DNA of 64,000 bases from Gordonia westfalica (GTDB lineage: Bacteria > Actinomycetota > Actinomycetes > Mycobacteriales > Mycobacteriaceae), in contig NZ_FNLM01000034.1 of assembly GCF_900105725.1 (NCBI RefSeq), positions 2,170,001-2,234,000 of the forward strand, in the 5' to 3' direction. The notes below the pieces were generated by a model that did no database searches, was not told the origin of the DNA, and saw only the letters and a program-made list of their open reading frames with translations. The position numbers and the translations under genes were made by a program. Shown piece after piece: positions 1 through 64,000 of this stretch; within the stretch, counting starts at the first letter, position 1; the number at the start of each line of letters is the position of its first letter.

Positions 1-406
1 ACACCATCGCCGTGGTGGTCGCCTCCGGACTGATCCTCGTCTGGGGCCTCGCGCTGGGCGTGTGGAAGTACCACGGGATTCGCACATCCCCGAGCACAGC
101 GCGCACGTGTACGTCGACATCGCTCACCGAGCGGCACTGATGTATTCGTTCGCGACCCTCGTCCTTGCGGCGCTGGTCGAGCTGAGTGCGTTCTCGCCGG
201 TTGTCAATGTGCTGGCCGCCGCGGTTCCGATCGTGTTCTTCGTCGCCGCGATCGGGGCGTACTGCATCCACGGCGCCTTACGCGACACCACCAATCAGTT
301 CGTGAACCCGATGCCGGGGACGTATCTGTTCATGCTCGCGCTGATCGTCGGCGAGATCGGCGGAGTGCTGGTGTTGCTCGCCGGCGTCGTAGCGCGCGTG
401 GCCTGA
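1..406 (+). pseudogene. Small integral membrane protein, 5'-truncated by the window edge and apparently frameshifted
   Basis: Two reading frames together give one coherent membrane protein. The first frame (positions 3 to about 90) encodes a hydrophobic helix ending in VWKYHGIRTSP. The second (about 92 to the TGA at 404-406) continues with EHSAHVYVDIAHRA and then three hydrophobic helices. One extra C in the CCCC run at 88-91 would join them as RTSPEHSAHVY without a break. This is either a one-base deletion or a sequencing error. A GTG at 62 could start a 114-residue protein, but it has no Shine-Dalgarno sequence and would discard the first helix. The family is not recognised. A strong terminator follows at 425-474. 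Confidence 0.55.
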
Positions 407-424
407 GCACTCCCTCACGACAGA

Positions 425-474
425 GGGCACCTGGGTCGGCGGCGGAATACCACCACAGACCCAGGTGCCCTTTT
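425..474 (+). terminator. Rho-independent terminator between convergent genes
   Basis: A 13-bp perfect stem (GGGCACCTGGGTC at 425-437 pairs with 458-470) encloses a 20-base loop and is followed by TTTT at 471-474. It sits 19 bases after the stop of the upstream membrane gene and 25 bases before the end of the convergent gene, so it mainly ends plus-strand transcription. Confidence 0.85.
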
Positions 475-498
475 GACCACAGACAATCGGTGGACGCG

Positions 499-2547
499 TC
501 AGGGAGCGTCGACGGCCCCCACGAGAACCTGACCTTCGTCGGTCTCCACCGCCTGGTCGTCGGCGGTTTCCTCTCCTGACCGGTCCGCCTTGCCCGCACG
601 TCGCGATGCCCAGACGAGACAGATCACTGCCGCGGCCGCCCACGCACCCATGACCGCGAGACTGCTACCGACACCGGCGCCATCGAAGTAGATGACGTCA
701 CGGATCGCACCGAGTCCCTGCGCTGTGGGCAGGATCGCGTGCAGCACCCCGTAGAACGACGGCGCCAAGTCGAGCTGGACTGCGATACCGCTCGCGGCCA
801 CTCCGGGAATGATGAACACGAAGAGCGTGATGAGGAGCTGCGCGGGACCGATGAGCTTGAACCCGGCCAGCGTGATCAGGCCGATCGTGATCCCGAGTGC
901 GGTGAGCATGCCGAACGCGGACAGCGCGCTGCCGTCGAAGATGTCGAACACCGTCCAGCCCCACAGCACCTGGATGGCCGCGCTGATCACGGCCACCGCG
1001 ACCACGACGAGCGCCTGAACCCGGGTTCGCAGGCCGCCACCGAAGACACTGACGATCACCGCAGCGAGGAACCCGCCGACGGCGGCACCGATGCCGAGGT
1101 AGAGCGAACTCGCACCGACCGAGTCCTCGGCGGGCAGCGGTGCGACGTCGGTGATCGTTGCCGTGCGCCCACCCGACTCGACCACGCCGGTGAGCAGCGA
1201 CTCGACCGCCGCAGCGGCCTGCATGCCCGCGGCGGAGGCGACGTAGACGTCGCCACTCATCGGTTCCACCGCGCCACGGAGTTCGAGATCTTCGAGCTGC
1301 TGACGGGCCACGCCGGCATCGGGCACGACGACGACATCGAGCGCGTCGCCGGCTGCGGCCTCGAGACCGGCGACCGTCTCCGTCACGGGCGCACCGGATC
1401 CGATCACCGCTATCGGCATGGAACGCGGTGCCGGGCTGTGGAAGAGCCCGACGAACACGAGAGGCATGACGATCGCGAACAACAGCGGCAGGGTCATCAC
1501 ACCTGCGGTCAACCGCCGGGTGAAGAGGCGCCGCTCGGCCGGCTCCGTGGGGACGGCGATCGGGAGGACTTCCTCCCCGCCCTTCCCCGGCCGCTTCAGC
1601 GTCGCCAGCGTGAACATCCCGATCGCGGCCACGGTCCAGATCGCCAGCGTGGTCAGGTCCGCCGCGATTCCCGCGCCGTCGAAGTAGATGATCCGCCGGA
1701 GGGCATCCAGACCAGACGAGGTCGTCAGGAAGTGTTGCAGCGATCCGAAGAACCCGGGCACCATGTCGGCCGGAACCCCGGCACCAGAGGCGGGTATCCC
1801 GAGGATGATGAACAGGATGACCGACACGACGGTCATCTCGGAACCGATCAGCCGGAGGCCTCCCAGATGGATCAACCCGGTCACGGCTGACAGCACTGTC
1901 AGCATCGCGCCCACCGCGAGCAGGTTGGTGCTCAACGCACCGTAGACGCCGTAGGCGATCCACGTCCCGATCACCGCGGTGATCACGCTCATCCCACCCA
2001 GGATCGCGAGATGGCGTCGCAGTCCGAGACCGGGCAGCACCATACCGAGCATCGTCGCGGTGGTGAAGCCGGCCAAGATCGCGGCGAGGCCGATGAAGAG
2101 GAACGACACCCCGACCCGGTCCTGCTCGGGCAGCGGAGCCACATCGGTGACGCTGAGTGTCTGACCACTCTGACCGGCGACTTCGGTGAAGACGGCGGTC
2201 ACCGCCTGTGCCGCTGCTGCGCCTCCCGCCGAAGCGATGAAGAGGTCGCCGGTCTCCGGGTCGTATGCCGCACGACTGTCGAGATCGGCCAGCGCGCGCT
2301 TCGCCGTCTCCGTGTCGGCGACCACCGCTGCGTCGAACCGGCCCTCGGTGCTGACACCGACTCCGGTCGCGAGCTTCTGGGCTCGGTCGCCGGTGCCCAC
2401 GATCTGCACCACCATGTTGGTCGGTTCTGGCTCGTGGAAGGCGGCGAGATAGGCCGCGGGCATCGCGAGGGCCATGAAAATCGGAAATGCCAGAGCCGCC
2501 AGAAGTTTCGGCCAGCTCGTCGCGGCGCCGGGTGGTCCAGATGACAT
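499..2547 (-). CDS. ABC-2/YhgE-like multi-pass membrane protein with internal duplication
   Basis: 682 residues. The ATG at 2547 is preferred over a GTG 18 bases upstream because GGAGGAG lies nine bases before it. The protein consists of two homologous halves (about residues 10-330 and 340-660). Each half has an N-terminal helix followed by AFHEPEP or LFHSPAP, an extracytoplasmic domain ending in TDVAPLP, and about six further helices that close with an IIYFDGAG or VIYFDGAG motif. The arrangement resembles YhgE/Pip and ABC-2 permease-like proteins, often linked to export or envelope stress; no ATPase is adjacent. It is transcribed divergently from a TetR gene with two palindromes between them, so it is probably that repressor's target. 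The transported substrate is unknown. Confidence 0.8.
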   Translation of the reverse strand: MSSGPPGAATSWPKLLAALAFPIFMALAMPAAYLAAFHEPEPTNMVVQIVGTGDRAQKLATGVGVSTEGRFDAAVVADTETAKRALADLDSRAAYDPETGDLFIASAGGAAAAQAVTAVFTEVAGQSGQTLSVTDVAPLPEQDRVGVSFLFIGLAAILAGFTTATMLGMVLPGLGLRRHLAILGGMSVITAVIGTWIAYGVYGALSTNLLAVGAMLTVLSAVTGLIHLGGLRLIGSEMTVVSVILFIILGIPASGAGVPADMVPGFFGSLQHFLTTSSGLDALRRIIYFDGAGIAADLTTLAIWTVAAIGMFTLATLKRPGKGGEEVLPIAVPTEPAERRLFTRRLTAGVMTLPLLFAIVMPLVFVGLFHSPAPRSMPIAVIGSGAPVTETVAGLEAAAGDALDVVVVPDAGVARQQLEDLELRGAVEPMSGDVYVASAAGMQAAAAVESLLTGVVESGGRTATITDVAPLPAEDSVGASSLYLGIGAAVGGFLAAVIVSVFGGGLRTRVQALVVVAVAVISAAIQVLWGWTVFDIFDGSALSAFGMLTALGITIGLITLAGFKLIGPAQLLITLFVFIIPGVAASGIAVQLDLAPSFYGVLHAILPTAQGLGAIRDVIYFDGAGVGSSLAVMGAWAAAAVICLVWASRRAGKADRSGEETADDQAVETDEGQVLVGAVDAP

Positions 2548-2577
2548 GATGAAAGGCTCCTCCACGAGAACGTTGTC

Positions 2578-2607
2578 TTACAGTTGTAAAAAACCTTACA
2601 GATGTAA
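2578..2607. promoter_or_regulatory. Paired palindromic operator of the adjacent TetR regulator
   Basis: Two 12-bp sites of the form TTACA-N2-TGTAA lie at 2578-2589 and 2596-2607, 18 bp apart centre to centre, in the divergent intergenic region between the duplicated membrane protein and the TetR gene. The short A/T-rich symmetry and position are typical of TetR operators, so autoregulation plus control of the membrane-protein gene is likely (inference). Confidence 0.7.
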
Positions 2608-2633
2608 AATAGCGATCGGCAAAGTTGAAATGA

Positions 2634-3188
2634 GTGACGATGACGACAGTCGGTCGAACCAGCACGGATGCACGCTCGGTACGCAGTCGGACTGCGCTAC
2701 TCGACGCCGCTCGTGGCCTCGTCCTCGAGCAGGGGTCGGGGGCCATCACGATCTCGGCCATCTGCCAGCGCGCACAGGTCAGCCGGCCGACCTTCTACCA
2801 GCACTACTCATCACCTGATGAACTACTGGCGGACATGGTCCGATCGCGGTTCGACGACATCCTCGCCTCGGTCCCTGAATCCGACCGAGACGACACACCT
2901 GCGGTCATCAGACGCGTTCTCGCCGACATCGGCGCGCAGCCCCGAGCCTTCGCGGGCCTTCTCGGTGACCGGGCGACGTGGGGTCAGGTCCGCTCGGCCT
3001 TCGAAGAGTGGTTGACCGAGCACCTCGCCGAAGCCCACCCGGATGCACGCCCCAGTGACCTCGACTTCGCCGCGGGAGGCACCGTCAGGTTGGTCGCAAT
3101 CGCACTCGCCGCGGGCAGCGAGTCCCAGTTGGATCAGACCGCAGACGACGTATGGCGACTCGTGCAGGCCGTGCTCGACCTGCCGTAG
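2634..3188 (+). CDS. TetR/AcrR-family transcriptional regulator
   Basis: 184 residues from the GTG at 2634; an in-frame ATG at 2640 is an alternative and neither has a strong ribosome site. The N-terminal helix-turn-helix is clear (residues about 20-65: RTALLDAARGLVLEQG, ITISAICQRAQVSRPTFYQHYSS). The C-terminal ligand domain is short and carries no recognisable effector signature. It probably represses the divergent membrane-protein gene and itself through the two TTACA-N2-TGTAA sites 27-56 bases upstream. The ligand is unknown; by analogy with other TetR-efflux pairs it may be a toxic hydrophobic compound. Confidence 0.88.
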   Translation: MTMTTVGRTSTDARSVRSRTALLDAARGLVLEQGSGAITISAICQRAQVSRPTFYQHYSSPDELLADMVRSRFDDILASVPESDRDDTPAVIRRVLADIGAQPRAFAGLLGDRATWGQVRSAFEEWLTEHLAEAHPDARPSDLDFAAGGTVRLVAIALAAGSESQLDQTADDVWRLVQAVLDLP

Positions 3189-3234
3189 CGATCCGCGGTC
3201 CCACACCGGGCAGTTTCCACCGGCAGAACCAACA

Positions 3235-4071
3235 TCACTTCACACGAGTGTGGGCGACAAGCCAGCTCACGACCTCGTCGAGGACCACGTCCTGTTCGGG
3301 TTCGTTGAAGATCTCGTGGAACAGGTCGTCGTAGATGACGAGTGTCTTGTCCTCGGAACCGGCCAGGCGGTCGACGAGTTCGCTGCCCCTCGGGTCGGTG
3401 AGGGCGTCGGCGCTGCCGTGCATCACGAGCACCGGCAGCTGCAGGGACGGCAGTCGCTCCGGGAACGACTGCATCGCGGAGATCATCGCCCCGGCGAGCC
3501 CGGCCGGGATCTTGCCGCGCGTCACGAGCGGATCGGCGTCGTAGGCCGCGACGACGGCCGGATCGCGGGAGATGCTCGCCGAACTCAGTGCGGTGGTCGG
3601 CAAGCCGGGCGCGATCTTCCCCAGGACCGGCGCGATCTTGATGGCCAGGGGCGACAGGTCGTCCCCGGGGAGGACGGCGGCCCCCGAGAGGATGAGACCG
3701 TCGAGGACGTCCTGGTGGTCGAGCGCGTAGTCGAGAGCGATGCAGCCGCCCATGCTGTGCCCGATCAGGTACGTCGGCAGGGCGTCGTCGGACACGTGGG
3801 CGATGACGGTGTCGAGGTCGCCGGTGAACTCGCTGAAGCGGCGAAGCCGCATCCGTTTGCCGCCGGAACGTCCGTGCCCGACGTGGTCGGGGATCGCCAC
3901 GAGATAGCCCGCGTCGACGAGCCGCTGCGCCACATGTCCGTATCGCCGACCGTGTTCGGCGAGGCCGTGGGCGATGACCACCACCCCCCGCAGGTCACCC
4001 TCGGGTCGGTGCACGTCGTAGACGATGGTCTCGCCGTGCGGGCCGCGAAAACTGTGCTCTTCCGGTCGCAT
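3235..4071 (-). CDS. Alpha/beta hydrolase, monoacylglycerol lipase (Rv0183-like)
   Basis: 278 residues from the ATG at 4071. Seen in the sequence: the oxyanion region VVVIAHGLAEHGRRY near residue 30, the nucleophile elbow GHSMGG near residue 105, an acidic residue in HGSADALTDPRG, and the catalytic His in DLFHEIFNEPE near the C terminus. These motifs and the length match the mycobacterial monoglyceride lipase Rv0183, which hydrolyses monoacylglycerols at the cell envelope or in lipid recycling. It lies 50 bases downstream of, and on the same strand as, a small coiled protein, so the two may be co-transcribed. Its 3' end converges with the TetR gene (46 bases apart). Confidence 0.87.
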   Translation of the reverse strand: MRPEEHSFRGPHGETIVYDVHRPEGDLRGVVVIAHGLAEHGRRYGHVAQRLVDAGYLVAIPDHVGHGRSGGKRMRLRRFSEFTGDLDTVIAHVSDDALPTYLIGHSMGGCIALDYALDHQDVLDGLILSGAAVLPGDDLSPLAIKIAPVLGKIAPGLPTTALSSASISRDPAVVAAYDADPLVTRGKIPAGLAGAMISAMQSFPERLPSLQLPVLVMHGSADALTDPRGSELVDRLAGSEDKTLVIYDDLFHEIFNEPEQDVVLDEVVSWLVAHTRVK

Positions 4072-4088
4072 TCCCTGTTCTCTCGTCA

Positions 4089-4130
4089 GTGGAGCCGCTC
4101 GTGTCGGTGGAGCCGCTCGTGTCAGTGGAG
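4089..4130 (+). repeat. 18-bp direct repeat between two minus-strand genes
   Basis: The unit GTGGAGCCGCTCGTGTC occurs at 4089-4105 and 4107-4123, with the start of a third copy at 4125-4130. The array covers the stop codon of the upstream small gene and most of the gap before the lipase. It may be simple replication slippage. Confidence 0.7.
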
Positions 4131-4502
4131 GCCCAGCCGTGCCGCGACCGACTTGCCCGCGGATTCGAGTACCCCGAGCGGACGCAACGCGGCCTCCCCG
4201 ATCCCGACCAGCACCTCGACCCGGGCGACGACCCGCTCGAGCCGGGCGACGACGTCGGACATGCGGTCGACGGTGGTGTCCACCTGGTCGAGTGTTCCCG
4301 ACATCCGTACCAGCGTCGCGTCGAGCTTCTCGATCGTCGCATCCAGATTGCCCATGGTCGGGCCGAGTCCCTCGAGGGTTTCGCCCATGTCGGCGAGGAT
4401 CCCCTCGAGCTGCTCGACCGTCATGTCGGCGTTGAGTGCCGCCTGCGCCAGCTTCTTGATGCGCTGTCGCTCGGGTGGCTTCGATGACGCGGTGTCGGCC
4501 AT
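4122..4502 (-). CDS. Small conserved hypothetical protein with amphipathic/coiled segments
   Basis: 126 residues from the ATG at 4502 (MADTASSK). The first 40 residues are charged; residues 40-100 run in heptad-like order with repeated leucine, methionine and valine (for example LDATIEKLDATLVRMSGTLDQ), predicting a helical coiled region. The C-terminal end (ALRPLGVLESAGKSVAARLGL) is amphipathic and may touch the membrane. No enzymatic motif is visible. Similar short helical proteins occur next to lipid genes in mycolata, but I cannot assign a family. It is divergent from the pirin operon; the palindrome at 4590-4609 could influence both. Confidence 0.7.
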   Translation of the reverse strand: MADTASSKPPERQRIKKLAQAALNADMTVEQLEGILADMGETLEGLGPTMGNLDATIEKLDATLVRMSGTLDQVDTTVDRMSDVVARLERVVARVEVLVGIGEAALRPLGVLESAGKSVAARLGLH

Positions 4503-4589
4503 GCGCTGGATTATCACCCACCGCACGCCCGGTGGGAGACCGAACGCGCGAGGAATAGTCCGGCGCCCCCGGCGGTTGACGCAGACATG

Positions 4590-4609
4590 GTTACTCAAAT
4601 TTGAGTGAC
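4590..4609. promoter_or_regulatory. MarR-type palindromic operator upstream of the pirin operon
   Basis: ACTCAAATTTGAGT at 4593-4606 is a perfect 14-bp palindrome, extending to 20 bp with one mismatch (4590-4609). A TTGACG at 4576-4581 just upstream could be a -35 element, so a bound protein would overlap the start of transcription. The MarR protein encoded as the second gene of the operon is the obvious candidate ligand (inference). Confidence 0.72.
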
Positions 4610-4631
4610 TTCCTGACCGAAGGAGTACACC

Positions 4632-5603
4632 ATGCCTGCCGTCTCCGCCGACACCTTGTCGTTGACGCGCCTGTCCTCGCCCGGGATCGACGCCACCGAA
4701 CGTCCCGTCCGGTCCGTCACCCGCGGACCGCGCGGCTACGAGGGAGAAGGATTCCCGGTGGTACGTGCCTTCGCAGGCGTCTCCGCCGCCGACCTCGATC
4801 CGTTCATCCACATGGACCAGATGGGCGAGGTCGACTACGAGCCCGGCGAACCGCGCGGCACCTCCTGGCATCCGCACCGCGGCTTCGAGACGGTCACCTA
4901 CATCATCGACGGCCGGTTCGCCCACCAGGACTCGGCCGGCGGCGGCGGTCTCATCGAAGACGGTGCGACGCAATGGATGACGGCCGGTTCCGGCATCCTG
5001 CACATCGAGACCCCACCGGCCGAGTTGGTGGAGTCCGGCGGCCTGTTCCACGGCATCCAGCTGTGGGTCAACCTGCCGGCCAAGGACAAGTTCCTCGCGC
5101 CCAACTACCAGAATCTCGAGGGCGGCCAGGTCGGTCTGGTCACCTCCCCCGACGCCGGATCGCTGATCCGGATCATCGCCGGTGAGATCGAGGGCCACCG
5201 CGGGCCCGGCTCCACCCACACACCCATCACCTTGGCGCACGCCACCGTGCAACCCGGTGCGGCGGTGTCGATCCCGTGGCAGCCGGAGTTCAACGCACTG
5301 GTCTACGTGCTGTCCGGCCGCGGACGGGTCGGGGCCGAGGGACGTCCGGTCGAACAGGGCTCCCTCGCCGTCCTCGGAAAGGGTGACCGGATCACCGTCG
5401 CCGCCGACGGTTCGCAGGACGGCAACCGTCCCGCGTTGGAGGTCCTGCTTCTCGGGGGCCGGCCGATCCGCGAACCGGTGGCCCAGTACGGTCCGTTCGT
5501 GATGAACACCCGCCAGCAACTGGTCGAGGCCGTCGAGGACTATCAGGCCGGTCGGCTCGGCGTCGTTCCTCCGGATGCGCTGATGCCGCACACCGTTCGC
5601 TGA
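4632..5603 (+). CDS. Pirin-family bicupin protein
   Basis: 323 residues; ATG at 4632 with AAGGAG eight bases upstream. The N-terminal cupin contains the pirin metal-ligand pattern: HPHRGFETVTY near residue 78 and the later GILHIE. The C-terminal cupin (about residues 175-290) is the usual metal-free half. Pirins are iron-binding cupins; bacterial members include quercetin dioxygenases and redox-responsive regulators, and substrate cannot be read from the sequence. It is the first gene of an operon with a MarR regulator (3-base gap) and a second pirin. Regulation through the palindrome at 4590-4609 is likely. Confidence 0.9.
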   Translation: MPAVSADTLSLTRLSSPGIDATERPVRSVTRGPRGYEGEGFPVVRAFAGVSAADLDPFIHMDQMGEVDYEPGEPRGTSWHPHRGFETVTYIIDGRFAHQDSAGGGGLIEDGATQWMTAGSGILHIETPPAELVESGGLFHGIQLWVNLPAKDKFLAPNYQNLEGGQVGLVTSPDAGSLIRIIAGEIEGHRGPGSTHTPITLAHATVQPGAAVSIPWQPEFNALVYVLSGRGRVGAEGRPVEQGSLAVLGKGDRITVAADGSQDGNRPALEVLLLGGRPIREPVAQYGPFVMNTRQQLVEAVEDYQAGRLGVVPPDALMPHTVR

Positions 5604-5606
5604 TCC

Positions 5607-6089
5607 ATGCCCCGACCGACCACCGGACCCGACGACGACCTGCAGGCCGCGTGGCGCGTCTTCATCGAAACCGCCGCGCGGCTGCAGACCATGCTCGACG
5701 ACGACCTGCGCGCCACCGCCGGGATGAGCCTCGCCGACTACAGCGTGCTGCTCATCCTGCACGAGAGCGACGGCGGCAGGCTTCGTATGCGAGACCTGTC
5801 GCACCGCATGGTGTTCTCCTCGTCGCGCCTGTCGTACCAGGTCGATGCGATGGTGAAACGCGGTTGGCTGCAACGAGAACGAGCCACCGAGGACAGGCGC
5901 GGCAGCTACGCGTCGCTCACCGATGCGGGACGTTCCGCGTTCTCCGATGCCGCCCACGATCACTACCGCTGCGTCGATGCGCTGTTCTTCTCGGCCCTCG
6001 ATCCCGCGGACGGCCGCGAGCTACGCGCGGTGCTGGAGCGGCTCGCCACCCACCTCGACACCACCCACCCGGGAATCCAGGAGACCTGA
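5607..6089 (+). CDS. MarR-family transcriptional regulator
   Basis: 160 residues. Winged helix-turn-helix: MSLADYSVLLILHES, then the recognition region RMRDLSHRMVFSSSRLSYQVDAMVKRGWL, and the wing ERATEDRRGSYASLTDAGR. The length and the DRR-x-LT/AG pattern are typical of MarR dimers that release DNA on binding phenolics or on oxidation; no cysteine suitable for a redox switch is prominent (one Cys, in HYRCVDA). It lies between two pirin genes, overlapping the second by one base (TGATG). It most plausibly represses the operon at the upstream palindrome. Confidence 0.9.
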   Translation: MPRPTTGPDDDLQAAWRVFIETAARLQTMLDDDLRATAGMSLADYSVLLILHESDGGRLRMRDLSHRMVFSSSRLSYQVDAMVKRGWLQRERATEDRRGSYASLTDAGRSAFSDAAHDHYRCVDALFFSALDPADGRELRAVLERLATHLDTTHPGIQET

Positions 6090-6832
6090 TGTCACTCATC
6101 ATCATCCGGGCCGACGAACGTCACCACTGGCGCAACGAATGGCTCGAGTCCTGGCAGTCGCTCCCGGCGACGGGCAACTTCGACCTGGCGGCGAACGCCC
6201 ACGGAGTGCTGCTCGTGCACAACGACGATCGGGTCGACGCAGGCGAGGGACTCGACCGCCACCAGCACCGTGATGCCGAGATCGTCACGTGGGTCCTCGA
6301 CGGCGCACTGCACCACCGCGATTCCGCCGGGAACGACGGTGTCCTGAAACCCGGAGTGGTACAGCGCATGACGGCCGGCCGCGGTATCGCCCACAGCGAG
6401 GGCAACGCGACCGGACGCCTCGACGGCACCGACCTGCGTGTGGTCCAGATGTGGGTCGCTCCGGACGAGGCGGGTCTCGAACCCGGATACGCCGAGGCCG
6501 ATGTCACCGACGCGCTGGCGAGCGGCGATCTGGCGGTCGTCGTCTCCGGGCTACCACGGCGTGCGGCGTCGACGCCGGTGACGATCAACAACTCCGCCGC
6601 CGCCCTGCACGTGGCGCGGATGCCGGCCGGCAAGACGGTGACGCTGCCCGACGCACCGTACGGTCACCTCTACGTCGCGCGAGGCGACGTGGAAGTGGCC
6701 GGAGTCGAAGCCTCTGGGGACCGGCTCGTCGAAGGTGATGCCGTGCGGACCAGGAACGCCGGCGAGATCTCCCTGCGCAGCCCCGGCGGAGCCGAGATCC
6801 TGTTCTGGGAGATGCACGCCGGCGTCGCCTGA
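6089..6832 (+). CDS. Second pirin-family (YhaK-like) cupin protein
   Basis: 247 residues. The start ATG overlaps the stop of the MarR gene (TGATG), implying translational coupling. The metal site is visible as LDRHQHRDAEIVTWVLDG, where HxH replaces the HPHRG of the first pirin, with a later GRGIAHSEGN in place of GILHIE. It is shorter than the first pirin (323 residues), with a reduced C-terminal cupin, and is closer to YhaK-type proteins. The two diverged pirins probably have different substrates but share one regulator. Substrate unknown. Confidence 0.88.
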   Translation: MSLIIIRADERHHWRNEWLESWQSLPATGNFDLAANAHGVLLVHNDDRVDAGEGLDRHQHRDAEIVTWVLDGALHHRDSAGNDGVLKPGVVQRMTAGRGIAHSEGNATGRLDGTDLRVVQMWVAPDEAGLEPGYAEADVTDALASGDLAVVVSGLPRRAASTPVTINNSAAALHVARMPAGKTVTLPDAPYGHLYVARGDVEVAGVEASGDRLVEGDAVRTRNAGEISLRSPGGAEILFWEMHAGVA

Positions 6833-6842
6833 GCTGCTCCGA

Positions 6843-7775
6843 TCAACCGCCCAGCTGCGGGGCCACCTTCGACGCCACGAGGTCCAGGTGGTCGAGGTCG
6901 TCGAAGTCGAGGGTCTGAAGGTACATCCGGGTGATCCCGAGCTCGCGATAGCTCTCGATCTTGGCCACCACCTCGTCGGGCGTTCCCGCCGCGCCGTTCT
7001 CGCGCAGTTCCTCCGGCTCCCGGCCGATCGCCTCCGCGCGACGCCGGAACTCGGCCTCGTCACTGCCACAACACAGGACGAGCGCGCCCGAATACGTCAT
7101 GGTCTCGGGACGACGTCCCGCCTCGGCGCAGGCGGCCCGCACGTTGCCGATCAGGTCGCGGGCGACGTCGACGGGCTGGAACACCACGTTGAACTCGTCG
7201 GCGAAACGTGCGGCCAGCGCCGGGGTGCGCTTCTTGCCGCTGCCGCCGACGATGATCGGCGGGCGGGGGCTCTGCACCGGCTTCGGCAGCGCCGGCGAGT
7301 TGCTGATCTGGAAATGCTCACCGCGATAGTCGAATCGACTGCCCTCGGGCGTACCCCACAGGCCGGTGATGATCTCGAAGCTCTCCTCGAGGCGGTCGAA
7401 CCGGTCCTTCAGCGACGGGAACGGGATTCCGTAGTTCTCGTGCTCTTCCTCGAACCAACCGGCCCCGAGACCGAGTTCGATTCGGCCACCACTCATCTGG
7501 TCGACGTTGGCCACCGCGATCGCGAAGGGCCCCGGAAGGCGGAACGTGGCCGACGAGACCAGCGTGCCCAGCCGGATACGCGACGTCTCACGGGCAAGGC
7601 CCGCCAGCGTGATCCACGCGTCGGAGGGTCCGGGCAGCCCGTCACCGCCCATGCCGCTGTAGTGGTCGGAGCGGAAGAACGCATCGAAGCCGAGGTCCTC
7701 GGTCGCCTTCGCCATGGCGAGCAGCTGATCGTAGGTAGCACCTTGCTGGGGTTCGGTGAAGATTCGCAATTGCAC
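6843..7775 (-). CDS. LLM-class F420-dependent oxidoreductase
   Basis: 310 residues; starts MQLRIFTEP. It is a single TIM-barrel of the bacterial luciferase-like superfamily. Landmarks are FDAFFRSDHYSGMGG near residue 30, LGTLVSSATFRLPGPFAIAVANVDQMSGGRIELGLGAGW at 70-108, and RPPIIVGGSGKKRTPALAARFADEFN near 170. These match the subfamily annotated as probable F420-dependent (TIGR03560-like) in mycobacteria rather than the FMNH2-dependent sulfonate enzymes elsewhere in this window. It converges with the pirin operon (10 bases apart). Substrate unknown. Confidence 0.85.
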   Translation of the reverse strand: MQLRIFTEPQQGATYDQLLAMAKATEDLGFDAFFRSDHYSGMGGDGLPGPSDAWITLAGLARETSRIRLGTLVSSATFRLPGPFAIAVANVDQMSGGRIELGLGAGWFEEEHENYGIPFPSLKDRFDRLEESFEIITGLWGTPEGSRFDYRGEHFQISNSPALPKPVQSPRPPIIVGGSGKKRTPALAARFADEFNVVFQPVDVARDLIGNVRAACAEAGRRPETMTYSGALVLCCGSDEAEFRRRAEAIGREPEELRENGAAGTPDEVVAKIESYRELGITRMYLQTLDFDDLDHLDLVASKVAPQLGG

Positions 7776-7918
7776 GGTTTCAACTTACGCGCAGTGGGCA
7801 TTCACCTCGTGCGGCCCGAGCCCCCCGGCCGCCCATCCGGCACCTCGGCGAATCCGAATCGCTTGGGCACGACACCCAACCCGGTACTCGCGCGAGTACA
7901 CGACAAAGGAGTCCGAAA

Positions 7919-8332
7919 ATGAAGACAGTTGCCCGTACAGCCCTCGGTTTCGTCGTCGCCGCCGCAGGCGCGACCGCGGTATCGCTCGCGGCCTCGCCGT
8001 CGGCGAGTGCAGCACCCTCCCTGTGTCCGGCTCTGCCTGGTCAGAGCTCCTCCACGACATCCTGCAGCGCCGAATCCGGCCCCACCGGCCTCGCGCTGGC
8101 CATCACCGACAACGGCGGCAAGGCCACCTCCACCGCAGACAACTTCGCCGGCCCCGCGGCCATCGCACTCGGCCCCGGCGCCACGGTCACCATGACCGGT
8201 GATCGAGCCGGACTGGCCATCGGCATCGCAGGTGCCGGAGGCGAGGTCGTCGTCGACGGCAAGAACGGCCCCACCTGCAAGGGCCCGGCTTTCGCGGGCG
8301 ACTTCCAGACCTTCAAGGGCTGCATGTCCTGA
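7919..8332 (+). CDS. Small secreted protein (DUF6764-like)
   Basis: 137 residues; ATG at 7919 with AAAGGAG nine bases upstream. A Sec signal peptide with a hydrophobic core (TALGFVVAAAGATAVSLAA) ends at an SASA/APS cleavage site near residue 32. The mature part (about 105 residues) is Gly/Ala-rich, with four cysteines (SLCPALP, TTSCSAE, PTCKGP, KGCMS) that could form two disulfides. It resembles short exported proteins annotated DUF6764 in Gordonia and relatives. No enzymatic motif is present. The gene stands alone between two minus-strand genes. Confidence 0.82.
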   Translation: MKTVARTALGFVVAAAGATAVSLAASPSASAAPSLCPALPGQSSSTTSCSAESGPTGLALAITDNGGKATSTADNFAGPAAIALGPGATVTMTGDRAGLAIGIAGAGGEVVVDGKNGPTCKGPAFAGDFQTFKGCMS

Positions 8333-8399
8333 CCCTCTTCCGGATGGAAGACGGGCACGACTTCGCGCCACCGGTGCGGAGGGCGACCGGCCTGGAGTC

Positions 8400-8999
8400 C
8401 TAGGGTCGGCCTGCCTCCACCATCTTCGCCGCGAGCAGCGACGGGTTGGTGAACATCACCTCGTGACTGCCCGGCATCTGCACCAGACGAAACAGACCGA
8501 GGCGCGACGACATCCGCGGATGCCAGCCCCACTCTCCTTGCGGCAGCGCCATGTCCTCGGTCGCGTCGATGTAACTCCTGGGGATCTCGCTCTCGTAGAA
8601 GCGCGTCAGATCGAGTTTGTCGGCCATCGGCTGCAACGGTTCCGGTGAGAGCAGTTCGTAGGTCCGCGTCGCGGTGTCCAGATCGGCGTCCTGGATGAAC
8701 GCCTCGCGCCAGATCGGGAACGGCAGCATCACCGTGTTGTCGTCGCTGGCCGCCGCCAAACCGTTGAACAGGTCACGGTAGTGCGGCGGCGCCTCATCCA
8801 TCAGGCTGTTGCCCGGCTGCGGCACAAAGGCATTCCAGAAGACGAGCCGCTGAATCCGCTGCGGGATCTCTTCTGCCAGTTGCGCGATCACGGTGCCGCC
8901 GTAGCTGTGGCCGACCAGCACGAAGTCCGTCAGGTCGTTGGTCTCGACGTAATCGACGATCGATTTCACACTGACGTTGTCCGACAACGCGATCCACAC
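8400..8999 (-). pseudogene. Alpha/beta hydrolase lacking its N-terminal part
   Basis: The frame encodes 199 residues of an esterase-like hydrolase: LVGHSYGGTVIA (nucleophile elbow), a lid region, and the catalytic His in MPGSHEVMFTNP. The segment before the elbow is only about 30 residues long, so the first beta strands and the oxyanion HG loop present in this family are missing. The frame opens with a GTG at 8999 and closes upstream with an in-frame stop at 9006-9008. The break coincides with the truncated 5' end of the divergent AraC gene. A functional hydrolase without the oxyanion loop is unlikely, so it is called a remnant. Confidence 0.75.
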
Positions 9000-9490
9000 C
9001 TTGCGCTATGGCACGGACGTACGGATCGATCCGGATCCCCTGGGGGCCTGGGTTCTCGTGAGCACCCCGGTACGCGGGAAACTCACCATCCGGTCGCGGA
9101 TGATCGCTGCGGCCCTCGTGGCGACGCATCCCGTACAGGCAAGCCAGGCGGATGACCGGCCGGCCGTGCCGCGCCAGATCCGCAGAGCCGTCGAACTCGT
9201 CGAACGCTCCGCACACGAGGACCTGACCGTCACACAGCTGGCCGCCGCCGCGGGGATCGGGGTCCGCGCGCTGCAGCAGGGCTTTCGGGAGCACCTGCAA
9301 GATGAGTCCGATGCAGTTCCTGAGGCAGATCCGACTCGAACGGGCCCATCAGCAGCTACTCCGAGAAGACCCCGCCACCGTCACCGTCGCGGAGGTCGCC
9401 CAATCCTGGGGTTTCGACAATCTCGGCCGATTCTCCCAGATGTACCGCCACCGCTACGGCCGCCTCCTCTCGCACACGCTCCGCGACTGA
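8977..9490 (+). pseudogene. AraC-family regulator remnant: N-terminal loss, internal deletion and a frameshift
   Basis: Positions about 8999-9300 encode TLRYGTDVRID...PLGAWVLVSTPVRGKLTIRS, the opening of an AraC-binding (cupin-like) domain. This jumps to the linker and first helix-turn-helix (PAVPRQIRRAVELVERS, LTVTQLAAAAGIGVRALQQGF), so roughly a hundred residues expected in between are missing. After EHLQ the frame shifts: the second helix-turn-helix (MSPMQFLRQIRLERAHQQLL, then WGFDNLGRFSQMYRHRYG) is in the next frame from 9302. Removing one base near 9301 restores EHLQ-MSPMQFLR. The gene is clearly inactive. Confidence 0.82.
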
Positions 9491-9502
9491 CGGTGCTCGT
9501 CG

Positions 9503-10006
9503 TCAGGTGAAGAGTCCGCGTAGGTACGCGGCCTGCCCGATGTGCTGGGCATCGTCGTCGACGACGCTGACCAGCCGGACGCCGAGCGTCACCGGCGGGT
9601 CCCAGTTGGTGTCGACGATCCGGTCCAGATCCGAATCACTCAGGGACTCAATGTAGTCGACAGAAGCCGCGTGGGTGGCGTCGTAGTAGTCACGGAGCAG
9701 GCCGGCGTCGTCGACGACGACCCGCGCCACCTCGTCGGCCGAATGGCCGTATCCGGTGTCGGCCGGCGAGAACGGCAGATCGAATCGGTCGACCCAACCG
9801 CCGCTCACCCACACCTCGTCGGTGTCGGCGACATCGGCGACTTGCGCATCCTGAACGCGTGTCAGGTGCCACACCAACCACGCGATCGTGTTGGCGCCCG
9901 AGGCCGGTGCCCGGTTCAGGACCTCGGGTTCCAAGCCGCTGAGCAGCGCGTGAACATTCTCGGAGACGCGTCCGAGACCGTCGACTAACACATCTGTGGC
10001 ACGCAT
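9503..10006 (-). CDS. DinB/DUF664-family protein (putative mycothiol-dependent enzyme)
   Basis: 167 residues from the ATG at 10006. The four-helix DinB-like fold is indicated by TIAWLVWHLTRVQDAQVADV (first metal-ligand His in WHLTR) near residue 45 and DDDAQHIGQAAYLRGLF at the C terminus (further His). Members of the DUF664/DinB superfamily in actinobacteria include mycothiol-dependent transferases and isomerases; which reaction applies here cannot be read from sequence. It is transcribed away from the organosulfur operon that starts at 10075 and shares a 68-base intergenic region with it. Confidence 0.8.
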   Translation of the reverse strand: MRATDVLVDGLGRVSENVHALLSGLEPEVLNRAPASGANTIAWLVWHLTRVQDAQVADVADTDEVWVSGGWVDRFDLPFSPADTGYGHSADEVARVVVDDAGLLRDYYDATHAASVDYIESLSDSDLDRIVDTNWDPPVTLGVRLVSVVDDDAQHIGQAAYLRGLFT

Positions 10007-10051
10007 GCGGCAAGTTTAGTTCGCTGTGCGCGCAAAGATGGCGACTCCACC

Positions 10052-10065
10052 GATCCATCTGGATC
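10052..10065. promoter_or_regulatory. Short inverted repeat upstream of the organosulfur operon
   Basis: GATCCA and TGGATC separated by two bases lie 10-23 bases upstream of the GTG at 10075, where no Shine-Dalgarno sequence is visible. It could be an operator, or a hairpin occluding the start. The evidence is only symmetry and position. Confidence 0.3.
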
Positions 10066-10074
10066 ATTCCTCCG

Positions 10075-11556
10075 GTGTCTGAACAGAACCGGCCTGCCGT
10101 GACCCCCGACAACGGCACGCGCTCCACCCGCAAGATCCGCTTCAACGCCTTCGACATGAATTGCGTTGCGCACCAGTCCCCCGGCCTGTGGCGCCATCCG
10201 AGCGACCGGTCGTGGGACTACAACACCATCGACTACTGGGTCGATCTCGCCCGTCTTCTGGAGACCGGCGGATTCGACGGCCTGTTCATCGCCGACGTCC
10301 TCGGCACGTACGACGTCTTCGCCGGCAACGACGAGGCCGCGATCCGTCAGGGCACCCAGATCCCGGTCAACGACCCCATGCTGCTGGTCTCGGCGATGGC
10401 CCACGCCACCGAGAACCTCGGGTTCGGCATCACCACCGCAACCGGTTTCGAGCACCCCTACCCGTTCGCGCGCCGCATGTCGACACTCGATCACCTGACC
10501 CGGGGCCGTGTCGGCTGGAACGTCGTGACCGGGTACCTGCCGTCGGGCGCACGCAATCTCGGCGACGACGACCAGCTCGAGCACGACGACCGCTACGACC
10601 ACGCCGACGAGTACCTGACCGTGCTCTACAAGCTGTGGGAGGGTTCCTGGGAGCGCGACGCGGTGCGTCGCGACCGGGAGGCCGGGGTCTTCGCCGAGCC
10701 GTCCAAGGTCCACCACATCGGCCACCAGGGAAAGCATTTCAAGGTCCCGGGCATCCACCTGTCCGAGCCGTCTCCGCAGGGCTCGCCGGTCATCTACCAG
10801 GCCGGCGCCTCGCCGCGCGGACGTCGTTTCGCCGCGGAGAACGCCGAGGCCATCTTCGTCGGCGCACCCACCAAGGCGATCCTGCGCAACGTGGTCAGCC
10901 AGATCCGCGAAGAACTCGTCCTCGCCGGACGCGACCCCTACGACGCCAAGATCTACACGCTGCTCACCATCATCACCGACTCGACGCCCGAGGCCGCGCG
11001 CGCGAAAGCCGCTGAGTACCAGTCCTATGCGAGCGAAGAGGGTGCACTCGTCCTCATGTCCGGCTGGATGGGCATCGACCTCGCGAGCTACGACATCGAC
11101 GACCCGATCGGCAACGTGCAGAGCAACGCCATCCAGTCGGCGGTTGCGGCGTTCCAGCAGGCCTCCGAGAGCGGCGAGGAATGGCGCATCCGCGACATCG
11201 CGGCCTGGGGTGGCGTCGGCGGTATGGGCCCCGTCCTGATCGGCTCGGGTGACGAGGTCGCCGAGCATCTGCAGGACTGGGTCACCGAAACCGACGTCGA
11301 CGGTTTCAACGTCGCCTACGCGGTCACGCCGGGATCGTTCGAGGACATCATCACCCACGTGGTGCCCGCCCTCGAGCGTCGCGGCCTCTACGAGCGCGAC
11401 TACGCCCCGGGCAGCCTGCGCAACAAGCTCTTCGGACGCGGCGACCAGCTGCCCGAGAACCACCGCGGTTCCACCTACCGCGTCGGCGGCGTGAACTCGA
11501 CCATCGACGACTCCATCCGTGAGCGCAACCGCCTCACCACCGCCGGAACGAAGTGA
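10075..11556 (+). CDS. FMN-dependent monooxygenase of the NtaA/SnaA/DmoA/DszA family
   Basis: 493 residues from the GTG at 10075; conserved sequence starts at KIRFNAFDMNCVAHQSPGLWRHP. Family hallmarks are FDGLFIADVLGTYDVFAG, FATLDH-like MSTLDHLTRGRVGWNVVTGY, and VIYQAGASPRGRRFAAENAEAIF. The opening is closer to dimethyl-sulfide monooxygenase DmoA than to DszA of dibenzothiophene desulfurisation, although all share this fold and use FMNH2 from a separate reductase. It is followed 13 bases later by a methionine-type ABC importer on the same strand, so the imported compound is probably its organosulfur substrate (inference). No flavin reductase is adjacent. Confidence 0.87.
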   Translation: MSEQNRPAVTPDNGTRSTRKIRFNAFDMNCVAHQSPGLWRHPSDRSWDYNTIDYWVDLARLLETGGFDGLFIADVLGTYDVFAGNDEAAIRQGTQIPVNDPMLLVSAMAHATENLGFGITTATGFEHPYPFARRMSTLDHLTRGRVGWNVVTGYLPSGARNLGDDDQLEHDDRYDHADEYLTVLYKLWEGSWERDAVRRDREAGVFAEPSKVHHIGHQGKHFKVPGIHLSEPSPQGSPVIYQAGASPRGRRFAAENAEAIFVGAPTKAILRNVVSQIREELVLAGRDPYDAKIYTLLTIITDSTPEAARAKAAEYQSYASEEGALVLMSGWMGIDLASYDIDDPIGNVQSNAIQSAVAAFQQASESGEEWRIRDIAAWGGVGGMGPVLIGSGDEVAEHLQDWVTETDVDGFNVAYAVTPGSFEDIITHVVPALERRGLYERDYAPGSLRNKLFGRGDQLPENHRGSTYRVGGVNSTIDDSIRERNRLTTAGTK

Positions 11557-11569
11557 CCAGGACCGCACG

Positions 11570-12610
11570 ATGATCGAAGTCGTTGGACTCACCAAGGTGT
11601 TCGGGGTCGGTTCGCCGAACCCGACCACCGTTCTCGACGAAGTCGAGTTCACCGTCGGCTCCGGCGAGATCTTCGCCGTCGTCGGCCCGTCCGGTGCGGG
11701 TAAGAGCACCCTGGCACGCTGTCTCAACCTCCTGGAGCGCCCGACCTCGGGGAGGGTCGTCGTCAACGGCGAGGACCTCACCGCGCTCGGCACCTCCGGA
11801 CTTCGGGATGCCCGTCGCCGTATCGGCACGGTGTTCCAGTCGGCCAGCCTGCTCTCCCGCCGGACCGCGGCGCAGAACGTGGCGCTGCCGCTCGAATACC
11901 TGGGTGCGACAAAGGCTTCCACCAGGTCGCGGGTCGCCGACCTGCTCGACCTGGTGGGGCTGTCCGACAAGGCCGATCTGTACCCGCATCAGCTCTCGGG
12001 CGGACAGCGTCAACGTGTGGGCATCGCCCGCGCCCTCGCACTGAAGCCGTCGGTGCTCCTGTCCGACGAGGCGACGTCCGGACTCGACCCGGCCGCGACC
12101 GACACGTTCCTGCAGCTGCTGACCGAGGTCCGCGACGAACTCGGCCTGGCAGTCGTGTTCATCACCCACGAGATGGACACCATCGTGCGGGTCGCCGACA
12201 CCGTCGGCCGGCTCGATCACGGCCGCATCGTCGAACACGGGCGCCTCGAGAACCTCGTCCTCGACGCGGATTCCGTTCTCGGACGGGCACTTCGGCCCCG
12301 CGGCCCCAGCGCGGCCGCAACCGCCGACGACACCCCGATCACGGTGATCTACAACTCGACGACGGTGCCCGCCGACTGGCTCACCCGCCTCGGCGGATCC
12401 CTGGGCATCCCGATCTCGGTGCTCGGAGCCAACATCCAGACCATCGACGGCACCGCCTTCGGCGATCTGACCGTCTCCGTGCCGGCCGGACACGCGTCCG
12501 GATTCATCGGCGCGGCAGCCGAACTCGGCCTCGTGGCCCGAGTCGCGGAAGCACCCGCGCCGGCCACCGGTGCCGGTACCGAGAAGAAGGACGCGGGGGT
12601 GGCGGCATGA
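11570..12610 (+). CDS. metN: Methionine-type ABC transporter ATPase with NIL domain
   Basis: 346 residues from the ATG at 11570. Walker A is GPSGAGKST near residue 40, the signature is LSGGQRQRVGIARAL near 145, Walker B is VLLSDEATSGLD, and the switch His is in VVFITHEMD. Residues about 255-330 form a NIL-type C-terminal regulatory domain, which in MetN senses intracellular methionine. This supports membership of the MetNIQ family over sulfonate SsuB types. It lies between an organosulfur monooxygenase gene and metI (4-bp ATGA overlap), so the physiological substrate may be another sulfur compound. Confidence 0.88.
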   Translation: MIEVVGLTKVFGVGSPNPTTVLDEVEFTVGSGEIFAVVGPSGAGKSTLARCLNLLERPTSGRVVVNGEDLTALGTSGLRDARRRIGTVFQSASLLSRRTAAQNVALPLEYLGATKASTRSRVADLLDLVGLSDKADLYPHQLSGGQRQRVGIARALALKPSVLLSDEATSGLDPAATDTFLQLLTEVRDELGLAVVFITHEMDTIVRVADTVGRLDHGRIVEHGRLENLVLDADSVLGRALRPRGPSAAATADDTPITVIYNSTTVPADWLTRLGGSLGIPISVLGANIQTIDGTAFGDLTVSVPAGHASGFIGAAAELGLVARVAEAPAPATGAGTEKKDAGVAA

Positions 12611-13314
12611 GCACGATCAACCTGGCCGCCATCACCGTACCGCTCGACGAGATCCCCGATCTGCTGTGGCCGGCGTTCGTCGACACGGTCCTGATGGTAA
12701 GCATCGTGATGGTCGTCGTGCTGGTCGTCGGCGTTCCGCTCGGCGCGTTGGTCCACAACCTCGCTCCCGGTGGGCTCTTCGAGAACCGGGCGCTGCACAC
12801 GCCGTTGTCCTGGATCATCAGCATCGGCCGGTCGCTGCCGTTCCTGGTGCTGATGACGGCGATCATCCCGTTCACCCGCCTCATCACCGGCACCAACATC
12901 GGCATCGCAGCGGCGGTGGTCCCGATGTCGATCGCGGGTATCGCGTTCTTCACCCGCATCGTGGAGAACTCGCTGCGGTCGGTGCCGGCGTCGACGATCG
13001 ACGTGGCCCGGGCGTCGGGCGGCTCCAACGCCCAGATCATCTGGAAGGCACAGGTTCCCGAGGCTCTGCCGAGCATCGTGGGTGGCCTGACCATCAACAC
13101 GATCGCGATGATCGAATACTCGACCATCGCGGGCACGATCGGCGCCGGCGGTCTCGGCTACGTCGCGGTCACCTACGGCTACCAGCGATTCGACCAGGGC
13201 GTCATGATCGCCACGATCATCGTCCTCATCATCACCGTGGCGTTGATCCAGCTCGCCGGCGACGCGCTCGCCCGCAGCCTCAACCCGGTGACCTCCAAGC
13301 GCGTCAACCACTGA
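12607..13314 (+). CDS. metI: Methionine-type ABC transporter permease
   Basis: 235 residues; the ATG overlaps the stop of metN. Five hydrophobic segments are apparent, starting at FVDTVLMVSIVMVVVLVVGVPLG. The cytoplasmic coupling loop IDVARASGGSNAQIIWKAQVPEALPSIVGG near residue 140 has the EAA-type pattern that contacts the ATPase. The size matches MetI (about 220 residues). It would form the channel dimer of the importer encoded with the flanking genes. Confidence 0.9.
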   Translation: MSTINLAAITVPLDEIPDLLWPAFVDTVLMVSIVMVVVLVVGVPLGALVHNLAPGGLFENRALHTPLSWIISIGRSLPFLVLMTAIIPFTRLITGTNIGIAAAVVPMSIAGIAFFTRIVENSLRSVPASTIDVARASGGSNAQIIWKAQVPEALPSIVGGLTINTIAMIEYSTIAGTIGAGGLGYVAVTYGYQRFDQGVMIATIIVLIITVALIQLAGDALARSLNPVTSKRVNH

Positions 13315-13348
13315 CGCATCACCTTCACCACACTTGAAAGGTCCACTC

Positions 13349-14287
13349 ATGTCTCAGGACACCGGTTCCACCACCGAGGTGTCGGTTTCGTCGCCCGACA
13401 ACCTCCCACCCGCAGGCAATTCCGACATCGAGATCTCGAAGCGTCGCCACTGGCCGCTGATCGCCGGCGTCCTCGTGATCGTCGCCGTGCTGGCCGGCGT
13501 TCTCGGCTGGCGTTTCCTCGGGTCGGATTCGACCTCCCCCAACGAGACCGCCGGCGCAACGCTCACCGTCGTCACCGCCGAGGGCAACGCCTCCGAGCAG
13601 GCCCTCGTCGAGTTCGTCGGCGAAGAGGTCGCACCCCGCTACGGCATCAAGGTCGACTTCAAGGGCCTCGCCGACTCGACGACCCTCAACCGCGCCGTGA
13701 GCGACGGCGAGGTCGCCGGCACCATCTACCAGCACAAGCTGTGGCTGGCGCAGGTGCTCGAGGCCAACCCCGACTTCAAGGAAGTGGCGGCCACCCCCGT
13801 CTTCCGCTGGGGCTTCGGCATCTGGTCGGACAAGTACAAGGACGTCGGGGACCTCCCGCAGAACGCGAAGGTCTCGCTCTACTCCGATCCCGCGAACGAG
13901 GCACAGGGCCTCTGGCTGCTCGAGCGCGCCGGTCTGATCACCCTCAAGCCGGGCATCGACAAGTGGAAGGCGACCCAGAAGGACATCGCCGACAACCCGC
14001 GCAACCTGCAGTTCGTGCTGCTCGACTTCGCCGCGCAGTCGCGGTCGCTGGCCGATCTCGACGCCACCGTCGGCTACACCGAGTACTACCTGGCCGCGAA
14101 CATCCCGATCGAGAAGCAGATCTACGCGCCCCCGGCCCCCGACGAGTTCGCCGGGCAGCTGACCATCGGTACCGAGTGGGAGAACACCGACAACATCAAG
14201 AACCTCGTCGCCGCGTTCAAGGATCCCGCGGTCCAGGAGTTCCTGGCCACCGATCCGCGGGTGAAGGGCATCCTGCTGCCCCTGTAG
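13349..14287 (+). CDS. metQ: NlpA/MetQ-type substrate-binding protein with N-terminal membrane anchor
   Basis: 312 residues from the ATG at 13349 (GAAAGG seven bases before; an upstream TTG at 13334 is less likely). Residues 1-35 are cytoplasmic. A helix (HWPLIAGVLVIVAVLAGVLG) follows, and then the NlpA-type solute-binding domain with ATLTVVTAEGNASEQALVEFV, IYQHKLWLAQVLEANPDF and KVSLYSDPANEAQGLWLLERAGLI. No lipobox cysteine is present after the helix, so the protein is held by a transmembrane anchor rather than a lipid, unlike classical MetQ. It completes the importer of the organosulfur operon. Confidence 0.88.
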   Translation: MSQDTGSTTEVSVSSPDNLPPAGNSDIEISKRRHWPLIAGVLVIVAVLAGVLGWRFLGSDSTSPNETAGATLTVVTAEGNASEQALVEFVGEEVAPRYGIKVDFKGLADSTTLNRAVSDGEVAGTIYQHKLWLAQVLEANPDFKEVAATPVFRWGFGIWSDKYKDVGDLPQNAKVSLYSDPANEAQGLWLLERAGLITLKPGIDKWKATQKDIADNPRNLQFVLLDFAAQSRSLADLDATVGYTEYYLAANIPIEKQIYAPPAPDEFAGQLTIGTEWENTDNIKNLVAAFKDPAVQEFLATDPRVKGILLPL

Positions 14288-14313
14288 TTTCGCTTGCACA
14301 TAGGCTCACCCGC

Positions 14314-15645
14314 GTGGAGCGCAAACATCACGGTCACCCGCATTCGCTGACCGATATCTCCCACATGCTGTCCCCGTTCGCGCGGTGGCTGGTCATCGGG
14401 ACACTGGCGGTCACCGCGGTGGCGGTGACGATCGGCATGATCGTCCTCTGGCCGTCGGATTCCGAGCATCCGGTGCCCACCCAGTTCCGGTCCGCCGACG
14501 GCGGGTCGATCGAGACGGTCGACGGCGAGGTCGTCGACCAGTTCCGGGCGAGCTGCCTGAACCCGGCGGCGGGCTCGGTGCTCGAGACCGCCGACATCCC
14601 CATCAACCCGGTCGCCGACGGTCCGTGCATCCTCAACGCGGTCCGCTTCGACTCCGGTGAGGTCGCCGGCCGGTACACGGTGCTGGAGATCCCCACGAAG
14701 GGTGCGCAGTCCGGCGCCGCGCCGGGGACCGAAGGGGTGCCGGCACCGGGATCGCTCGACGAGCCCCAGGCCGGTCAGCCGACCCTGCACGTCGGCGACG
14801 CGATCCGGCTCTCCACGGTGCCCGGCCCGGACGGCAACCGCTACACCTTCTTCGACTTCCAGCGCGGCACCGCCACGATCATCTGGGCGATCCTGTTCAT
14901 CGCGGCCATCGTGCTGGTCGCGGCGTGGCGCGGTTTCCGGTCGATCATCGGCCTCGCGTTCGCCTTCATCGTCCTCGGCGGGTTCACCCTGCCCGCCATC
15001 CTCGACGGCTCGTCCCCGGTCGCGGTGGCAGTGGTGTCGTCGGCGGTCATTCTGTTCGTGGTGCTCTATCTCGCGCACGGCATCAGCCTCCGCACGAGTT
15101 CGGCCCTGCTCGGCACGCTGGTCTCGCTGCTGATGGCCGGTCTGCTGAGCTGGCTGGCGATCGAGACGATGAACCTGACCGGCCTGTCCGGCGACCAGAC
15201 CACCAACCTGCAGGTCTATCAGGGCAACATCTCGGTCAGCGGCCTCCTGCTGGCCGGGTTCATCATCGGCACGCTCGGCGTCCTCAACGATGTGACGATC
15301 ACGCAGGCGTCGGCGGCCTTCGAGCTGGCCGCCGCGGGTGAACCCACCCGGCTCGCGACCTTCAAGGCCGCGATGCGCGTCGGACGCGACCACATCGCGA
15401 GCACCGTCTACACGCTGGTGTTCGCCTACGCGGGCAGCGCCCTGCCGCTGATGCTGCTGTTCTCGGTCGCCCGGCAACCCCTCGGCGGTCTGCTCACCAC
15501 GGACGTGGTGGCCGTCGAACTGGCCCGGTCCTTCGTCGGCGGCATCGCGATCGCGCTGTCGGTTCCGCTGACGACCGCGATCGCCGCGGCCCTCTGCCGG
15601 CCCGCGGGCGCGCCGTCACCGGCGGTCGCGCACGCGGCGACCTGA
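14314..15645 (+). CDS. YibE/F-family multi-pass membrane protein
   Basis: 443 residues from the GTG at 14314 (VERKHHGHPHSLTD). One N-terminal helix (residues about 25-50) leads into an extracytoplasmic domain of about 130 residues containing two cysteines (RASCLNP, DGPCILN). Seven C-terminal helices from about residue 190 contain the YibE/F pattern GTLGVLNDVTITQASAAFEL. The family is widespread in Gram-positive bacteria with no settled function. A TAGGCT at 14301-14306 lies exactly seven bases before the GTG, so the mRNA may be leaderless and separate from the importer operon. Confidence 0.85.
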   Translation: MERKHHGHPHSLTDISHMLSPFARWLVIGTLAVTAVAVTIGMIVLWPSDSEHPVPTQFRSADGGSIETVDGEVVDQFRASCLNPAAGSVLETADIPINPVADGPCILNAVRFDSGEVAGRYTVLEIPTKGAQSGAAPGTEGVPAPGSLDEPQAGQPTLHVGDAIRLSTVPGPDGNRYTFFDFQRGTATIIWAILFIAAIVLVAAWRGFRSIIGLAFAFIVLGGFTLPAILDGSSPVAVAVVSSAVILFVVLYLAHGISLRTSSALLGTLVSLLMAGLLSWLAIETMNLTGLSGDQTTNLQVYQGNISVSGLLLAGFIIGTLGVLNDVTITQASAAFELAAAGEPTRLATFKAAMRVGRDHIASTVYTLVFAYAGSALPLMLLFSVARQPLGGLLTTDVVAVELARSFVGGIAIALSVPLTTAIAAALCRPAGAPSPAVAHAAT

Positions 15646-15656
15646 GATCCGGCCGT

Positions 15657-16574
15657 TCAGCACCGCCCCTTGGGCAGTTCGGCCAGGTTCTTGCCGAGCC
15701 AGTTGCCCAGGCGGGTCAGCATCTTGGTGCCGTCGGTGAACGATCCGCTGCGCGGGATCGCCGCCATCGACACCGCGACCTGACCGTCGGTGGTCGTGAT
15801 GATGCCGAGCTGACGCACGAGGTGCCCACCGGACTTGGAGGTGGCCGGCCCCCAGCCGCCCTTGACGGCGGTCACCGCACCCTTGTTCCGTCCGACCTTG
15901 GCGATCCCCCACTGCTGGTTCGGGGCGACGTCGCTCATCAGCCGGATGATCTGCTCGCTGCCGGGCAGGCAGGGCAGGTGTGCGCCGAACAGCGCCTGAT
16001 CGCGCAGGGCCCAGGAGGTGTACCCGGGGTACGACGCCGGAGTGTCGATCTCCGAGGAGACATGGGTTCGGGTGTCGTGTCCCTCGCGCAGCACGGCGGT
16101 CACCGCGTCGACGGAGGCGCGACCGCCACCCAGCGCACCCCACAGTTCGCCCGCGGCGTCGTTGTCGGAGAAGGTGATCGCCTTGTCCTCCATCGCTGCG
16201 ACGGCCACTCCTCGCTTGCGTTGCGCGGCCAGCGAGACCGGCACCTTCAACGTCGACCACGCCCGGCCCGCCTTGAGCGATCCCAGCGAGATGACCTGGT
16301 TGCCGCCGACCGGCACGATCGCGATGCCCAGCTGTCCGGGCAGCGACTTCTTCATCGACTTCTGGAGTGTGGCGTAGCTCTTCGCCAGCTTCGCCTCGAT
16401 CGGTTCCGGCGGCGTGAGCCACGTTGCGAACGGTTCGGGCAGCGGCGGCAACACCGGGAGCGGGACCGCGGTCGCGGTGCCGGCACCGACGACCAGGGAC
16501 ATCATCAGGGCGCCGACGGCGGAGGCGAACCTAGTCACAACTTTCACAATTTTCTCCTGAGTCACTCTAGACAC
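15657..16574 (-). CDS. Secreted penicillin-binding/beta-lactamase-like serine hydrolase (paralog A)
   Basis: 305 residues from the codon at 16574. A signal peptide (VVTRFASAVGALMMSLVVGAG) ends near an ATA/VPL site at residue 36. The serine-hydrolase triad motifs are all present: STLK (S-x-x-K) near residue 107, SDND near 136, and KGGWG in place of KTG near 240. Two conserved cysteines (HLPCLPG and the C-terminal GRC) probably pair. The protein is shorter than D,D-carboxypeptidases and more like mycobacterial exported beta-lactamase-like proteins of unknown substrate. It is about 100 bases downstream of its lipoprotein paralog. Confidence 0.83.
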   Translation of the reverse strand: MSRVTQEKIVKVVTRFASAVGALMMSLVVGAGTATAVPLPVLPPLPEPFATWLTPPEPIEAKLAKSYATLQKSMKKSLPGQLGIAIVPVGGNQVISLGSLKAGRAWSTLKVPVSLAAQRKRGVAVAAMEDKAITFSDNDAAGELWGALGGGRASVDAVTAVLREGHDTRTHVSSEIDTPASYPGYTSWALRDQALFGAHLPCLPGSEQIIRLMSDVAPNQQWGIAKVGRNKGAVTAVKGGWGPATSKSGGHLVRQLGIITTTDGQVAVSMAAIPRSGSFTDGTKMLTRLGNWLGKNLAELPKGRC

Positions 16575-16673
16575 ACGAGAATAGGGGGCGGATTGGTCAG
16601 GTGACCAGCTTGTATACCCAATCGGGACCTTGTTGCGACCGGCGTCACGCCCCGGTCGTCGTGGAATCCGGCC

Positions 16674-17576
16674 TCAGGCGTTGCACCTGCCGCGCGGCAG
16701 CCGGGTCATGTTGGTGTTGAGCCAGGTGGATACCGCGTTCAGCGCCGCGATCCCCGACGTCATCGTTCCGCCGACCGCGCTCATCGCGACCGCGGTGCGT
16801 CTTCCGTCGCGGAAGGTGAACAGGCCGATCTGACGGACGAGGTATCCCTCGGTCATGCCCGGTCCCCAGCCGCCCTTCACCGCGGTGGCGCGGGGCGCGC
16901 GCATCACCTCGACGCCCCACTGCTGATTGCCGGCCACCTCGCCCATGAGCGCGAGCACCGATTGTGCGCCCTCGAGACACGGCAGATGGGCGGTGAAGGT
17001 CGCGGCATCGGGCAGTGCCCAGATGGTCTGCCCGAAGATCGTGTAGCCCGGCCGACGCTGCGTGGCCGGGACGACCGTGCCGGCGTCACCGCCGTCTCGC
17101 AGTACACCGGTGACCGCGTCGGCAGCGGCCTGTCCGCCGCCCAGCGAGGCCCACAGCTCTTCTGCGGAACCGTTGTCGGAGTTGACGATCGCAGCTGCGG
17201 CGGCGGGGCTGGGCCCGTTCTGACGTTCGGCGGCGACCGCGAGCGGCACCTTGATCGTCGACCACGCGACCCGCGCTGTGGTGTCACCCAGGGTCAGAGC
17301 GGGCACGGCGTCGCCGCCGACGGGCGCGATCGCGATGCCGACGGTCAGCCCGGTCGACGACGCGACCTTGCGGAAGCCCGCGGCGAGAGCGTCGTAGGAA
17401 GCCGGATTCGACGGCGACACGGGAGCCGGCCGGACGGAGGTCGGCGGTGTCGACGTGACGGTCACGGTGACCGGACTGATCGGGGCCGGGTCGGCAGAGG
17501 TCGCACAACCGGCGGTGACCGCCACGACGCAGCCGAGCGCCACCGCCACGGATCTGATCCGCTGTGTCGTCGCCAT
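16674..17576 (-). CDS. Lipoprotein penicillin-binding-like serine hydrolase (paralog B)
   Basis: 300 residues from the ATG at 17576, which overlaps the kinase stop codon by one base (TGATG). The lipobox VTAGC places the lipidated Cys near residue 24, followed by a Pro/Thr/Ser-rich linker. The catalytic motifs are STIK near residue 120, SDNG near 150 and KGGWG near 250; HLPCL and the near-terminal GRC match paralog A. The shared architecture suggests tandem duplication, with one copy membrane-tethered and the other secreted. Coupling to the kinase gene implies a signalling or cell-wall role (inference). Confidence 0.84.
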   Translation of the reverse strand: MATTQRIRSVAVALGCVVAVTAGCATSADPAPISPVTVTVTSTPPTSVRPAPVSPSNPASYDALAAGFRKVASSTGLTVGIAIAPVGGDAVPALTLGDTTARVAWSTIKVPLAVAAERQNGPSPAAAAAIVNSDNGSAEELWASLGGGQAAADAVTGVLRDGGDAGTVVPATQRRPGYTIFGQTIWALPDAATFTAHLPCLEGAQSVLALMGEVAGNQQWGVEVMRAPRATAVKGGWGPGMTEGYLVRQIGLFTFRDGRRTAVAMSAVGGTMTSGIAALNAVSTWLNTNMTRLPRGRCNA

Positions 17577-19135
17577 CAGTAGATGTGCACCACCGCATCG
17601 TTGCCGCCGCGGCATGCCACGATCGCCCCTTCCGGGACGCAGCTCATCGCGTACGACTGCCCCGTCACGGGGCTCGCCGCGGTCACCACACGCGGGGAAC
17701 GTTCCTGGCCCGCCCGAAAGTACGCGTCCCGGACCGCGAACGCGAACGGGCAACTCGTCACCGACGTCCCCACGCCCACCGTCCCGTCACACGGCGCCGA
17801 CCCCGGCGGAGGCGACGCGGGAGCGCCGGGTCCCTCGGGTGCGTTGTCGACGGTCGGCGGGGCGACCGTCTCGGTGACCGTCGGCGTGGTCGGGTCGGCG
17901 GCCTGCTCCGAACTGTCCCCGCCCGAACCCGCGAGCAGGACGCCCACGACGACGGCGATGCCCACGAGGACGACGGCGATCAGTCCCAGGAGGATCGGTA
18001 TCGCGACCGAGCGGCGTGGCGCGGGCTGCTGATGGACCGGCGGATACCCGGGCGGCGGCCCGTACGCGCCCGGGAACTGCTGGGGTCCCGAGAAGTGCTG
18101 GGATCCCGAATAGTGCGGGGCCGCCGGGATCTGCTGCGACTCGCCGAACGTCTGCGGACCGGAGAGCTGCCGGGTGCCGGGGGCGTTCTCGGGTCCGGTC
18201 GTCTGGCGGATCAGGGTCGGCTCGTAAGCCGGTTCGACGGGAGCGATGACGGTGTGCGGCGCCTTGATGATGCTGGTCGCCGGATCCGGTGAGGCCTTGT
18301 GGAGCGAGACGCCCGACAGCGCCGCGCGTGCCGCCCGGGCCAGCTCGCGTGCCGAGCCGTAGCGCTCGGCCGGTTCCGCGGCGAGGCCTCTCCGGATGAC
18401 CGCGTCCATCGCCTCCGGGATGTCGGCGTTGACCGAACTCGGCGCGGGAGGCGGCGTGAGCACCGCCGCCCTGATCGCGGCGCTCACCGTCTTCGCCGGA
18501 TGCGGTACCTGCCCGGTGAGGCACTCGAACAGCACGCACGCGAGGCCGTAGATGTCGCTCGCCGGACCCGGCGACGCCGCGTCGAAGAGTTCCGGCGCCA
18601 TGTAGGCGATCGAACCGACGGCGGTTCCCGTCTGCGTGAGATGAGTGTCGTCGGCGCCGTGGGCGATACCGAAATCGACGAGGTACGCGAAGTCGTTGGC
18701 GTCGACGAGGATGTTCTCCGGCTTGATGTCCCGGTGCGTCAGCCCCTCGGCGTGGGCGGCGTCGAGCGCGGCGGCGACCTGCTCGATGATCGAGACCGCA
18801 CGCGCGGGATCGATTCTCGTCTCGCGGCTCAGCAGTGCCCGCAGGTCTTGGCCGTCGACCAGACGCATGTCGATGAAGAGCACTCCGTCGATCTCGCCCC
18901 AGTCGTGGATCGGGATGACATGCGGCTCACCGAGTCGCGCCGCGGCATGCGACTCGCGACGGAATCGCTCCTGGTACATGGTGTCGCCGGCGAGGCCCGG
19001 ATTGAGCAGCTTCAGCGCGACGGTGCGCTCCTTGGTGGTGTCGTGGGCCCGGTAGACCTCGCCCATGCCGCCCCGGCCCAACAACGCGTCGAGACGATAT
19101 GGCCCGAACTGCGTGCCGACCCGGCTTCCTGACAT
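17576..19135 (-). CDS. Transmembrane Ser/Thr protein kinase (Hanks type)
   Basis: 519 residues from the ATG at 19135; an upstream GTG at 19165 would add 10 residues. The kinase domain spans residues 10-270: GRGGMGEVYRA loop, ATP lysine K42, catalytic THRDIKPENILV near 140, VDFGIAHG, and APELFDA. A Pro/Gln/Ser-rich juxtamembrane linker (about 290-370) precedes one helix (VAIPILLGLIAVVLVGIAVV). The external part (about 115 residues) has no PASTA repeats but ends in a four-cysteine module (TSCPFAFAVRDAYF, SYAMSC, ACRGGNDAVVHIY) found in several actinobacterial exported proteins. Its stop overlaps the start of a penicillin-binding-like lipoprotein. Confidence 0.9.
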   Translation of the reverse strand: MSGSRVGTQFGPYRLDALLGRGGMGEVYRAHDTTKERTVALKLLNPGLAGDTMYQERFRRESHAAARLGEPHVIPIHDWGEIDGVLFIDMRLVDGQDLRALLSRETRIDPARAVSIIEQVAAALDAAHAEGLTHRDIKPENILVDANDFAYLVDFGIAHGADDTHLTQTGTAVGSIAYMAPELFDAASPGPASDIYGLACVLFECLTGQVPHPAKTVSAAIRAAVLTPPPAPSSVNADIPEAMDAVIRRGLAAEPAERYGSARELARAARAALSGVSLHKASPDPATSIIKAPHTVIAPVEPAYEPTLIRQTTGPENAPGTRQLSGPQTFGESQQIPAAPHYSGSQHFSGPQQFPGAYGPPPGYPPVHQQPAPRRSVAIPILLGLIAVVLVGIAVVVGVLLAGSGGDSSEQAADPTTPTVTETVAPPTVDNAPEGPGAPASPPPGSAPCDGTVGVGTSVTSCPFAFAVRDAYFRAGQERSPRVVTAASPVTGQSYAMSCVPEGAIVACRGGNDAVVHIY

Positions 19136-19230
19136 AACGAGCAGCATAAGCCGCTCGACTGACACTTCTCTGTCGCCCGGTCGATCGCATCTGCCGCCCG
19201 GGCGACAGCATTCGGAGGACGTCGGGACCG

Positions 19231-20457
19231 GTGACTACCCTGAGCATCATGCCCTCGCTGACCAAAGGCCAGAACGGCCCGCTGTCGACCTCCCAGATCG
19301 TCCTCACCGTCGACCTCGCGACCGCCGCCGACGTGTCGGCACTGCTCGTGACCGACCGCGGCGTCGTGCGCACCGACGACGACTTCGTGTTCTACAACCA
19401 GCCCAAGGGTCCGGGGGTCGAGCTGCAGCAGGCACCCAACGGACCCGCGCGACTGCACATCTCGACCAACCAGGTCCCGGCGGACATCGACGCCATCCGC
19501 GCCGTCATCACGCTCGACGACACGAACTCCACCTTCGGCCGGTTCGCGCCGCCGGTCGCGCGTGTCACCGACGCCGGCGGCCGCGAGCTCTACGACTACA
19601 CGGTCACGGGACTCACCACGGAATCCGTCGTGATCGCCCTCGAGGTGTACCGACGCAACCAGGATTGGAAGGTGCGCGCCGTCGGGCAGGGTTATGCCGG
19701 CGGGTTCGCCGACCTCGTCCGTGATCACGGCGTGAGCGTCGACGAGGAGCCGACTCCCGCACCTGCCCAGGCGGCACCGGCCTACTCGCGACCCGCGGCA
19801 CCTCCGGCTCCCCCAGCACCTCCGGCGCAGCCTGCGGCGCCCACGCCATCTCCGGTTCCGCCGCGGACGCCGGAGATCAGCCTCAGCAAGGATCGTCCGG
19901 TCAGCCTCACGAAGGGCCAGAAGGTCACCCTGCGCAAGGAGGGTGGCGTCAAGCTGACCGACATCCGCATGGGACTCGGTTGGGACCCGGTGCGCGGAGG
20001 ATTCGGTCGCGGCGGATCGATCGACCTCGACGCGTCGGTCCTGATGTTCTCCGGCGGCAAATGCGTCGAGACCGTGTACTACGGCCACCTCAACAGCAAG
20101 GACCGTTCGATCCTGCACTCGGGAGACAACCTGACCGGCGAGGGTGAGGGCGATGACGAGGTCATCCGCGTTGCGCTGCAGTCGGTTCCGGCCCGCGTCG
20201 ATGCGCTGATGTTCATCGTCACCTCGTACCGCGGCCACACCTTCGAGAAGATCGAGAACGCCTACTGCCGTCTCGTCGACGAGACGACATCCGCCGAACT
20301 CGCCCGCTACACCCTCAAGGGCGGGATGCCGTTCACCGCCGTCGCGATGGCGGTCATCGGTCGCGACGGCGATGAGTGGAAACTACGGGCGATCGGCGAG
20401 GGATTCGACGCCAAGACGCCCAAGAAGGCGCTCGCACACGTGGGCAAGTACCTGTAG
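19231..20457 (+). CDS. Double TerD-domain protein
   Basis: 408 residues from the GTG at 19231 (GGAGGA about 11 bases upstream); an in-frame ATG at 19249 (MPSLTKGQ) is equally plausible. The first TerD domain covers about residues 5-165 and includes FVFYNQPKGPGVELQ and DWKVRAVGQGYAGGFADL. An Ala/Pro linker (about 170-215) follows. The second domain (about 220-408) begins VSLTKGQKVTLRKE and holds GSIDLDASVLMFSGGK plus the DNLTGEGEGDDE calcium-site segment. TerD domains bind Ca2+ and are associated with tellurite and stress responses. In the first domain the acidic cluster is weaker (VRTDDDFVFYNQ), so only the second may bind calcium well. Confidence 0.88.
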   Translation: MTTLSIMPSLTKGQNGPLSTSQIVLTVDLATAADVSALLVTDRGVVRTDDDFVFYNQPKGPGVELQQAPNGPARLHISTNQVPADIDAIRAVITLDDTNSTFGRFAPPVARVTDAGGRELYDYTVTGLTTESVVIALEVYRRNQDWKVRAVGQGYAGGFADLVRDHGVSVDEEPTPAPAQAAPAYSRPAAPPAPPAPPAQPAAPTPSPVPPRTPEISLSKDRPVSLTKGQKVTLRKEGGVKLTDIRMGLGWDPVRGGFGRGGSIDLDASVLMFSGGKCVETVYYGHLNSKDRSILHSGDNLTGEGEGDDEVIRVALQSVPARVDALMFIVTSYRGHTFEKIENAYCRLVDETTSAELARYTLKGGMPFTAVAMAVIGRDGDEWKLRAIGEGFDAKTPKKALAHVGKYL

Positions 20458-20471
20458 ACGAGTATCGCAGC

Positions 20472-21719
20472 TCAGATCACGCCGTGCAGCGGTGGGTCCT
20501 CACCACGCAGAAGCCAGCGGCCGATGTGCTGGTACTTCCACCGGACGGGGTCGTGCAGCGTGTGCGTCCGGGCGTCGCGCCAGAAACGGTCCAGCCCGGT
20601 TCCGGCTGCGGCACTACGGGTTCCGCTGACCTCGAAGAGTGCCGACGCCACCGGGGTCGCCACCCGGTCGGCCACCGCCTTGGCACGCGCGACCGCGATC
20701 GACGCCGCGGCGACGAGTTCACGGCGCGGCGCTCCCGCGGAGTCGTCGACGGCCTCGTCGACCGCGCGTCCCGCTGCGGCGAGCATCGCCTCGGCGGTCG
20801 CGACATCCACCTCGAGCTCGCCGAAACGCTGGACCACCAGCGGATCGTCGACCGCGCGGTCCACACCCGCCTCGAACCACGGGCGGGCCTTGGTCCGCAC
20901 GAACTCGACGGCCTCGGTCAGCGCGCCGCGGGCGATACCCGTGTCGATCGCGACGTGCAGCAGCTGCGCATACGCGCCGTACGCGGTCGGCGCTGCAGTC
21001 GCCGACGCACGGGCCACGAGGTCGGCAGCCGCGACCTCGACGCCCGAGAACCGGACGGTTCCCGAGCCGGTGGTCCGCTGCCCCACCGCATCCCAGTCGT
21101 CGATGAGCTCGACACCCGGTGAGTCCGCGGGAATGAACGCCACGTACTCGCCCGGTGCGAGGTCGCCGGTCGCCGCGTCGAGCTTCGCCAGCACGGCGAG
21201 CGTGTGCGCGAACAGCGATCCCGTGCAGTAGAACTTCTCACCGTCGAGCACGAACCGGCCGGCGTCGCCGTCGACCGGGGTCAGACGGGTCGAGATGTCC
21301 GCAATGGTCTTCCCGCCCCGCTCCGACTGGGCGTTGGCCACCCGGCCACCGGCCAGCACGTCGGTGAAGATCCGCTCCTGCAACGCTTCTCCCGCGGAGA
21401 GGCGCACCAGGTTGAGATAGACGAAGTGGCTGTGCGGGATCTGCGCGATGCTCGGATCGGCGGCGGCGAGGATCGCGACGACCTCCGCCAGCACGCTCGG
21501 CGGCACGTCGAGGCCGCCGAACCGTGCGGGCACCGTCAGCGCGAGAAGACCCGACGCCGACAGGCGATCGATCTCGGCGAACGGCAGCCGACGGTCACGG
21601 TCGCGCTCGACGGCACCGGCCGCGAACGTCGCAGCGAGTTCCCGTGCGACGGAGAGAGCTTCGGCCGTCGACCGGATCCGGCTTGCCGATTCGGGTCGGG
21701 CCTGACTCACAGCCGTCAC
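20472..21719 (-). CDS. sfnB: SfnB-type acyl-CoA-dehydrogenase-like sulfur acquisition oxidoreductase
   Basis: 415 residues; the GTG at 21719 overlaps the stop of sfnG (GTGA). It has the acyl-CoA dehydrogenase fold without the usual catalytic glutamate context. Motifs are LPFAEIDRLSASGLLALTVPARFGGLDV, IPHSHFVYLNLVRL, FVLDGEKFYCTGSLFAHTLAVLAK and FWRDARTHTLHDPVRWKYQHIG near the C terminus. These match the SfnB/DszC-like flavin-dependent group rather than fatty-acid dehydrogenases. Within an sfnG-ssuD operon it probably oxidises an organosulfur intermediate such as a sulfone or sulfonate. Confidence 0.88.
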   Translation of the reverse strand: MTAVSQARPESASRIRSTAEALSVARELAATFAAGAVERDRDRRLPFAEIDRLSASGLLALTVPARFGGLDVPPSVLAEVVAILAAADPSIAQIPHSHFVYLNLVRLSAGEALQERIFTDVLAGGRVANAQSERGGKTIADISTRLTPVDGDAGRFVLDGEKFYCTGSLFAHTLAVLAKLDAATGDLAPGEYVAFIPADSPGVELIDDWDAVGQRTTGSGTVRFSGVEVAAADLVARASATAAPTAYGAYAQLLHVAIDTGIARGALTEAVEFVRTKARPWFEAGVDRAVDDPLVVQRFGELEVDVATAEAMLAAAGRAVDEAVDDSAGAPRRELVAAASIAVARAKAVADRVATPVASALFEVSGTRSAAAGTGLDRFWRDARTHTLHDPVRWKYQHIGRWLLRGEDPPLHGVI

Positions 21720-22828
21720 AGAACTGCTGCGGGGGTCTGCGATTCCTCGAGTTCACGCACGAGCGGGAGCACCTTCTCGCCGAAGTACTCGATCTCCTCC
21801 TGGAAGTGCAGGAAGCCACCGAGGATGAGGTCGACGCCGAGACGCTTGTAGGCGACGATGCGCTCCGCGATCTGCTCAGGGGTACCGATCAGCTGCGTCT
21901 TGAAGCCGTCGTTGTACTGGACGAGATCGGTGAACGTCGAGTCCGCCCACATGCCCTTCTTGTCACCCGTCGAGTTGCCGGCCTGCTGCACGGCGCCCCG
22001 GAAGCCCTCCACCGCAGGACGATTCGCCTTCTCGACGATCTCGCGCAGGGTGTCGCGGGCTTCCTTCTCGGTGTCGCGGGCGATGATGAAGCCGTTCAGG
22101 CCGAACTTCACCGAACGGTTGTGTGCCTCCGCGACGGCGCGCAGGTCGTCGATCTGTTCGGTGACGCCGTCGAAGTCCTTGCCGTTGGAGAAGTACCAGT
22201 CGGCGAAGCGGCCGCCGTTGCTGCGGGCCGCGGTGGAGTTGCCACCCTGGAAGAGCTCCGGGTTCGGGCGCTCCGGGGTGTTGAGCGGCTTGGGCTTCAG
22301 CGTGAAGTCGTGGATGCGGTAGAAGTCGCCGCGGTAGTCGACGTTGTCCTCCGTCCAGATCTTGCGGATCACCTCGAGGAACTCGCCGCTGCGGCGGTAG
22401 CGCTCGTCGTGCTCGAGCCACGGCTCGCCCAGGTGGGTGAACTCGTCCTTGAACCAGCCGCTGACCACGTTGATGGCGAAACGGCCCTTGGACAGGTGGT
22501 CGGCGGTGGCGCCGAGCTTGGCGAGCACCGCCGGGTGCCACAGGCCCGGATGCACGGCGGCGATGACCTTCAGCCGCTGAGTAGCGAGCAGCAGCGCGAG
22601 GCTGAAGCTCGTCGACTCGTGCTGGTATTCGGCGCCGTAGCTGGCCTCGTAGCGGACCTGCGAGAGCGCGTACTCGAAGCCGTTGTTCTCGGCGGTCTGG
22701 GCGAGCTTGATGTTGTAGTCGTAGCCCCAGTCGGTGCGCTGCTCGATGGTGCTGGTGACCAGACCGCCACTGACGTTGGGCACCCAGTAGGCGAACTTGA
22801 TCTGGTCCGCGATGGATTCGGTGGACAT
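21716..22828 (-). CDS. sfnG: FMNH2-dependent dimethyl sulfone monooxygenase SfnG
   Basis: 370 residues from the ATG at 22828, with GGAGGT six bases upstream. It has the luciferase-like TIM barrel: IKFAYWVPNVSGGLVTSTIEQRT at the N terminus, KVIAAVHPGLWHPAVLAKLGATADHLSKGRFAINVVSGW, and ELFQGGNSTAARSNGGRFADWYFSNG. These closely match SfnG, which converts dimethyl sulfone to methanesulfinate. The product can be oxidised to methanesulfonate and desulfonated by SsuD, whose gene lies 44 bases upstream on the same strand. No flavin reductase is encoded nearby. Confidence 0.92.
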   Translation of the reverse strand: MSTESIADQIKFAYWVPNVSGGLVTSTIEQRTDWGYDYNIKLAQTAENNGFEYALSQVRYEASYGAEYQHESTSFSLALLLATQRLKVIAAVHPGLWHPAVLAKLGATADHLSKGRFAINVVSGWFKDEFTHLGEPWLEHDERYRRSGEFLEVIRKIWTEDNVDYRGDFYRIHDFTLKPKPLNTPERPNPELFQGGNSTAARSNGGRFADWYFSNGKDFDGVTEQIDDLRAVAEAHNRSVKFGLNGFIIARDTEKEARDTLREIVEKANRPAVEGFRGAVQQAGNSTGDKKGMWADSTFTDLVQYNDGFKTQLIGTPEQIAERIVAYKRLGVDLILGGFLHFQEEIEYFGEKVLPLVRELEESQTPAAVL

Positions 22829-22872
22829 GGCGTTACCTCCGCAGGTGGATTCTCAGGTGGAGCGTGGATCGA

Positions 22873-24051
22873 TCAGGACGATGCGGCCTGCAGGCGCGGC
22901 AGGAACGCGGTGCGAACCTCTTCGCTCGGACGTGCATCGGCCGGGTCGAGCAGGCCGCGTCGGGCCAGCGCCGGTCGGACGCCCTCACCGAAGTGGTAGG
23001 CCTCCTCGAGGTGCGGGTAACCGGACAGGATGAAGTGGTCGAGCCCGAGGGCCGCGTACTCGCCGATGAGCTCCGCGACCTCGTCGTAGGAACCGACGAG
23101 CGCAGTGCCCGCACCGCCGCGCACCAGGCCGACGCCGGACCACACGCCCGGGTGGATCTCCAGTGAACGCGGGTCGGTCGAACCCTCGAATCCTGCTCCG
23201 CGGCCGTGCAGCTCGGACATACGACGCTGCCCCTCGGACTCCGACTGTGCGAGGTTCCGCTGGGCGGCGGCGACCTGTGCGGGATCGAGATTGTGGAGCA
23301 GACGTTCGGCCTCCGCCCACGCCTGCTGGGAGGTCTCACGGGCGATGACGTGGAACCGGATCCCGTGGTCGAGGGTCCGGCCCTGCGCGGCGGCGAGTCC
23401 GTTGATCCAGGCGATCTTCTCCGAGACCGCCTCCGGACGCTCACCCCAGGTCAGGTAGGTGTCGGCGTACTTGGCGGCCACATCACCGGCAGCCGGCGAC
23501 GATCCGCCGAAGTAGACCGGCGGGGTCGGGTTCGGGCGACGGCCGAGAAGCGCGTTCTCGACGCGCAGGTGCTTGCCGACGAAGTCGACGGGCTCCTCCT
23601 CGGTCCACAGGCGGCGGATGATCTCCAGGTACTCACCGCAGCGCTCGTAGCGTGCGTCCTTGGCCAGGAAGTCGCCGAACGCGCGCTGCTCACTCGACTC
23701 GCCACCGGTGACGACGTTGATCAGCAGGCGGCCCTCCGAATGCCACTGGAACGTCGACGACATCTGGGCGGCGAGCAGCGGCGAGATGAGTCCGGGACGG
23801 AAGGCGATCAGGAACTTCAGGCTTTCCGTCGCATCGATCAGTGCGGCGGTGGTCAGCCATGCGTCCTCACACCACAGCCCTGCCGGGGTCAGGACCGCCT
23901 CGAAGCCGTTGATCTCGGCCGCGCCCGCGAGTTGCTTGAGGTAGCGAAGGTCGGCCGGCCGGTCCCCGTTCATCTGGCTGCCGTGCCCGCCCGCGATCAG
24001 ATTGCGGGAGTCACCGTAGGTGGGCAGGAACCAGTTGAAATGCAGAGACAC
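22873..24051 (-). CDS. ssuD: Alkanesulfonate monooxygenase SsuD
   Basis: 392 residues from the GTG at 24051 (GAAAGG upstream). It begins MSLHFNWFLPTYGDSRNLIAGG. The barrel motifs WCEDAWLTTAALIDATESLKFLIAFRPGL, GRLLINVVTGGESSEQRAFGDFL, PVYFGGSSPAAGDVAAKYADTYLTWGE and the C-terminal SGYPHLEEAYHFGEGV are those of FMNH2-dependent SsuD/MsuD. The enzyme cleaves sulfonates to an aldehyde and sulfite. It leads the ssuD-sfnG-sfnB operon, so the promoter should lie in 24052-24275. An ABC importer of the SsuABC type is absent here. Confidence 0.92.
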   Translation of the reverse strand: MSLHFNWFLPTYGDSRNLIAGGHGSQMNGDRPADLRYLKQLAGAAEINGFEAVLTPAGLWCEDAWLTTAALIDATESLKFLIAFRPGLISPLLAAQMSSTFQWHSEGRLLINVVTGGESSEQRAFGDFLAKDARYERCGEYLEIIRRLWTEEEPVDFVGKHLRVENALLGRRPNPTPPVYFGGSSPAAGDVAAKYADTYLTWGERPEAVSEKIAWINGLAAAQGRTLDHGIRFHVIARETSQQAWAEAERLLHNLDPAQVAAAQRNLAQSESEGQRRMSELHGRGAGFEGSTDPRSLEIHPGVWSGVGLVRGGAGTALVGSYDEVAELIGEYAALGLDHFILSGYPHLEEAYHFGEGVRPALARRGLLDPADARPSEEVRTAFLPRLQAASS

Positions 24052-24275
24052 CGCGAAGGCACCTTTCGTCGTGAGCGTCGAGGGTGGAGCGGCACGCGCG
24101 ATCGGCGACGCAGACCGAGAGCCCGCGCTGCGACACACAGTGCGACCACAAGTGTCGGGCACCGGCGAGACACGAGGCCACAGTTGAAATCTCCGTGACG
24201 CCAAGTGGACAACGGTCGACACCGTTCGGTAGTGGACTCGTTCCTGCAGGTCTCAGGCAGGACTTCGATCGCGCC
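24052..24275. promoter_or_regulatory. Promoter region of the ssuD-sfnG-sfnB operon
   Basis: These 224 bases lie upstream of ssuD and beyond the 3' end of the TetR gene. The clearest element is an inverted repeat AACGGT-CGAC-ACCGTT at 24211-24226. No convincing -10/-35 pair, terminator or structured leader was found by eye. Confidence 0.4.
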
Positions 24276-24935
24276 CTACTCAGATGGACGCCACTGCCCC
24301 ATACCCAGGAAGACCATCACCAGCTGCCGCTCGGTGCGCTCGACGATCTCCTTCTCGGCTCCGCGTCCGCGGTACTCGCCGTCGAGCAGATCGGCGACCG
24401 CGGTGAGCATGATCGTGACGATGAGCTCCGCGGCGATCTCGAGGTCCTCCGGCTGCCACGGGGCGAGATCCGGGATCCGGGCCAGGTCGATCGTCAGTTC
24501 CTTGGAGAAGAGCCGGAGTTCGGTGTCGATGGCGCGCCGGATCTCCGCGATCCCGCCGTGCTGCTCGCGGATGAGGAAACGGAACTGCGATTCGTTCTCG
24601 CGGACGTGACGCAACAGGATGTCGAGCGAGTTCTTCGCGGTCGGCATCGCCTGCCGTGCCGCGAGATCACGCCGGCCTTCACGGAGTGCACGACGCAGGA
24701 CCCGCATCGAGTCCTCGACGACGGTGACCCCGAGGTCCTCCATCGACGCGAAGTGCCGATAGAAGGCCGTGGGCACGATGCCCGCACCACGAGCCACCTC
24801 GCGCAGGCTGATGCTGCCGAAGCTGCGTTCCCCGACCAGGGATCTCGTGGTGTCGAGGAGCGCCTGGCGTGTCTGGTTCTTCTTGTCCGCACGCGTCTGC
24901 GCATCGCGCTGGTTCGAACTCCGCGTGCGTGTCAC
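24276..24935 (-). CDS. TetR-family regulator, likely of the desaturase operon
   Basis: 219 residues from the GTG at 24935 (MTRTRSSNQ); upstream in-frame starts would extend to 242. The helix-turn-helix is at residues about 25-70 (QTRQALLDTTRSLVGERSFGSISLREVARGAGIVPTAFYRHFASMEDLG). The C-terminal domain contains LIREQHGGIAEIRRAIDTELRLFSKEL. The sequence resembles the TetR proteins found divergently from desA3-type desaturase operons. It faces the reductase-desaturase operon across a 160-base gap holding a 16-bp palindrome, so it probably represses that operon and responds to acyl-CoA or fatty-acid status, as DesT does in Pseudomonas (inference). Confidence 0.86.
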   Translation of the reverse strand: MTRTRSSNQRDAQTRADKKNQTRQALLDTTRSLVGERSFGSISLREVARGAGIVPTAFYRHFASMEDLGVTVVEDSMRVLRRALREGRRDLAARQAMPTAKNSLDILLRHVRENESQFRFLIREQHGGIAEIRRAIDTELRLFSKELTIDLARIPDLAPWQPEDLEIAAELIVTIMLTAVADLLDGEYRGRGAEKEIVERTERQLVMVFLGMGQWRPSE

Positions 24936-25052
24936 ATGGCCGAGTGTATTCGCCACACCCCCTCGGCCGGGCCGCGACCTCCCGACGATCGTGACGGCCG
25001 TCACATGGGTTTCGGCTTGACGATCCGGGGCGCCGTCGTGTCACACTCGTTT

Positions 25053-25068
25053 GTGTACACCTGTACAC
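25053..25068. promoter_or_regulatory. Palindromic operator upstream of the reductase-desaturase operon
   Basis: GTGTACACCTGTACAC is a 7-2-7 inverted repeat (arms GTGTACA and TGTACAC) ending 27 bases before the reductase ATG at 25096. Size and placement fit a TetR operator for the divergent regulator. Confidence 0.68.
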
Positions 25069-25095
25069 CGAAATCATGCGAACGGAGCCCAGTCC

Positions 25096-26220
25096 ATGAG
25101 CATTCGCACGCCCCAGAACCCGACTCCGGGTACCACCGCCGGCAGCCCCGGCCGCTGGAACCGCCTGGTCGGATCGATCGTCGAGGCAGCATTGTCGCCG
25201 CATCCGGTCGACCGGTACCTCGAACTCCTCGACCCGATGCTCACCTGGCGCGACCTGCGCGGCGAGATCGTCCGGGTCGACCACCCGACGCCTCGCACTG
25301 TGCGTCTCGCCATCCGCCCGACCCGTCAGTGGCAAGGCCATCGAGCCGGACAGTTCGTGCAGGTCAGCGTCGTCATCGACGGTGTTCGGCACGCCAGGTG
25401 CTTCTCCCCGGCCAACGCCGCCGTCGGCCGCGACGGCGACATCGAGCTCACCGTCACCGTCAACGACGACGGCCTCGTCTCCAAGCATCTCGCCGCACAC
25501 GCGCGGGTGGGGGACGTCGTCGGACTGTCCCAGGCCGACGGCGACTTCGTCCTGCCCGAGACCGACCCGACGTCGGCCGTCTTCATCAGTGGGGGCAGCG
25601 GCGTTACACCTGTGCTCTCAATGATGAGGACGCTTGTGGCCCGAGGGTACGCCGGTCCGATCACTTTCGTGCACTACGCACGCACGGCGTCGGACGTTGC
25701 GTACCGCGACGAGCTCGCCGCGCTGGCGGGTGAGCACCCCAACGTCGACCTGCGGATTCACCACACCCGAGAGGACCGAGACGGCCACTTCACGGCCGCT
25801 CACCTCGACGACATCCCCGGTCTGGCCGCCGCCGACGTCTTCGTCTGCGGACCGCGGGCCCTGATGGATGCCGTCGCCGACGTACACGCCGATCTCGGTA
25901 TCTCGGAGCCGCTGCACAGCGAGGCGTTCACCCTGGCCGTGCCGACGGTCGCCGACCCCGACTCGGTCGAGGGCGAAGTGACGTTCTCGCGATCTCGCAC
26001 CACCGCGACCAACGACGGCCGCCCGATCCTCGACCAGGCCGAGGCCGCGGGGCTCACCCCGGAATCCGGCTGCCGCATGGGGATCTGCTTCTCCTGCACC
26101 GCCGTCAAGAAGTCGGGGTGCACCCGGAACGTGTTGACCGGCGAGACCGACACCGAGTCCGACACACAGATCCAGCTCTGCATCAACGCCCCGGTCGGTT
26201 CCGTCGACATCGAGATCTGA
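25096..26220 (+). CDS. Ferredoxin reductase with C-terminal 2Fe-2S domain (Rv3230c-like)
   Basis: 374 residues; ATG at 25096 with GGAG nine bases upstream. The FAD domain (residues about 50-150) shows RHARCFSPANAA in place of the usual RxYS. The NAD(P) domain follows with FISGGSGVTPVLSMMRTL and VFVCGPRALMDAV. The C-terminal plant-type ferredoxin domain carries CRMGICFSCTAVKKSGC plus a distal Cys (IQLCINAP), giving four cluster ligands. This is the architecture of Rv3230c, the electron donor to the stearoyl-CoA desaturase DesA3. The desaturase gene follows 62 bases later. Confidence 0.92.
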   Translation: MSIRTPQNPTPGTTAGSPGRWNRLVGSIVEAALSPHPVDRYLELLDPMLTWRDLRGEIVRVDHPTPRTVRLAIRPTRQWQGHRAGQFVQVSVVIDGVRHARCFSPANAAVGRDGDIELTVTVNDDGLVSKHLAAHARVGDVVGLSQADGDFVLPETDPTSAVFISGGSGVTPVLSMMRTLVARGYAGPITFVHYARTASDVAYRDELAALAGEHPNVDLRIHHTREDRDGHFTAAHLDDIPGLAAADVFVCGPRALMDAVADVHADLGISEPLHSEAFTLAVPTVADPDSVEGEVTFSRSRTTATNDGRPILDQAEAAGLTPESGCRMGICFSCTAVKKSGCTRNVLTGETDTESDTQIQLCINAPVGSVDIEI

Positions 26221-26282
26221 ACGTCCGAACCGCCCGCTTCCCATTCACCGTTCCACCTCTCCTATCCACCAGGAGGCACACC

Positions 26283-27479
26283 ATGACCATCGACATCACC
26301 CGGGACGACGCCCCTACGACGATCCCGGACAACCTGCCGGCCATCCCCACCGAGCACGACCCCAACACCGTCGTGCTGTCCTACGAACAGGTCGAGTCCC
26401 TCGGCCGCGATCTCGACGAGCTGCGCGCACGCATCGTCGCCGACCTCGGCCAGAAGGACCGCGACTATCTGTACTCGGTCATCCGCGCCCAGCGCGGCTT
26501 CGAGATCGGCGGCCGCGCGCTGATGTACCTCGGATTCTTCCCGCCGGCGTGGATCGCCGCCGTCGGCGCACTCTCCGTGTCGAAGATCCTCGACAACATG
26601 GAGATCGGCCACAACGTCATGCACGGTCAGTACGACTGGATGCGTGAGGACACCTACAACTCCCGCGAATTCGAGTGGGACACCGTGTGTCCGGCCGATC
26701 AGTGGAAGCACAGCCACAACTACCTGCACCACACGTTCACCAACATCATCGGCGAGGACCGCGACATCGGTTACGGCATCCTGCGGATGGCGCGTGACCA
26801 GAAGTGGAATCCCTACTACCTGGGCAACCTCGGCTACGCGACCGCCCTCATGCTCCTGTTCGAGTGGGGCGTCATGCTCCATGACCTCGAGGCGGAGAAC
26901 GTGATCCAGGGCAAGCGCAAGTGGAACGACATCAAGGGCCTGGTGAAAGGCATGTGGCGCAAGGCCGGTCGACAGGTCCTCAAGGACTACGTCGTCTTCC
27001 CGGCGCTGACGGGCCCGCTGTTCGTCTCGACCCTCGTCGGCAACGCCACCGCCAACCTGGTGCGCAACGTGTGGACGTACTCGATCATCTTCTGCGGTCA
27101 CTTCCCCACCGGAGCACAGACTTTCACCTCGGAGGAATGCCAGAACGAGACCCGCGGTCAGTGGTACCTGCGGCAGATGCTGGGTTCGGCCAACATCACC
27201 GGAAGCCCGCTGTTCCACATCATGAGCGGCAACCTGTCCCACCAGATCGAACATCACCTGTTCCCGGACATCCCCGCCAGCCGATACCCGTCGATGTCGG
27301 CCGAGGTCCAGGAGATCTGCGAGCGCTACGGACTGCCGTACAACACCGGCTCGTTCAGCCACCAGCTGGCGTCGACCTGGAAGAAGATCGCCAAACTGTC
27401 GCTGCCCAACTGGATGACCCGCGACGACGACGACCTGACCGTGATCGTCGAGCGCGAGAAGCCCGCGTCCGTCGCCTGA
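26283..27479 (+). CDS. desA3: Membrane acyl-CoA delta-9 desaturase (DesA3-like)
   Basis: 398 residues; ATG at 26283 with AGGAGG upstream. The three diiron histidine boxes are present: HNVMHG near residue 110, HSHNYLHH near 143, and HQIEHH near 323. Hydrophobic segments lie between them (for example MYLGFFPPAWIAAVGALSVS). It belongs to the membrane fatty-acid desaturase family and should introduce a cis double bond into stearoyl-CoA using electrons from the preceding reductase, supplying oleate for phospholipids and storage lipids. A strong terminator follows at 27508-27539. Confidence 0.93.
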   Translation: MTIDITRDDAPTTIPDNLPAIPTEHDPNTVVLSYEQVESLGRDLDELRARIVADLGQKDRDYLYSVIRAQRGFEIGGRALMYLGFFPPAWIAAVGALSVSKILDNMEIGHNVMHGQYDWMREDTYNSREFEWDTVCPADQWKHSHNYLHHTFTNIIGEDRDIGYGILRMARDQKWNPYYLGNLGYATALMLLFEWGVMLHDLEAENVIQGKRKWNDIKGLVKGMWRKAGRQVLKDYVVFPALTGPLFVSTLVGNATANLVRNVWTYSIIFCGHFPTGAQTFTSEECQNETRGQWYLRQMLGSANITGSPLFHIMSGNLSHQIEHHLFPDIPASRYPSMSAEVQEICERYGLPYNTGSFSHQLASTWKKIAKLSLPNWMTRDDDDLTVIVEREKPASVA

Positions 27480-27507
27480 GCCGCGGGGTCGTGAAGATCG
27501 TTTGACC

Positions 27508-27539
27508 GGCTGGTCCCGGGGGTAGCCTCGGGACCAGCC
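27508..27539 (+). terminator. Hairpin terminator after the desaturase gene
   Basis: A perfect 11-bp stem (GGCTGGTCCCG at 27508-27518 with 27529-27539) and a 10-base loop lie 28 bases after the desaturase stop. There is no long T run, as is common for actinobacterial terminators. Confidence 0.75.
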
Positions 27540-27607
27540 GCGTTCTACAGGCGCGCGCGGACACTTGCACGCGGGGACAGCACCCTTCAGAGCCCAGGGG
27601 ATCACAG

Positions 27608-28108
27608 ATGGTCGACAGCATCGAACGGAACAAGGACTTCATGCAGGAACTGATCGAGTCCACAGCCACGCACGTGGGTCGCATCGCGACCATCATCACC
27701 GGCGCCGTTGCCGGGGTGACCCGCGAAATCGGTGAGATCGTCACCGACGGGTTCGAGATGCGGGAGGCCGCACGCAAGGCCCGCGACGACGAGCGTTTCC
27801 GGGAGAGGGAGTACGGAATCGTCGACGCCGAGTTCGCTTACGCCGAGGCCATCCACGATGCCGATCTGTCCGAGCCGTTCTCCGAGTCCGAACAGGCACG
27901 AGAAGTGACAGGAGTCGACATGGACCAGATCCCCGACCGCATCGACGTCGGCGAACAGGCCGGCATCGATCAGGAGGGCGAGATCTCGCGAGAGGCCGAA
28001 CTCCCCAACGACGGCGGTGTCACCGACCAGGACGAACCCGACGTCGACGACCCGCGGGAGATCGCTGCCGAGGAGCCGCGGATCGCGCCTGACACCGATC
28101 ACTTGTGA
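27608..28108 (+). CDS. Hypothetical acidic protein
   Basis: 166 residues; ATG at 27608 preceded by AGGGGA. Residues 20-50 form a mildly hydrophobic amphipathic stretch (THVGRIATIITGAVAGVTREIGEIVTDG). The rest is highly charged, and the last 70 residues are strongly acidic and probably disordered (many Asp, Glu, Pro). No domain is recognised. It sits alone between the terminator after the desaturase and the DUF4395 gene. Codon use resembles its neighbours, which supports a real gene. Confidence 0.7.
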   Translation: MVDSIERNKDFMQELIESTATHVGRIATIITGAVAGVTREIGEIVTDGFEMREAARKARDDERFREREYGIVDAEFAYAEAIHDADLSEPFSESEQAREVTGVDMDQIPDRIDVGEQAGIDQEGEISREAELPNDGGVTDQDEPDVDDPREIAAEEPRIAPDTDHL

Positions 28109-28212
28109 GACCACGCTCACCCTCTTGCGATCTGGGTGGATACAACCTTTGCCAAAGTCCGGACTCACCCGTAGCTTGGTCGTGGTTTTCCTAGTTCATG
28201 GAGGTTCTGTCG

Positions 28213-28710
28213 ATGTCGGTGCGTGAGGTTCTCACCTTTCCCAACCCCGTGAACGACTACGCGGCCCGCACGACCGCCGGCCTGGTCGTCGTCCTGGCGA
28301 TCATCGCGGTCGCGGTCGACAACCCAATTCTGTACGGCGTCCTCGCGCTCGGCTTCGCGCTGCGCGTGGCGTCGGGCCCGACGCTCTCCCCGTTCGGACA
28401 GCTCTCGGTGAAGTTCATCGTCCCGAAGATCGTCCGCAAGGAGAAGCTCGTCCCGGGTCCGCCGAAGCGTTTCGCCCAGACCATCGGACTGGTGGTCAGC
28501 GGTGCGGCGTTCGTCCTGAGCCTGCTCGGGTTCGGACTGGCCGCCCAGATCACCGCGGGCATCCTGATCGTCGCTGCGACGCTCGAGTCGGTGTTCGGAT
28601 TCTGCCTCGGCTGCACCATCTTCGGCTTCCTGCAGCGCGCCGGCATCATCCCCGAGTCGGTCTGCGAGGCCTGCAACAACATCTCGCTGCGGAATCCCGC
28701 AGCCGTCTAG
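28213..28710 (+). CDS. DUF4395 integral membrane protein
   Basis: 165 residues; the ATG at 28213 is chosen because GGAGG lies eight bases before it (an ATG at 28198 would contain that site). It opens VREVLTFPNPVNDYAARTTAGLVV, then has about four helices (residues 20-60 and 95-145). It ends with the cysteine motif FGFCLGCTIFGFLQ and a further cysteine pair SVCEAC. The DUF4395 family is often found beside thioredoxin-like or rhodanese genes, suggesting a thiol-redox membrane role, but no such partner is adjacent here. Confidence 0.87.
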   Translation: MSVREVLTFPNPVNDYAARTTAGLVVVLAIIAVAVDNPILYGVLALGFALRVASGPTLSPFGQLSVKFIVPKIVRKEKLVPGPPKRFAQTIGLVVSGAAFVLSLLGFGLAAQITAGILIVAATLESVFGFCLGCTIFGFLQRAGIIPESVCEACNNISLRNPAAV

Positions 28711-28716
28711 CTCCAC

Positions 28717-28784
28717 AAACCCACCCTTTTTCGGCAAGATCACCACCCGCGCGGGTGGTGATTTTGCCGAAAAAGGGTGGGTTT
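28717..28784. repeat. 68-bp near-perfect palindrome
   Basis: Two 34-base arms (28717-28750 and 28751-28784) pair with one mismatch and no loop. The arm starts AAACCCACCCTTTTTCGGC and ends ACCACCCGC at the centre. It lies seven bases after the DUF4395 stop. As RNA it would form a very long hairpin on either strand, so it could act as a bidirectional terminator. Its length and G+C-poor inner segments exceed a normal terminator, so a mobile palindromic element is another possibility. Confidence 0.85.
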
Positions 28785-28794
28785 ACCACTGGAC

Positions 28795-28949
28795 CCCGGA
28801 GCTTGCGGAGGGCGTCCCTACTCGCTCCCTGAGGAGCCCGGAGCTTGCGGAGGGCGTCCCTACTCGCTCCCTGAGGAGCCCGGAGCTTGCGGAGGGCGTC
28901 CCTACTCGCTCCCTGAGGAGCCCGGAGCTTGCGGAGGGCGTCTCGAAGG
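28795..28949 (+). repeat. 42-bp tandem repeat, about 3.7 copies
   Basis: The core GAGCTTGCGGAGGGCGTC recurs with a 42-base period (GCTTGCGG begins at 28801, 28843, 28885 and 28927). Each full unit also contains CTCCCTGAGGAG. The last copy ends TCTCGAAGGG directly before the stop codon of the minus-strand DUF1059 gene. The terminal CGAAGGG and the CTCCCTGAGG core are shared with arrays at 53.8, 54.8 and 59.5 kb. Long open frames through the array on both strands are artefacts of the period being a multiple of three. Confidence 0.88.
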
Positions 28950-28950
28950 G

Positions 28951-29124
28951 TTAGTCGGATTTCACCGCGCGGTCCGGCACGGTCATCGCCATCATCATGA
29001 TCTCGGTCTCGCTGTAGTCCCGGCCGGGGTGTTCGGACGCCAGATGGGCCTGGACCTTGGGGACGAAGTCGTCTTCGAGGGCGGTGATGGACTCGCCACA
29101 GGGGCAACGCAGGTTGTATGCCAT
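28951..29124 (-). CDS. DUF1059 small protein
   Basis: 57 residues from the ATG at 29124 (MAYNLRCPCGESITALEDD) to the TAA at 28951-28953. The CPC motif near the N terminus with a downstream His pair (VQAHLASEHPGRDYS) and the methionine-rich EIMMMAM segment match DUF1059, a tiny domain with a possible metal site built from two Cys and two His. It is 26 bases after the ppx stop and may be co-transcribed with it. The stop codon abuts the 42-bp repeat array. Confidence 0.8.
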   Translation of the reverse strand: MAYNLRCPCGESITALEDDFVPKVQAHLASEHPGRDYSETEIMMMAMTVPDRAVKSD

Positions 29125-29150
29125 GCGTCACATCCTATCGGGCCGGACGA

Positions 29151-30098
29151 TCAGTCCAGGATTCCGAGGGCGATCCCGTCGAGGATGTCGTGTTCGCTGA
29201 CGACGAGTTCGGTGATGCCCGCGCGTTCGGACAGCACCTTCGCCAGTTCGAGGGTGACCAGCGATCCCCCGCCGATGACGTCGACGCGACCGGGATGCAT
29301 CGGGCCGAGTGCCGCGCGGTCGGCGCGGGACATGTGGATGAGGTCCCAGCACACGCGGTCCAGGTCGGGCAGCGAGATGCGCGAGAGATGGATCTTCTCG
29401 GAGTCGTACTCGGTGAGCCCGGCGCCGAGCGCGGCGAGCGTCGTCATCGTCCCGGCGACGCCGACCCACGTGCGGGCCGGCTCCACCGGCACCCGCGCGA
29501 AGGCCTCGGCCAAACGCTCCGCGGCGAACGCCTGTGCGGCGGCGATCTCCTCAGCGGTCGGCGGGTCTGACGGCAGAGTCCGTTCAGTCAGACGTACGCA
29601 CCCGATGTCCGCGGAGTAGGCGGCGTGGACACCGTCGGTGTCACCGAGGACCACCTCGGTCGACCCGCCGCCGAGGTCGGTGACCACAAAAGGTCCACTG
29701 GCAGGGTCCAATTCGCCGACCGCACCGCGGAACGACAGCCGCGCTTCCTCATCGCCCGAGATGACCTCGGCGATCGCACCGTCGGAGACACAACCCAGCA
29801 GATCTGCGGTCATCGCGAAGAACTCGTCGCGGTTCGACGCGTCTCGCGTCGCCGACGTCGCGACCATCCGGACCTTCTCGACTCCCAGCGATTCCATCGT
29901 CTCGACGTAGTCGGCCAGCGCGACGCGGGTGCGTTCGATCGACTCCGGCGCGAACTGTCCCGTCGCGTCGACGCCGTAACCCAGTCGTACGACCCGCATT
30001 TCGCGATGCAGGTCGATGAGCCGTCCATCGGAACCCGGTCGGGCGACGAGGAGGCGGATCGAGTTGGTTCCGCAGTCGACGGCACCGACGACCGTCAC
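29151..30098 (-). CDS. ppx: Ppx/GppA exopolyphosphatase
   Basis: 315 residues. Sugar-kinase/actin-fold phosphate-binding motifs are visible: VGAVDCGTNSIRLLVA at the N terminus, SATRDASNRDEF near 80, VTDLGGGSTEVVLGD near 140 and GVAGTMTTLAALGAGL near 210, with the terminal VSEHDILDGIALG. The short form matches mycobacterial Rv1026 (PPX2), reported to act on polyphosphate and/or pppGpp; which substrate applies here is not certain. The start overlaps the end of the DUF501 gene by 4 bp, in the conserved block eno-FtsB-like-DUF501-ppx. Confidence 0.93.
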   Translation of the reverse strand: MTVVGAVDCGTNSIRLLVARPGSDGRLIDLHREMRVVRLGYGVDATGQFAPESIERTRVALADYVETMESLGVEKVRMVATSATRDASNRDEFFAMTADLLGCVSDGAIAEVISGDEEARLSFRGAVGELDPASGPFVVTDLGGGSTEVVLGDTDGVHAAYSADIGCVRLTERTLPSDPPTAEEIAAAQAFAAERLAEAFARVPVEPARTWVGVAGTMTTLAALGAGLTEYDSEKIHLSRISLPDLDRVCWDLIHMSRADRAALGPMHPGRVDVIGGGSLVTLELAKVLSERAGITELVVSEHDILDGIALGILD

Positions 30099-30625
30099 GC
30101 GTCGTCTCCGGCGGAGTCGGCGGGCGGGCGGACGTCCGGCCAGTCGTCGGGAATCGCGGTGCCCCGCAAGCCGTTTGCGGCGGCAAGAGCCACCGCTTCA
30201 TCGCCGAGTGGGTTGAGTCCCGGCCCCTTGGCGAGGGAGTGGGCGATCAGCACGTGGAGGCACTTCACCCGGTCGGGCATGCCGCCGCCGGTGAAGTCGG
30301 TGCCCAGCGACTCGAGAGCGTCGCGTTCGGCCAGATAGTCCTCGTGCGCGCGACGGTAGGCGGCCGCCAGCTCGGGGTCGGACGCCAGTCGGGCCGTCAT
30401 CCCCTTCATGACACCGGCCGATTCCTGCCGGCTCGCCTCGGCCGTGAGCCGGGGATCGGTCAGGTAGTACAGCGTCGGGAACGGCGTACCGTCGGGCAGC
30501 CGCGGCGCGGTCTTCACGACGGCCGGCTGACCGTCGGGAGTGCGGTAGCTGATCTCGAGGACCCCGCGCGGTTCACGTCCCAGCTGGGCCGCGACGGTGG
30601 CGAGATCGGTTTCTGACACGCTCAC
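30095..30625 (-). CDS. DUF501 protein
   Basis: 176 residues from the GTG at 30625 (GAGG nine bases upstream; a second GTG at 30619 is possible). Conserved segments are QLGREPRGVLEISYRTPDGQPAVVKTAPRL, FPTLYYLTDPRLT and GMPDRVKCLHVLIAHSLAKGPGLNPLGDEAV, with the RVKCLH motif characteristic of DUF501. The function is unknown, but it is almost always located between an FtsB-like gene and ppx in actinobacteria, as here. A gap of 11 bases separates it from the FtsB-like stop. Confidence 0.9.
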   Translation of the reverse strand: MSVSETDLATVAAQLGREPRGVLEISYRTPDGQPAVVKTAPRLPDGTPFPTLYYLTDPRLTAEASRQESAGVMKGMTARLASDPELAAAYRRAHEDYLAERDALESLGTDFTGGGMPDRVKCLHVLIAHSLAKGPGLNPLGDEAVALAAANGLRGTAIPDDWPDVRPPADSAGDDA

Positions 30626-30636
30626 GATCTCTGACC

Positions 30637-31335
30637 TCACTGCGCGGCGGGCGGGGTGGACAGGGTGTCCCACAGGTTGCCGTACCAAGGGGCACGAGCG
30701 CGCTCTTCGGCGCGTTCGGCGGCCTCGCGGCGGGCCTCGTCGGCGGGGAACAACATCACGAGCGGGATCTCTCCTGGCTTGACGAACTGCAGACGCGTCC
30801 GCGCCTGGGCTTCGATGTAGGCGGGGTCGTTCTGCTCGTTGACCTTCTGCTGGTAATCGGCGACCTCGCGTCGTAGCTGTTCGTTCGACGCGGTGAGCTG
30901 GCGGAACTCCGAGCGCTGACTGAAGTAGGTGCGCAGCGGCATCGCCAGCGTGAGGGCCACGACGCAGACCACGACGACGGTGATCACGAGCGTCGCGACC
31001 GTCGCCGGGGTCATCTCGAACCGGCGCAGACGAGCGCCCAGTCCGGATCGCATCCGACCACGGGACGGGCTGGGCCGGGTGCGCGCGGTGGCACCGCCAC
31101 CCGATGAGGCTGCGGTGTCGGCGCCGTCCTGACCCTCGGGGGTCGTGTCGACGGCGTCGTCGGTGATCAGCTCCTGCTCACCGGTCTCGACGACCGAGAC
31201 CGGTGGAGCAGGTCGAGCGGGCCGGCCGGACCGACCGTGCCGACGCGTGCGACGGGCGTCGCGTGCGCGCGGATCGACCTTCCGGTCACGCGCACGCTGA
31301 CGCCCGTCACCGCGGTGACGTCGATCAGAAGCCAT
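30637..31335 (-). CDS. FtsB/DivIC-family septum formation protein
   Basis: 232 residues. The N-terminal 105 residues are basic and disordered. A single helix follows (ATVATLVITVVVVCVVALTLAMPL), then a coiled-coil periplasmic segment (FRQLTASNEQLRREVADYQQKVNEQNDP). The family motif YIEAQARTRLQFVKPGEIPLVML is near residue 185. FtsB/DivIC proteins bridge FtsQ and FtsL in the divisome. The long basic N-terminal tail is typical of actinobacterial versions (Rv1024-like). It lies 12 bases after the enolase stop. Confidence 0.9.
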   Translation of the reverse strand: MASDRRHRGDGRQRARDRKVDPRARDARRTRRHGRSGRPARPAPPVSVVETGEQELITDDAVDTTPEGQDGADTAASSGGGATARTRPSPSRGRMRSGLGARLRRFEMTPATVATLVITVVVVCVVALTLAMPLRTYFSQRSEFRQLTASNEQLRREVADYQQKVNEQNDPAYIEAQARTRLQFVKPGEIPLVMLFPADEARREAAERAEERARAPWYGNLWDTLSTPPAAQ

Positions 31336-31347
31336 GAAGACAGCTAA

Positions 31348-32682
<1,335 letters not shown>

Positions 32683-32709
32683 TCAAAGACTAGTGGCTCC
32701 ATCCACGGT

Positions 32710-32730
32710 GCACGAGACAAGGTCTCGTGC
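32710..32730 (-). terminator. Hairpin between lpqU and eno
   Basis: GCACGAGAC and GTCTCGTGC form a perfect 9-bp stem with a 3-base loop about 50 bases beyond the lpqU stop. It has no T tract. It probably ends lpqU transcripts before the enolase promoter. Confidence 0.6.
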
Positions 32731-32780
32731 TAGAGCGCGTAACCGCGCGGATCGCGGCCCGGAACCGGACATCGACAGAG

Positions 32781-33551
32781 TCAGAATCGAACGTTGATGG
32801 AGTACGCGTTCGCGTGATCGCGCACGTCGAGGACGTATGCCATCGAGTTGTTGTACCGGCGGATCGCCTTCTCCCAGCCCTCCGCCACGGTCATGTCGTT
32901 GCCCGACGAGACGCACAGGTAGCGGGCGGCGGAGAGCGCCGCGTCGTCGATGTTGTCCGGGTCGGGAACGCCGTCGCCGCTGGCGTCGACGCCGTAGCGC
33001 TTCCACGTCTCGGGGATGAACTGGAACGGCCCCATGGCGCGGTCGTGGGTGGAGTCGCCGTCGAGGCTGCCGCCGTCGGTGTCCCGGATCTCCATGTTGC
33101 CCTTGGTGCCGTCGAGCTGGACCCCACGGATCGGCGGGCTGACGTCGCCGTTGGCGGCGACACTGGAACCCCGGTAGTGCCCGTGTTTGCTCTCGACACC
33201 GGCGATCCCGGCGAGGGTCGTCCACGCGATGCCGCATTCCGGGTGCTGCTGCCGCTGGATCTCGGCGGCGTTTCCGTAGGCCTGCAGGGACACGACCGGA
33301 ATGCCGGTCGACTTCGAGATGGGTTCGGCCCATTCGCGCATCTTGTCGGCGGTACGGCCCGGGGAGTTGATGTCGATGTAGGGCTGCGGCACTCCTGCCC
33401 CGGGCGGGATGCCCTCGGGGATGTCGGGCCTGTTCAGCGACGGGAGGTCGATGCATGCGGAGAGCAGCACCGACGATGCGATCGCCACGCCACCTGCCAC
33501 GAGCCCGCTCTTCCACGAGCGACGATCACGCCCCCGACCCAACACACGCAT
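32781..33551 (-). CDS. lpqU: LpqU-like lytic transglycosylase lipoprotein
   Basis: 256 residues from the ATG at 33551. The lipobox LLSAC places the lipidated Cys near residue 32. The SLT-type catalytic region includes TLAGIAGVESKHGHYRGSSV (catalytic Glu in VESKHG), GPFQFIPETWKRYGVDASGDG, and CVSSGNDMTVAEGWEKAIRRYNNSMAYV. It should cleave the glycan strands of peptidoglycan from the outer face of the membrane. In mycobacteria lpqU lies between mazG and eno; here eno follows as expected but mazG is displaced by 10 kb. Confidence 0.9.
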   Translation of the reverse strand: MRVLGRGRDRRSWKSGLVAGGVAIASSVLLSACIDLPSLNRPDIPEGIPPGAGVPQPYIDINSPGRTADKMREWAEPISKSTGIPVVSLQAYGNAAEIQRQQHPECGIAWTTLAGIAGVESKHGHYRGSSVAANGDVSPPIRGVQLDGTKGNMEIRDTDGGSLDGDSTHDRAMGPFQFIPETWKRYGVDASGDGVPDPDNIDDAALSAARYLCVSSGNDMTVAEGWEKAIRRYNNSMAYVLDVRDHANAYSINVRF

Positions 33552-33740
33552 TCCCCGTTCCGCTCCTGTCCGAAAATCCGTGGCGAGCCGATGCCCGCCC
33601 GAGCGACCACGATCGCACATGCCGCGGCCTGCACCCCTCCGCAACACACACCGGCACCCCTCAGCGGGACACACGCCACGTGGTCACAAGGGACAACTGT
33701 CGGCGGACGCGTTCGGTTCCCGACGGTGGGTCGTCGACGC

Positions 33741-34655
33741 CTACCCGGTCCTGCCCACCGTGCGGAATCCGATGTTGCTCGCGGTCGAGTTCGGGGTGTT
33801 CGACGACCGTGCGGCCACCCGGTAGCGGTTGCAGTACGAGTCGTGGCAGAGATGACTGCCGCCGCGCAGCACGCGCCGGGTGCCGCGTGGCGGTCCCGTC
33901 GGGTCGAGGGTTTCGGAGGTCCGGTAGTACCGCGCGCTGAATCTATCGGCGCACCACTCCCACACGTTGCCCACACACTGGTAGAGGCCGTACCCGTTGG
34001 GCTCGAAGGCCCGCACGTCGACGGTGCCGACCGCACCCTCCGGGCGGTCCGGGAACTCACCGCGGAAGATGTTGCAGCGCGGCTCTTCCGGACCGGGGTG
34101 GGTGTCACCCCAGGGATAGCGGGCGCCGTGCAGGCCACCGCGCGCGGCGTGTTCCCACTCCGCCTCGCTGGGCAACGCTCTCCCCACCCAGTCGCAGTAC
34201 GCGAGCGCGTCGTCGTGGCTGACATGCACGACGGGATGGGAGTCCTTGCCGGTCAGGTCGCTGCCGGGTCCCGAGGGTTGTCGCCACGACGCCCCGGGTA
34301 TCGCGAGCCACCACGGGGTTTGGGGGAGGGACTCCCCGGGAGCGGTCGCGTAGCCGTGAAACACCGCGGAGATGCCGGCTCGTTCGGCATCGGAGACGTA
34401 GCCGGTCGTCTCGACGAAAGCCGCGAAGGCGGCGTTCGTGACGGCCGTGACGTCCACCGAGAACGCATCGAGTTCGACGTCGTGGACCGGGACCTCGCCG
34501 TCGGTGCGGTAACCCTCGTCATGCGCGTCGCCCATCGAGAACCGGCCGGCGGGGACGTCGACTGTCTCGATCCCGTGTGTTCCCTCCCCGGCCGGACGCC
34601 GACTCCCGGGGTCAGTGACCGAGGGTTCTGGACCAGGCGGGTGGCAGCAACTCAC
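33741..34655 (-). CDS. Formylglycine-generating enzyme (sulfatase-modifying factor)
   Basis: 304 residues from the GTG at 34655, which overlaps the cysNC stop by 2 bases (GTGA). It has the FGE fold from VDVPAGRFSMGDAHDEGY through PVVHVSHDDALAYCDWVGRALPSEAEWEHAARGG and GNVWEWCADRFS. The two catalytic Cu(I)-binding cysteines are in GGSHLCHDSYCNRYRVAARS, and the substrate-groove segment SSNTPNSTASNIGFR follows. This closely matches the Streptomyces enzyme. It oxidises the Cys of sulfatase CxPxR motifs to formylglycine. A type I sulfatase with such a motif is encoded 4 kb upstream on the same strand. Confidence 0.94.
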   Translation of the reverse strand: MSCCHPPGPEPSVTDPGSRRPAGEGTHGIETVDVPAGRFSMGDAHDEGYRTDGEVPVHDVELDAFSVDVTAVTNAAFAAFVETTGYVSDAERAGISAVFHGYATAPGESLPQTPWWLAIPGASWRQPSGPGSDLTGKDSHPVVHVSHDDALAYCDWVGRALPSEAEWEHAARGGLHGARYPWGDTHPGPEEPRCNIFRGEFPDRPEGAVGTVDVRAFEPNGYGLYQCVGNVWEWCADRFSARYYRTSETLDPTGPPRGTRRVLRGGSHLCHDSYCNRYRVAARSSNTPNSTASNIGFRTVGRTG

Positions 34656-36571
34656 CCCTCCATGATGCCCCGGTCCATCAGCGCACCGAGGACCAGCGAG
34701 GCGAGCCGGTCGATGTCGGCTCCGGTGGTGTCGAAGCGCAGATCCGGGTGTTCCGGGCTCTCGTACGGTGCGTCGATGCCGGTCAGACCGCGCAGTTCGC
34801 CGCGCCGGGCGCGTTCGTACAGGCCCTTGGGATCGCGACGCTCGCATTCGCTGACCGGGGTCGAGACGTGCACCTCGATGAACTCGAGGTCGGCGGCGCG
34901 GTGCAGTTCCCGCGCGATCTCGCGGTCCGAACGCAGCGGGGACACCATCGACGCGATGGAGATGACCCCGGCGTCGGCGAACAGACGCGCCACATGGCCC
35001 ACGCGGCGGATGTTCTCGGCACGGTCGCCGGCCGAGAAGCCGAGATCGTCGGAGATGCCGTGCCGGATGTTGTCGCCGTCGAGGAGATAGGCGACGCGCC
35101 CGCGGCTGACGATGGCGCGTTCGAGCGCCACCGCCACGGTGGACTTGCCGGACGCCGGTAAACCGGTGAGCCACACCGTCGCTCCGCGCTGACCGGTGTG
35201 CGCCCAGCGTTCGGCGCGCGCCAGCGAATTCGGATGCCACTTGATGTCGTTGCGCGTCGCTTTTCCGGGGATGACCTCGCGCGGTTCGAGGATCGTCCCG
35301 GCGCCGACGGTGTCGTTGGACGCCTCGTCGATGAGGATGAAGGCACCGGTGTCGCGGTTGTCCTGGTACGGGTCGGCCGGCACCACCGACGACGTCCGGA
35401 GCGTGATGGTGCCGATGTCGTTGAGCGCCAACTCACTCGGCCCGACGTGCTCGATCAGCGTGTCGGGATCGAGCCGTCGTTCGAGGGACCCGACGGTGGC
35501 TCGCACCGTCGACGGTCCGTGCTTGAGCGCGACGCGGTCACCCGCACGCAGTGGTGTCGACGACAGCCAGCACACGTGGGCGTCGATCTCGCGGGCCAGT
35601 ACCGGTACGTGTGCGCCCTCGGCGCCGCTGACGACGATGTCGCCGCGCCCGATGTCGATGTCGTCGGCGATCTGGATCGCGACCGAGAGCGGCGCGACCG
35701 CAACCTTTCTCGACTCGTCGAGGGTGTCGAGGGAGGTGACCGTGGACCGACTGCCCGAGGGCAGCACGACGATCTCGTCACCCACCTGCAGCGTTCCCGA
35801 CGCCAACCGGCCGGTGTAGGTGCGCCGGTGTCTCTCACTCGGACGCGAGACCCATTGGATCGGCAGCCGCAGTTCCTCGGCAACCGGTGCGGGCGCGTGT
35901 AATTCGACGTTCTCGAGATAATCGAGGAGCGTGGGCCCCTCGTACCAGGGCGTACTCGGGGAACGATGTACGACGTTGTCGCCGTGCTTCGCGGCGACCG
36001 GGACCGCGATGATCTCGTCGATGCCGAGTTGCACGGCGAGTTCGGCCAGGTCGGCGCGGATCTCGTCGAACCGGTGCTGCGAGAAGTCGACCAGGTCGAT
36101 CTTGTTGACCGCCGCGACCACATGCGGGACACCGACCAGGGTCGCGATGCGCGCGTGGCGTCGGGTCTGGCGGAGCAGGCCGTGCCGGGCGTCGACGAGC
36201 AGCACCGCGACGTGGGCGTTCGACGCCCCGGTGAACATGTTGCGGGTGTAGCGCTCGTGGCCGGGAGTGTCGGCGAGGACGTAACTGCGTGTGGGCGTGG
36301 AGAAGAACCGGTACGCGACGTCGATCGTGATGCCCTGCTCCCGCTCGGCACGCAGCCCGTCGGAGAGCGCGGCGAGGTCGACGTCACCGTCACCGTCGGT
36401 GACCGCCTCGAGGTGGTCGGTGGGCAGGCTGCCGGTGTCGTGCAGGATGCGGCCGATCAGCGTCGACTTGCCGTCGTCGACGCTGCCCGCGGTCGCGATG
36501 CGGAGGAACTGCCTTGTCGCGGTAGCGGCTCCGGGACCGGTATCGACCGATTGCGGAGAGGTGATGGTCAT
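34652..36571 (-). CDS. cysNC: Bifunctional sulfate adenylyltransferase subunit 1 / APS kinase (CysN-CysC fusion)
   Basis: 639 residues; the ATG at 36571 overlaps the cysD stop by one base. The N-terminal GTPase domain has GSVDDGKSTLIGRILHD, DTPGHERYTRNM and NKIDLVD, followed by beta-barrel domains to about residue 435. The C-terminal APS kinase (about 445-639) shows GLPASGKSTVAVALERA, DGDNIRHGISDDLGFS and the FIEVHVSTPVSECERRDPKGLYERARRG segment. With CysD it makes adenylyl sulfate and then PAPS, the universal sulfuryl donor. The fusion is the mycobacterial form. Confidence 0.96.
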   Translation of the reverse strand: MTITSPQSVDTGPGAATATRQFLRIATAGSVDDGKSTLIGRILHDTGSLPTDHLEAVTDGDGDVDLAALSDGLRAEREQGITIDVAYRFFSTPTRSYVLADTPGHERYTRNMFTGASNAHVAVLLVDARHGLLRQTRRHARIATLVGVPHVVAAVNKIDLVDFSQHRFDEIRADLAELAVQLGIDEIIAVPVAAKHGDNVVHRSPSTPWYEGPTLLDYLENVELHAPAPVAEELRLPIQWVSRPSERHRRTYTGRLASGTLQVGDEIVVLPSGSRSTVTSLDTLDESRKVAVAPLSVAIQIADDIDIGRGDIVVSGAEGAHVPVLAREIDAHVCWLSSTPLRAGDRVALKHGPSTVRATVGSLERRLDPDTLIEHVGPSELALNDIGTITLRTSSVVPADPYQDNRDTGAFILIDEASNDTVGAGTILEPREVIPGKATRNDIKWHPNSLARAERWAHTGQRGATVWLTGLPASGKSTVAVALERAIVSRGRVAYLLDGDNIRHGISDDLGFSAGDRAENIRRVGHVARLFADAGVISIASMVSPLRSDREIARELHRAADLEFIEVHVSTPVSECERRDPKGLYERARRGELRGLTGIDAPYESPEHPDLRFDTTGADIDRLASLVLGALMDRGIMEG

Positions 36572-37518
36572 CAGAAATACCCTTCGCGCTTGCGGTCTTC
36601 CATGGCGGCGCTCGACGTGCGGTCGTCGGCGCGGGTCTCACCGCGTTCGGAGACCGTCGACTCGCTGATCTCGGCGATGATCTCGGTGATCGTGGTCGCC
36701 CGCGAGCGGACCGCGCCGGTGATCGTCAGATCCCCGACCGTGCGGTAGCGCACCCACTCGGTGGTGACCTCTTCGCCGTCGCGGGGCTGCGAGAACTCCG
36801 AGACCGAGAGCAGGATGCCGTCCCGCTCGAAAACCTCACGCTCACCGGCGAAGTAGATCGGGGGCAGTTCGAGGTTCTCGAGTTCGATGTAGCGCCAGAT
36901 GTCGGTCTCGGTCCAGTTCGACAGCGGGAACACGCGCACGGACTCACCGCGTCGGATGCGCCCGTTGTACAACGACCACGGCTCGGGACGCTGCGCGCGC
37001 GGGTCCCACTGGCCGAACTCGTCCCGGAAGCTGAAGATGCGCTCCTTCGCGCGGGCCCGTTCCTCGTCGCGCCGGGCACCGCCGAAAGCGGCGTCGAATC
37101 CGCCCTTCTCGAGCGCGTCGAGCAGCGTGCGGGTCTGCAGCCGGTTGCGCGAACCCGACGGGTCCGTGGACTCGGCGACGCGACCGGTGTCGATGGACTC
37201 CTGGACCGACGCCACGATCAGTTCGATGCCGTCCGGGTTGTCGGCACCGGGCGCCACCCGGCGATCACGGAACTCGATGACCTCGGAGAAGTTGTGTCCG
37301 GTGTCGACGTGCATGATCGGGAAGGGCAACGGCGCCGGCCGGAATGCCTTCTCCGCCAGACGGAGGAGGACGATCGAGTCCTTGCCGCCGGAGAACAGCA
37401 GTACCGGGCGCTCGAGCTCGGCCACCACCTCGCGGATGATGTGCACCGACTCGGCTTCCAGAACTCTGATCGCGGTGACGTGATCGATGTCGTCGGTTGT
37501 CTTCTCGGCTGTCGTCAC
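36571..37518 (-). CDS. cysD: Sulfate adenylyltransferase subunit 2
   Basis: 315 residues from the GTG at 37518, overlapping the sulfotransferase stop by 4 bp (GTGA). The PP-loop ATPase motif [20 protein letters not shown] is near residue 40, followed by [43 protein letters not shown] and [15 protein letters not shown]. CysD forms the catalytic ATP sulfurylase with the GTPase CysN. It is embedded in a run of four overlapping genes: sulfotransferase, cysD, cysNC and FGE. Confidence 0.96.
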
Positions 37519-38333
37519 AGCGGATATCCGTTCCGTTCGGCGTCTTCTCGGTAACGCTGGGCCCATTCCTTGGACCGCGAGTCGGACTGCGGCTTCAACG
37601 GTGGCGGCGGCGCCAGGGCCGGGTCCTGGCCGATCTTCTCGAGAACCCGTGCGGCCGCCTTGGTGGGATCGTTCACCAGGTCGCGGAACCCGATGTCGAG
37701 CGGCTCGATGCCCTCCTCGGCAAACCAGTTGCGCCACTGGCGTTCCTGTTCGAGAAGGATGCCGGCGAGATGCGCGATCCCCGCGGCGTGGTACACCGCG
37801 ACGTCGTCCCCGCTCCCCTCGTCCCCGTCGGATCCGTCGTTGCGCCACACGCGGGTCTGCACCGCGCGCCACATCGAAACCGCCTGCGGCACCACGTCAT
37901 CGCGGTAGACGTGGACGTAGAGCGGGTCGGCGCCGTCGAAGATCCACCGGATCGCGGTTCGCAACGATCCCGAACCCGCGCGGCTTCGCGCGATCAGCAG
38001 TGGCGTCTGGTTCCACATGAGCTTCCCGCCCCACACCCCGTTGTCGCTGCTCCCGGCGTCGAGGACGTCGGCGCGCCAGGTGTCGGCGTCGCGCACGTCG
38101 ACGGTGCCGGGGTCGATCGGGTCGAGGAGTTCGAGGATCGTCGGGTCGGTGACACCGGCGAACCACTCACGCGGTTGCGGCGCCTGCGACGAGGAGGCGA
38201 AGTACTGGAAGAACTCCTCCGGCGTGCCCGCGACACCGGTCGCCGACAGCGACTCGACGAGGAGGGTGCTGCCGCTGCGCTGGCTCGCGCACACCAGATA
38301 GTTCGACGGCCCCACCGCGGGCGTTGCTGACAT
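37515..38333 (-). CDS. Stf0-family PAPS-dependent sulfotransferase
   Basis: 272 residues from the ATG at 38333 ([10 protein letters not shown]). The 5'-PSB loop is [19 protein letters not shown] near residue 12. Other Stf0-family segments are [42 protein letters not shown] with the conserved Arg/Asp pair, and the C-terminal [20 protein letters not shown]. The mycobacterial homologue sulfates trehalose on the way to sulfolipid-1; here the acceptor may be trehalose or another glycolipid. It leads the PAPS operon, so donor synthesis and use are co-expressed. Confidence 0.92.
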
Positions 38334-38355
38334 GAACGATGAGTCTAACGATCCG

Positions 38356-38380
38356 AAAACCCCTCGCAACCTGGGGTTTT
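38356..38380 (-). promoter_or_regulatory. Hairpin in the leader of the sulfotransferase-PAPS operon
   Basis: AAAACCCC and GGGGTTTT (8-bp stem, 9-base loop) lie 23-47 bases upstream of the sulfotransferase ATG. On the minus strand the structure ends in a T run like an intrinsic terminator. If transcription starts upstream of it, it is a candidate attenuator; otherwise it is a second terminator for the sulfatase gene. Confidence 0.45.
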
Positions 38381-38392
38381 AGGCGCACGGCG

Positions 38393-38421
38393 GCGAAAAA
38401 CCTTGACACCTGGTGGGTGTC
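38393..38421 (-). terminator. Terminator after the sulfatase gene
   Basis: Read on the minus strand, GACACC and GGTGTC (38405-38421) make a 6-bp stem with a 5-base loop, followed by AAGG and five T residues. It lies about 33 bases after the sulfatase stop, suggesting the sulfatase and the sulfotransferase operon are separate transcripts. Confidence 0.6.
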
Positions 38422-38453
38422 GTGAGTGTCCGGTGACCGCCGCGGTTCTCGGT

Positions 38454-39863
38454 TCAGCGGGTTCCCGAGGTGATGTCGCCGGCCAGCTCGCGTCGCGACC
38501 CCTGCGGACGGCGGGACGGCAACGCCTCCTCCCGCGGTTCCACCTGCGCCGCCTTGGCGTGGAAGGCGTCCATGAAGCGCTGGGCGATGGCGGTGCCGGT
38601 GGCCTCGTCGGGTAGCTCGTCCCCCGTCTCGGCGCGCCACGCGGCGAGTGTCGCGGCGAAGGCGGCACGCACCTCTGCATACGACGGGTCCTCGGCGACA
38701 TTGTTGCGCTCATACGGATCGGAACGCAGGTCGTAGAGTTCGACCCTCGGCCGGTCCTGTTGTATCGCTTCGGAATCCAGCGAGCGCGCGGACAGGCTGT
38801 CGGCGATGTCGAGCGGCAACAGCAGTGCCGGCCGGGCCGCGAGGTTCTCGATGTAGCTGAAGTCCTTGGTGCGCACGGCCCGGATCGGGTCGAAGGCGTC
38901 GTGATAGGTCTTCTCGGTGAACACCCGGGTCCGCACGGCCGCGGCCGGGTCCCCGGCAGGCCTCGAGGTGGGCGGTTCGACGAGTGCCGACGCGTGGGAG
39001 TCGCCGTCCACGTCGTCGGGGATCTCGACCCCGAGCAGGTCCAGCAGGGTCGGGGTCAGGTCGACACCGGAGAACAGGTCGTCGTAGACCTGCGGTTCGA
39101 TGCCGCGCCGGGTCGGCGGCCGCACGATCAGCGCGACGCCGGTCCCTTCGGCGTAGAGGGTCGACTTGGCCCGCGGGAACGCCAGTCCGTGGTCGGTGAT
39201 GAAGACGATCCACGTCGAGGAGTCCAGCCCGAGCTCGGCGACGGTGTCGAGCAGCCGGCCGACCGCGGCGTCGGCCTTGGTGATGGACCCGTGCAGACCC
39301 GCGAGGTCGTCACGGACGTCGTCGGTGTCGGGCAGGAATCCCGGGACGGCGATGCCGCTGGTGTCGGACGGTTTGTATTCGTCCGCCGGGTACGGCCGAT
39401 GGGTCTCGAAGAAGCCTGCGGTCAGGAAAAAGGGCCGATCCTCCCCGGCGTGGCGTCGAAGCCAGTCCCGGGACTGTTCCACCACGTAGTCGCAGCGCGA
39501 GTCCGAGACGTCCACCGAGTCGAAGCCGAGGCGCTGTGGGTCCGCGCTCTCGTGCTGCATCCCGAACAGCGCCGACCGGTACCCCGCGTCGGAGAGAAGC
39601 GACGGCAGCGTCCGCACATCCGAGAAGTACTCGAACCCGTGGTGGGCCAGCCCGACGAGTCCGTTGCGGTGGGGGTAGCGGCCGGTGAAGAGCGATCCGC
39701 GCGCCGGCGAGCACAGCGGGGCGGTCGAGTGGGCGTCGGCGAATCGGATGCCGTCCGCGGCCAGTTGATCGAGGGTCGGCGATTCGACGCCGTCCGCGCC
39801 GTAACACGTCAGGTGGCGCCCCAGGTCGTGCCAGTGGATCAGGATGACGTTCTCGCGTGCCAT
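38454..39863 (-). CDS. Type I sulfatase (formylglycine-dependent)
   Basis: 469 residues from the ATG at 39863. The alkaline-phosphatase fold begins NVILIHWHDLGRHLTCYG. The active-site signature LCSPARGSLFTGR places the formylglycine-precursor cysteine at residue 51 (C-x-P-x-R). Metal and substrate residues follow in FFETHRPYP and VFITDHGLAFPRAKSTLYAEG. There is no signal peptide, so it probably hydrolyses imported sulfate esters in the cytoplasm. FGE encoded downstream would activate it. It is divergent from efeUOB, with 254 bases between. Confidence 0.94.
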   Translation of the reverse strand: MARENVILIHWHDLGRHLTCYGADGVESPTLDQLAADGIRFADAHSTAPLCSPARGSLFTGRYPHRNGLVGLAHHGFEYFSDVRTLPSLLSDAGYRSALFGMQHESADPQRLGFDSVDVSDSRCDYVVEQSRDWLRRHAGEDRPFFLTAGFFETHRPYPADEYKPSDTSGIAVPGFLPDTDDVRDDLAGLHGSITKADAAVGRLLDTVAELGLDSSTWIVFITDHGLAFPRAKSTLYAEGTGVALIVRPPTRRGIEPQVYDDLFSGVDLTPTLLDLLGVEIPDDVDGDSHASALVEPPTSRPAGDPAAAVRTRVFTEKTYHDAFDPIRAVRTKDFSYIENLAARPALLLPLDIADSLSARSLDSEAIQQDRPRVELYDLRSDPYERNNVAEDPSYAEVRAAFAATLAAWRAETGDELPDEATGTAIAQRFMDAFHAKAAQVEPREEALPSRRPQGSRRELAGDITSGTR

Positions 39864-40060
39864 TCCCCCATGATGACGCAGCTCGACGGACGCGCCGGCG
39901 CCGCAGCTCTACCCGATTCCGACATACCGCCCACGGCACCGGCGGACGAATTGAAATCACTGTGCGCCGAACAACGCTGATCACGCCCCCGAGGCCCGAA
40001 TCCGATCCGCGAGTGGGGAGATGTGCCCTATGCGATCGCCCCTCGGCGGTCTACCGTCGC

Positions 40061-40079
40061 TATGGCTAGCCTCACCAAC
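40061..40079 (+). promoter_or_regulatory. Candidate IdeR/DtxR iron box upstream of efeUOB
   Basis: TATGGCTAGCCTCACCAAC agrees at 14 of 19 positions with the IdeR consensus TWAGGTWAGSCTWACCTWA (comparison by eye). It ends 38 bases before the efeU GTG. Iron-repressed expression of efeUOB would fit its role. Confidence 0.5.
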
Positions 40080-40117
40080 CGCAGATCGCCGACAGGCGCC
40101 GAGGAGATGGACGACCG

Positions 40118-41083
40118 GTGATCGATCACATATCGGCACTCGCCGCGAGCGGAGTTCACGTGCTGGCCGCCGACGGGCCGTCGATCGGGACCCAGATGTT
40201 CGGGAGCGCCCTCATCGGTCTCCGCGAAGGACTCGAAACCGGGATCGTGGTCATGGTCCTGGTCGCCTTCGTCGTCAAGACCGACCGCCGCGACGCCCTG
40301 AAATGGATCTGGGCGGGCGTGGGCGCAGCGGTCGCCATGACCCTCGCGGTGTTCCTCGTGATCCACTTCGGCACGTCGACGATGACGCCGCTGGCGGCCG
40401 AGACCATTGCCGGCGTGGCCTCGCTGGTGGCGGTCGCGATCGTGACGTTCATGGTGCTCTGGATGAGCGAGGCCGCGTCCCACATCTCCGCCGACCTCAA
40501 GAGCGGGATGTCGAAGGCCCTCCTCGCAGGCGGTGCGTCGGTGTTGGGTCTGGCGTTTCTCGCGGTCGGCCGCGAGGGATTCGAGACCGCGCTGCTGATG
40601 GTCGGCTATGCCGAGAGTGTGTCGGGCGGCCTGTGGCCGCTGATCGGACTCGTGATCGGCATCCTGGCCGCGATCGCGCTGACGGTGCTGATCTACCGCG
40701 GGGCGATCCGGATGAACCTCTCGGTGTTCTTCACCTATACAGGCCTGTTCCTGATCGTCGTGGCCGCCGGAATCCTCACCTACGGAATCCGCGCGCTGCA
40801 GACGATCGGTTGGCTGCCCGGCCTCGACAACATCGCCTTCGACGTCTCCGGTACCTACGACGCCTCGTCCTGGTACGGCACCGTCCTCGGCGGCATCTTC
40901 AACGTGCGCCCGGATCCGACGGTCCTGCAGGTGATCGCCTGGATGGTCTACGTGGTCGTCGTGACCACGATCTTCTTCCGTCGACAGCGCGCCGGCCATC
41001 GTGCGATCGCCGCCCGGAAGAGCGCAACCGCCGACGAGAGCTCCGCGCCCGCGGAGCCCACCCCCGAAAGGAATGCTCAGTGA
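40118..41083 (+). CDS. efeU: High-affinity iron permease EfeU (FTR1 family)
   Basis: 321 residues from the GTG at 40118 (GAGGAG 11 bases upstream). Seven hydrophobic segments are predicted. The two iron-coordinating REGLE-type motifs are present: GLREGLETGIV near residue 35 and VGREGFETALL near 155. The third helix set includes LWMSEAASHISADLKSG. EfeU carries ferric iron, delivered by EfeO and EfeB, across the membrane. It is the first gene of a three-gene operon with 4-bp overlaps throughout. Confidence 0.94.
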   Translation: MIDHISALAASGVHVLAADGPSIGTQMFGSALIGLREGLETGIVVMVLVAFVVKTDRRDALKWIWAGVGAAVAMTLAVFLVIHFGTSTMTPLAAETIAGVASLVAVAIVTFMVLWMSEAASHISADLKSGMSKALLAGGASVLGLAFLAVGREGFETALLMVGYAESVSGGLWPLIGLVIGILAAIALTVLIYRGAIRMNLSVFFTYTGLFLIVVAAGILTYGIRALQTIGWLPGLDNIAFDVSGTYDASSWYGTVLGGIFNVRPDPTVLQVIAWMVYVVVVTTIFFRRQRAGHRAIAARKSATADESSAPAEPTPERNAQ

Positions 41084-42288
41084 ACCGTAGAACCGTGGTG
41101 GCCGCCGGTGCGGCCGCGGTGGTGATCGCCCCCATCTTGTTGGCCGGCTGCACCGAGAAGTCCGACGCCGAGAATGCGATCGCCGTGACCTCGACCGCCG
41201 ACGCCTGCGATCTCGCGACCACCGACGCGACGACCGGCAACGTCGACTTCGCGATCACCAACTCCGGCAACAAGGTCACCGAGTTCTACGTCTACGGCAA
41301 CAACAACCGAGTCCTCGGCGAGGTCGAGAACATCGGTCCCGGACTGTCGGGGAACCTGACCGTCGAGATCGTCGAGCCGGGCACCTACACCGTGGCGTGC
41401 AAGCCGGGCATGGTCGGCACCGGTATCCGCACCGAGCTCACGGTCGGCGGTGAACGCAAGGAGAAGGCCGACGTCCCCGCCGACGTCACGGCCGCCAAGG
41501 CGCAGTACCTCGACTATGTGCGCAACCAGCTGAACACCCTGCACGCACAGACGACGTCCTTCGTCGACAACATCAAGAAGGGCGATCTCGACGCCGCGCG
41601 TGCGCAGTTCGGTCTCACCCGCACGCCGTACGAGCGGATCGAACCCGTCGCCGAGTCGTTCCCCGACCTCGACCCGGCCATCGACATGCGGTGGGACGAC
41701 ACCGAGGACGGCACCCAGCCGTTCACCGGCTTCCACCGCCTCGAGCGGTACCTGTGGCCGCCGCAGCCCGCCGAGATCGGCGACGCACCCGGCCAGATCA
41801 CGCCGTCGGATGCCGCGAACGCCAAGGAGACCGACAATCCGCAGGCCATCGCCGAGATCGCCGACGGCCTGCTCGCCAACGTGACCAGGCTCCGCGACGA
41901 GGTCAACAAGCCCGACTTCGAGTTCGAGACGCTGTCGTTCGTCAAGGGCCCGCAGGCTCTCATCGACGAGGTCGCCGCCACCAAGGTCGACGGTGAAGAG
42001 GACCGGTACTCCCACACCGACCTGTGGGACATCGCGGCCAACCTCGACGGGTCGGAAACCGCGATCGCGACGATGCAGCCGATCATCGCCGCCAAGAACC
42101 AGGCGCTGATGGACAAGATCACCGCGCAGTTCACGACGGCGCGCGACGCGGTGAACTCCTACCGCGACGGTGACGGCTACGTGTCCTACACCGAGGTCAC
42201 GCCCGAACAGCGTAAGGAACTGTCGAATCAGATCGACGCGCTGTCGGCCACGCTGTCCCAGGTACCGGGAATCGTGTTGCAGCAATGA
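41080..42288 (+). CDS. efeO: Iron-uptake lipoprotein EfeO with cupredoxin and M75 domains
   Basis: 402 residues; the GTG at 41080 overlaps the efeU stop, with AAAGGA upstream. The lipobox ILLAGC puts the lipidated Cys at residue 24. A cupredoxin-like domain (about 35-130) ends CKPGMVGTGI. The imelysin/M75 domain (about 150-400) contains the metal-binding HxxE in GFHRLERYLW, and NPQAIAEIADGLLANV. EfeO binds iron outside the membrane and passes it to EfeU. Confidence 0.93.
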   Translation: MNRRTVVAAGAAAVVIAPILLAGCTEKSDAENAIAVTSTADACDLATTDATTGNVDFAITNSGNKVTEFYVYGNNNRVLGEVENIGPGLSGNLTVEIVEPGTYTVACKPGMVGTGIRTELTVGGERKEKADVPADVTAAKAQYLDYVRNQLNTLHAQTTSFVDNIKKGDLDAARAQFGLTRTPYERIEPVAESFPDLDPAIDMRWDDTEDGTQPFTGFHRLERYLWPPQPAEIGDAPGQITPSDAANAKETDNPQAIAEIADGLLANVTRLRDEVNKPDFEFETLSFVKGPQALIDEVAATKVDGEEDRYSHTDLWDIAANLDGSETAIATMQPIIAAKNQALMDKITAQFTTARDAVNSYRDGDGYVSYTEVTPEQRKELSNQIDALSATLSQVPGIVLQQ

Positions 42289-43610
42289 GTGATCCGGTCC
42301 CCCGCCCCGACGACGCACAGCCCGCCGAACCCGAGAGGCGTACGACGCGACGTGGTCTGTCACGTCGTGCGATCCTCGGCGGGACCGGCGCCGGTCTGCT
42401 CGTCGCCGCGGGCGGGGTGGCCGTCGGCCGTGCCACGACCCCGGCACCGGCCGCCGACCATGTCGTCGAGTTCCGGGGTCCACGCCAGGCCGGGATCGTC
42501 ACCGCCGCGCAGGATCGTCTGCATTTCGCGAGTTTCGACGTGGTCACCGACAACCGGGACGAACTCGTCTCCGTGCTGCGCCGATGGACCGAGGCGGCCG
42601 AACGCATGACCCGCGGCGAGGAGACCGAGCCCGACGGCGCCACCGGTCTCGGCGAGTACACACCGCCCGCCGACACCGGAGAAGCGTTGGGGCTGAGCGC
42701 TGCTCATCTCACCCTCACGATCGGCTTCGGTCCGGGACTGTTCGGCCCCAGCGCGTCGGCGCCCGACCGTCCCGACCGGTTCGGTCTCGCCGACCGTCGA
42801 CCGCCGGCGCTCGTCGACCTGCCGATGTTCGCCGCGGAGAAGATCGACCCCGCACGGTCATACGGCGACATCTGCGTGCAGGCCTGCGCCGACGACCCGC
42901 AGGTCGCGGTGCACGCCATCCGAAATCTCGCCCGAATGGCGGTGGGCGTCATGGCGGTTCGCTGGTCGCAGCTGGGGTTCGGCCGGACGTCGTCGACGAC
43001 GCAGTCCCAGGACACACCGCGAAACCTGTTCGGATTCAAGGACGGAACGGCGAACCTGCGCGCCGAGGACACCGACCTCCTCGACCGTTGGGTGTGGGTG
43101 CGCCCCGAGGACAACCCGGCGGCCGCCCAGTGGATGACCGGCGGCACCTATCTCGTCGCCCGCCGCATCCGGATGGACATCGAACCGTGGGACCGGGCCA
43201 ACCTGTTCGAGCAGGAACACATCATCGGCCGCACCAAGCGCGCCGGCGCCCCACTGGGCAAGTCCGGCGAGTTCGATGACCCCGACTTCATGATCACCTC
43301 GGGTGGTACACCGATGATCCCGAAGAACTCGCATGTGCGGCTGGCACATCCGGACAACCTCGGCGGGGTGCGGATCCTGCGCCGCGGCTACAACTTCACC
43401 GACGGCTCCGACGGGTTCGGGCACCTCGACGCCGGACTGTTCTTCATCGCCTTCAACCGGGACACCGGCAAACAGTTCGTCCCGATGCAGCAGGTCCTGT
43501 CCCGTCAGGACGCCATGACCGAGTACCTGATCCCCAACGGCTCGGCGAACTTCGCGATCCCGCCGGGCCTGGAGCCCGGCGAATGGTGGGGGCAGCGGCT
43601 CTTCGAGTGA
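42285..43610 (+). CDS. efeB: DyP-type heme peroxidase EfeB, Tat-exported
   Basis: 441 residues; ATGA overlap with efeO. The twin-arginine signal is GLSRRAILGGTGAGLLVAAGG, so the folded hemoprotein is exported. The DyP signature GFKDGTANL is near residue 248, the proximal heme histidine is likely in NSHVRLAHPDN, and RRGYNFTDGSDGFGHLDAGLFFIAF is the C-terminal family motif. In Efe systems this enzyme oxidises ferrous iron, or releases iron from heme, for EfeO/EfeU. The stop converges with mazG eight bases away. Confidence 0.94.
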   Translation: MSDPVPRPDDAQPAEPERRTTRRGLSRRAILGGTGAGLLVAAGGVAVGRATTPAPAADHVVEFRGPRQAGIVTAAQDRLHFASFDVVTDNRDELVSVLRRWTEAAERMTRGEETEPDGATGLGEYTPPADTGEALGLSAAHLTLTIGFGPGLFGPSASAPDRPDRFGLADRRPPALVDLPMFAAEKIDPARSYGDICVQACADDPQVAVHAIRNLARMAVGVMAVRWSQLGFGRTSSTTQSQDTPRNLFGFKDGTANLRAEDTDLLDRWVWVRPEDNPAAAQWMTGGTYLVARRIRMDIEPWDRANLFEQEHIIGRTKRAGAPLGKSGEFDDPDFMITSGGTPMIPKNSHVRLAHPDNLGGVRILRRGYNFTDGSDGFGHLDAGLFFIAFNRDTGKQFVPMQQVLSRQDAMTEYLIPNGSANFAIPPGLEPGEWWGQRLFE

Positions 43611-43618
43611 GTTCCCCC

Positions 43619-44524
43619 TCAGGCCTGGAGGACACGCTCCCAGGCCTCGCGCGAATCCAGTTCGATGCCCTGCTCTTTCGCGCGCGCCTCGGCGTCGCGG
43701 ACCGACGCCATCAACGCCAGCGCCTTGTCCCGCGTCTGAGCCTCGACGCTGTCGTCGTCGGCGGAGACGGTCACTGTCCAGGTATCGGCGGGAATGGTGT
43801 CCACCGGATACGACGCGGCGGTGAGACGTTCGAGGATCTTCTGCAGCAGGGCGAGTGACGGCTGGGTGGTGGCGACGCCGTCGAGGACCGAACCGCGCTT
43901 CTTCTCCGCAGCCTTGCGTTCCTCCCACTCGCGGATCTGGGTCTCCAGGTCGGAGTGGGCACCCGACAGCACGCCGGGGGTACGGCCCATCACCTTGGAG
44001 GTGAAGCTCCGTGCGACGTCGTCGATGTCGAACGGCGCGTCCGGGTCGTCGGCGGCGATGCGCGCGTGGAAGAGCACCTGCAGCAACAGATCCCCGAGCT
44101 CTTCCTTCAGCTCGACCTGATCGCCGACCTCGATGGCGTCGAGCAGCTCGTAGACCTCCTCGAGCAGGTAACGGCGCAGCGAGTGGTGTGTCTGCGTGCT
44201 CTCCCAGGGGCCGTTGCGTCGCAACGTGTCCATGAGGGCGACGGAATCGAGCAGCGCCATCCCCGACACCTTCTGCGCCGCGATGACCTGCTCACCGCGG
44301 GCGGTGCGCGCACGCACGAGCGGGTGATCGGCGTCGGTGCTCACCAGCACCGAGTCGACGGGCGTCTCATCGAGCACCTCGTCGAAGACCGGTTCGACAT
44401 GGTCGAATTCCCAGAGCAGGGCGGCCGGCACGTCCTCGGTGACCTTGACCGGTCCCGTGAGCCACGCACGCGCCCGGATCGGGATCAGGTCGGGCCGTGC
44501 CGGGTCCAGCAGCACCACCGTCAT
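43619..44524 (-). CDS. mazG: MazG nucleoside triphosphate pyrophosphohydrolase
   Basis: 301 residues from the ATG at 44524. The N-terminal 80 residues are a variable actinobacterial extension (VVLLDPARPDLIPI). The MazG core shows GPWESTQTHHSLRRYLLEEVYELLDAIE, then the EExxE-type metal motif in VELKEELGDLLLQVLFHARIA, a KVMGRTPGVLSG segment and IREWEERKAAEKKR. It degrades non-canonical or oxidised NTPs. It lies downstream of mfd on the same strand, as in mycobacteria. Confidence 0.92.
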   Translation of the reverse strand: MTVVLLDPARPDLIPIRARAWLTGPVKVTEDVPAALLWEFDHVEPVFDEVLDETPVDSVLVSTDADHPLVRARTARGEQVIAAQKVSGMALLDSVALMDTLRRNGPWESTQTHHSLRRYLLEEVYELLDAIEVGDQVELKEELGDLLLQVLFHARIAADDPDAPFDIDDVARSFTSKVMGRTPGVLSGAHSDLETQIREWEERKAAEKKRGSVLDGVATTQPSLALLQKILERLTAASYPVDTIPADTWTVTVSADDDSVEAQTRDKALALMASVRDAEARAKEQGIELDSREAWERVLQA

Positions 44525-44623
44525 TCGTCGTACGCCCTTTCTCGACCCCCCTGCTCAACAGCCAACCTAACCCCCGACCTCGCCGGCGCCACCCGCCGCG
44601 CCGGAAACCGCGGATTTCAGTCC

Positions 44624-47600
44624 TCAGCCGTTCGGCTCCGGTTTGAGCTGCGTCAGGAACGTGGTGAGGTACTCGATCAACTCGTCGTCGCGCAGACGCG
44701 CCGAGCCCACTCCCCCGGTCCGCGGGATCGGCAGCGTGACCACCGACGTCGTCGCCCGGAAGGTCGCCGACGAGTACAGCCGCCGGAGACGCACCTGCTC
44801 GCTGTCGAGGAGCGGCAGCGGCGAGATCTTGACACCCTGTCCGGCCAGGCCGATCTCGGTGATCCCGCGTTCCCGGCAGCGCAGGCGCAGGCGTGCGATC
44901 GACGCCAGTCGTGTGGTCTCGACCGGCGGCGGACCGTAGCGGTCGTTGAGTTCGACCAGGACCGAATCGACCGCGGCGTCGTCGGTGGCCGACGCCAGCT
45001 TCCGGTAGGCCTCCAGGCGCAGCCGGTCGGAGTCGACGTACTCGACCGGGATGTGTGCGTCGACCGGCAGGTCGATGCGCACCTCTCCGGTCTCCTGCGT
45101 CTCGACCGGCTTGCCGTCGGCCGCAGCGCGGTATGCCTCGACCGCCTCGCCGACGAGCCGCACGTAGAGGTCGAAACCGACACCCGCGACGTGACCGGAT
45201 TGTTCGGCGCCGAGCACGTTTCCGGCACCGCGCAGCTCGAGGTCCTTGAGCGCCACCGCCATCCCGGCGCCGAGTTCGTTGTTCTGGGCGATCGTCGCGA
45301 GCCGGTCGTAGGCGGTCTCGGTCAGCGGCCGGTCCGGGCTGTACAGCAGGTAGGCGTAACCGCGTTCACGACTACGGCCGACGCGACCGCGCAACTGATG
45401 GAGCTGCGACAGCCCGAGGTTCTCGGCGCGGTCGACGATCAGCGTGTTGGCGTTGGAGATGTCGAGACCGGTCTCGATGATGGTCGTACAGACCAGCACG
45501 TCGTATTCGCGGTTCCAGAACCCCGATACCGTGCGCTCGAGCTGATCCTCACCCATCTGACCGTGTGCGACAACGACTCTCGCCTCGGGAACCATCGCGG
45601 AGATGTCCTTGGCCATCTTGTCGATGGTCGACACCCGGTTGTGGACGTAGAACACCTGGCCGTCGCGGAGCAACTCCCGGCGGATCGCCGCGGCCACCTG
45701 CTTCGGCGCGTAGGCGCCCACGTAGGTGAGCACCGGATGGCGCTCCTCCGGCGGGGTGAGGATCGTCGACATCTCGCGGATGCCGGCCATCGACATCTCC
45801 AGGGTGCGCGGGATGGGCGTCGCCGACATGGTCAGCACGTCGACGTGGGTGCGCAGCGACTTGATGTGTTCCTTGTGTTCGACGCCGAATCGCTGTTCCT
45901 CGTCGACGATCACGAGTCCGAGGTCTTTCCAGGTGATACCGGTCTGCAGGAGACGGTGCGTGCCGATGACGATGTCGACCTCGCCCTTGGACATCGCCTC
46001 GGTGATCTCGCGGGATTCCTTGGGGTCGGTGAAGCGAGACAATCCGCGCACCCGCACCGGAAAGCCACTCATCCGCTCGGTGAAGGTCTGCAGATGTTGC
46101 TGCGCGAGAATGGTCGTCGGCACGAGGACGGCGACCTGCTTGCCGTCCTGCACGGCCTTGAACGCGGCACGCACCGCGATCTCGGTCTTGCCGTAGCCGA
46201 CGTCGCCGACGACGACGCGGTCCATCGGGACCGGACGCTCCATGTCGGACTTGACCTCGGCGATCACCGTCAGCTGATCGATGGTCTCGGTGAAGTCGAA
46301 GGCGTCTTCCATCTCCTGCTGCCACGGGGTGTCGGGTCCGAAGGCGTGACCCGGGGCGGCATGGCGTGCGGCGTAGAGCTGCACCAGCTCGCCCGCGATC
46401 TCGCGAACGGCCTTGCGCGCCTTGCGCTTCGTGTTCTGCCAGTCCGGCCCGCCGAGCTTGGACAGCGACGGCTGCTCGCCACCGACGTACCGGGACAGCT
46501 GGTCGAGGGCGTCCATCGGCACGTACAGCCGGTCGGCCGGCTGGCCGCGTTTGCTCGACGCGTACTCCAGGACCAGGTACTCGCGGCGCGCACCGGAGAC
46601 GGTGCGTTCGATCATCTCCACGAACTTGCCGATGCCGTGCTGGTCGTGCACGACGAGGTCGCCGGCGGCCAGCGCCAGCGGGTCGACCTGATTGCGACGC
46701 TTGGCCGGGAGTTTGCGTCCGTCACGGGCATTCGCGACGCGGGTACCGGTGAGATCCGCTTCGGTGACCACGACGAGACCGGCGTCGGCGCAGACGATTC
46801 CAGCACGCAGCGTCGCACCGAAGACCGCGACCTCCCCCGGTTCGGGACGATGCCCCGGCTCGGCGATCACGTACGGCACCTCGGCCTCGGACAGTCGTTC
46901 GCCGACGCGCTGGGCGGTGCCCTTGCCGGTGACGACGATCGCGGCGGTCTTGCCATCGGACACGTGGACCCGCAACTGGGCGAACGTCGCCGCGATCTCG
47001 CGCTCGTCGCCGCGCGGCGCCGGGCCGGGGGTCAGATCCAGCTCGAGTTCGTCCCCACTGCCCGTGGACAGCGGCGACAGCGTCCACCAGGGGCGGCCCG
47101 CCTCGAGCGTCGCGGCCCGCACGTCGTCGAGCGGACGGTAGGCGCTGGCCTGCAGGTCGATACCGACTCCCGACCGCGGGTCGATCGGCGCGTTCGCCCC
47201 CATCGCCGCGGCCGTCCACGACGCCTCGAGGAACTCCGCGCCGGTCTTCGACAGGTCGGCGGCCCGGGTCCGGACCTTCTCGGGGTCGAGGATGAGCACG
47301 CGGGTGCCGGCCGGTACGACCTCGGTGAGGAGCTGCATCTCACCGTCGACGAGCGCCGGGATGAGCGCCTCCATACCCTCCACCGGGATACCCTCGGCCA
47401 GTTTGCCGAGTATCTCGGTGAGGGTGGTGTCGTCGGGGTTCTTCTCGGCGAGATCGCTTGCGCGCGTGCGGACCTTCTCGGTCAGGAGCAGTTCGCGTCC
47501 CGGGTGGATGCGCACCTCGGTGGCCTCGACTTCGGGCTGGCTGCGCTGGTCGGCGACCGAGAACGCGCGCATCTCGGTGATCTCGTCGCCCCAGAACTCG

Positions 47601-48199
47601 ACGCGGACCGGGTGGTCGGCGGTCGTCGGGAAGACGTCGAGGATGCCGCCGCGGACGGCGAACTCGCCGCGGCGTCCGACCATGTCCACACGTTCGTAGG
47701 CCATCTCGACGAGCTGTGCCAGCAGGCCGTCGAAGTCGACCTCGATGCCCTCGCGCAGCGTGACCGTGGCGACCTCACCCAGGCCGGGCGCCATCGGCTG
47801 CACCAGCGAACGAACCGTGGTCACCACGACCCGCAGCGGTGTGTCACCGGGATTGGCCAGACGGTGCAGCACTGCGAGGCGCTGACCGACCGTGTCCGCG
47901 CTCGGCGACAGTCGCTCGTGCGGGAGGGTCTCCCACGACGGGAACTGCGCCACCGAGTCGGCGTCGTCGAGGAGTTCGGCCAGCTCGGCCGTCAGGTCAT
48001 CGGCCTCGCGCCCGTTGGCCGACACGACGAGCAGCGGGGCGTCGGCATCGGCAGCCATGCAGGAGACGAGGAAGGGTCGCGCCGCGTCGGGCGCGGTGAT
48101 GTCGAGGTGACGTTCGGCGCGACGTTCGTGCACCTCGCGGAAGGACTTGTCCGCACACGCAAGCGCGGCCAGACCGGACAGGGCACGGGGCGTCGACAC
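44624..48199 (-). CDS. mfd: Transcription-repair coupling factor Mfd
   Basis: 1191 residues from the GTG at 48199 ([13 protein letters not shown]); the exact start is uncertain because a purine-rich stretch abuts it directly. The UvrB-homology region is followed by the RNA polymerase-interaction domain ([22 protein letters not shown] near 495). The SF2 translocase follows with [31 protein letters not shown], the DEEQ box in [27 protein letters not shown] and the [19 protein letters not shown] motif. It removes stalled polymerase and recruits UvrA. Length is standard. Confidence 0.97.
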
Positions 48200-48246
48200 T
48201 CCGCCGATTGTATGTGCCGCGCCTCGTGCCCCCTCAGGCCGGTCGA

Positions 48247-49503
48247 TCACCCCAGCAGGCTCCCGCCCAGCACCTGACCGCGAGGAGCCCCCGGCAGGAC
48301 GGCGTACACCGCCGAGCCGATGGTCGTCGTCCACTGGTTGAGGGCGTCGTGTTCGGCCAGCCGTGCCTGCACCGGGGCGAACTGGGTGTCGACATCCCGC
48401 TGGTAGGCGGCGAACAGCAGCCCGCTGTTGGAGGTCGGCACGTGACCGGTGGCGTCCGGCTCGGGCGGATCGTCGTAGTTGTAGCCACGACGCAGGAATC
48501 GCTCCGTCGGCGTTCGGTGACGGGCGCGGGCGATATGCGACGACGCCGGGATGGCGGGCAGCCCGTCGACGATCTTGTCGAAGTCCGGGTCGTCGTGTTC
48601 ACCTCCCCCGCTCAGCGGCGCACCGTCGGCGAGGGTGCGGCCCACCGACAGTTCCTGGCTGCGCGGGTCCACCTCCTGCCAGCCGTCGAGATCCATGGCG
48701 ATCCGACGCAGCACCATCGACGTGCCGCCGGCGAACCACGGCTGCTCCGCGCCGTCGTCCCAGACCAGGGTGTCGGAGTCGGCGGGACCGAGGTTCACGG
48801 TCCCGTCGACCTGTCCCATGAGGTTGCGCATGGTCACCTTCTCGTCCTGGCTGCCGCGGGAGTTGCGGAAGCCGCGCTGGACCCAGCGCAGACGGACCTG
48901 TCCCGCCACGTTCGCCGTCAGGACCCGGGTCGCGTGGGCGACGGTGATCGGGTCGTCGGAGCAGATCTGCAGCAGCAGGTCCGTCTGTCCCCAGCGCCGC
49001 TCGTCGAGTCGGTCGATGGGGTACGCCGGCAGTGGATGCAACCACCGGGGGCGTCGCTCCTCCAGCCCCGTCGCGGTGAAGGCGCCGGGGCCCAGACCCA
49101 CCGTGACGGTGAGCCTGGCCGGCAGACGGGCGAGCTCCGGTTCGCTGTCGGCCAGCGCCGGGGTACCCCTCGTGAGCCGGGCGGCGTCCTCGGTCCAGAC
49201 CCGGAGGATGCCGGCGAGCGCCTCCCGCGCCTGCCTGCCCGGGTCTGCCGAGAGATCGAGTCCGACGTAGTTGACGTGCGCGGTGGGCGGGGTCGCCACC
49301 CCCGCCTGGTGCACGCCGTGGAACTCGATCGCGTCACCGCCGTGCGTGATGTCCCCGGCGCCGTCGGCGGACCGCGCCGCGATCGCCGTGGCGCCGACAC
49401 CGAGGCCCGCCGCTCCCACGACACCCGCGATCAGGCTGCGTCGTGAGAAGGCCGCAGCTCCGCCCCGCTCTCTGCCGTCATCGCCGCCGCGGGTCTCAGC
49501 CAT
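48247..49503 (-). CDS. Second DyP-type peroxidase, Tat-exported, copper-cluster associated
   Basis: 418 residues from the ATG at 49503, overlapping the end of the PCuAC gene by 8 bp. The twin-arginine signal [18 protein letters not shown] is near residue 18. The DyP motif is [11 protein letters not shown] (G-x-x-D-G) near residue 228, with [13 protein letters not shown] and [13 protein letters not shown] at the C terminus. Sequence identity to the efeB product is clearly partial, so this is a distinct paralog. Coupling to a copper chaperone suggests a role in copper-dependent or copper-stress redox chemistry outside the membrane (inference). Confidence 0.91.
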
Positions 49504-50044
49504 CACTGTTGGCGTCCGACGAGCCGTGGCCCGGCGCGTACTCCTCGTTGGCTCCGCGGAAATCGCGTGCCTGCGCAACGAATTCGGTGGTGGATCCGTC
49601 GCCGAAGCGCAGGGTGATCGTGACGGTCTCCCCGGCCCCGATCGGCCCCTTCAGGCCCATCAGCATGATGTGGTTCCCGCCGGGTTCGAGCGAGACCGCC
49701 TGACCGCCACCGATCTTCAGGCCGCCGTCGACCTGGCGCATGGCCATGGTGCCGTCGCCGGTCGGGGCCATCTCGTGCATCTCGACGCGGGCGGCGACGT
49801 CGGTGTCGCCACCGGTGAGGGTGACCTCGCGGTCGGAGGTGTTGGTCACCGTGCCGAACGCCGCTGTCATGTCGGAGTCGGACGCCTTCACCCACCGGTC
49901 GGTGATGCTCACCGAGTCGGACTGGGTGGCGGGAGCGTCCTCGGAAGAGCCGCAGGCCGTCGCCACCGCCAGTGGAAGGGCCAGCGCGACGAGGACCGCC
50001 AACGGGCGGTGCGCCCGACGAGTTGTGAAAGAAATTGAATACAT
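49496..50044 (-). CDS. PCuAC-family copper chaperone lipoprotein
   Basis: 182 residues from the ATG at 50044. The signal peptide ends in the lipobox VATAC near residue 31. The PCuAC beta-barrel carries the copper ligands of the H(M)x10Mx21HxM pattern: EMHEMAPTGDGTMAMRQV followed by GGNHIMLMGLKGPI. These proteins hold Cu(I) outside the membrane and deliver it to oxidases or other cuproproteins. It is followed by the overlapping DyP gene and preceded (77 bases) by a His-rich membrane protein; all three probably form one operon. Confidence 0.92.
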   Translation of the reverse strand: MYSISFTTRRAHRPLAVLVALALPLAVATACGSSEDAPATQSDSVSITDRWVKASDSDMTAAFGTVTNTSDREVTLTGGDTDVAARVEMHEMAPTGDGTMAMRQVDGGLKIGGGQAVSLEPGGNHIMLMGLKGPIGAGETVTITLRFGDGSTTEFVAQARDFRGANEEYAPGHGSSDANSDG

Positions 50045-50121
50045 GGATGTTTCGCCTTTTCGGGTACGCGAGTCACCACCGACGCCCGTCACGGCGCGGT
50101 GGGAGAGGAAAGGAGATGAGG

Positions 50122-50661
50122 TCAGGCCGGGAGGACCGGCGGACCCCTGGTCCACGTACTCGTGCGGCCGTACAGCGGACGCAGCGGATCCACCGCACCC
50201 GCGACCACGAGAACATCACCGACCGCGATCAGCGGACGCGTCGTTGATGCGAGGATGCGTGAGCCGATGCGGCGCGCACACTCCCGCGCGCCGACGAGCA
50301 GAACCGCGGAGATCAGCAGCGCCGCAACGTGGAAACCGATCATCGTCGGACCGGGCAGCAACGGCGTCGACGCGTGGTGGCCGCCCGAGTGCATGGCCAG
50401 ATGCCCGAGGAGTTGCGCGACGGTGAGTGCCGCACCGACGGAGACGATGCCGGCCGGGCGGCCGCGGGTCCCGGCCGCCGCACCGCACGCCCAGCCGAGT
50501 CCGGCGCTGATCGCGACGAGAAGGACGATGTGCGAGGTCGTCGGGAGGCCTCCCCCGGCGAGTGAGTGCGCCGCGATGCTCAACGACCCGGACGTCGTCG
50601 CGGCGACTGCCGACCAGTGCACGCGCACAGGTCGTTCGGCCGGATCGGACGCCCCTAGCAT
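50122..50661 (-). CDS. Hypothetical four-helix membrane protein of the copper group
   Basis: 179 residues from the ATG at 50661. Hydrophobic segments are at about 35-75, 80-100 and 110-140. A histidine-rich loop (LGHLAMHSGGHHASTPLLPGP) lies in the middle and could bind metal. No known domain is recognised, but comparable proteins sit beside PCuAC genes in related actinobacteria. It leads the group that includes the chaperone and DyP genes, and the 10-3-10 palindrome at 50678-50700 lies 16 bases upstream of its start. Confidence 0.75.
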   Translation of the reverse strand: MLGASDPAERPVRVHWSAVAATTSGSLSIAAHSLAGGGLPTTSHIVLLVAISAGLGWACGAAAGTRGRPAGIVSVGAALTVAQLLGHLAMHSGGHHASTPLLPGPTMIGFHVAALLISAVLLVGARECARRIGSRILASTTRPLIAVGDVLVVAGAVDPLRPLYGRTSTWTRGPPVLPA

Positions 50662-50677
50662 GACACGAGCCTACGCC

Positions 50678-50700
50678 TGCTACTACTCGAAGTAGTAGCA
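50678..50700. promoter_or_regulatory. BlaI/MecI-like operator upstream of the copper group
   Basis: TGCTACTACT and AGTAGTAGCA, separated by CGA, form a perfect 10-3-10 inverted repeat. TACTAC/GTAGTA half-sites are the hallmark of BlaI/MecI/CopY-type repressors. It lies between the divergent membrane-protein and acetyltransferase genes. No BlaI-type regulator is encoded in the window. Confidence 0.7.
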
Positions 50701-50735
50701 CGGGTGACGGCGCACACGCCTCTATCATCATCGGA

Positions 50736-51287
50736 ATGCAGGGAGCCCACACCGACGACATGGGGGTGACGGTGCGCGACGCCGTCGACACCGACCTCGC
50801 GGGCGTCGCGGACATCTACCGCCACTACGTGGAGAACACGGTCGCCACCTTCGACTACGTGGTCCCGTCGCCCGCCGCGTGGCTGGCGAAATACCGCACG
50901 ATCCGCGAGGCGGATCGGCCCTTCGTCGTCGCGACGCTGCCGATGGAATCCGCCGACCAGATCGTCGGGTACGCCTACCTGGGCACGTTCCGCGGGATGC
51001 CGGCCTACGACCGGTCCACCGAGGACTCCATCTACGTCCGCCCCGGCTTCGGCGGCCGCGGCGTCGGATCGGCGTTGATGGCCGGGATGCTCGACCGCGC
51101 GAACCGCGACAACGTGCGTCAGATCGTGGCGGTGATCGCGGCCACCGGCGGGGCGGGCTCGATCGCCCTGCACAAGCGATTCGGGTTCACCGAGGTCGGC
51201 CGGCTGCGCTCCATCGGCCACAAGGCCGACCAGTGGATCGACTGCGTCTACATGCAGAAGGACCTCTGGGACTCCCCGCTCCGGTAG
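50736..51287 (+). CDS. GNAT acetyltransferase, phosphinothricin-acetyltransferase-like
   Basis: 183 residues from the ATG at 50736; an ATG at 50760 (MGVTVRDA) is an alternative and better matches family length. It opens TVRDAVDTDLAGVADIYRHYVENTVATFDYV, as in Pat/Bar-like enzymes. The acetyl-CoA pyrophosphate loop is VRPGFGGRGVGSALM near residue 108, then HKRFGFTEVGRLRSIGHKADQWIDCVYMQKDL. Relatives acetylate amino groups of small amino acids or analogues such as methionine sulfoximine. The true substrate is unknown. It may share the BlaI-like operator at its 5' side. Confidence 0.87.
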   Translation: MQGAHTDDMGVTVRDAVDTDLAGVADIYRHYVENTVATFDYVVPSPAAWLAKYRTIREADRPFVVATLPMESADQIVGYAYLGTFRGMPAYDRSTEDSIYVRPGFGGRGVGSALMAGMLDRANRDNVRQIVAVIAATGGAGSIALHKRFGFTEVGRLRSIGHKADQWIDCVYMQKDLWDSPLR

Positions 51288-51291
51288 CGGC

Positions 51292-52875
51292 TCAGCGGTC
51301 CAGCCCCGCGGCCTCGGCGGCGGCGTCGGCCAGACCGACACCCGTGCCCTCGTAGATGTGGAAGGCGACGTCGGCACCGCGGCCGAGCAGTTCGTCGCGT
51401 TCGTCGTCGTACTGGGCGACGACGGCGATCGTGCCGTCGAAGTCGCGCTCCTCCACCCGATCGAGGGCGACCAGGTTGGACCCGTGGAACGGCATGGCCA
51501 TCACGAGGATGTCGAGGTCGGCGACCCCCTCACACCGTTCCCAGAACCCCGTCTCGGTCGCGTCGGCCTCGATCACCCGGAATCCGCGCCCGCGGAGGTT
51601 CGCCACTTTCAGCGGGTCGTTCTCCACGCCGACGACGCTCAGCCCGTACTCGTCGACGAGACGGTTGTAGACCGAACTGCCCACCCGCCCGAGACCGAAG
51701 ACGACGGCACGCGCGGGCGCGAGATCGATGGATGCGTCGTCGGGATGAGCGCGCGCGGACGCCGTCCTCGGCACGTACGCCGAGAGCCGGCTCACCAGTT
51801 TGGAACCGCGACGGTTGACGAGGGTCGAGAACACGAAGCTCGCTGCCACCGCGACGGAGGTGACCACCAGCCAGTCGTCGTCGAGCAGGTCGTTGCTCAC
51901 GCCGTTGGAGATGACGATGAGTCCGAACTCCGAGAAGTTCGCCAGGGCGAGGCCGGCGAGGATCGAGGTGCGTCGACGCAGACCGAACAACGCGAGCACG
52001 AAGGTGAACAGCGCGGCCTCGAGGGGCAGCAGGACGACGAGCACCAATCCGAGGAGGACGGTGTCGAGGGTCGGCGTGACGTGCAGGCCGATCGAGACGA
52101 AGAAACCGACCAGCAGCAGCTCGCGGAGCCCGAAGAGCGTCCGGGACAACTCCGAGGCGCGTGGATGCGAGGCCAGGAGAACGCCGACGACCATGGCCCC
52201 GAAGTCGCCCTTGATGCCGACGGATTCGAACAGCCAGTATCCCGGCACGAGCGCCATGGTCACGCCGAAGAGGGTCTGGAGTTCACCGTGCCCGAGGCGG
52301 TTCCACAGCCGCCGGACCACCCAGGCACCGGGGATCAGCAGCACCAGCGCGAACGCCCAGGGACTCGGCGGCTCCCCGCTCATCGCCGTGAGGTAGGCGA
52401 CGGCGACGACGTCCTGCAGGACGAGGATGCCGATCGCGATCCGGCCGTAGAGGGAGTGGGACTCGGAGCGTTCGTCGAGCACCTGGACCACGAACACCGT
52501 GCTCGAGAACGACAGCGCGAAGCCGAGGAGTGCAAGGGTCTGCCACCCCTCGCCCATGAGCATCCGGACGCCGATCGTCGAGAGCAGTCCGAGGAAGCCG
52601 GTGGTGAGACCAAGGATCACCGCGAGGTTGATGGCGGTGGTCAGGAAGACCTCGCGCCGGAACAGCATCCGGAGGTCCAGCTTCAGGCCGATCGTGAACA
52701 GCAGGATCGTCACGCCCAGATCCGCGAGCGTGTCGATGATCGGCAGATCGTCGATACCCGGCGCGTGCAGGATGAACCCGGCCGCCAGATAGCCGACCAG
52801 GGTCGGCAGGCGGACCAGCCGCGCGAGGAATCCACAGCCGAAGATGACGACGAGGTAGATACCGACTGTCTCCAC
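51292..52875 (-). CDS. CPA2-family cation:proton antiporter with TrkA-N domain (KefB/YbaL-like)
   Basis: 527 residues. About twelve helices span residues 1-370, with the CPA2 segments LVGYLAAGFILHAPGI, LFTIGLKLDLRMLFRREV and GFALSFSSTVFVVQVLDER. LVLQDVVAVAYL carries the conserved Gln-Asp of the ion site. The C-terminal RCK/TrkA-N domain starts RAVVFGLGRVGSSVYNRL near residue 397 and would bind a nucleotide that gates transport. KefB/YbaL-type antiporters exchange K+ (or Na+) for H+. It converges with the acetyltransferase gene and is divergent from the LigB-type gene. Confidence 0.91.
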   Translation of the reverse strand: METVGIYLVVIFGCGFLARLVRLPTLVGYLAAGFILHAPGIDDLPIIDTLADLGVTILLFTIGLKLDLRMLFRREVFLTTAINLAVILGLTTGFLGLLSTIGVRMLMGEGWQTLALLGFALSFSSTVFVVQVLDERSESHSLYGRIAIGILVLQDVVAVAYLTAMSGEPPSPWAFALVLLIPGAWVVRRLWNRLGHGELQTLFGVTMALVPGYWLFESVGIKGDFGAMVVGVLLASHPRASELSRTLFGLRELLLVGFFVSIGLHVTPTLDTVLLGLVLVVLLPLEAALFTFVLALFGLRRRTSILAGLALANFSEFGLIVISNGVSNDLLDDDWLVVTSVAVAASFVFSTLVNRRGSKLVSRLSAYVPRTASARAHPDDASIDLAPARAVVFGLGRVGSSVYNRLVDEYGLSVVGVENDPLKVANLRGRGFRVIEADATETGFWERCEGVADLDILVMAMPFHGSNLVALDRVEERDFDGTIAVVAQYDDERDELLGRGADVAFHIYEGTGVGLADAAAEAAGLDR

Positions 52876-53030
52876 GCGCCGGGAGTCCCTTCCGCTCTGG
52901 GCCGCGAGCGGCCGCCGGGGATGTCTGGAACGTTATCGCCGCGCGCAGCGGGAAGTGCGGTGGCCACGCCGAACCGCCGTCCGGGCGGCGTGGGGCGGAG
53001 CACCAGGAACAAAGCGGACCGTAGTCCGGT

Positions 53031-53042
53031 TAGAATGCGGCA
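53031..53042 (+). promoter_or_regulatory. Probable leaderless promoter of the LigB-type dioxygenase gene
   Basis: A TAGAAT hexamer at 53031-53036 ends five bases before the ATG at 53042. The expected transcription start therefore falls on or next to the A of the start codon. No Shine-Dalgarno sequence is present. Confidence 0.55.
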
Positions 53043-53836
53043 TGCCCACCTCGAATACTCCGACCCGGCAGCCCGCACTGTTCCTGTCCCACGGCGCGCC
53101 GCCCCTCGTCGACAGCCCCACCTGGGTTCGCCAGCTGGAGAAGCTCGCCCGCGGACTCGCGCGACCGAAGGCGATCCTGATCGTCTCCGCGCACTGGGAG
53201 GCCGCCCCGCTCACCATCGGCTCCACCGATTCTTCGACGCCGCTGACCTACGACTTCGGCGGCTTCCCCGAGAAGTACTACCGGGTCCGGTACGAGTCAC
53301 CGGGAGCCCCGGACCTGGCCCGACGCGTCGCCGCGATGATGCCCGACGGCGAGCCCATCGCCCACGACCGCAACCGCCGTCTCGACCACGGCGCGTACGT
53401 GCCGATGACCGTCATGTACCCCGAGGCGGACGTCCCGGTACTGCAGATCTCGCTGCCGACCCTCGACCCCGAGCGCCTGCTCGAACTGGGCCGCCGGCTG
53501 AAGCCGCTGCGCGACGAGGGCGTCCTCGTCATCGGGTCCGGATTCACCACCCACGGCCTGCCGTTCCTGCGCGACTTCCGCCCCGAGGCCGCTCCCCCGA
53601 GCTGGTCGGCCGAATTCGACGCCTGGGCCGCCGAGCGGTTCACCGCCGGAGACGTGGAGTCGCTCATCAGGTTCCGTCAGACCGCGCCCGGCATGCCGTA
53701 CGCGCACCCGACCGTCGAACACTTCGCGCCGTTGTTCGTCGCACTCGGCGCCAGCGACGACGTCGAACAGCGCCCGGATCAGGTCATCGACGGGTTCTGG
53801 ATGGGACTGTCCAAGCGGAGTCTGGTGCTCGCGTAA
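53042..53836 (+). CDS. LigB-superfamily (DODA-type) extradiol ring-cleavage dioxygenase
   Basis: 264 residues from the ATG at 53042. The metal histidines are visible: LFLSHGAPPLVDS near residue 15, IVSAHWEAAPLTIGS near 50 and the catalytic GSGFTTHGLPFL near 170, with RLDHGAYVPMTVMYPEADVPVLQISL near 110. The sequence fits the DODA/YgiD class, which opens catechol-type rings such as DOPA; the physiological substrate in bacteria is often unknown. It is divergent from the antiporter and followed by a 33-bp repeat array starting at its stop codon. Confidence 0.9.
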   Translation: MPTSNTPTRQPALFLSHGAPPLVDSPTWVRQLEKLARGLARPKAILIVSAHWEAAPLTIGSTDSSTPLTYDFGGFPEKYYRVRYESPGAPDLARRVAAMMPDGEPIAHDRNRRLDHGAYVPMTVMYPEADVPVLQISLPTLDPERLLELGRRLKPLRDEGVLVIGSGFTTHGLPFLRDFRPEAAPPSWSAEFDAWAAERFTAGDVESLIRFRQTAPGMPYAHPTVEHFAPLFVALGASDDVEQRPDQVIDGFWMGLSKRSLVLA

Positions 53837-53837
53837 C

Positions 53838-54039
53838 CGCCCCCTGAGGTGCGAGCGCAGGGCGCCCAACCACCCCCTGAGGTGCGAGCGCAGCGAGCCC
53901 AACCACCCCCTGAGGTGCGAGCGCAGCGCGCCCAACCGCCCCCTGAGGTGCGAGCGCAGCGAGCCCAACCGCCCCCTGAGGTGCGAGCGCAGCGCGCCCA
54001 ACCACCCCCTGAGGTGCGAGCGCAGCGAGCCACGAAGGG
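53838..54039 (+). repeat. 33-bp tandem repeat, six copies
   Basis: CCCCTGAGGTGCGAGCGCAG recurs with a strict 33-base period (CTGAGG begins at 53844, 53877, 53910, 53943, 53976 and 54009). From the second copy on, units alternate between endings GCGAGCCCAACC and GCGCGCCCAACC, suggesting growth by doubling. The last copy ends with CGAAGGG at 54033-54039, two bases before the stop codon of the minus-strand TetR gene. It is related to the arrays at 28.8, 54.8 and 59.5 kb. Confidence 0.92.
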
Positions 54040-54041
54040 CG

Positions 54042-54743
54042 TCAGGAGTCCTCGGCGGTGGTGCGCTCGAGCGGTTCGACGTAGTCGGGGCCGACGAGAT
54101 CGGGCGACGGATCGAGACGCGTGAGCCCGTTCCAGCAGAGGTTCACCAGGTGCGCGGCCACGACCTCCTTCGACGGCTCGCGGACGTCGAGCCACCACTG
54201 CGCGGTCGACGACACCATGCCCACCAGTGCCTGCGCGTAGAGCGGGGCGAGCGCGGGGTCGAAGCCGCGGCGCTCGAAGTCGCCCGCCAAGATGTGCTCC
54301 ACCTGACTCACCGCATCGTTGAGAAGGCTTGAGTAGGTGGCGGTTTCGCCGGTCGACGCGGTGCTGTCCCCCCGGACGAGGATGCGGAAGCCGTCGGTAC
54401 GTTCCTCCATGTACGTGAGCAGCGCGAGGGCAACCTGCTGAATCCGGTACAGCGACCGGTTCTTCGACAGTGACGCGGTCACCATCTCGAGCAGGGTTTC
54501 CATCTCACGGTCGACGACGACCGCGTACAGACCTTCCTTGCCGCCGAAGTGTTCGTAGACGATCGGCTTGGAAACGCCTGCGCGCTGCGCGATCTCCTCG
54601 ATGGAGGTGCCCTCGTAACCGCGTTCCGCGAACAATCCGCGCGCCACCTCGATCAGCTGCAGTCGCCGCTGCGCACCGGTCATCCGCGCCCGGGGCGCCT
54701 TGTGCACCTCGGCCGCGCCTTCCGCCGGACGTCCGATCGCCAT
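54042..54743 (-). CDS. TetR-family regulator
   Basis: 233 residues. The DNA-binding domain is at residues about 20-70 (GAQRRLQLIEVARGLFAERGYEGTSIEEIAQRAGVSKPIVYEHFGGKEGLYAVVV). The C-terminal domain includes FRILVRGDSTASTGETATYSSLLNDAVSQVEHIL and a WW-containing segment (STAQWWLDV). It belongs to a common actinobacterial class whose members often control efflux or lipid genes. No divergent target or clear palindrome is adjacent, so its regulon is unknown. Repeats flank it on both sides. Confidence 0.87.
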   Translation of the reverse strand: MAIGRPAEGAAEVHKAPRARMTGAQRRLQLIEVARGLFAERGYEGTSIEEIAQRAGVSKPIVYEHFGGKEGLYAVVVDREMETLLEMVTASLSKNRSLYRIQQVALALLTYMEERTDGFRILVRGDSTASTGETATYSSLLNDAVSQVEHILAGDFERRGFDPALAPLYAQALVGMVSSTAQWWLDVREPSKEVVAAHLVNLCWNGLTRLDPSPDLVGPDYVEPLERTTAEDS

Positions 54744-54796
54744 GGGCCCAGCCTAGGACGAGTCGTCGCGGAATCACGAATGTTGCGGCAATTATT

Positions 54797-54840
54797 GCTC
54801 CCTGAGGTGCGAGGAGCGTAAGCGACGAGCCACGAAGGGC
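54797..54840 (+). repeat. Single copy of the dispersed 3'-end repeat
   Basis: GCTCCCTGAGGTGCGAGGAG begins at 54797; the element continues through AAGCGACGAGCC and ends CGAAGGGC at 54840, ten bases before the VKOR stop codon on the opposite strand. It lies between the VKOR and TetR genes, both on the minus strand. Confidence 0.85.
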
Positions 54841-54850
54841 CGCCCCGCCC

Positions 54851-55513
54851 TCAGTACAAGCTCGACCAGTACGACCAGAACCGCACCGCGATGAGCACGA
54901 TCACCAGCGCGACGGCGAGCACCAGGATCAGGGCGTGACTGCGCGCCACCGCGAGCGCGGCCCCGGACCGCGAGGTGAGTCCACTCGCATGCAGGTTGCG
55001 CACGCTGACCAGGACGAAGATCGGCAGGGTCACCGCCCACACCACCATGCAGTAGGGGCACAGCGCGCCGATCGAGTAGAGACTCGAGTAGATCAGCCAG
55101 CCGATGAAGACCATCGCCGAGGTCACACCGACCTGCAGCCCCGCCCAGTACCAACCCGCCAGGCGCGCGCCGGCGAGGATGGCGACGCCCGTGGTGATCA
55201 CCACCGCGAATCCCGCGATACCGAGCAGCGGATTCGGGAATCCGAACAGCGCCGCCTGCGGCTTCGCCATCACCGAACCGCAGCTCAGGACCGGATTGAA
55301 GTTGCACGACGGGACATAGTCCGGGTTCTTGAAGAGTTCGATCCGTTCGACCGTGAGCACGAACGACGCCACGAACCCGATCGCGCCGCCGACGGTCAGC
55401 ACCCAGGCGACGATGCGCGTCCAGGAGCGTACGGCCTCGGCCAGGAGGGCCCGGTCATCGTCCGGATCGATCTCCGAGGGGCTTGTTGCATGGGTTGGGG
55501 CGCTCTCACTCAC
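54851..55513 (-). CDS. Vitamin K epoxide reductase (VKOR) family protein
   Basis: 220 residues. About five helices are predicted. The active-site pair is in SIGALCPYCMVVWAV (C-x-x-C) near residue 150, and the loop cysteines are SCNFNPVLSCGSVM near residue 70, the four-cysteine pattern of VKOR. In actinobacteria, which usually lack DsbB, VKOR reoxidises DsbA-like proteins using menaquinone and so drives disulfide formation outside the membrane. Many exported proteins in this window have paired cysteines. No DsbA-type domain is fused, unlike some homologues. Confidence 0.92.
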   Translation of the reverse strand: MSESAPTHATSPSEIDPDDDRALLAEAVRSWTRIVAWVLTVGGAIGFVASFVLTVERIELFKNPDYVPSCNFNPVLSCGSVMAKPQAALFGFPNPLLGIAGFAVVITTGVAILAGARLAGWYWAGLQVGVTSAMVFIGWLIYSSLYSIGALCPYCMVVWAVTLPIFVLVSVRNLHASGLTSRSGAALAVARSHALILVLAVALVIVLIAVRFWSYWSSLY

Positions 55514-55710
55514 CCATCCAGGATGACACCGTCGCGCGTGGTGCCCGACTCCCGGCGTGCGCGGAATCGTGCCGACTCCGTGCTCCCGCAGATTCGCAGG
55601 GTTACTTTTGCCCGCCGTGAGGGTAAAGGCACGCGTGATCCGACAAATGTCGGCAACGGCCCACGACGATGCGTAATGTCGGATTCACCACCGGGGATGG
55701 GACACAAACA

Positions 55711-56355
55711 GTGCAATTGTGGGACTACATCGGCGACAACGCTCGCTCTCTCACGTTCTTGACCTATCAACATGCGTCACTGTCGTTCCAGACCGTGCTG
55801 GTCGGCACCCTCGTCGCCATCGCCGTCGCGGCGCTGGTCTACCGGCTTCCGCTGGCCGCCGCGCTCACCCTGACCTCCAGCCGTGTGGCACTGACGATTC
55901 CGTCGCTGGCCCTGCTGGCGCTGCTGATCGTCCCGTTCGGACTCGGTGTCACACCGTCGTTCCTGATGCTCGCGTTCTTCGCGATGCTGCCGGTCATCGG
56001 CAACGCGGTGGTCGGACTGCGGTCGGTGCCGCCCTCGGTCGTCGAATCCGCCCGCGGCATCGGTCTTTCCCGCTGGCGCATCCTGTTCACCGTCGAACTG
56101 CCCATCGCGTGGCCGGTGATCCTGACCGGCATCCGGGTGTCGACGCAGATGATCGTCGGCGTCGCGGCGATCGTCGCCTACGTCCTCGGCCCGGGGCTCG
56201 GGTCACTGATCTTCAACGGACTCGCCCGTCTCGGCGGCGCGAACGCCCTCGAATCGGCGCTCGCCGGAACCGTTCTCATCGTCATCATCGCCCTCGTCTT
56301 CGACGCACTCCTGGTACTGCTCGGCCGACTCACCATCTCCAAGGGACTCTCATGA
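55711..56355 (+). CDS. OpuC/ProW-type compatible-solute ABC permease 1
   Basis: 214 residues from the GTG at 55711 (VQLWDYIGDNARSL), the start that best fits the family; an ATG at 55669 would add 14 residues. It has about six helices with the coupling motif VVESARGIGLSRWRILFTVELPIAWPVILTGIR near residue 105. It belongs to the glycine betaine/choline/carnitine importer family. The stop overlaps the ATPase start (ATGA). Upstream, CCGACA and TGTCGG at 55640-55653 form a small inverted repeat that could be an operator or leader hairpin. Confidence 0.88.
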   Translation: MQLWDYIGDNARSLTFLTYQHASLSFQTVLVGTLVAIAVAALVYRLPLAAALTLTSSRVALTIPSLALLALLIVPFGLGVTPSFLMLAFFAMLPVIGNAVVGLRSVPPSVVESARGIGLSRWRILFTVELPIAWPVILTGIRVSTQMIVGVAAIVAYVLGPGLGSLIFNGLARLGGANALESALAGTVLIVIIALVFDALLVLLGRLTISKGLS

Positions 56356-57686
56356 CCGACTCCACCACCGCCCCCTCGTCGAAAACCGCCGCCGGACAAC
56401 CGTCGCCGAGCGGGACCGACCGCGTCGTCACGGGCGAATCGATTCGCCTCGAAGGCGTCGTCAAGCGCTATCGCGGTCAGAGCACGCCGGCCGTCGCCAA
56501 GCTCGACCTGGAGATCGAGGCAGGCGACATCGTCGCCTTCGTCGGGCCGTCGGGTTGCGGTAAGACGACGACCCTCAAGATGATCAACCGGCTCATCGAG
56601 CCCACCGAAGGTCGCATCTACATCGGCGGACGTGATGTGACCGCGGAGAATCCGGACCAGCTGCGCCAGTCCATCGGCTACGTCATCCAATCCGGCGGAC
56701 TCTTCCCGCACTGGTCGGTCAGCAAGAACATCGGCACCATCCCGCGAATCCTGAAGTGGGACAAGAAGCGCATCGCCGAACGCACCGAATACCTCATGGA
56801 CCTGGTCGGACTCGACGCCGCGACCTTCGCCGACCGGCTGCCCAAGGACATGTCCGGCGGCCAGCAGCAACGCGTCGGCGTGGCACGTGCGCTCGCCGCC
56901 GATCCGCCCGTCCTGCTGATGGACGAGCCGTTCGGCGCCGTCGACCCCATCACGCGAGCCCGATTGCAGGACAAGCTGATCGCCATCCAGCACGAACTGG
57001 GCAAGACGATCGTCATCGTCACCCATGACTTCGAAGAGGCCACCAAGCTCGGCGACAAGGTCCTGATCCTCTCCGAGGGCGGGCATGTCGAGCAGTACGC
57101 GCCCCCCGAGGAGATCCTCGCCAACCCGGCCAGCCCGTTCGTCGAGGAGTTCGTCGGTTCCGGTGCGACACTGGCGCATCTGACCCTCACCCGCGTCCGC
57201 GACGTCGAGATCAGCAAAGTCGTCACCGCCCGCGTCGGCGAACCGTCCGGCACGGTCGTCAACCGGACCAGGGCTGCCGGTGACGACTGGCTCGTCGTCG
57301 TCGACGAACACGGACGTCCACGCGCCTGGCCCACCGTCGAGGAGGTCGCGGCCAAACCCGAGGTGTCGGATTACCTCGACCGGCGGTTGCCGGTCGTCGC
57401 ACAGTCGTCGACGCTCAACGACGCACTCGACTCGATGCTCGCGACCAGCCAGGGCGGCGTCCTCGTCACCGACGGTCGCGGCGCGGTGATCGGCGCCCTC
57501 AACATCGCCTCGGTGATGGAGGCGATCCGCGGGCAGCTCGCGGATGTGCGCGACGACGACCACGTCGGATATCTCGACCACACCGAGGGGTCCGCACCCG
57601 CCGAGACCCCGATCGTCGCAGCCGACGACGAGTCCCCCGGCAGCACCGAGGCAGTCGCGGCGCCCGAGCCGAGTGCCGAACGATGA
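56352..57686 (+). CDS. OpuC/ProV-type ABC ATPase with CBS domain
   Basis: 444 residues. The nucleotide-binding domain (about 30-270) has VGPSGCGKTTTLKMINRL, an extended QSIGYVIQSGGLFPHWSV Q-loop, signature MSGGQQQRVGVARALA, Walker B LLMDEPFGAVDP and switch THDFEEATKLGD. Residues about 280-420 contain a CBS-type module (YLDRRLPVVAQSSTLNDALDSMLATSQGGVLVTDGRGAVIGALNI), which in OpuA-like systems senses ionic strength or nucleotides. A disordered acidic tail follows. It overlaps the neighbouring permease genes by 4 bp on each side. Confidence 0.92.
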   Translation: MTDSTTAPSSKTAAGQPSPSGTDRVVTGESIRLEGVVKRYRGQSTPAVAKLDLEIEAGDIVAFVGPSGCGKTTTLKMINRLIEPTEGRIYIGGRDVTAENPDQLRQSIGYVIQSGGLFPHWSVSKNIGTIPRILKWDKKRIAERTEYLMDLVGLDAATFADRLPKDMSGGQQQRVGVARALAADPPVLLMDEPFGAVDPITRARLQDKLIAIQHELGKTIVIVTHDFEEATKLGDKVLILSEGGHVEQYAPPEEILANPASPFVEEFVGSGATLAHLTLTRVRDVEISKVVTARVGEPSGTVVNRTRAAGDDWLVVVDEHGRPRAWPTVEEVAAKPEVSDYLDRRLPVVAQSSTLNDALDSMLATSQGGVLVTDGRGAVIGALNIASVMEAIRGQLADVRDDDHVGYLDHTEGSAPAETPIVAADDESPGSTEAVAAPEPSAER

Positions 57687-58498
57687 CCGCGGTCGCCGAC
57701 GAGTCCGCGCGGGTCACCGCGGCTGCAGAAGAACCTGTTCGGCCACCCCGGGGTGGTTTTCGACGCCGCTTCGCGAAGCTGCCCATCGACGTCTGGTTCG
57801 AGCCGCTGGTGATCATCGTCATCGGGGTCGGATTCCTGATCTGGTACCAGCGCACGACGTTCACCGAGACCGAGAGCGCATCGATGTCGTGGCCGGCGTT
57901 GCGCGCGACGATCATCGACCACATCGAGCTCACGCTGACCGCCACCGTGATCGTGGTGTGTATCGCCATCCCGCTGGGCATCGCGCTCACCCGGCCATCG
58001 CTGAAGTGGCTCAACCCGATCGCGGTCAACATCGCCAACATCGGTCAGGCCGCGCCCGCGATCGGCCTGCTGGTGCTGTTCACGTTCTGGCTCGGCACCG
58101 GATTCAACACCGCGGTCGTCGGTCTGGTCGTCTACGCGGTGCTGCCGATCCTGCAGAACACCATTGTCGGCCTGCGACAGGTCGATCAGCGGACGGTCGA
58201 GGCGTCACGCGGCATCGGACTGTCGGCGATCCGCACGCTGTTCCAGGTGGAGCTGCCGCTCGCGGTGCCAGTCATCCTCAACGGTGTCCGCACCGCGCTG
58301 GTCATCCTGGTCGGCACCGCAACGCTGAGTACGTTCATCGGCGCGACGAGCCTCGGCACGCTCATCACGACCGGCATCACCCTGTTCCTGCCGAAACTCC
58401 TTGTCGCCGGCGCGGTTCTCGTCGCGCTGCTGGCGATGACCATCGACTGGCTCGGGCGACTCGTCGAACTGGCTGCGACACCGCGGGGGATCTCATGA
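57683..58498 (+). CDS. OpuC/ProW-type compatible-solute ABC permease 2
   Basis: 271 residues; the ATG overlaps the ATPase stop. An N-terminal cytoplasmic segment (about 45 residues) precedes about six helices. The coupling loop is VDQRTVEASRGIGLSAIRTLFQVELPLAVPVILNGVRTA near residue 170, and FIGATSLGTLITTGI near 215 is the terminal family motif. With the first permease it forms a heterodimeric channel, as in OpuC/OpuB systems. Confidence 0.9.
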   Translation: MTAVADESARVTAAAEEPVRPPRGGFRRRFAKLPIDVWFEPLVIIVIGVGFLIWYQRTTFTETESASMSWPALRATIIDHIELTLTATVIVVCIAIPLGIALTRPSLKWLNPIAVNIANIGQAAPAIGLLVLFTFWLGTGFNTAVVGLVVYAVLPILQNTIVGLRQVDQRTVEASRGIGLSAIRTLFQVELPLAVPVILNGVRTALVILVGTATLSTFIGATSLGTLITTGITLFLPKLLVAGAVLVALLAMTIDWLGRLVELAATPRGIS

Positions 58499-59463
58499 GA
58501 AGGATTGCCCTGGTCGCCCTCACGTCCGTCCTGATGATGGTGATCGCCGGTTGCGGTCTGGTCAGCTCGTCAGGCACCTTCCGGGAGGCGTTCCTGGCCG
58601 ACGGCTCGACTCCCCTGGAGGGCACCGAGATCCGGGTGACCTCGAAGAACTTCAGCGAATCCGTTCTGCTCGGCAAGATCACCGCCACCTATCTCGCCGC
58701 GGCCGGCGCGTCCGTCAAAGACCTGACCAACGCGCCGGGTTCCATGTCGTCACGTCAGGCGCTGCTCAACGGCGACGCCGACATCCTCTGGGAGTACACC
58801 GGAACGGCCTGGCAGACCTACCTGGGCGAGACCGAGACCATCTCCGACCCGAACGAACTGTGGCAACGCGTCCGCGATGCCGACCGCGCCAACGGGGCCG
58901 AATGGCTGCCACCGGCCGCCTTCAACAACACCTACGCGTTCGCGGCCTCGGCGCCGACGGCGGAGCGTCTCAACGTGACGAAGATGTCGGACATCGCGAA
59001 ACTGCCTGTGTCCGAGCGGACCTTCTGCATCAATGACGAGTTCCTGAGTCGTGCAGACGGAATGATCCCGATGCTGGAGGCCTACGACATCCCGTTGGGT
59101 ACGCCCGACGGCGTGCCGAAGAACAACGTCACCACCATGGACTCCGGTGTCGTGTACACCTCGACGGCGCGCAGCGAACCGTGCAACTTCGGCATGGTGT
59201 ACTCCACGGACGGCCGGATCAAGAACCTCGATCTCACAGTGCTCGAGGACGACCGGAAGTTCTTCCTGCCGTACAGCGGTTGCGTGGTCTTGAGCACGCG
59301 CCTCAACAAGGAGGCTCCCCAGATCGCCGAACTGATGGCACCGGTGTCGGCGAAGCTCACCGACTCGGTGATGCAGGAACTCAACGGCCGCATCGACATC
59401 GACGGCGAGGACCCCGCCGACGTCGCCTACGACTGGCTCAAGGCCGAGGGCTTCATCGCCTAG
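58495..59463 (+). CDS. OpuCC/OsmF-type quaternary-amine-binding lipoprotein
   Basis: 322 residues; ATGA overlap with the preceding permease. The lipobox VIAGC gives the lipidated Cys at residue 20. The binding domain begins IRVTSKNFSESVLLGKITATYL and includes SMSSRQALLNGDADILWEYTGTAWQTYLG, whose Tyr/Trp residues resemble the aromatic cage for trimethylammonium groups. It probably binds glycine betaine, choline or a related osmolyte. Repeats follow directly after the stop. Confidence 0.91.
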   Translation: MRRIALVALTSVLMMVIAGCGLVSSSGTFREAFLADGSTPLEGTEIRVTSKNFSESVLLGKITATYLAAAGASVKDLTNAPGSMSSRQALLNGDADILWEYTGTAWQTYLGETETISDPNELWQRVRDADRANGAEWLPPAAFNNTYAFAASAPTAERLNVTKMSDIAKLPVSERTFCINDEFLSRADGMIPMLEAYDIPLGTPDGVPKNNVTTMDSGVVYTSTARSEPCNFGMVYSTDGRIKNLDLTVLEDDRKFFLPYSGCVVLSTRLNKEAPQIAELMAPVSAKLTDSVMQELNGRIDIDGEDPADVAYDWLKAEGFIA

Positions 59464-59472
59464 AACACCCGC

Positions 59473-59629
59473 GCTCCCTGAATTCGACGAAACGCGGGCG
59501 CGACCCCGTAGCTCCCTGATCCGAAAGAACGCAACGCGCCCAGGTCTGCTGCCTGAGGTGCGAGGAGCGCAAGCGACGAGCCTCTGCTCCCTGAGGTGCG
59601 AGGAGCGCAAGCGACGAGCCTCGAAGGGC
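59473..59629 (+). repeat. Array of four degenerate 37-38-bp repeats
   Basis: CTCCCTGA or CTGCCTGA occurs at 59474, 59512, 59549 and 59587, giving spacings of 38, 37 and 38 bases. The last two units are nearly identical (CCTGAGGTGCGAGGAGCGCA, then AGCGACGAGCCTC), while the first two have diverged. The array ends CGAAGGG at 59622-59628. It starts ten bases after the binding-protein stop and ends 44 bases before the stop of the small minus-strand gene at 59673. Confidence 0.85.
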
Positions 59630-59672
59630 TGGCGACCCGAACACCTAACCCGCCGACCACAACAGCGAGGGC

Positions 59673-59861
59673 TCAGTACCGCCGTAGGGAACCCTGGCCA
59701 TTTAACGGCATCGGCGTCCGCGGCGCTTCCGGATGCAGAGCGGCAGCAGCGGCGAGGGTGTCGGCGTCGAGGCGGCACAGGAAGTCCGCGACAAATGCCG
59801 CGAGCGAGTGACGCAAGCGGCCCCGAGAGGCGCCGGCGGACCACGCGGCGTGATCGGTCAT
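59673..59861 (-). CDS. Small hypothetical protein translationally coupled to a luciferase-like gene
   Basis: 62 residues (MTDHAAWSAGASRGRLRHSL) from the ATG at 59861, which overlaps the stop of the monooxygenase gene (ATGA). The middle, SLAAFVADFLCRLDADTLAAAAALHP, would be an amphipathic helix. No family is recognised. The tight overlap and good codon use favour a real gene, but the short length leaves doubt. Confidence 0.5.
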   Translation of the reverse strand: MTDHAAWSAGASRGRLRHSLAAFVADFLCRLDADTLAAAAALHPEAPRTPMPLNGQGSLRRY

Positions 59862-60988
59862 CGTGTACCTTCCAATCCCCATGCGCGGGCGAGCAGTTCA
59901 TGCGACTGCAGGCGATGGTCGAAGTCATGGGTGACGCTCGTGATCACGAGTTCGTCGGCTTCCGTGACCCGTGCCAAGGTGCGTAATCCGTCGACGACGG
60001 TCTCGGGCGATCCGACGAACTGCGTGCGGATCCGGTCGTCGACGATCGCGCGCTGATCGTCGTCGAGCGCGGGAGCAGTGTCCGGGTTGAGGTAGGGAGC
60101 CGCGCCTGCACCGCTCCGGATGCTGTGAACCCAGTGCCCATAGGTCGACGCACGGTGCTGCGCGGTCGCATCATCCTCGGCGACAACCACATCCGCCGAT
60201 ACGACGACGTAGGGTCCGGCGAGCCCGGCCGAGGGACGGAACGCACTGCGATAGGCCTCGACCGCCTCGAGGACCGTGCTGGGACTGACGTGATAGTTGG
60301 CGACGAACGGCAATCCGCGCGCCCCGGCCGTCTGTGCGCTCTGCCCCTTGCTGCTGCCGAAGATCCAGACCTGCACGTCGGCGCCGCGTCCCGGTACCGC
60401 GGTCAACGGGATCTCGCCGTGGCGGAAATACCCGTCGAGCAAGGCGATCACGTCGCCGACGGCGTCGTCGAAGTCCGGTGGTTGTGCACCCTCGAACTGT
60501 GAGGCCTCGTAGGCCGCGACGACGCGCGGCGACCCGAGGAGCTTCTCGACCGGGAACGGCGACGGGATCAGCAGGCCGTCGACGATCTGGTCGGGTTGTG
60601 GCGTGGTGGGCGGACGGCTACCCGATGCGATCTCCGTGCGCCGCTGGGCAGACCGCCCGAGCCCCAGGTCGAGGCGACCGGGATACAGCGCGTCGATGGT
60701 GCCGAAGGCCTCGACGACCGAGACCGGGGTGTGCAGGCCGCTCTGAACCGCTGCCGAACCGACCCGGATCGAGTCGGTGGCTGCGGCGATCAGGCCGATG
60801 AGCGTCGTCGTCGACGAGCTGGCAACAGCGACGAAATGGTGTTCGGCCAGCCAGTACCGCCGATAACCGAGCCGCTCGGCATGACGTGCGAGTTCGACGC
60901 CGCGTCGGATCGCGGTAGGCGCGTCCGAACCGTCGACGACGGGCGCCAGATCCAGCACGGACAGCGGGATCGCCGCGACTGATGACAT
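59858..60988 (-). CDS. LLM-class flavin-dependent oxidoreductase (MsnO8-like)
   Basis: 376 residues from the ATG at 60988 (GGAGGAG just upstream). Typical segments are IPLSVLDLAPVVDGSDAPTAIRRGVELARHAERLGYRRYWLAEHHF, IRVGSAAVQSGLHTPVSVVEAFGTIDALYPGRLDLGLGRS, VWIFGSSKGQSAQTAGARGLPFVANYH and the C-terminal FVGSPETVVDGLRTLARVTEADELVITSVTHD. This matches the MsnO8 subfamily of luciferase-like proteins. It is divergent from a second luciferase-like gene at 61168, and all belong to a sulfur or nitrogen scavenging context (inference). Substrate unknown. Confidence 0.87.
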   Translation of the reverse strand: MSSVAAIPLSVLDLAPVVDGSDAPTAIRRGVELARHAERLGYRRYWLAEHHFVAVASSSTTTLIGLIAAATDSIRVGSAAVQSGLHTPVSVVEAFGTIDALYPGRLDLGLGRSAQRRTEIASGSRPPTTPQPDQIVDGLLIPSPFPVEKLLGSPRVVAAYEASQFEGAQPPDFDDAVGDVIALLDGYFRHGEIPLTAVPGRGADVQVWIFGSSKGQSAQTAGARGLPFVANYHVSPSTVLEAVEAYRSAFRPSAGLAGPYVVVSADVVVAEDDATAQHRASTYGHWVHSIRSGAGAAPYLNPDTAPALDDDQRAIVDDRIRTQFVGSPETVVDGLRTLARVTEADELVITSVTHDFDHRLQSHELLARAWGLEGTR

Positions 60989-61167
60989 GGCGCTCCTCCG
61001 CTGATGTGACGCTGACCCCACCAGGAAGCATGGTCATCGCCGCTCGCGGAAGGGTTTGACCCAGCGGGATCGGATCAAGGTGCGTCGGAATCCTTCTCGA
61101 CGGCCGAGACGTTCGTGGCGATGACGGGTTGTGCCGCACCCGAGCAGACCGACGAGACGGAGGACCG

Positions 61168-62340
61168 ATGAGCGACCCCCTGCACGTGGCAGTCGCCCTG
61201 GATCAGACCGGGTCCCATCCCGGTTCGTGGCGCGCTCCGGGCGCCAGACCTGACGCGCTCACCACGGCCACCTACTGGCGGTCACTGATCGCCGACGCCG
61301 AGGCCGGGCTCCCCGACCTCGTCACGTTCACCGACGCGTTCGAACTGCACCCCGGACGAGCGCGAACCGACCGGGCGGTGGGCCGACTCGACTCCCTGCT
61401 GCTGGCATCACGGCTGGCACCGGCCACGCGGCACATCGGACTCCTCCCGACCGCGACCGCGACGCACACCGAACCGTTCCACGTATCGAAAGCCATCGCC
61501 ACGCTCGACTACGTCAGCAGCGGTCGGGCGGGCGTCGTCCTGCGCACGACCCCCGATCCCGATGAAGCCGCTCTGTTTGGGCGTCGCCGGTTCCCCGACG
61601 ATCCGGCCGTGCTCGGCGAGCTCGCCGCGGAGGCATCCGACTTCGCGACGGTTCTCCGACTGCTGTGGGATTCGTGGGAGGACGATGCCGAGATCCGGGA
61701 CGTCGCGACGGGACGGTTCGTCGACCGGGAGAAGCTGCACTACATCGACTTCCGGGGCATGCAATTCTCCGTGCGCGGCCCGTCGATCACGCCTCGTCCA
61801 CCCCAGGGCCAACCGATCATCGCGACGGCGGCCGCACATGCCGCCGACCTGCCGGTGATCGGACGCGTCGCCGACCTCGGTTTCATCGCCCCGCGCGACG
61901 CCGACGACGCCGCTCGTGCCGTCGCCGCGATCACGAAGGCGCACAACGCCGCCGAACGTTCACCGGACGATCCCGTCCTCGTTCTCGTCGACCTGTTCGT
62001 CGTCCTCGGCGAGTCGCGTCGCGGCGCCGACGAACGGTTGGCGCAGCTCGACGAGTGGGCGGGGACGTCGTTCACGCCCGACATCGTCCCCGTCGTCGGG
62101 ACCGCGGCAGATCTCGCCGACGAGATCGAACAGTGGTTGTCGGTCGACGGCATCCGCGGCGTCCGTCTGCATCCCGCGGTCCTGCCGGATGATCTGCACT
62201 CCATCACCCGAGCGGTGGTCCCGGAACTGCAGCGCCGCAATCTGTTCCGCAACCACTACGACGATCGGAGCCTTCGCGAACGCTTCGGCCTGCCCCGACC
62301 GCTCAACCGTTTCACCACCGGAAAGGCCGGAGTCGCATGA
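61168..62340 (+). CDS. LLM-class flavin-dependent oxidoreductase, partner of NtaA-type enzyme
   Basis: 390 residues from the ATG at 61168 (GGAGG upstream). Luciferase-like fold: LHVAVALDQTGSHPGSWRAPGA, GLPDLVTFTDAFELHPGR, RHIGLLPTATATHTEPFHVSKAIATLDYVSSGRAGVVLRTT and ATVLRLLWDSWEDDAEIRDVATGRFVDREKLHYIDFRG. The last segment is shared with NtaA/SnaA enzymes. It overlaps the next gene by 4 bp, so the two are expressed together. A 16-codon upstream frame (61121-61171) ends across its start codon. Confidence 0.87.
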   Translation: MSDPLHVAVALDQTGSHPGSWRAPGARPDALTTATYWRSLIADAEAGLPDLVTFTDAFELHPGRARTDRAVGRLDSLLLASRLAPATRHIGLLPTATATHTEPFHVSKAIATLDYVSSGRAGVVLRTTPDPDEAALFGRRRFPDDPAVLGELAAEASDFATVLRLLWDSWEDDAEIRDVATGRFVDREKLHYIDFRGMQFSVRGPSITPRPPQGQPIIATAAAHAADLPVIGRVADLGFIAPRDADDAARAVAAITKAHNAAERSPDDPVLVLVDLFVVLGESRRGADERLAQLDEWAGTSFTPDIVPVVGTAADLADEIEQWLSVDGIRGVRLHPAVLPDDLHSITRAVVPELQRRNLFRNHYDDRSLRERFGLPRPLNRFTTGKAGVA

Positions 62341-63416
62341 CCAAGCAGGTTCATCTCGCCGCCCACTTCCCCGGCGTCAACAACACCACGGTCTGGAGCG
62401 ATCCCGCCTCCGGCAGCCAGATCGAGTTCGACTCGTTCGTGCATCTCGCGCAGACCGCCGAGCGGGGCAAGTTCGACTTCTTCTTTCTCGCCGAGGGTCT
62501 CCGACTGCGGGAGCAGAACGGGCTCATCTACGACCTCGACGTCGTGGGCCGGCCCGACACGTTCACCGTCCTCTCCGCCCTTGCGGCCGTCACCGAACAC
62601 CTCGGCCTCACCGGCACCATCAACTCCACCTTCAACGAACCCGTCGACGTCGCACGGCAATTCGCAACCCTCGACCACCTGTCCGGCGGTCGCGCCGCGT
62701 GGAATGTCGTGACCTCGTGGGACGAGTTCACCGGCGAGAACTTCCGCCGCGGCGGGTACCTACCGGAGGACCAGCGTTATGCCCGGGCCAAGGAGTTCCT
62801 CGACGCCGCCGCCGTCCTGTGGGATTCGTGGCGCGACGACGACATCATCGCCGACAAGACCTCCGGCCGCTTCCTGGCACGTGACGATGCCGGTGAATTC
62901 GAGTTCCGGAGTTCGCAATTCGACATCCGCGGACACTTCGCCGCACCACGACCGCCGCAGGGTCGTCCGGTCATCTTCCAGGCCGGCGACTCCGACGAGG
63001 GACGAGAGTTCGCGGCGGCCACGGCCGACGCCATCTTCTCCCGGCACGCCACCTACGACGCCGGTCGCGCGTTCTACGCCGACGTGAAGCGGCGACTGTC
63101 CGCGTACGGTCGTCGACCCGAGGAGTTGCTCGTGTTGCCCGCGGCGACATTCGTCGTCGGCGACACCGACTCGCAGGCCGCCGAACTCGCCCACGAGGTC
63201 CGGTTACAGCAGGTGAGCGGCCAGACCGCGATCAAATTCCTCGAACAACTGTGGAACCGCGACCTCTCCGATCACGACCCAGACGGTCCACTGCCACAAG
63301 TGGATCCCGGTCTCCTATCTCGCACCCGCCGTCGCACTCGTGGCGGCGTGCCTGGTCGTCTGGGGAGCGGTTGCGTGGAACTACGACCCCGACAGCATGA
63401 CCGAGATCTGGTGTAA
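62337..63416 (+). pseudogene. NtaA/SnaA/DszA-family monooxygenase, C-terminally truncated
   Basis: Starts MTKQVHLAAHFPGVNNTTVW at 62337. The barrel is intact to about residue 320: GKFDFFFLAEGLRLREQNGLIYDL, VARQFATLDHLSGGRAAWNVVTSWDEFTGENFRRGG, PVIFQAGDSDEGREFAAATADAIF and FLEQLWNRDLSDHDPDGPLP. After VDP, near 63300, the frame continues into unrelated arginine-rich residues to a stop at 63416. About a hundred C-terminal residues present in family members (about 430-450 residues) are missing. The likely cause is a deletion or insertion at about 63290-63300. Activity is doubtful. Confidence 0.82.
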
Positions 63417-63459
63417 CGGAGGCAAGCCCGACTGGTGGCCGTCGTGGCTGCCACTCTGA
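63283..63459 (+). pseudogene. Fragment of an unrelated membrane protein, 3' end only
   Basis: In the frame one base from the monooxygenase, the bases after about 63290 encode HKWIPVSYLAPAVALVAACL, a continuing helix, then NYDPDSMTEIWCNGG and PDWWPSWLPL, ending at a TGA (63457-63459). One transmembrane helix and a Trp/Pro-rich tail look like a genuine protein C terminus, but there is no start. It is probably the remaining end of a gene fused to the truncated monooxygenase. Family unknown. Confidence 0.55.
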
Positions 63460-64000
63460 GGAACGGCAGATTTCGCTCCGCCACCGAAACATGGCGGTAT
63501 CTGCCCCTCAGGCATAGGCGGTATTCCTCCCTACGTTTTTCCACGCGGCATCGCGTCAGGCAACCGACCGTCCTGGGCTATCCCAGGAGGGTCGTATTCG
63601 TGCCAGCAAAACGCGGCACAGCACGCCACGGCAACAAGAGGGATGAGGCAGAAGGCGCTGAGCGCGAATGCGGATGTCGGAGCCGCCGAAACGACTGATG
63701 CCGGCGCATCGGAATGAGCCTCCGGTGTGTCCGAGGCCTCAATCGGTGTTGCGAGCACTGTTCGGGGCGACTCGCTTCGGAGGTCAGATAGTGCACGAGC
63801 CAGTTACGCACTGGAGCCGAAACCGGCTGCTACCAGCGAGTTTACCGTTGCGGGCTATTTGCACAACTGACCCACCAGCACCGATAGCACCACCGTTCAC
63901 CGACTTGTCGTGTAACTCTCGGTTCTTGTCCAAACCGCAGGTCAGAGCTGCGGAATGCGCGGCCACCTCAGGCAAGACCCGTGTGACCGCCTGTCGACGT
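63460..64000. other. Gene-poor, less G+C-rich stretch at the window end
   Basis: No convincing complete gene is present. Bases 63478-63497 can form a 6-bp hairpin (CCGCCA/TGGCGG), and GGCGGTAT is repeated at 63493 and 63517. A minus-strand frame at 63531-63758 (75 residues, with a possible helix CLIPLVAVACCAAF) lacks other support. Base composition and codon use differ visibly from the rest of the window, consistent with acquired or decaying DNA. Confidence 0.5.
63784..64000 (-). CDS. Possible C-terminal part of an unidentified gene entering from the right edge
   Basis: A minus-strand frame is open from the window edge to a TGA at 63784-63786, about 71 residues, including ALTCGLDKNRELHDKSVNG and SSRFRLQCVTGSCTI. 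It has a glycine-rich centre and three cysteines but no recognised motif. Whether it is translated depends on sequence beyond the window. Confidence 0.3.
   Translation of the reverse strand, partial: RRQAVTRVLPEVAAHSAALTCGLDKNRELHDKSVNGGAIGAGGSVVQIARNGKLAGSSRFRLQCVTGSCTI

What the first reader, a model, noticed from the sequence alone, without database searches (positions are those of the whole stretch)
33741..39863. PAPS synthesis, sulfotransferase, sulfatase and sulfatase-activating enzyme encoded together
Four genes with 1-4-bp overlaps run Stf0 sulfotransferase, cysD, cysNC, FGE, and a CxPxR sulfatase lies just upstream on the same strand. FGE is co-translated with PAPS-making enzymes rather than with the sulfatase. 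One short segment could therefore make, transfer and remove sulfate esters. Co-translation of FGE with cysNC suggests FGE abundance is set by sulfur status. A cell storing sulfate as an ester (for example sulfated trehalose or glycolipid) and mobilising it later would need exactly this set.
Basis: partly seen in the sequence, partly recalled or inferred. Interest (0 to 1): 0.7.

Follow-up and report, generated by a model that had tools for sequence, protein, structure and literature searches.

The report
Paired genes that add and remove sulfate
A Gordonia bacterium carries, side by side, the enzymes to attach sulfate to a sugar (probably trehalose), an enzyme that can take sulfate off again, and the helper that switches that second enzyme on; relatives tend to have both the adding and the removing gene or neither, which suggests they work on the same molecule.

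Summary
In a Gordonia genome Stf0 (trehalose 2-sulfotransferase), cysD, cysNC and FGE overlap by 4, 1 and 4 bp, with a CSPAR sulfatase 120 bp upstream, the genome's only Pfam sulfatase match. The conserved core is sulfatase-Stf0-cysD-cysNC: in 36 Stf0-bearing Gordonia genomes the sulfatase is directly upstream in 32, cysD-cysNC follow in 33, FGE joins in 11. In 151 family genomes sulfatase and Stf0 occur together in 53, sulfatase alone in 1, Stf0 alone in 0. Operon FGEs form one clade in Gordonia, Nocardia and Tsukamurella. A published Rhodococcus proteome lists the sulfatase, CysD and Stf0 of the matching cluster as raised in sulfate-free culture (PMC8557817). Best reading: a sulfur-responsive make-and-unmake module for trehalose 2-sulfate. 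The sulfatase's substrate is inferred, not shown. Simple storage fits poorly, because makers and remover rise together. The sulfatase probably has its own promoter. Papers of 2011 and 2013 call the substrate of AtsG, its likely M. tuberculosis counterpart, unknown, so this is a testable assignment.

The parts
38454..39863 (-). Sulfatase of the type I (formylglycine) family, 469 aa, CSPAR, probably cytosolic; AtsG-like
39870..39875 (-). Putative -10 (CATCAT), 6 nt before the sulfatase ATG, for a leaderless transcript of its own
   Evidence: Pattern [CT]AT[CG]ATG{1,2}N3-6[AG]TG before the sulfatase in 29 of 33 Gordonia loci; function inferred
38342..38375 (-). Conserved element before Stf0: CCCAGG, -35-like TTGCGA (38364-38369), 16-bp spacer, -10 TAGACT (38342-38347), then 8 nt to the ATG
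   Evidence: TTGC-N15-19-TANNNT-N6-9-start codon in 28 of 35 Gordonia loci, mean 0.07 in mononucleotide shuffles; element without mismatch once in the genome; strict sigma-70 scan found nothing
37515..38333 (-). Stf0, trehalose 2-sulfotransferase, 272 aa
   Evidence: NF047724 435.9 bits, cut-off 400; matches solved Stf0 1tex over residues 9-272, 297 bits
36571..37518 (-). cysD, sulfate adenylyltransferase small subunit, GTG start, 4-bp overlap with Stf0
   Evidence: NF003587 and TIGR02039 over cut-off; junction
34652..36571 (-). [quoted passage not shown]
   Evidence: NF004035 781.8 bits, cut-off 715; APS kinase domain PF01583 residues 462-613
33741..34655 (-). FGE, formylglycine-generating enzyme, GTG start, 4-bp overlap with cysNC
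   Evidence: PF03781 245 bits; 340.8 bits to solved FGE 6muj; CHDSYC cysteine pair kept; the genome's only other PF03781 match is a weaker one in two pieces at 3.37 Mb

Best explanation
A cytosolic module that makes and unmakes one sulfate ester, most likely trehalose 2-sulfate. CysD and CysNC turn sulfate and ATP into APS and PAPS (family knowledge). Stf0 moves the sulfuryl group to trehalose (family knowledge; equivalog cut-off met here). The neighbouring AtsG-like sulfatase, after FGE has converted Cys51 to formylglycine, hydrolyses that ester or a cytosolic product of it, returning sulfate and trehalose (inferred). In this lineage FGE was captured by the sulfotransferase operon, so the enzyme that ripens the remover is encoded, and probably translated, with the makers (gene geometry shown, co-translation inferred). 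The Stf0 operon and the sulfatase gene probably have separate leaderless promoters (inferred from conservation). The set probably answers to sulfur supply (reported by others for the matching Rhodococcus cluster, not shown here).
For: Stf0 meets the trehalose 2-sulfotransferase model. Sulfatase and Stf0 share a near-identical distribution: 53 both, 1 sulfatase only, 0 Stf0 only, 97 neither of 151 family genomes; the same 13 of 31 genera hold each. In 3 of the 53 the two lie 0.7-3.3 Mb apart on one contig and in 10 on different contigs. Within the genus: 35 both, 4 sulfatase only, 1 Stf0 only, 19 neither of 59; the Stf0-only genome ends its contig just past Stf0. All 4 Stf0-less Gordonia sulfatases have lost the C-terminal tail (370-398 residues after the active Cys), while 34 of 34 complete ones from Stf0-bearing genomes have 408 or more (window), as if constraint relaxes without Stf0. 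Linkage survives rearrangement: of 80 named loci the sulfatase is upstream same strand in 35, downstream opposite strand in 18, downstream same strand in 1, not in the fetched stretch in 26. In 17 of 59 Gordonia genomes this sulfatase is the only PF00884 match, and 16 of those 17 have an FGE. FGE is found in 43 of 49 genomes with a PF00884 match and in 0 of 10 without. In G005 Stf0, cysD, cysNC and FGE are missing as a block from this place. CSP[AS]R kept in 91 of 91 sulfatase matches, duplicate genomes included. Rhodococcus qingshengii peg167-170 (sulfatase, CysN2C, CysD2, Stf0) have the order of locus L191; sulfatase, CysD2 and Stf0 were raised or seen only in the sulfate-free culture (PMC8557817 Table 1 passage and section 7).
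Against: No assay or model links this sulfatase to trehalose 2-sulfate. The nearest solved folds act on N-sulfoglucosamine and carrageenan, and no NCBIfam equivalog cut-off is met for it. Fisher p-values (2.5e-40) treat related genomes as independent. Different contigs in draft genomes do not prove distance; only the 3 single-contig cases do. 26 of 80 named loci, 22 of them mycobacterial, show no sulfatase in the fetched stretch, some of them short. Four Gordonia genomes keep a (tail-less) sulfatase without Stf0. Two Gordonia genomes, G013 and G050, have the pair without cysD-cysNC in the fetched stretch. AtsG of M. tuberculosis has been reported in culture filtrate and membrane fractions (PMC4734655 passage), against a purely cytosolic role. 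A second cysD-cysNC exists in the genome. FGE is not next to the operon in 25 of 36 genomes, and one (G046) has the pair with no FGE match. The Rhodococcus sulfatase peg167 was matched by gene order, not by sequence.
Confidence: 0.6

Rival explanations
1. The sulfatase acts on a different ester (scavenged or endogenous), and its sulfate is fed straight to the neighbouring CysD-CysNC-Stf0. The pair is a supply chain, not a cycle.
For: Raised in sulfate-free Rhodococcus culture and labelled sulfur acquisition by those authors (PMC8557817); nearest folds act on other sugars; AtsG is reported to have arylsulfatase activity (PMC3141025 passage).
Against: A scavenger should be useful without Stf0, yet sulfatase alone is found in 1 of 151 family genomes. 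No ester transporter among the genes scanned in and beside the block. No signal peptide by eye.
Confidence: 0.25
2. Store and mobilise: sulfate is banked as an ester in plenty and released in want.
For: Gene content allows it; separate promoters for sulfatase and Stf0 (inferred) would allow opposite control.
Against: In Rhodococcus the sulfotransferase, CysD2 and the sulfatase are all raised in sulfate-free culture. The released sulfate must be activated again to be used (pathway knowledge).
Confidence: 0.12
3. Trehalose 2-sulfate is a committed lipid precursor, as in the sulfolipid pathway of M. tuberculosis, and the sulfatase trims overflow or recycles lipid breakdown products.
For: Stf0 initiates sulfolipid-1 synthesis in mycobacteria (title of Mougous 2004 in a reference list); Rhodococcus opacus S8 is annotated with two papA2 copies (PMC9229178 passage).
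Against: No acyltransferase or polyketide synthase among the nine proteins scanned in and beside the block. PapA_C gave no match in the genome, but the control rang nowhere, so that is uninformative.
Confidence: 0.1
4. Accident of position: unrelated sulfur genes that happen to lie together.
For: Some mycobacteria keep Stf0 with no sulfatase in the fetched stretch.
Against: Linkage in three arrangements across several genera and co-occurrence where the genes are far apart.
Confidence: 0.03

Closest known systems
Rhodococcus qingshengii IGTS8 peg167-peg170 (sulfatase, CysN2C, CysD2, Stf0; PMC8557817)
   Same: Same four genes with consecutive numbers; the locus of another strain, L191 (IEGM 1359), has that order, with Stf0 60%, CysD 80%, CysNC 75% and sulfatase 61% identical to the window
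   Different: Sulfatase on the opposite strand at the other end; no FGE match in the fetched locus. The paper lists the sulfatase under sulfur acquisition and, in the passages and the one section I read, does not pair it with Stf0. The IGTS8 proteins themselves were not compared
Stf0 (Rv0295c) and AtsG (Rv0296c) of Mycobacterium tuberculosis
   Same: Rv0295c makes trehalose 2-sulfate (PMC8006519 passage); AtsG (Rv0296c, PMC4734655) has the next locus number and the same strand letter; 12 of 34 mycobacterial loci fetched show the same adjacent pair
   Different: FGE (Rv0712) and cysDNC lie elsewhere (recalled); Stf0 feeds sulfolipid-1; AtsG substrate stated as unknown in 2011 and 2013 (PMC3141025 and PMC3675115 passages). 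The M. tuberculosis sequences were not compared here
Actinobacterial FGE, solved entries 6muj and 2q17 (Streptomyces coelicolor, recalled)
   Same: 340.8 and 340.4 bits over residues 9-300; LCHDSYCNRYR identical
   Different: Encoded in a PAPS/sulfotransferase operon; the 21 operon FGEs are a clade apart from 21 lone FGEs of other Gordonia
Sulfamidase (4mhx, 4miv; human, recalled) and lambda-carrageenan S1_8 sulfatases (9bb9, 9bep)
   Different: 23-31% identity; H-D where a D-D pair is usual (recalled): [HDE]D[LI]G read as WHDLG in 90 of 91 matched loci and HDLG in 1

Membership tests
Trehalose 2-sulfotransferase Stf0 | Scores over the curated equivalog cut-off | tested here: met
   NF047724 435.9 against 400 bits
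Trehalose 2-sulfotransferase Stf0 | PAPS-binding motifs kept (SQRSGSTL; R, S and W of the 3'-phosphate motif named in PMC10638397) | tested here: met
   SQRSGSTL in the window; R144, S153 and W155, the counterparts of R143, S152 and W154, invariant in 15 aligned Stf0
Trehalose 2-sulfotransferase Stf0 | Sulfates trehalose at O2 | not testable with these tools
   Needs an assay
Type I formylglycine sulfatase | CxPxR signature | tested here: met
   CSPAR residues 51-55; CSP[AS]R in 91 of 91 matched loci, duplicate genomes included
Type I formylglycine sulfatase | Sulfatase fold | tested here: met
Type I formylglycine sulfatase | Canonical metal ligands (DD near the N-terminus, D-N/H later; recalled) | tested here: inconclusive
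   H12-D13 in place of DD, D224-H225; invariant in 35 aligned sequences; no metal modelled
Named sulfatase equivalogs (arylsulfatase PRK13759, choline-sulfatase) | Curated cut-off | tested here: not met
   142.5 against 481 and 113.8 against 433.45 bits
AtsG orthologue of M. tuberculosis | Reciprocal best match with Rv0296c | not tested
   Rv0296c sequence not fetched; inferred from mycobacterial loci with the same pair
Formylglycine-generating enzyme | FGE domain and the cysteine pair of the copper site (site recalled) | tested here: met
   PF03781 245 bits; C....C in 26 of 26 operon FGE rows, duplicate genomes included
CysD/CysNC sulfate-activating complex | Both subunits, with a fused APS kinase, over cut-off | tested here: met
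   NF003587, NF004035, PF01583

The most novel reading that the evidence does not exclude
AtsG-type sulfatases are the dedicated erasers of trehalose 2-sulfate. That ester is then a reversible, sulfur-regulated pool throughout Stf0-bearing Mycobacteriales rather than only a sulfolipid precursor. In some Gordonia, Tsukamurella and Nocardia the eraser's activator, FGE, is wired to the writer's operon.
Probability: 0.5. Interest if true: 0.75.

Novelty: new variant of a known kind. Interest (0 to 1): 0.6.

Why it matters
The natural substrate of AtsG was stated as unknown in papers of 2011 and 2013 (PMC3141025, PMC3675115 passages). A near-perfect shared distribution with Stf0, kept even where the genes lie far apart, names a candidate substrate that one enzyme assay can test in Gordonia or Rhodococcus. 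If right, trehalose sulfation is reversible and tied to sulfur supply, which would change how Stf0 is read in mycobacteria. The operon also gives a natural case of FGE with a single apparent client, useful for formylglycine protein tagging.

Tried and rejected
Terminator in the 120-bp gap: one weak stem-loop of 6 pairs (4 terminator-like sites in the region, 2.1 in shuffles). The AAAACCCC...GGGGTTTT arms in the window overlap the -35-like hexamer and are not kept as a perfect stem in relatives, so they were read as promoter or operator. Strict sigma-70 scan: 0 promoter-like sites; the promoter claims rest on conservation alone. Regulon for the Stf0 element: 1 exact match and 2 places with two mismatches in the genome, control 0, so none seen. 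PapA_C: no match, control rang nowhere, uninformative. Plasmid search for FGE: 243 records; the best, Tsukamurella tyrosinosolvens record 'plasmid 23', carries the whole cassette, but pgi and other housekeeping genes beside it suggest a chromosomal piece with a plasmid label, so I make no claim of mobility. I first took the G005 sulfatase for a stop-broken gene; one search shows an open frame of 449 aa with a changed, shorter end, and the report says so. The operon-FGE label needs 3 changes on the Stf0 tree: one gain with later losses, or transfer; not resolved, and the root is a midpoint.

Limits of the counts: E-value limits were 1e-20 (genus), 1e-80 (sulfatase, family) and 1e-40 (Stf0, family). 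Searches do not list all genomes without a match; the counts use the stated totals. The 80 named loci are the best 80 of 322. Genus sample, family sample and named loci overlap. FGE was surveyed in the genus only. Of the papers I saw search listings and passages, plus one outline with abstract and one section (PMC8557817); no whole text. That I found no paper pairing this sulfatase with Stf0 rests on searches in one open-access library.
Full report
What is there. On the minus strand run a sulfatase, a 120-bp gap, then stf0, cysD, cysNC and FGE with overlaps of 4, 1 and 4 bp. Family models support the names. Stf0 passes the trehalose 2-sulfotransferase equivalog cut-off and aligns with solved Stf0 over residues 9-272. 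FGE aligns with solved FGEs at up to 340.8 bits and keeps the CHDSYC pair. The sulfatase has no leader before its first catalytic strand, so it probably works in the cytosol (read from the sequence; no predictor was run).

One client, one activator. The genome has one PF00884 match, one full FGE (a second, weaker PF03781 match in two pieces at 3.37 Mb is probably an EgtB-like protein, by inference) and one Stf0 match. Four PF01507 matches are a probable cysH with cysD and cysN at 1.226 Mb, a second cysD with cysNC at 2.97 Mb, and this cysD; a Sulfotransfer_3 gene lies about 6.6 kb from the second pair. Across 59 genus genomes FGE is found in 43 of 49 with a PF00884 match and in 0 of 10 without. 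In 17 of 59 the sulfatase described here is the only PF00884 match, and 16 of those 17 carry an FGE. In this genome the client of FGE is therefore very probably the neighbour sulfatase.

The conserved unit. I fetched up to 20 kb around Stf0 in all 35 other Stf0-bearing genus genomes. With the window, 32 of 36 have the sulfatase directly upstream on the same strand (one cut by a contig end), 2 have 1.0-1.5 kb between, 1 ends at the contig edge, 1 has it on another contig. cysD and cysNC follow Stf0 in 33 of 36; cysNC is matched in two overlapping pieces in G028 and G006. FGE closes the operon in 10 and follows Stf0 directly in G021, which has no cysD-cysNC there. In G005 nothing of stf0, cysD, cysNC or FGE lies between the sulfatase and lpqU.

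Relaxed sulfatases. Four genus genomes have the sulfatase without Stf0: G005, G025, G042, G055. All four proteins end early, 370-398 residues after the active cysteine, and lack the tail (mostly PSRRPxGxxRxL-like) that ends the others. In Stf0-bearing genomes 34 of 34 complete sulfatases have 408 or more (window; G006 and G028 incomplete).

Beyond the genus. In the 80 best named loci of 322, the sulfatase lies upstream on the same strand in 35 (in 2 of these the best match is the N-terminal part of a split match), downstream on the opposite strand in 18 (Rhodococcus 8 of 8, Tsukamurella 7 of 7, Nocardia 3 of 3), downstream on the same strand in 1 Williamsia, and is not in the fetched stretch in 26, of which 22 are mycobacterial. 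CysD follows Stf0 in 53 of 80. FGE follows cysNC in 15 of 80: Gordonia 5 of 20, Tsukamurella 7 of 7, Nocardia 3 of 3. In a family sample of 151 genomes, sulfatase and Stf0 occur together in 53, sulfatase alone in 1 (G055), Stf0 alone in none; the same 13 genera of 31 hold each, read off the rows. Of the 53, 17 have the two within 0.4 kb, 23 at 0.4-12 kb, 3 at 0.7-3.3 Mb on one contig, and 10 on different contigs. Co-occurrence without linkage is the strongest evidence that the two proteins share a task. The p-value (2.5e-40) ignores descent and should not be taken literally.

Where the operon FGE came from. The 21 different operon FGEs form one clade (support 100/99) apart from 21 lone FGEs of Gordonia. 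Their nearest lone relatives in that tree are three FGEs, two of which (G001, G028) lie beside another sulfatase. On the Stf0 tree the FGE label needs three changes. One capture followed by losses, or transfer of the cassette, would both fit.

Control. Upstream of Stf0, TTGC, 15-19 bases, TANNNT and 6-9 nt to a start codon are found in 28 of 35 Gordonia loci (mean 0.07 in mononucleotide shuffles; the loci are related, so this shows conservation, not independence). The sulfatase has a CATCAT- or CATGAT-type -10 candidate in 29 of 33. A strict sigma-70 scan finds no site. I infer leaderless promoters for both. The Stf0 element occurs once without mismatch in the genome. Published proteomics of Rhodococcus qingshengii IGTS8 lists a probable sulfatase (peg167), CysD2 (peg169) and Stf0 (peg170) as raised in the dibenzothiophene, sulfate-free culture; CysD2 was exclusive to it in all phases and Stf0 exclusive to it in early log and stationary phase; CysN2C (peg168) was detected but not quantified; the assimilatory CysD1N1 did not differ (PMC8557817, Table 1 as a passage and section 7). 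The gene order matches the R. qingshengii locus L191 fetched here; peg167 itself was not compared by sequence. This supports control by sulfur supply. It speaks against simple banking, since makers and remover are raised together. Dibenzothiophene releases sulfite, so the trigger could be sulfite rather than lack of sulfate.

Substrate. No result here identifies it. The model of the sulfatase (pLDDT 84.1) is closest to sulfamidase and carrageenan S1_8 sulfatases, enzymes of sulfated sugars, which is compatible with a sulfated disaccharide but not specific. The family carries H-D where D-D is usual. In M. tuberculosis the sulfatase with the neighbouring locus number, AtsG, was described as lacking a known native substrate (PMC3141025, PMC3675115 passages).

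Verdict. The FGE placement is a lineage-specific addition to a sulfatase-Stf0 partnership, and storage is not the best-supported role.

Noticed in passing
L243-L247 (G017, G024, G037, G045, G058): Five Gordonia genomes carry a sulfatase in an open frame of about 790-862 aa with an intact TPVCSPAR motif but gave no FGE match at 1e-20. Either another activator exists, FGE was missed, or the enzyme works unmodified.
   Followed up: partly
L155-L158 (G005, G042, G025, G055): The four Gordonia sulfatases without Stf0 in the genome all lack the C-terminal tail that 34 of 34 complete ones from Stf0-bearing genomes have.
   Followed up: partly
L248 5318-12076 (NZ_LR134465.1): The Stf0-cysD-cysNC-FGE cassette with its convergent sulfatase sits on a 413-kb record called plasmid 23 in Tsukamurella tyrosinosolvens; pgi beside it suggests the record may really be a chromosomal piece.
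   Followed up: partly
L100 5719-8573 and 15205-16356: A second cysD-cysNC pair in the same genome, beside an IclR regulator and acyl-CoA genes, with a Sulfotransfer_3 gene about 6.6 kb away: a possible second sulfation module.
   Followed up: no
window 40118-43610: efeU-efeO-efeB iron uptake operon, divergent from the sulfatase; in several other Gordonia it lies on the other side of the cassette, so this site between lpqU and mazG is often rearranged.
   Followed up: no
L147, L149, L146 (G004, G046, G033): Sulfatase open frames of 582-604 aa; in G004 and G046 the match breaks into two pieces within one frame, which suggests an inserted stretch between the catalytic and C-terminal parts.
   Followed up: no
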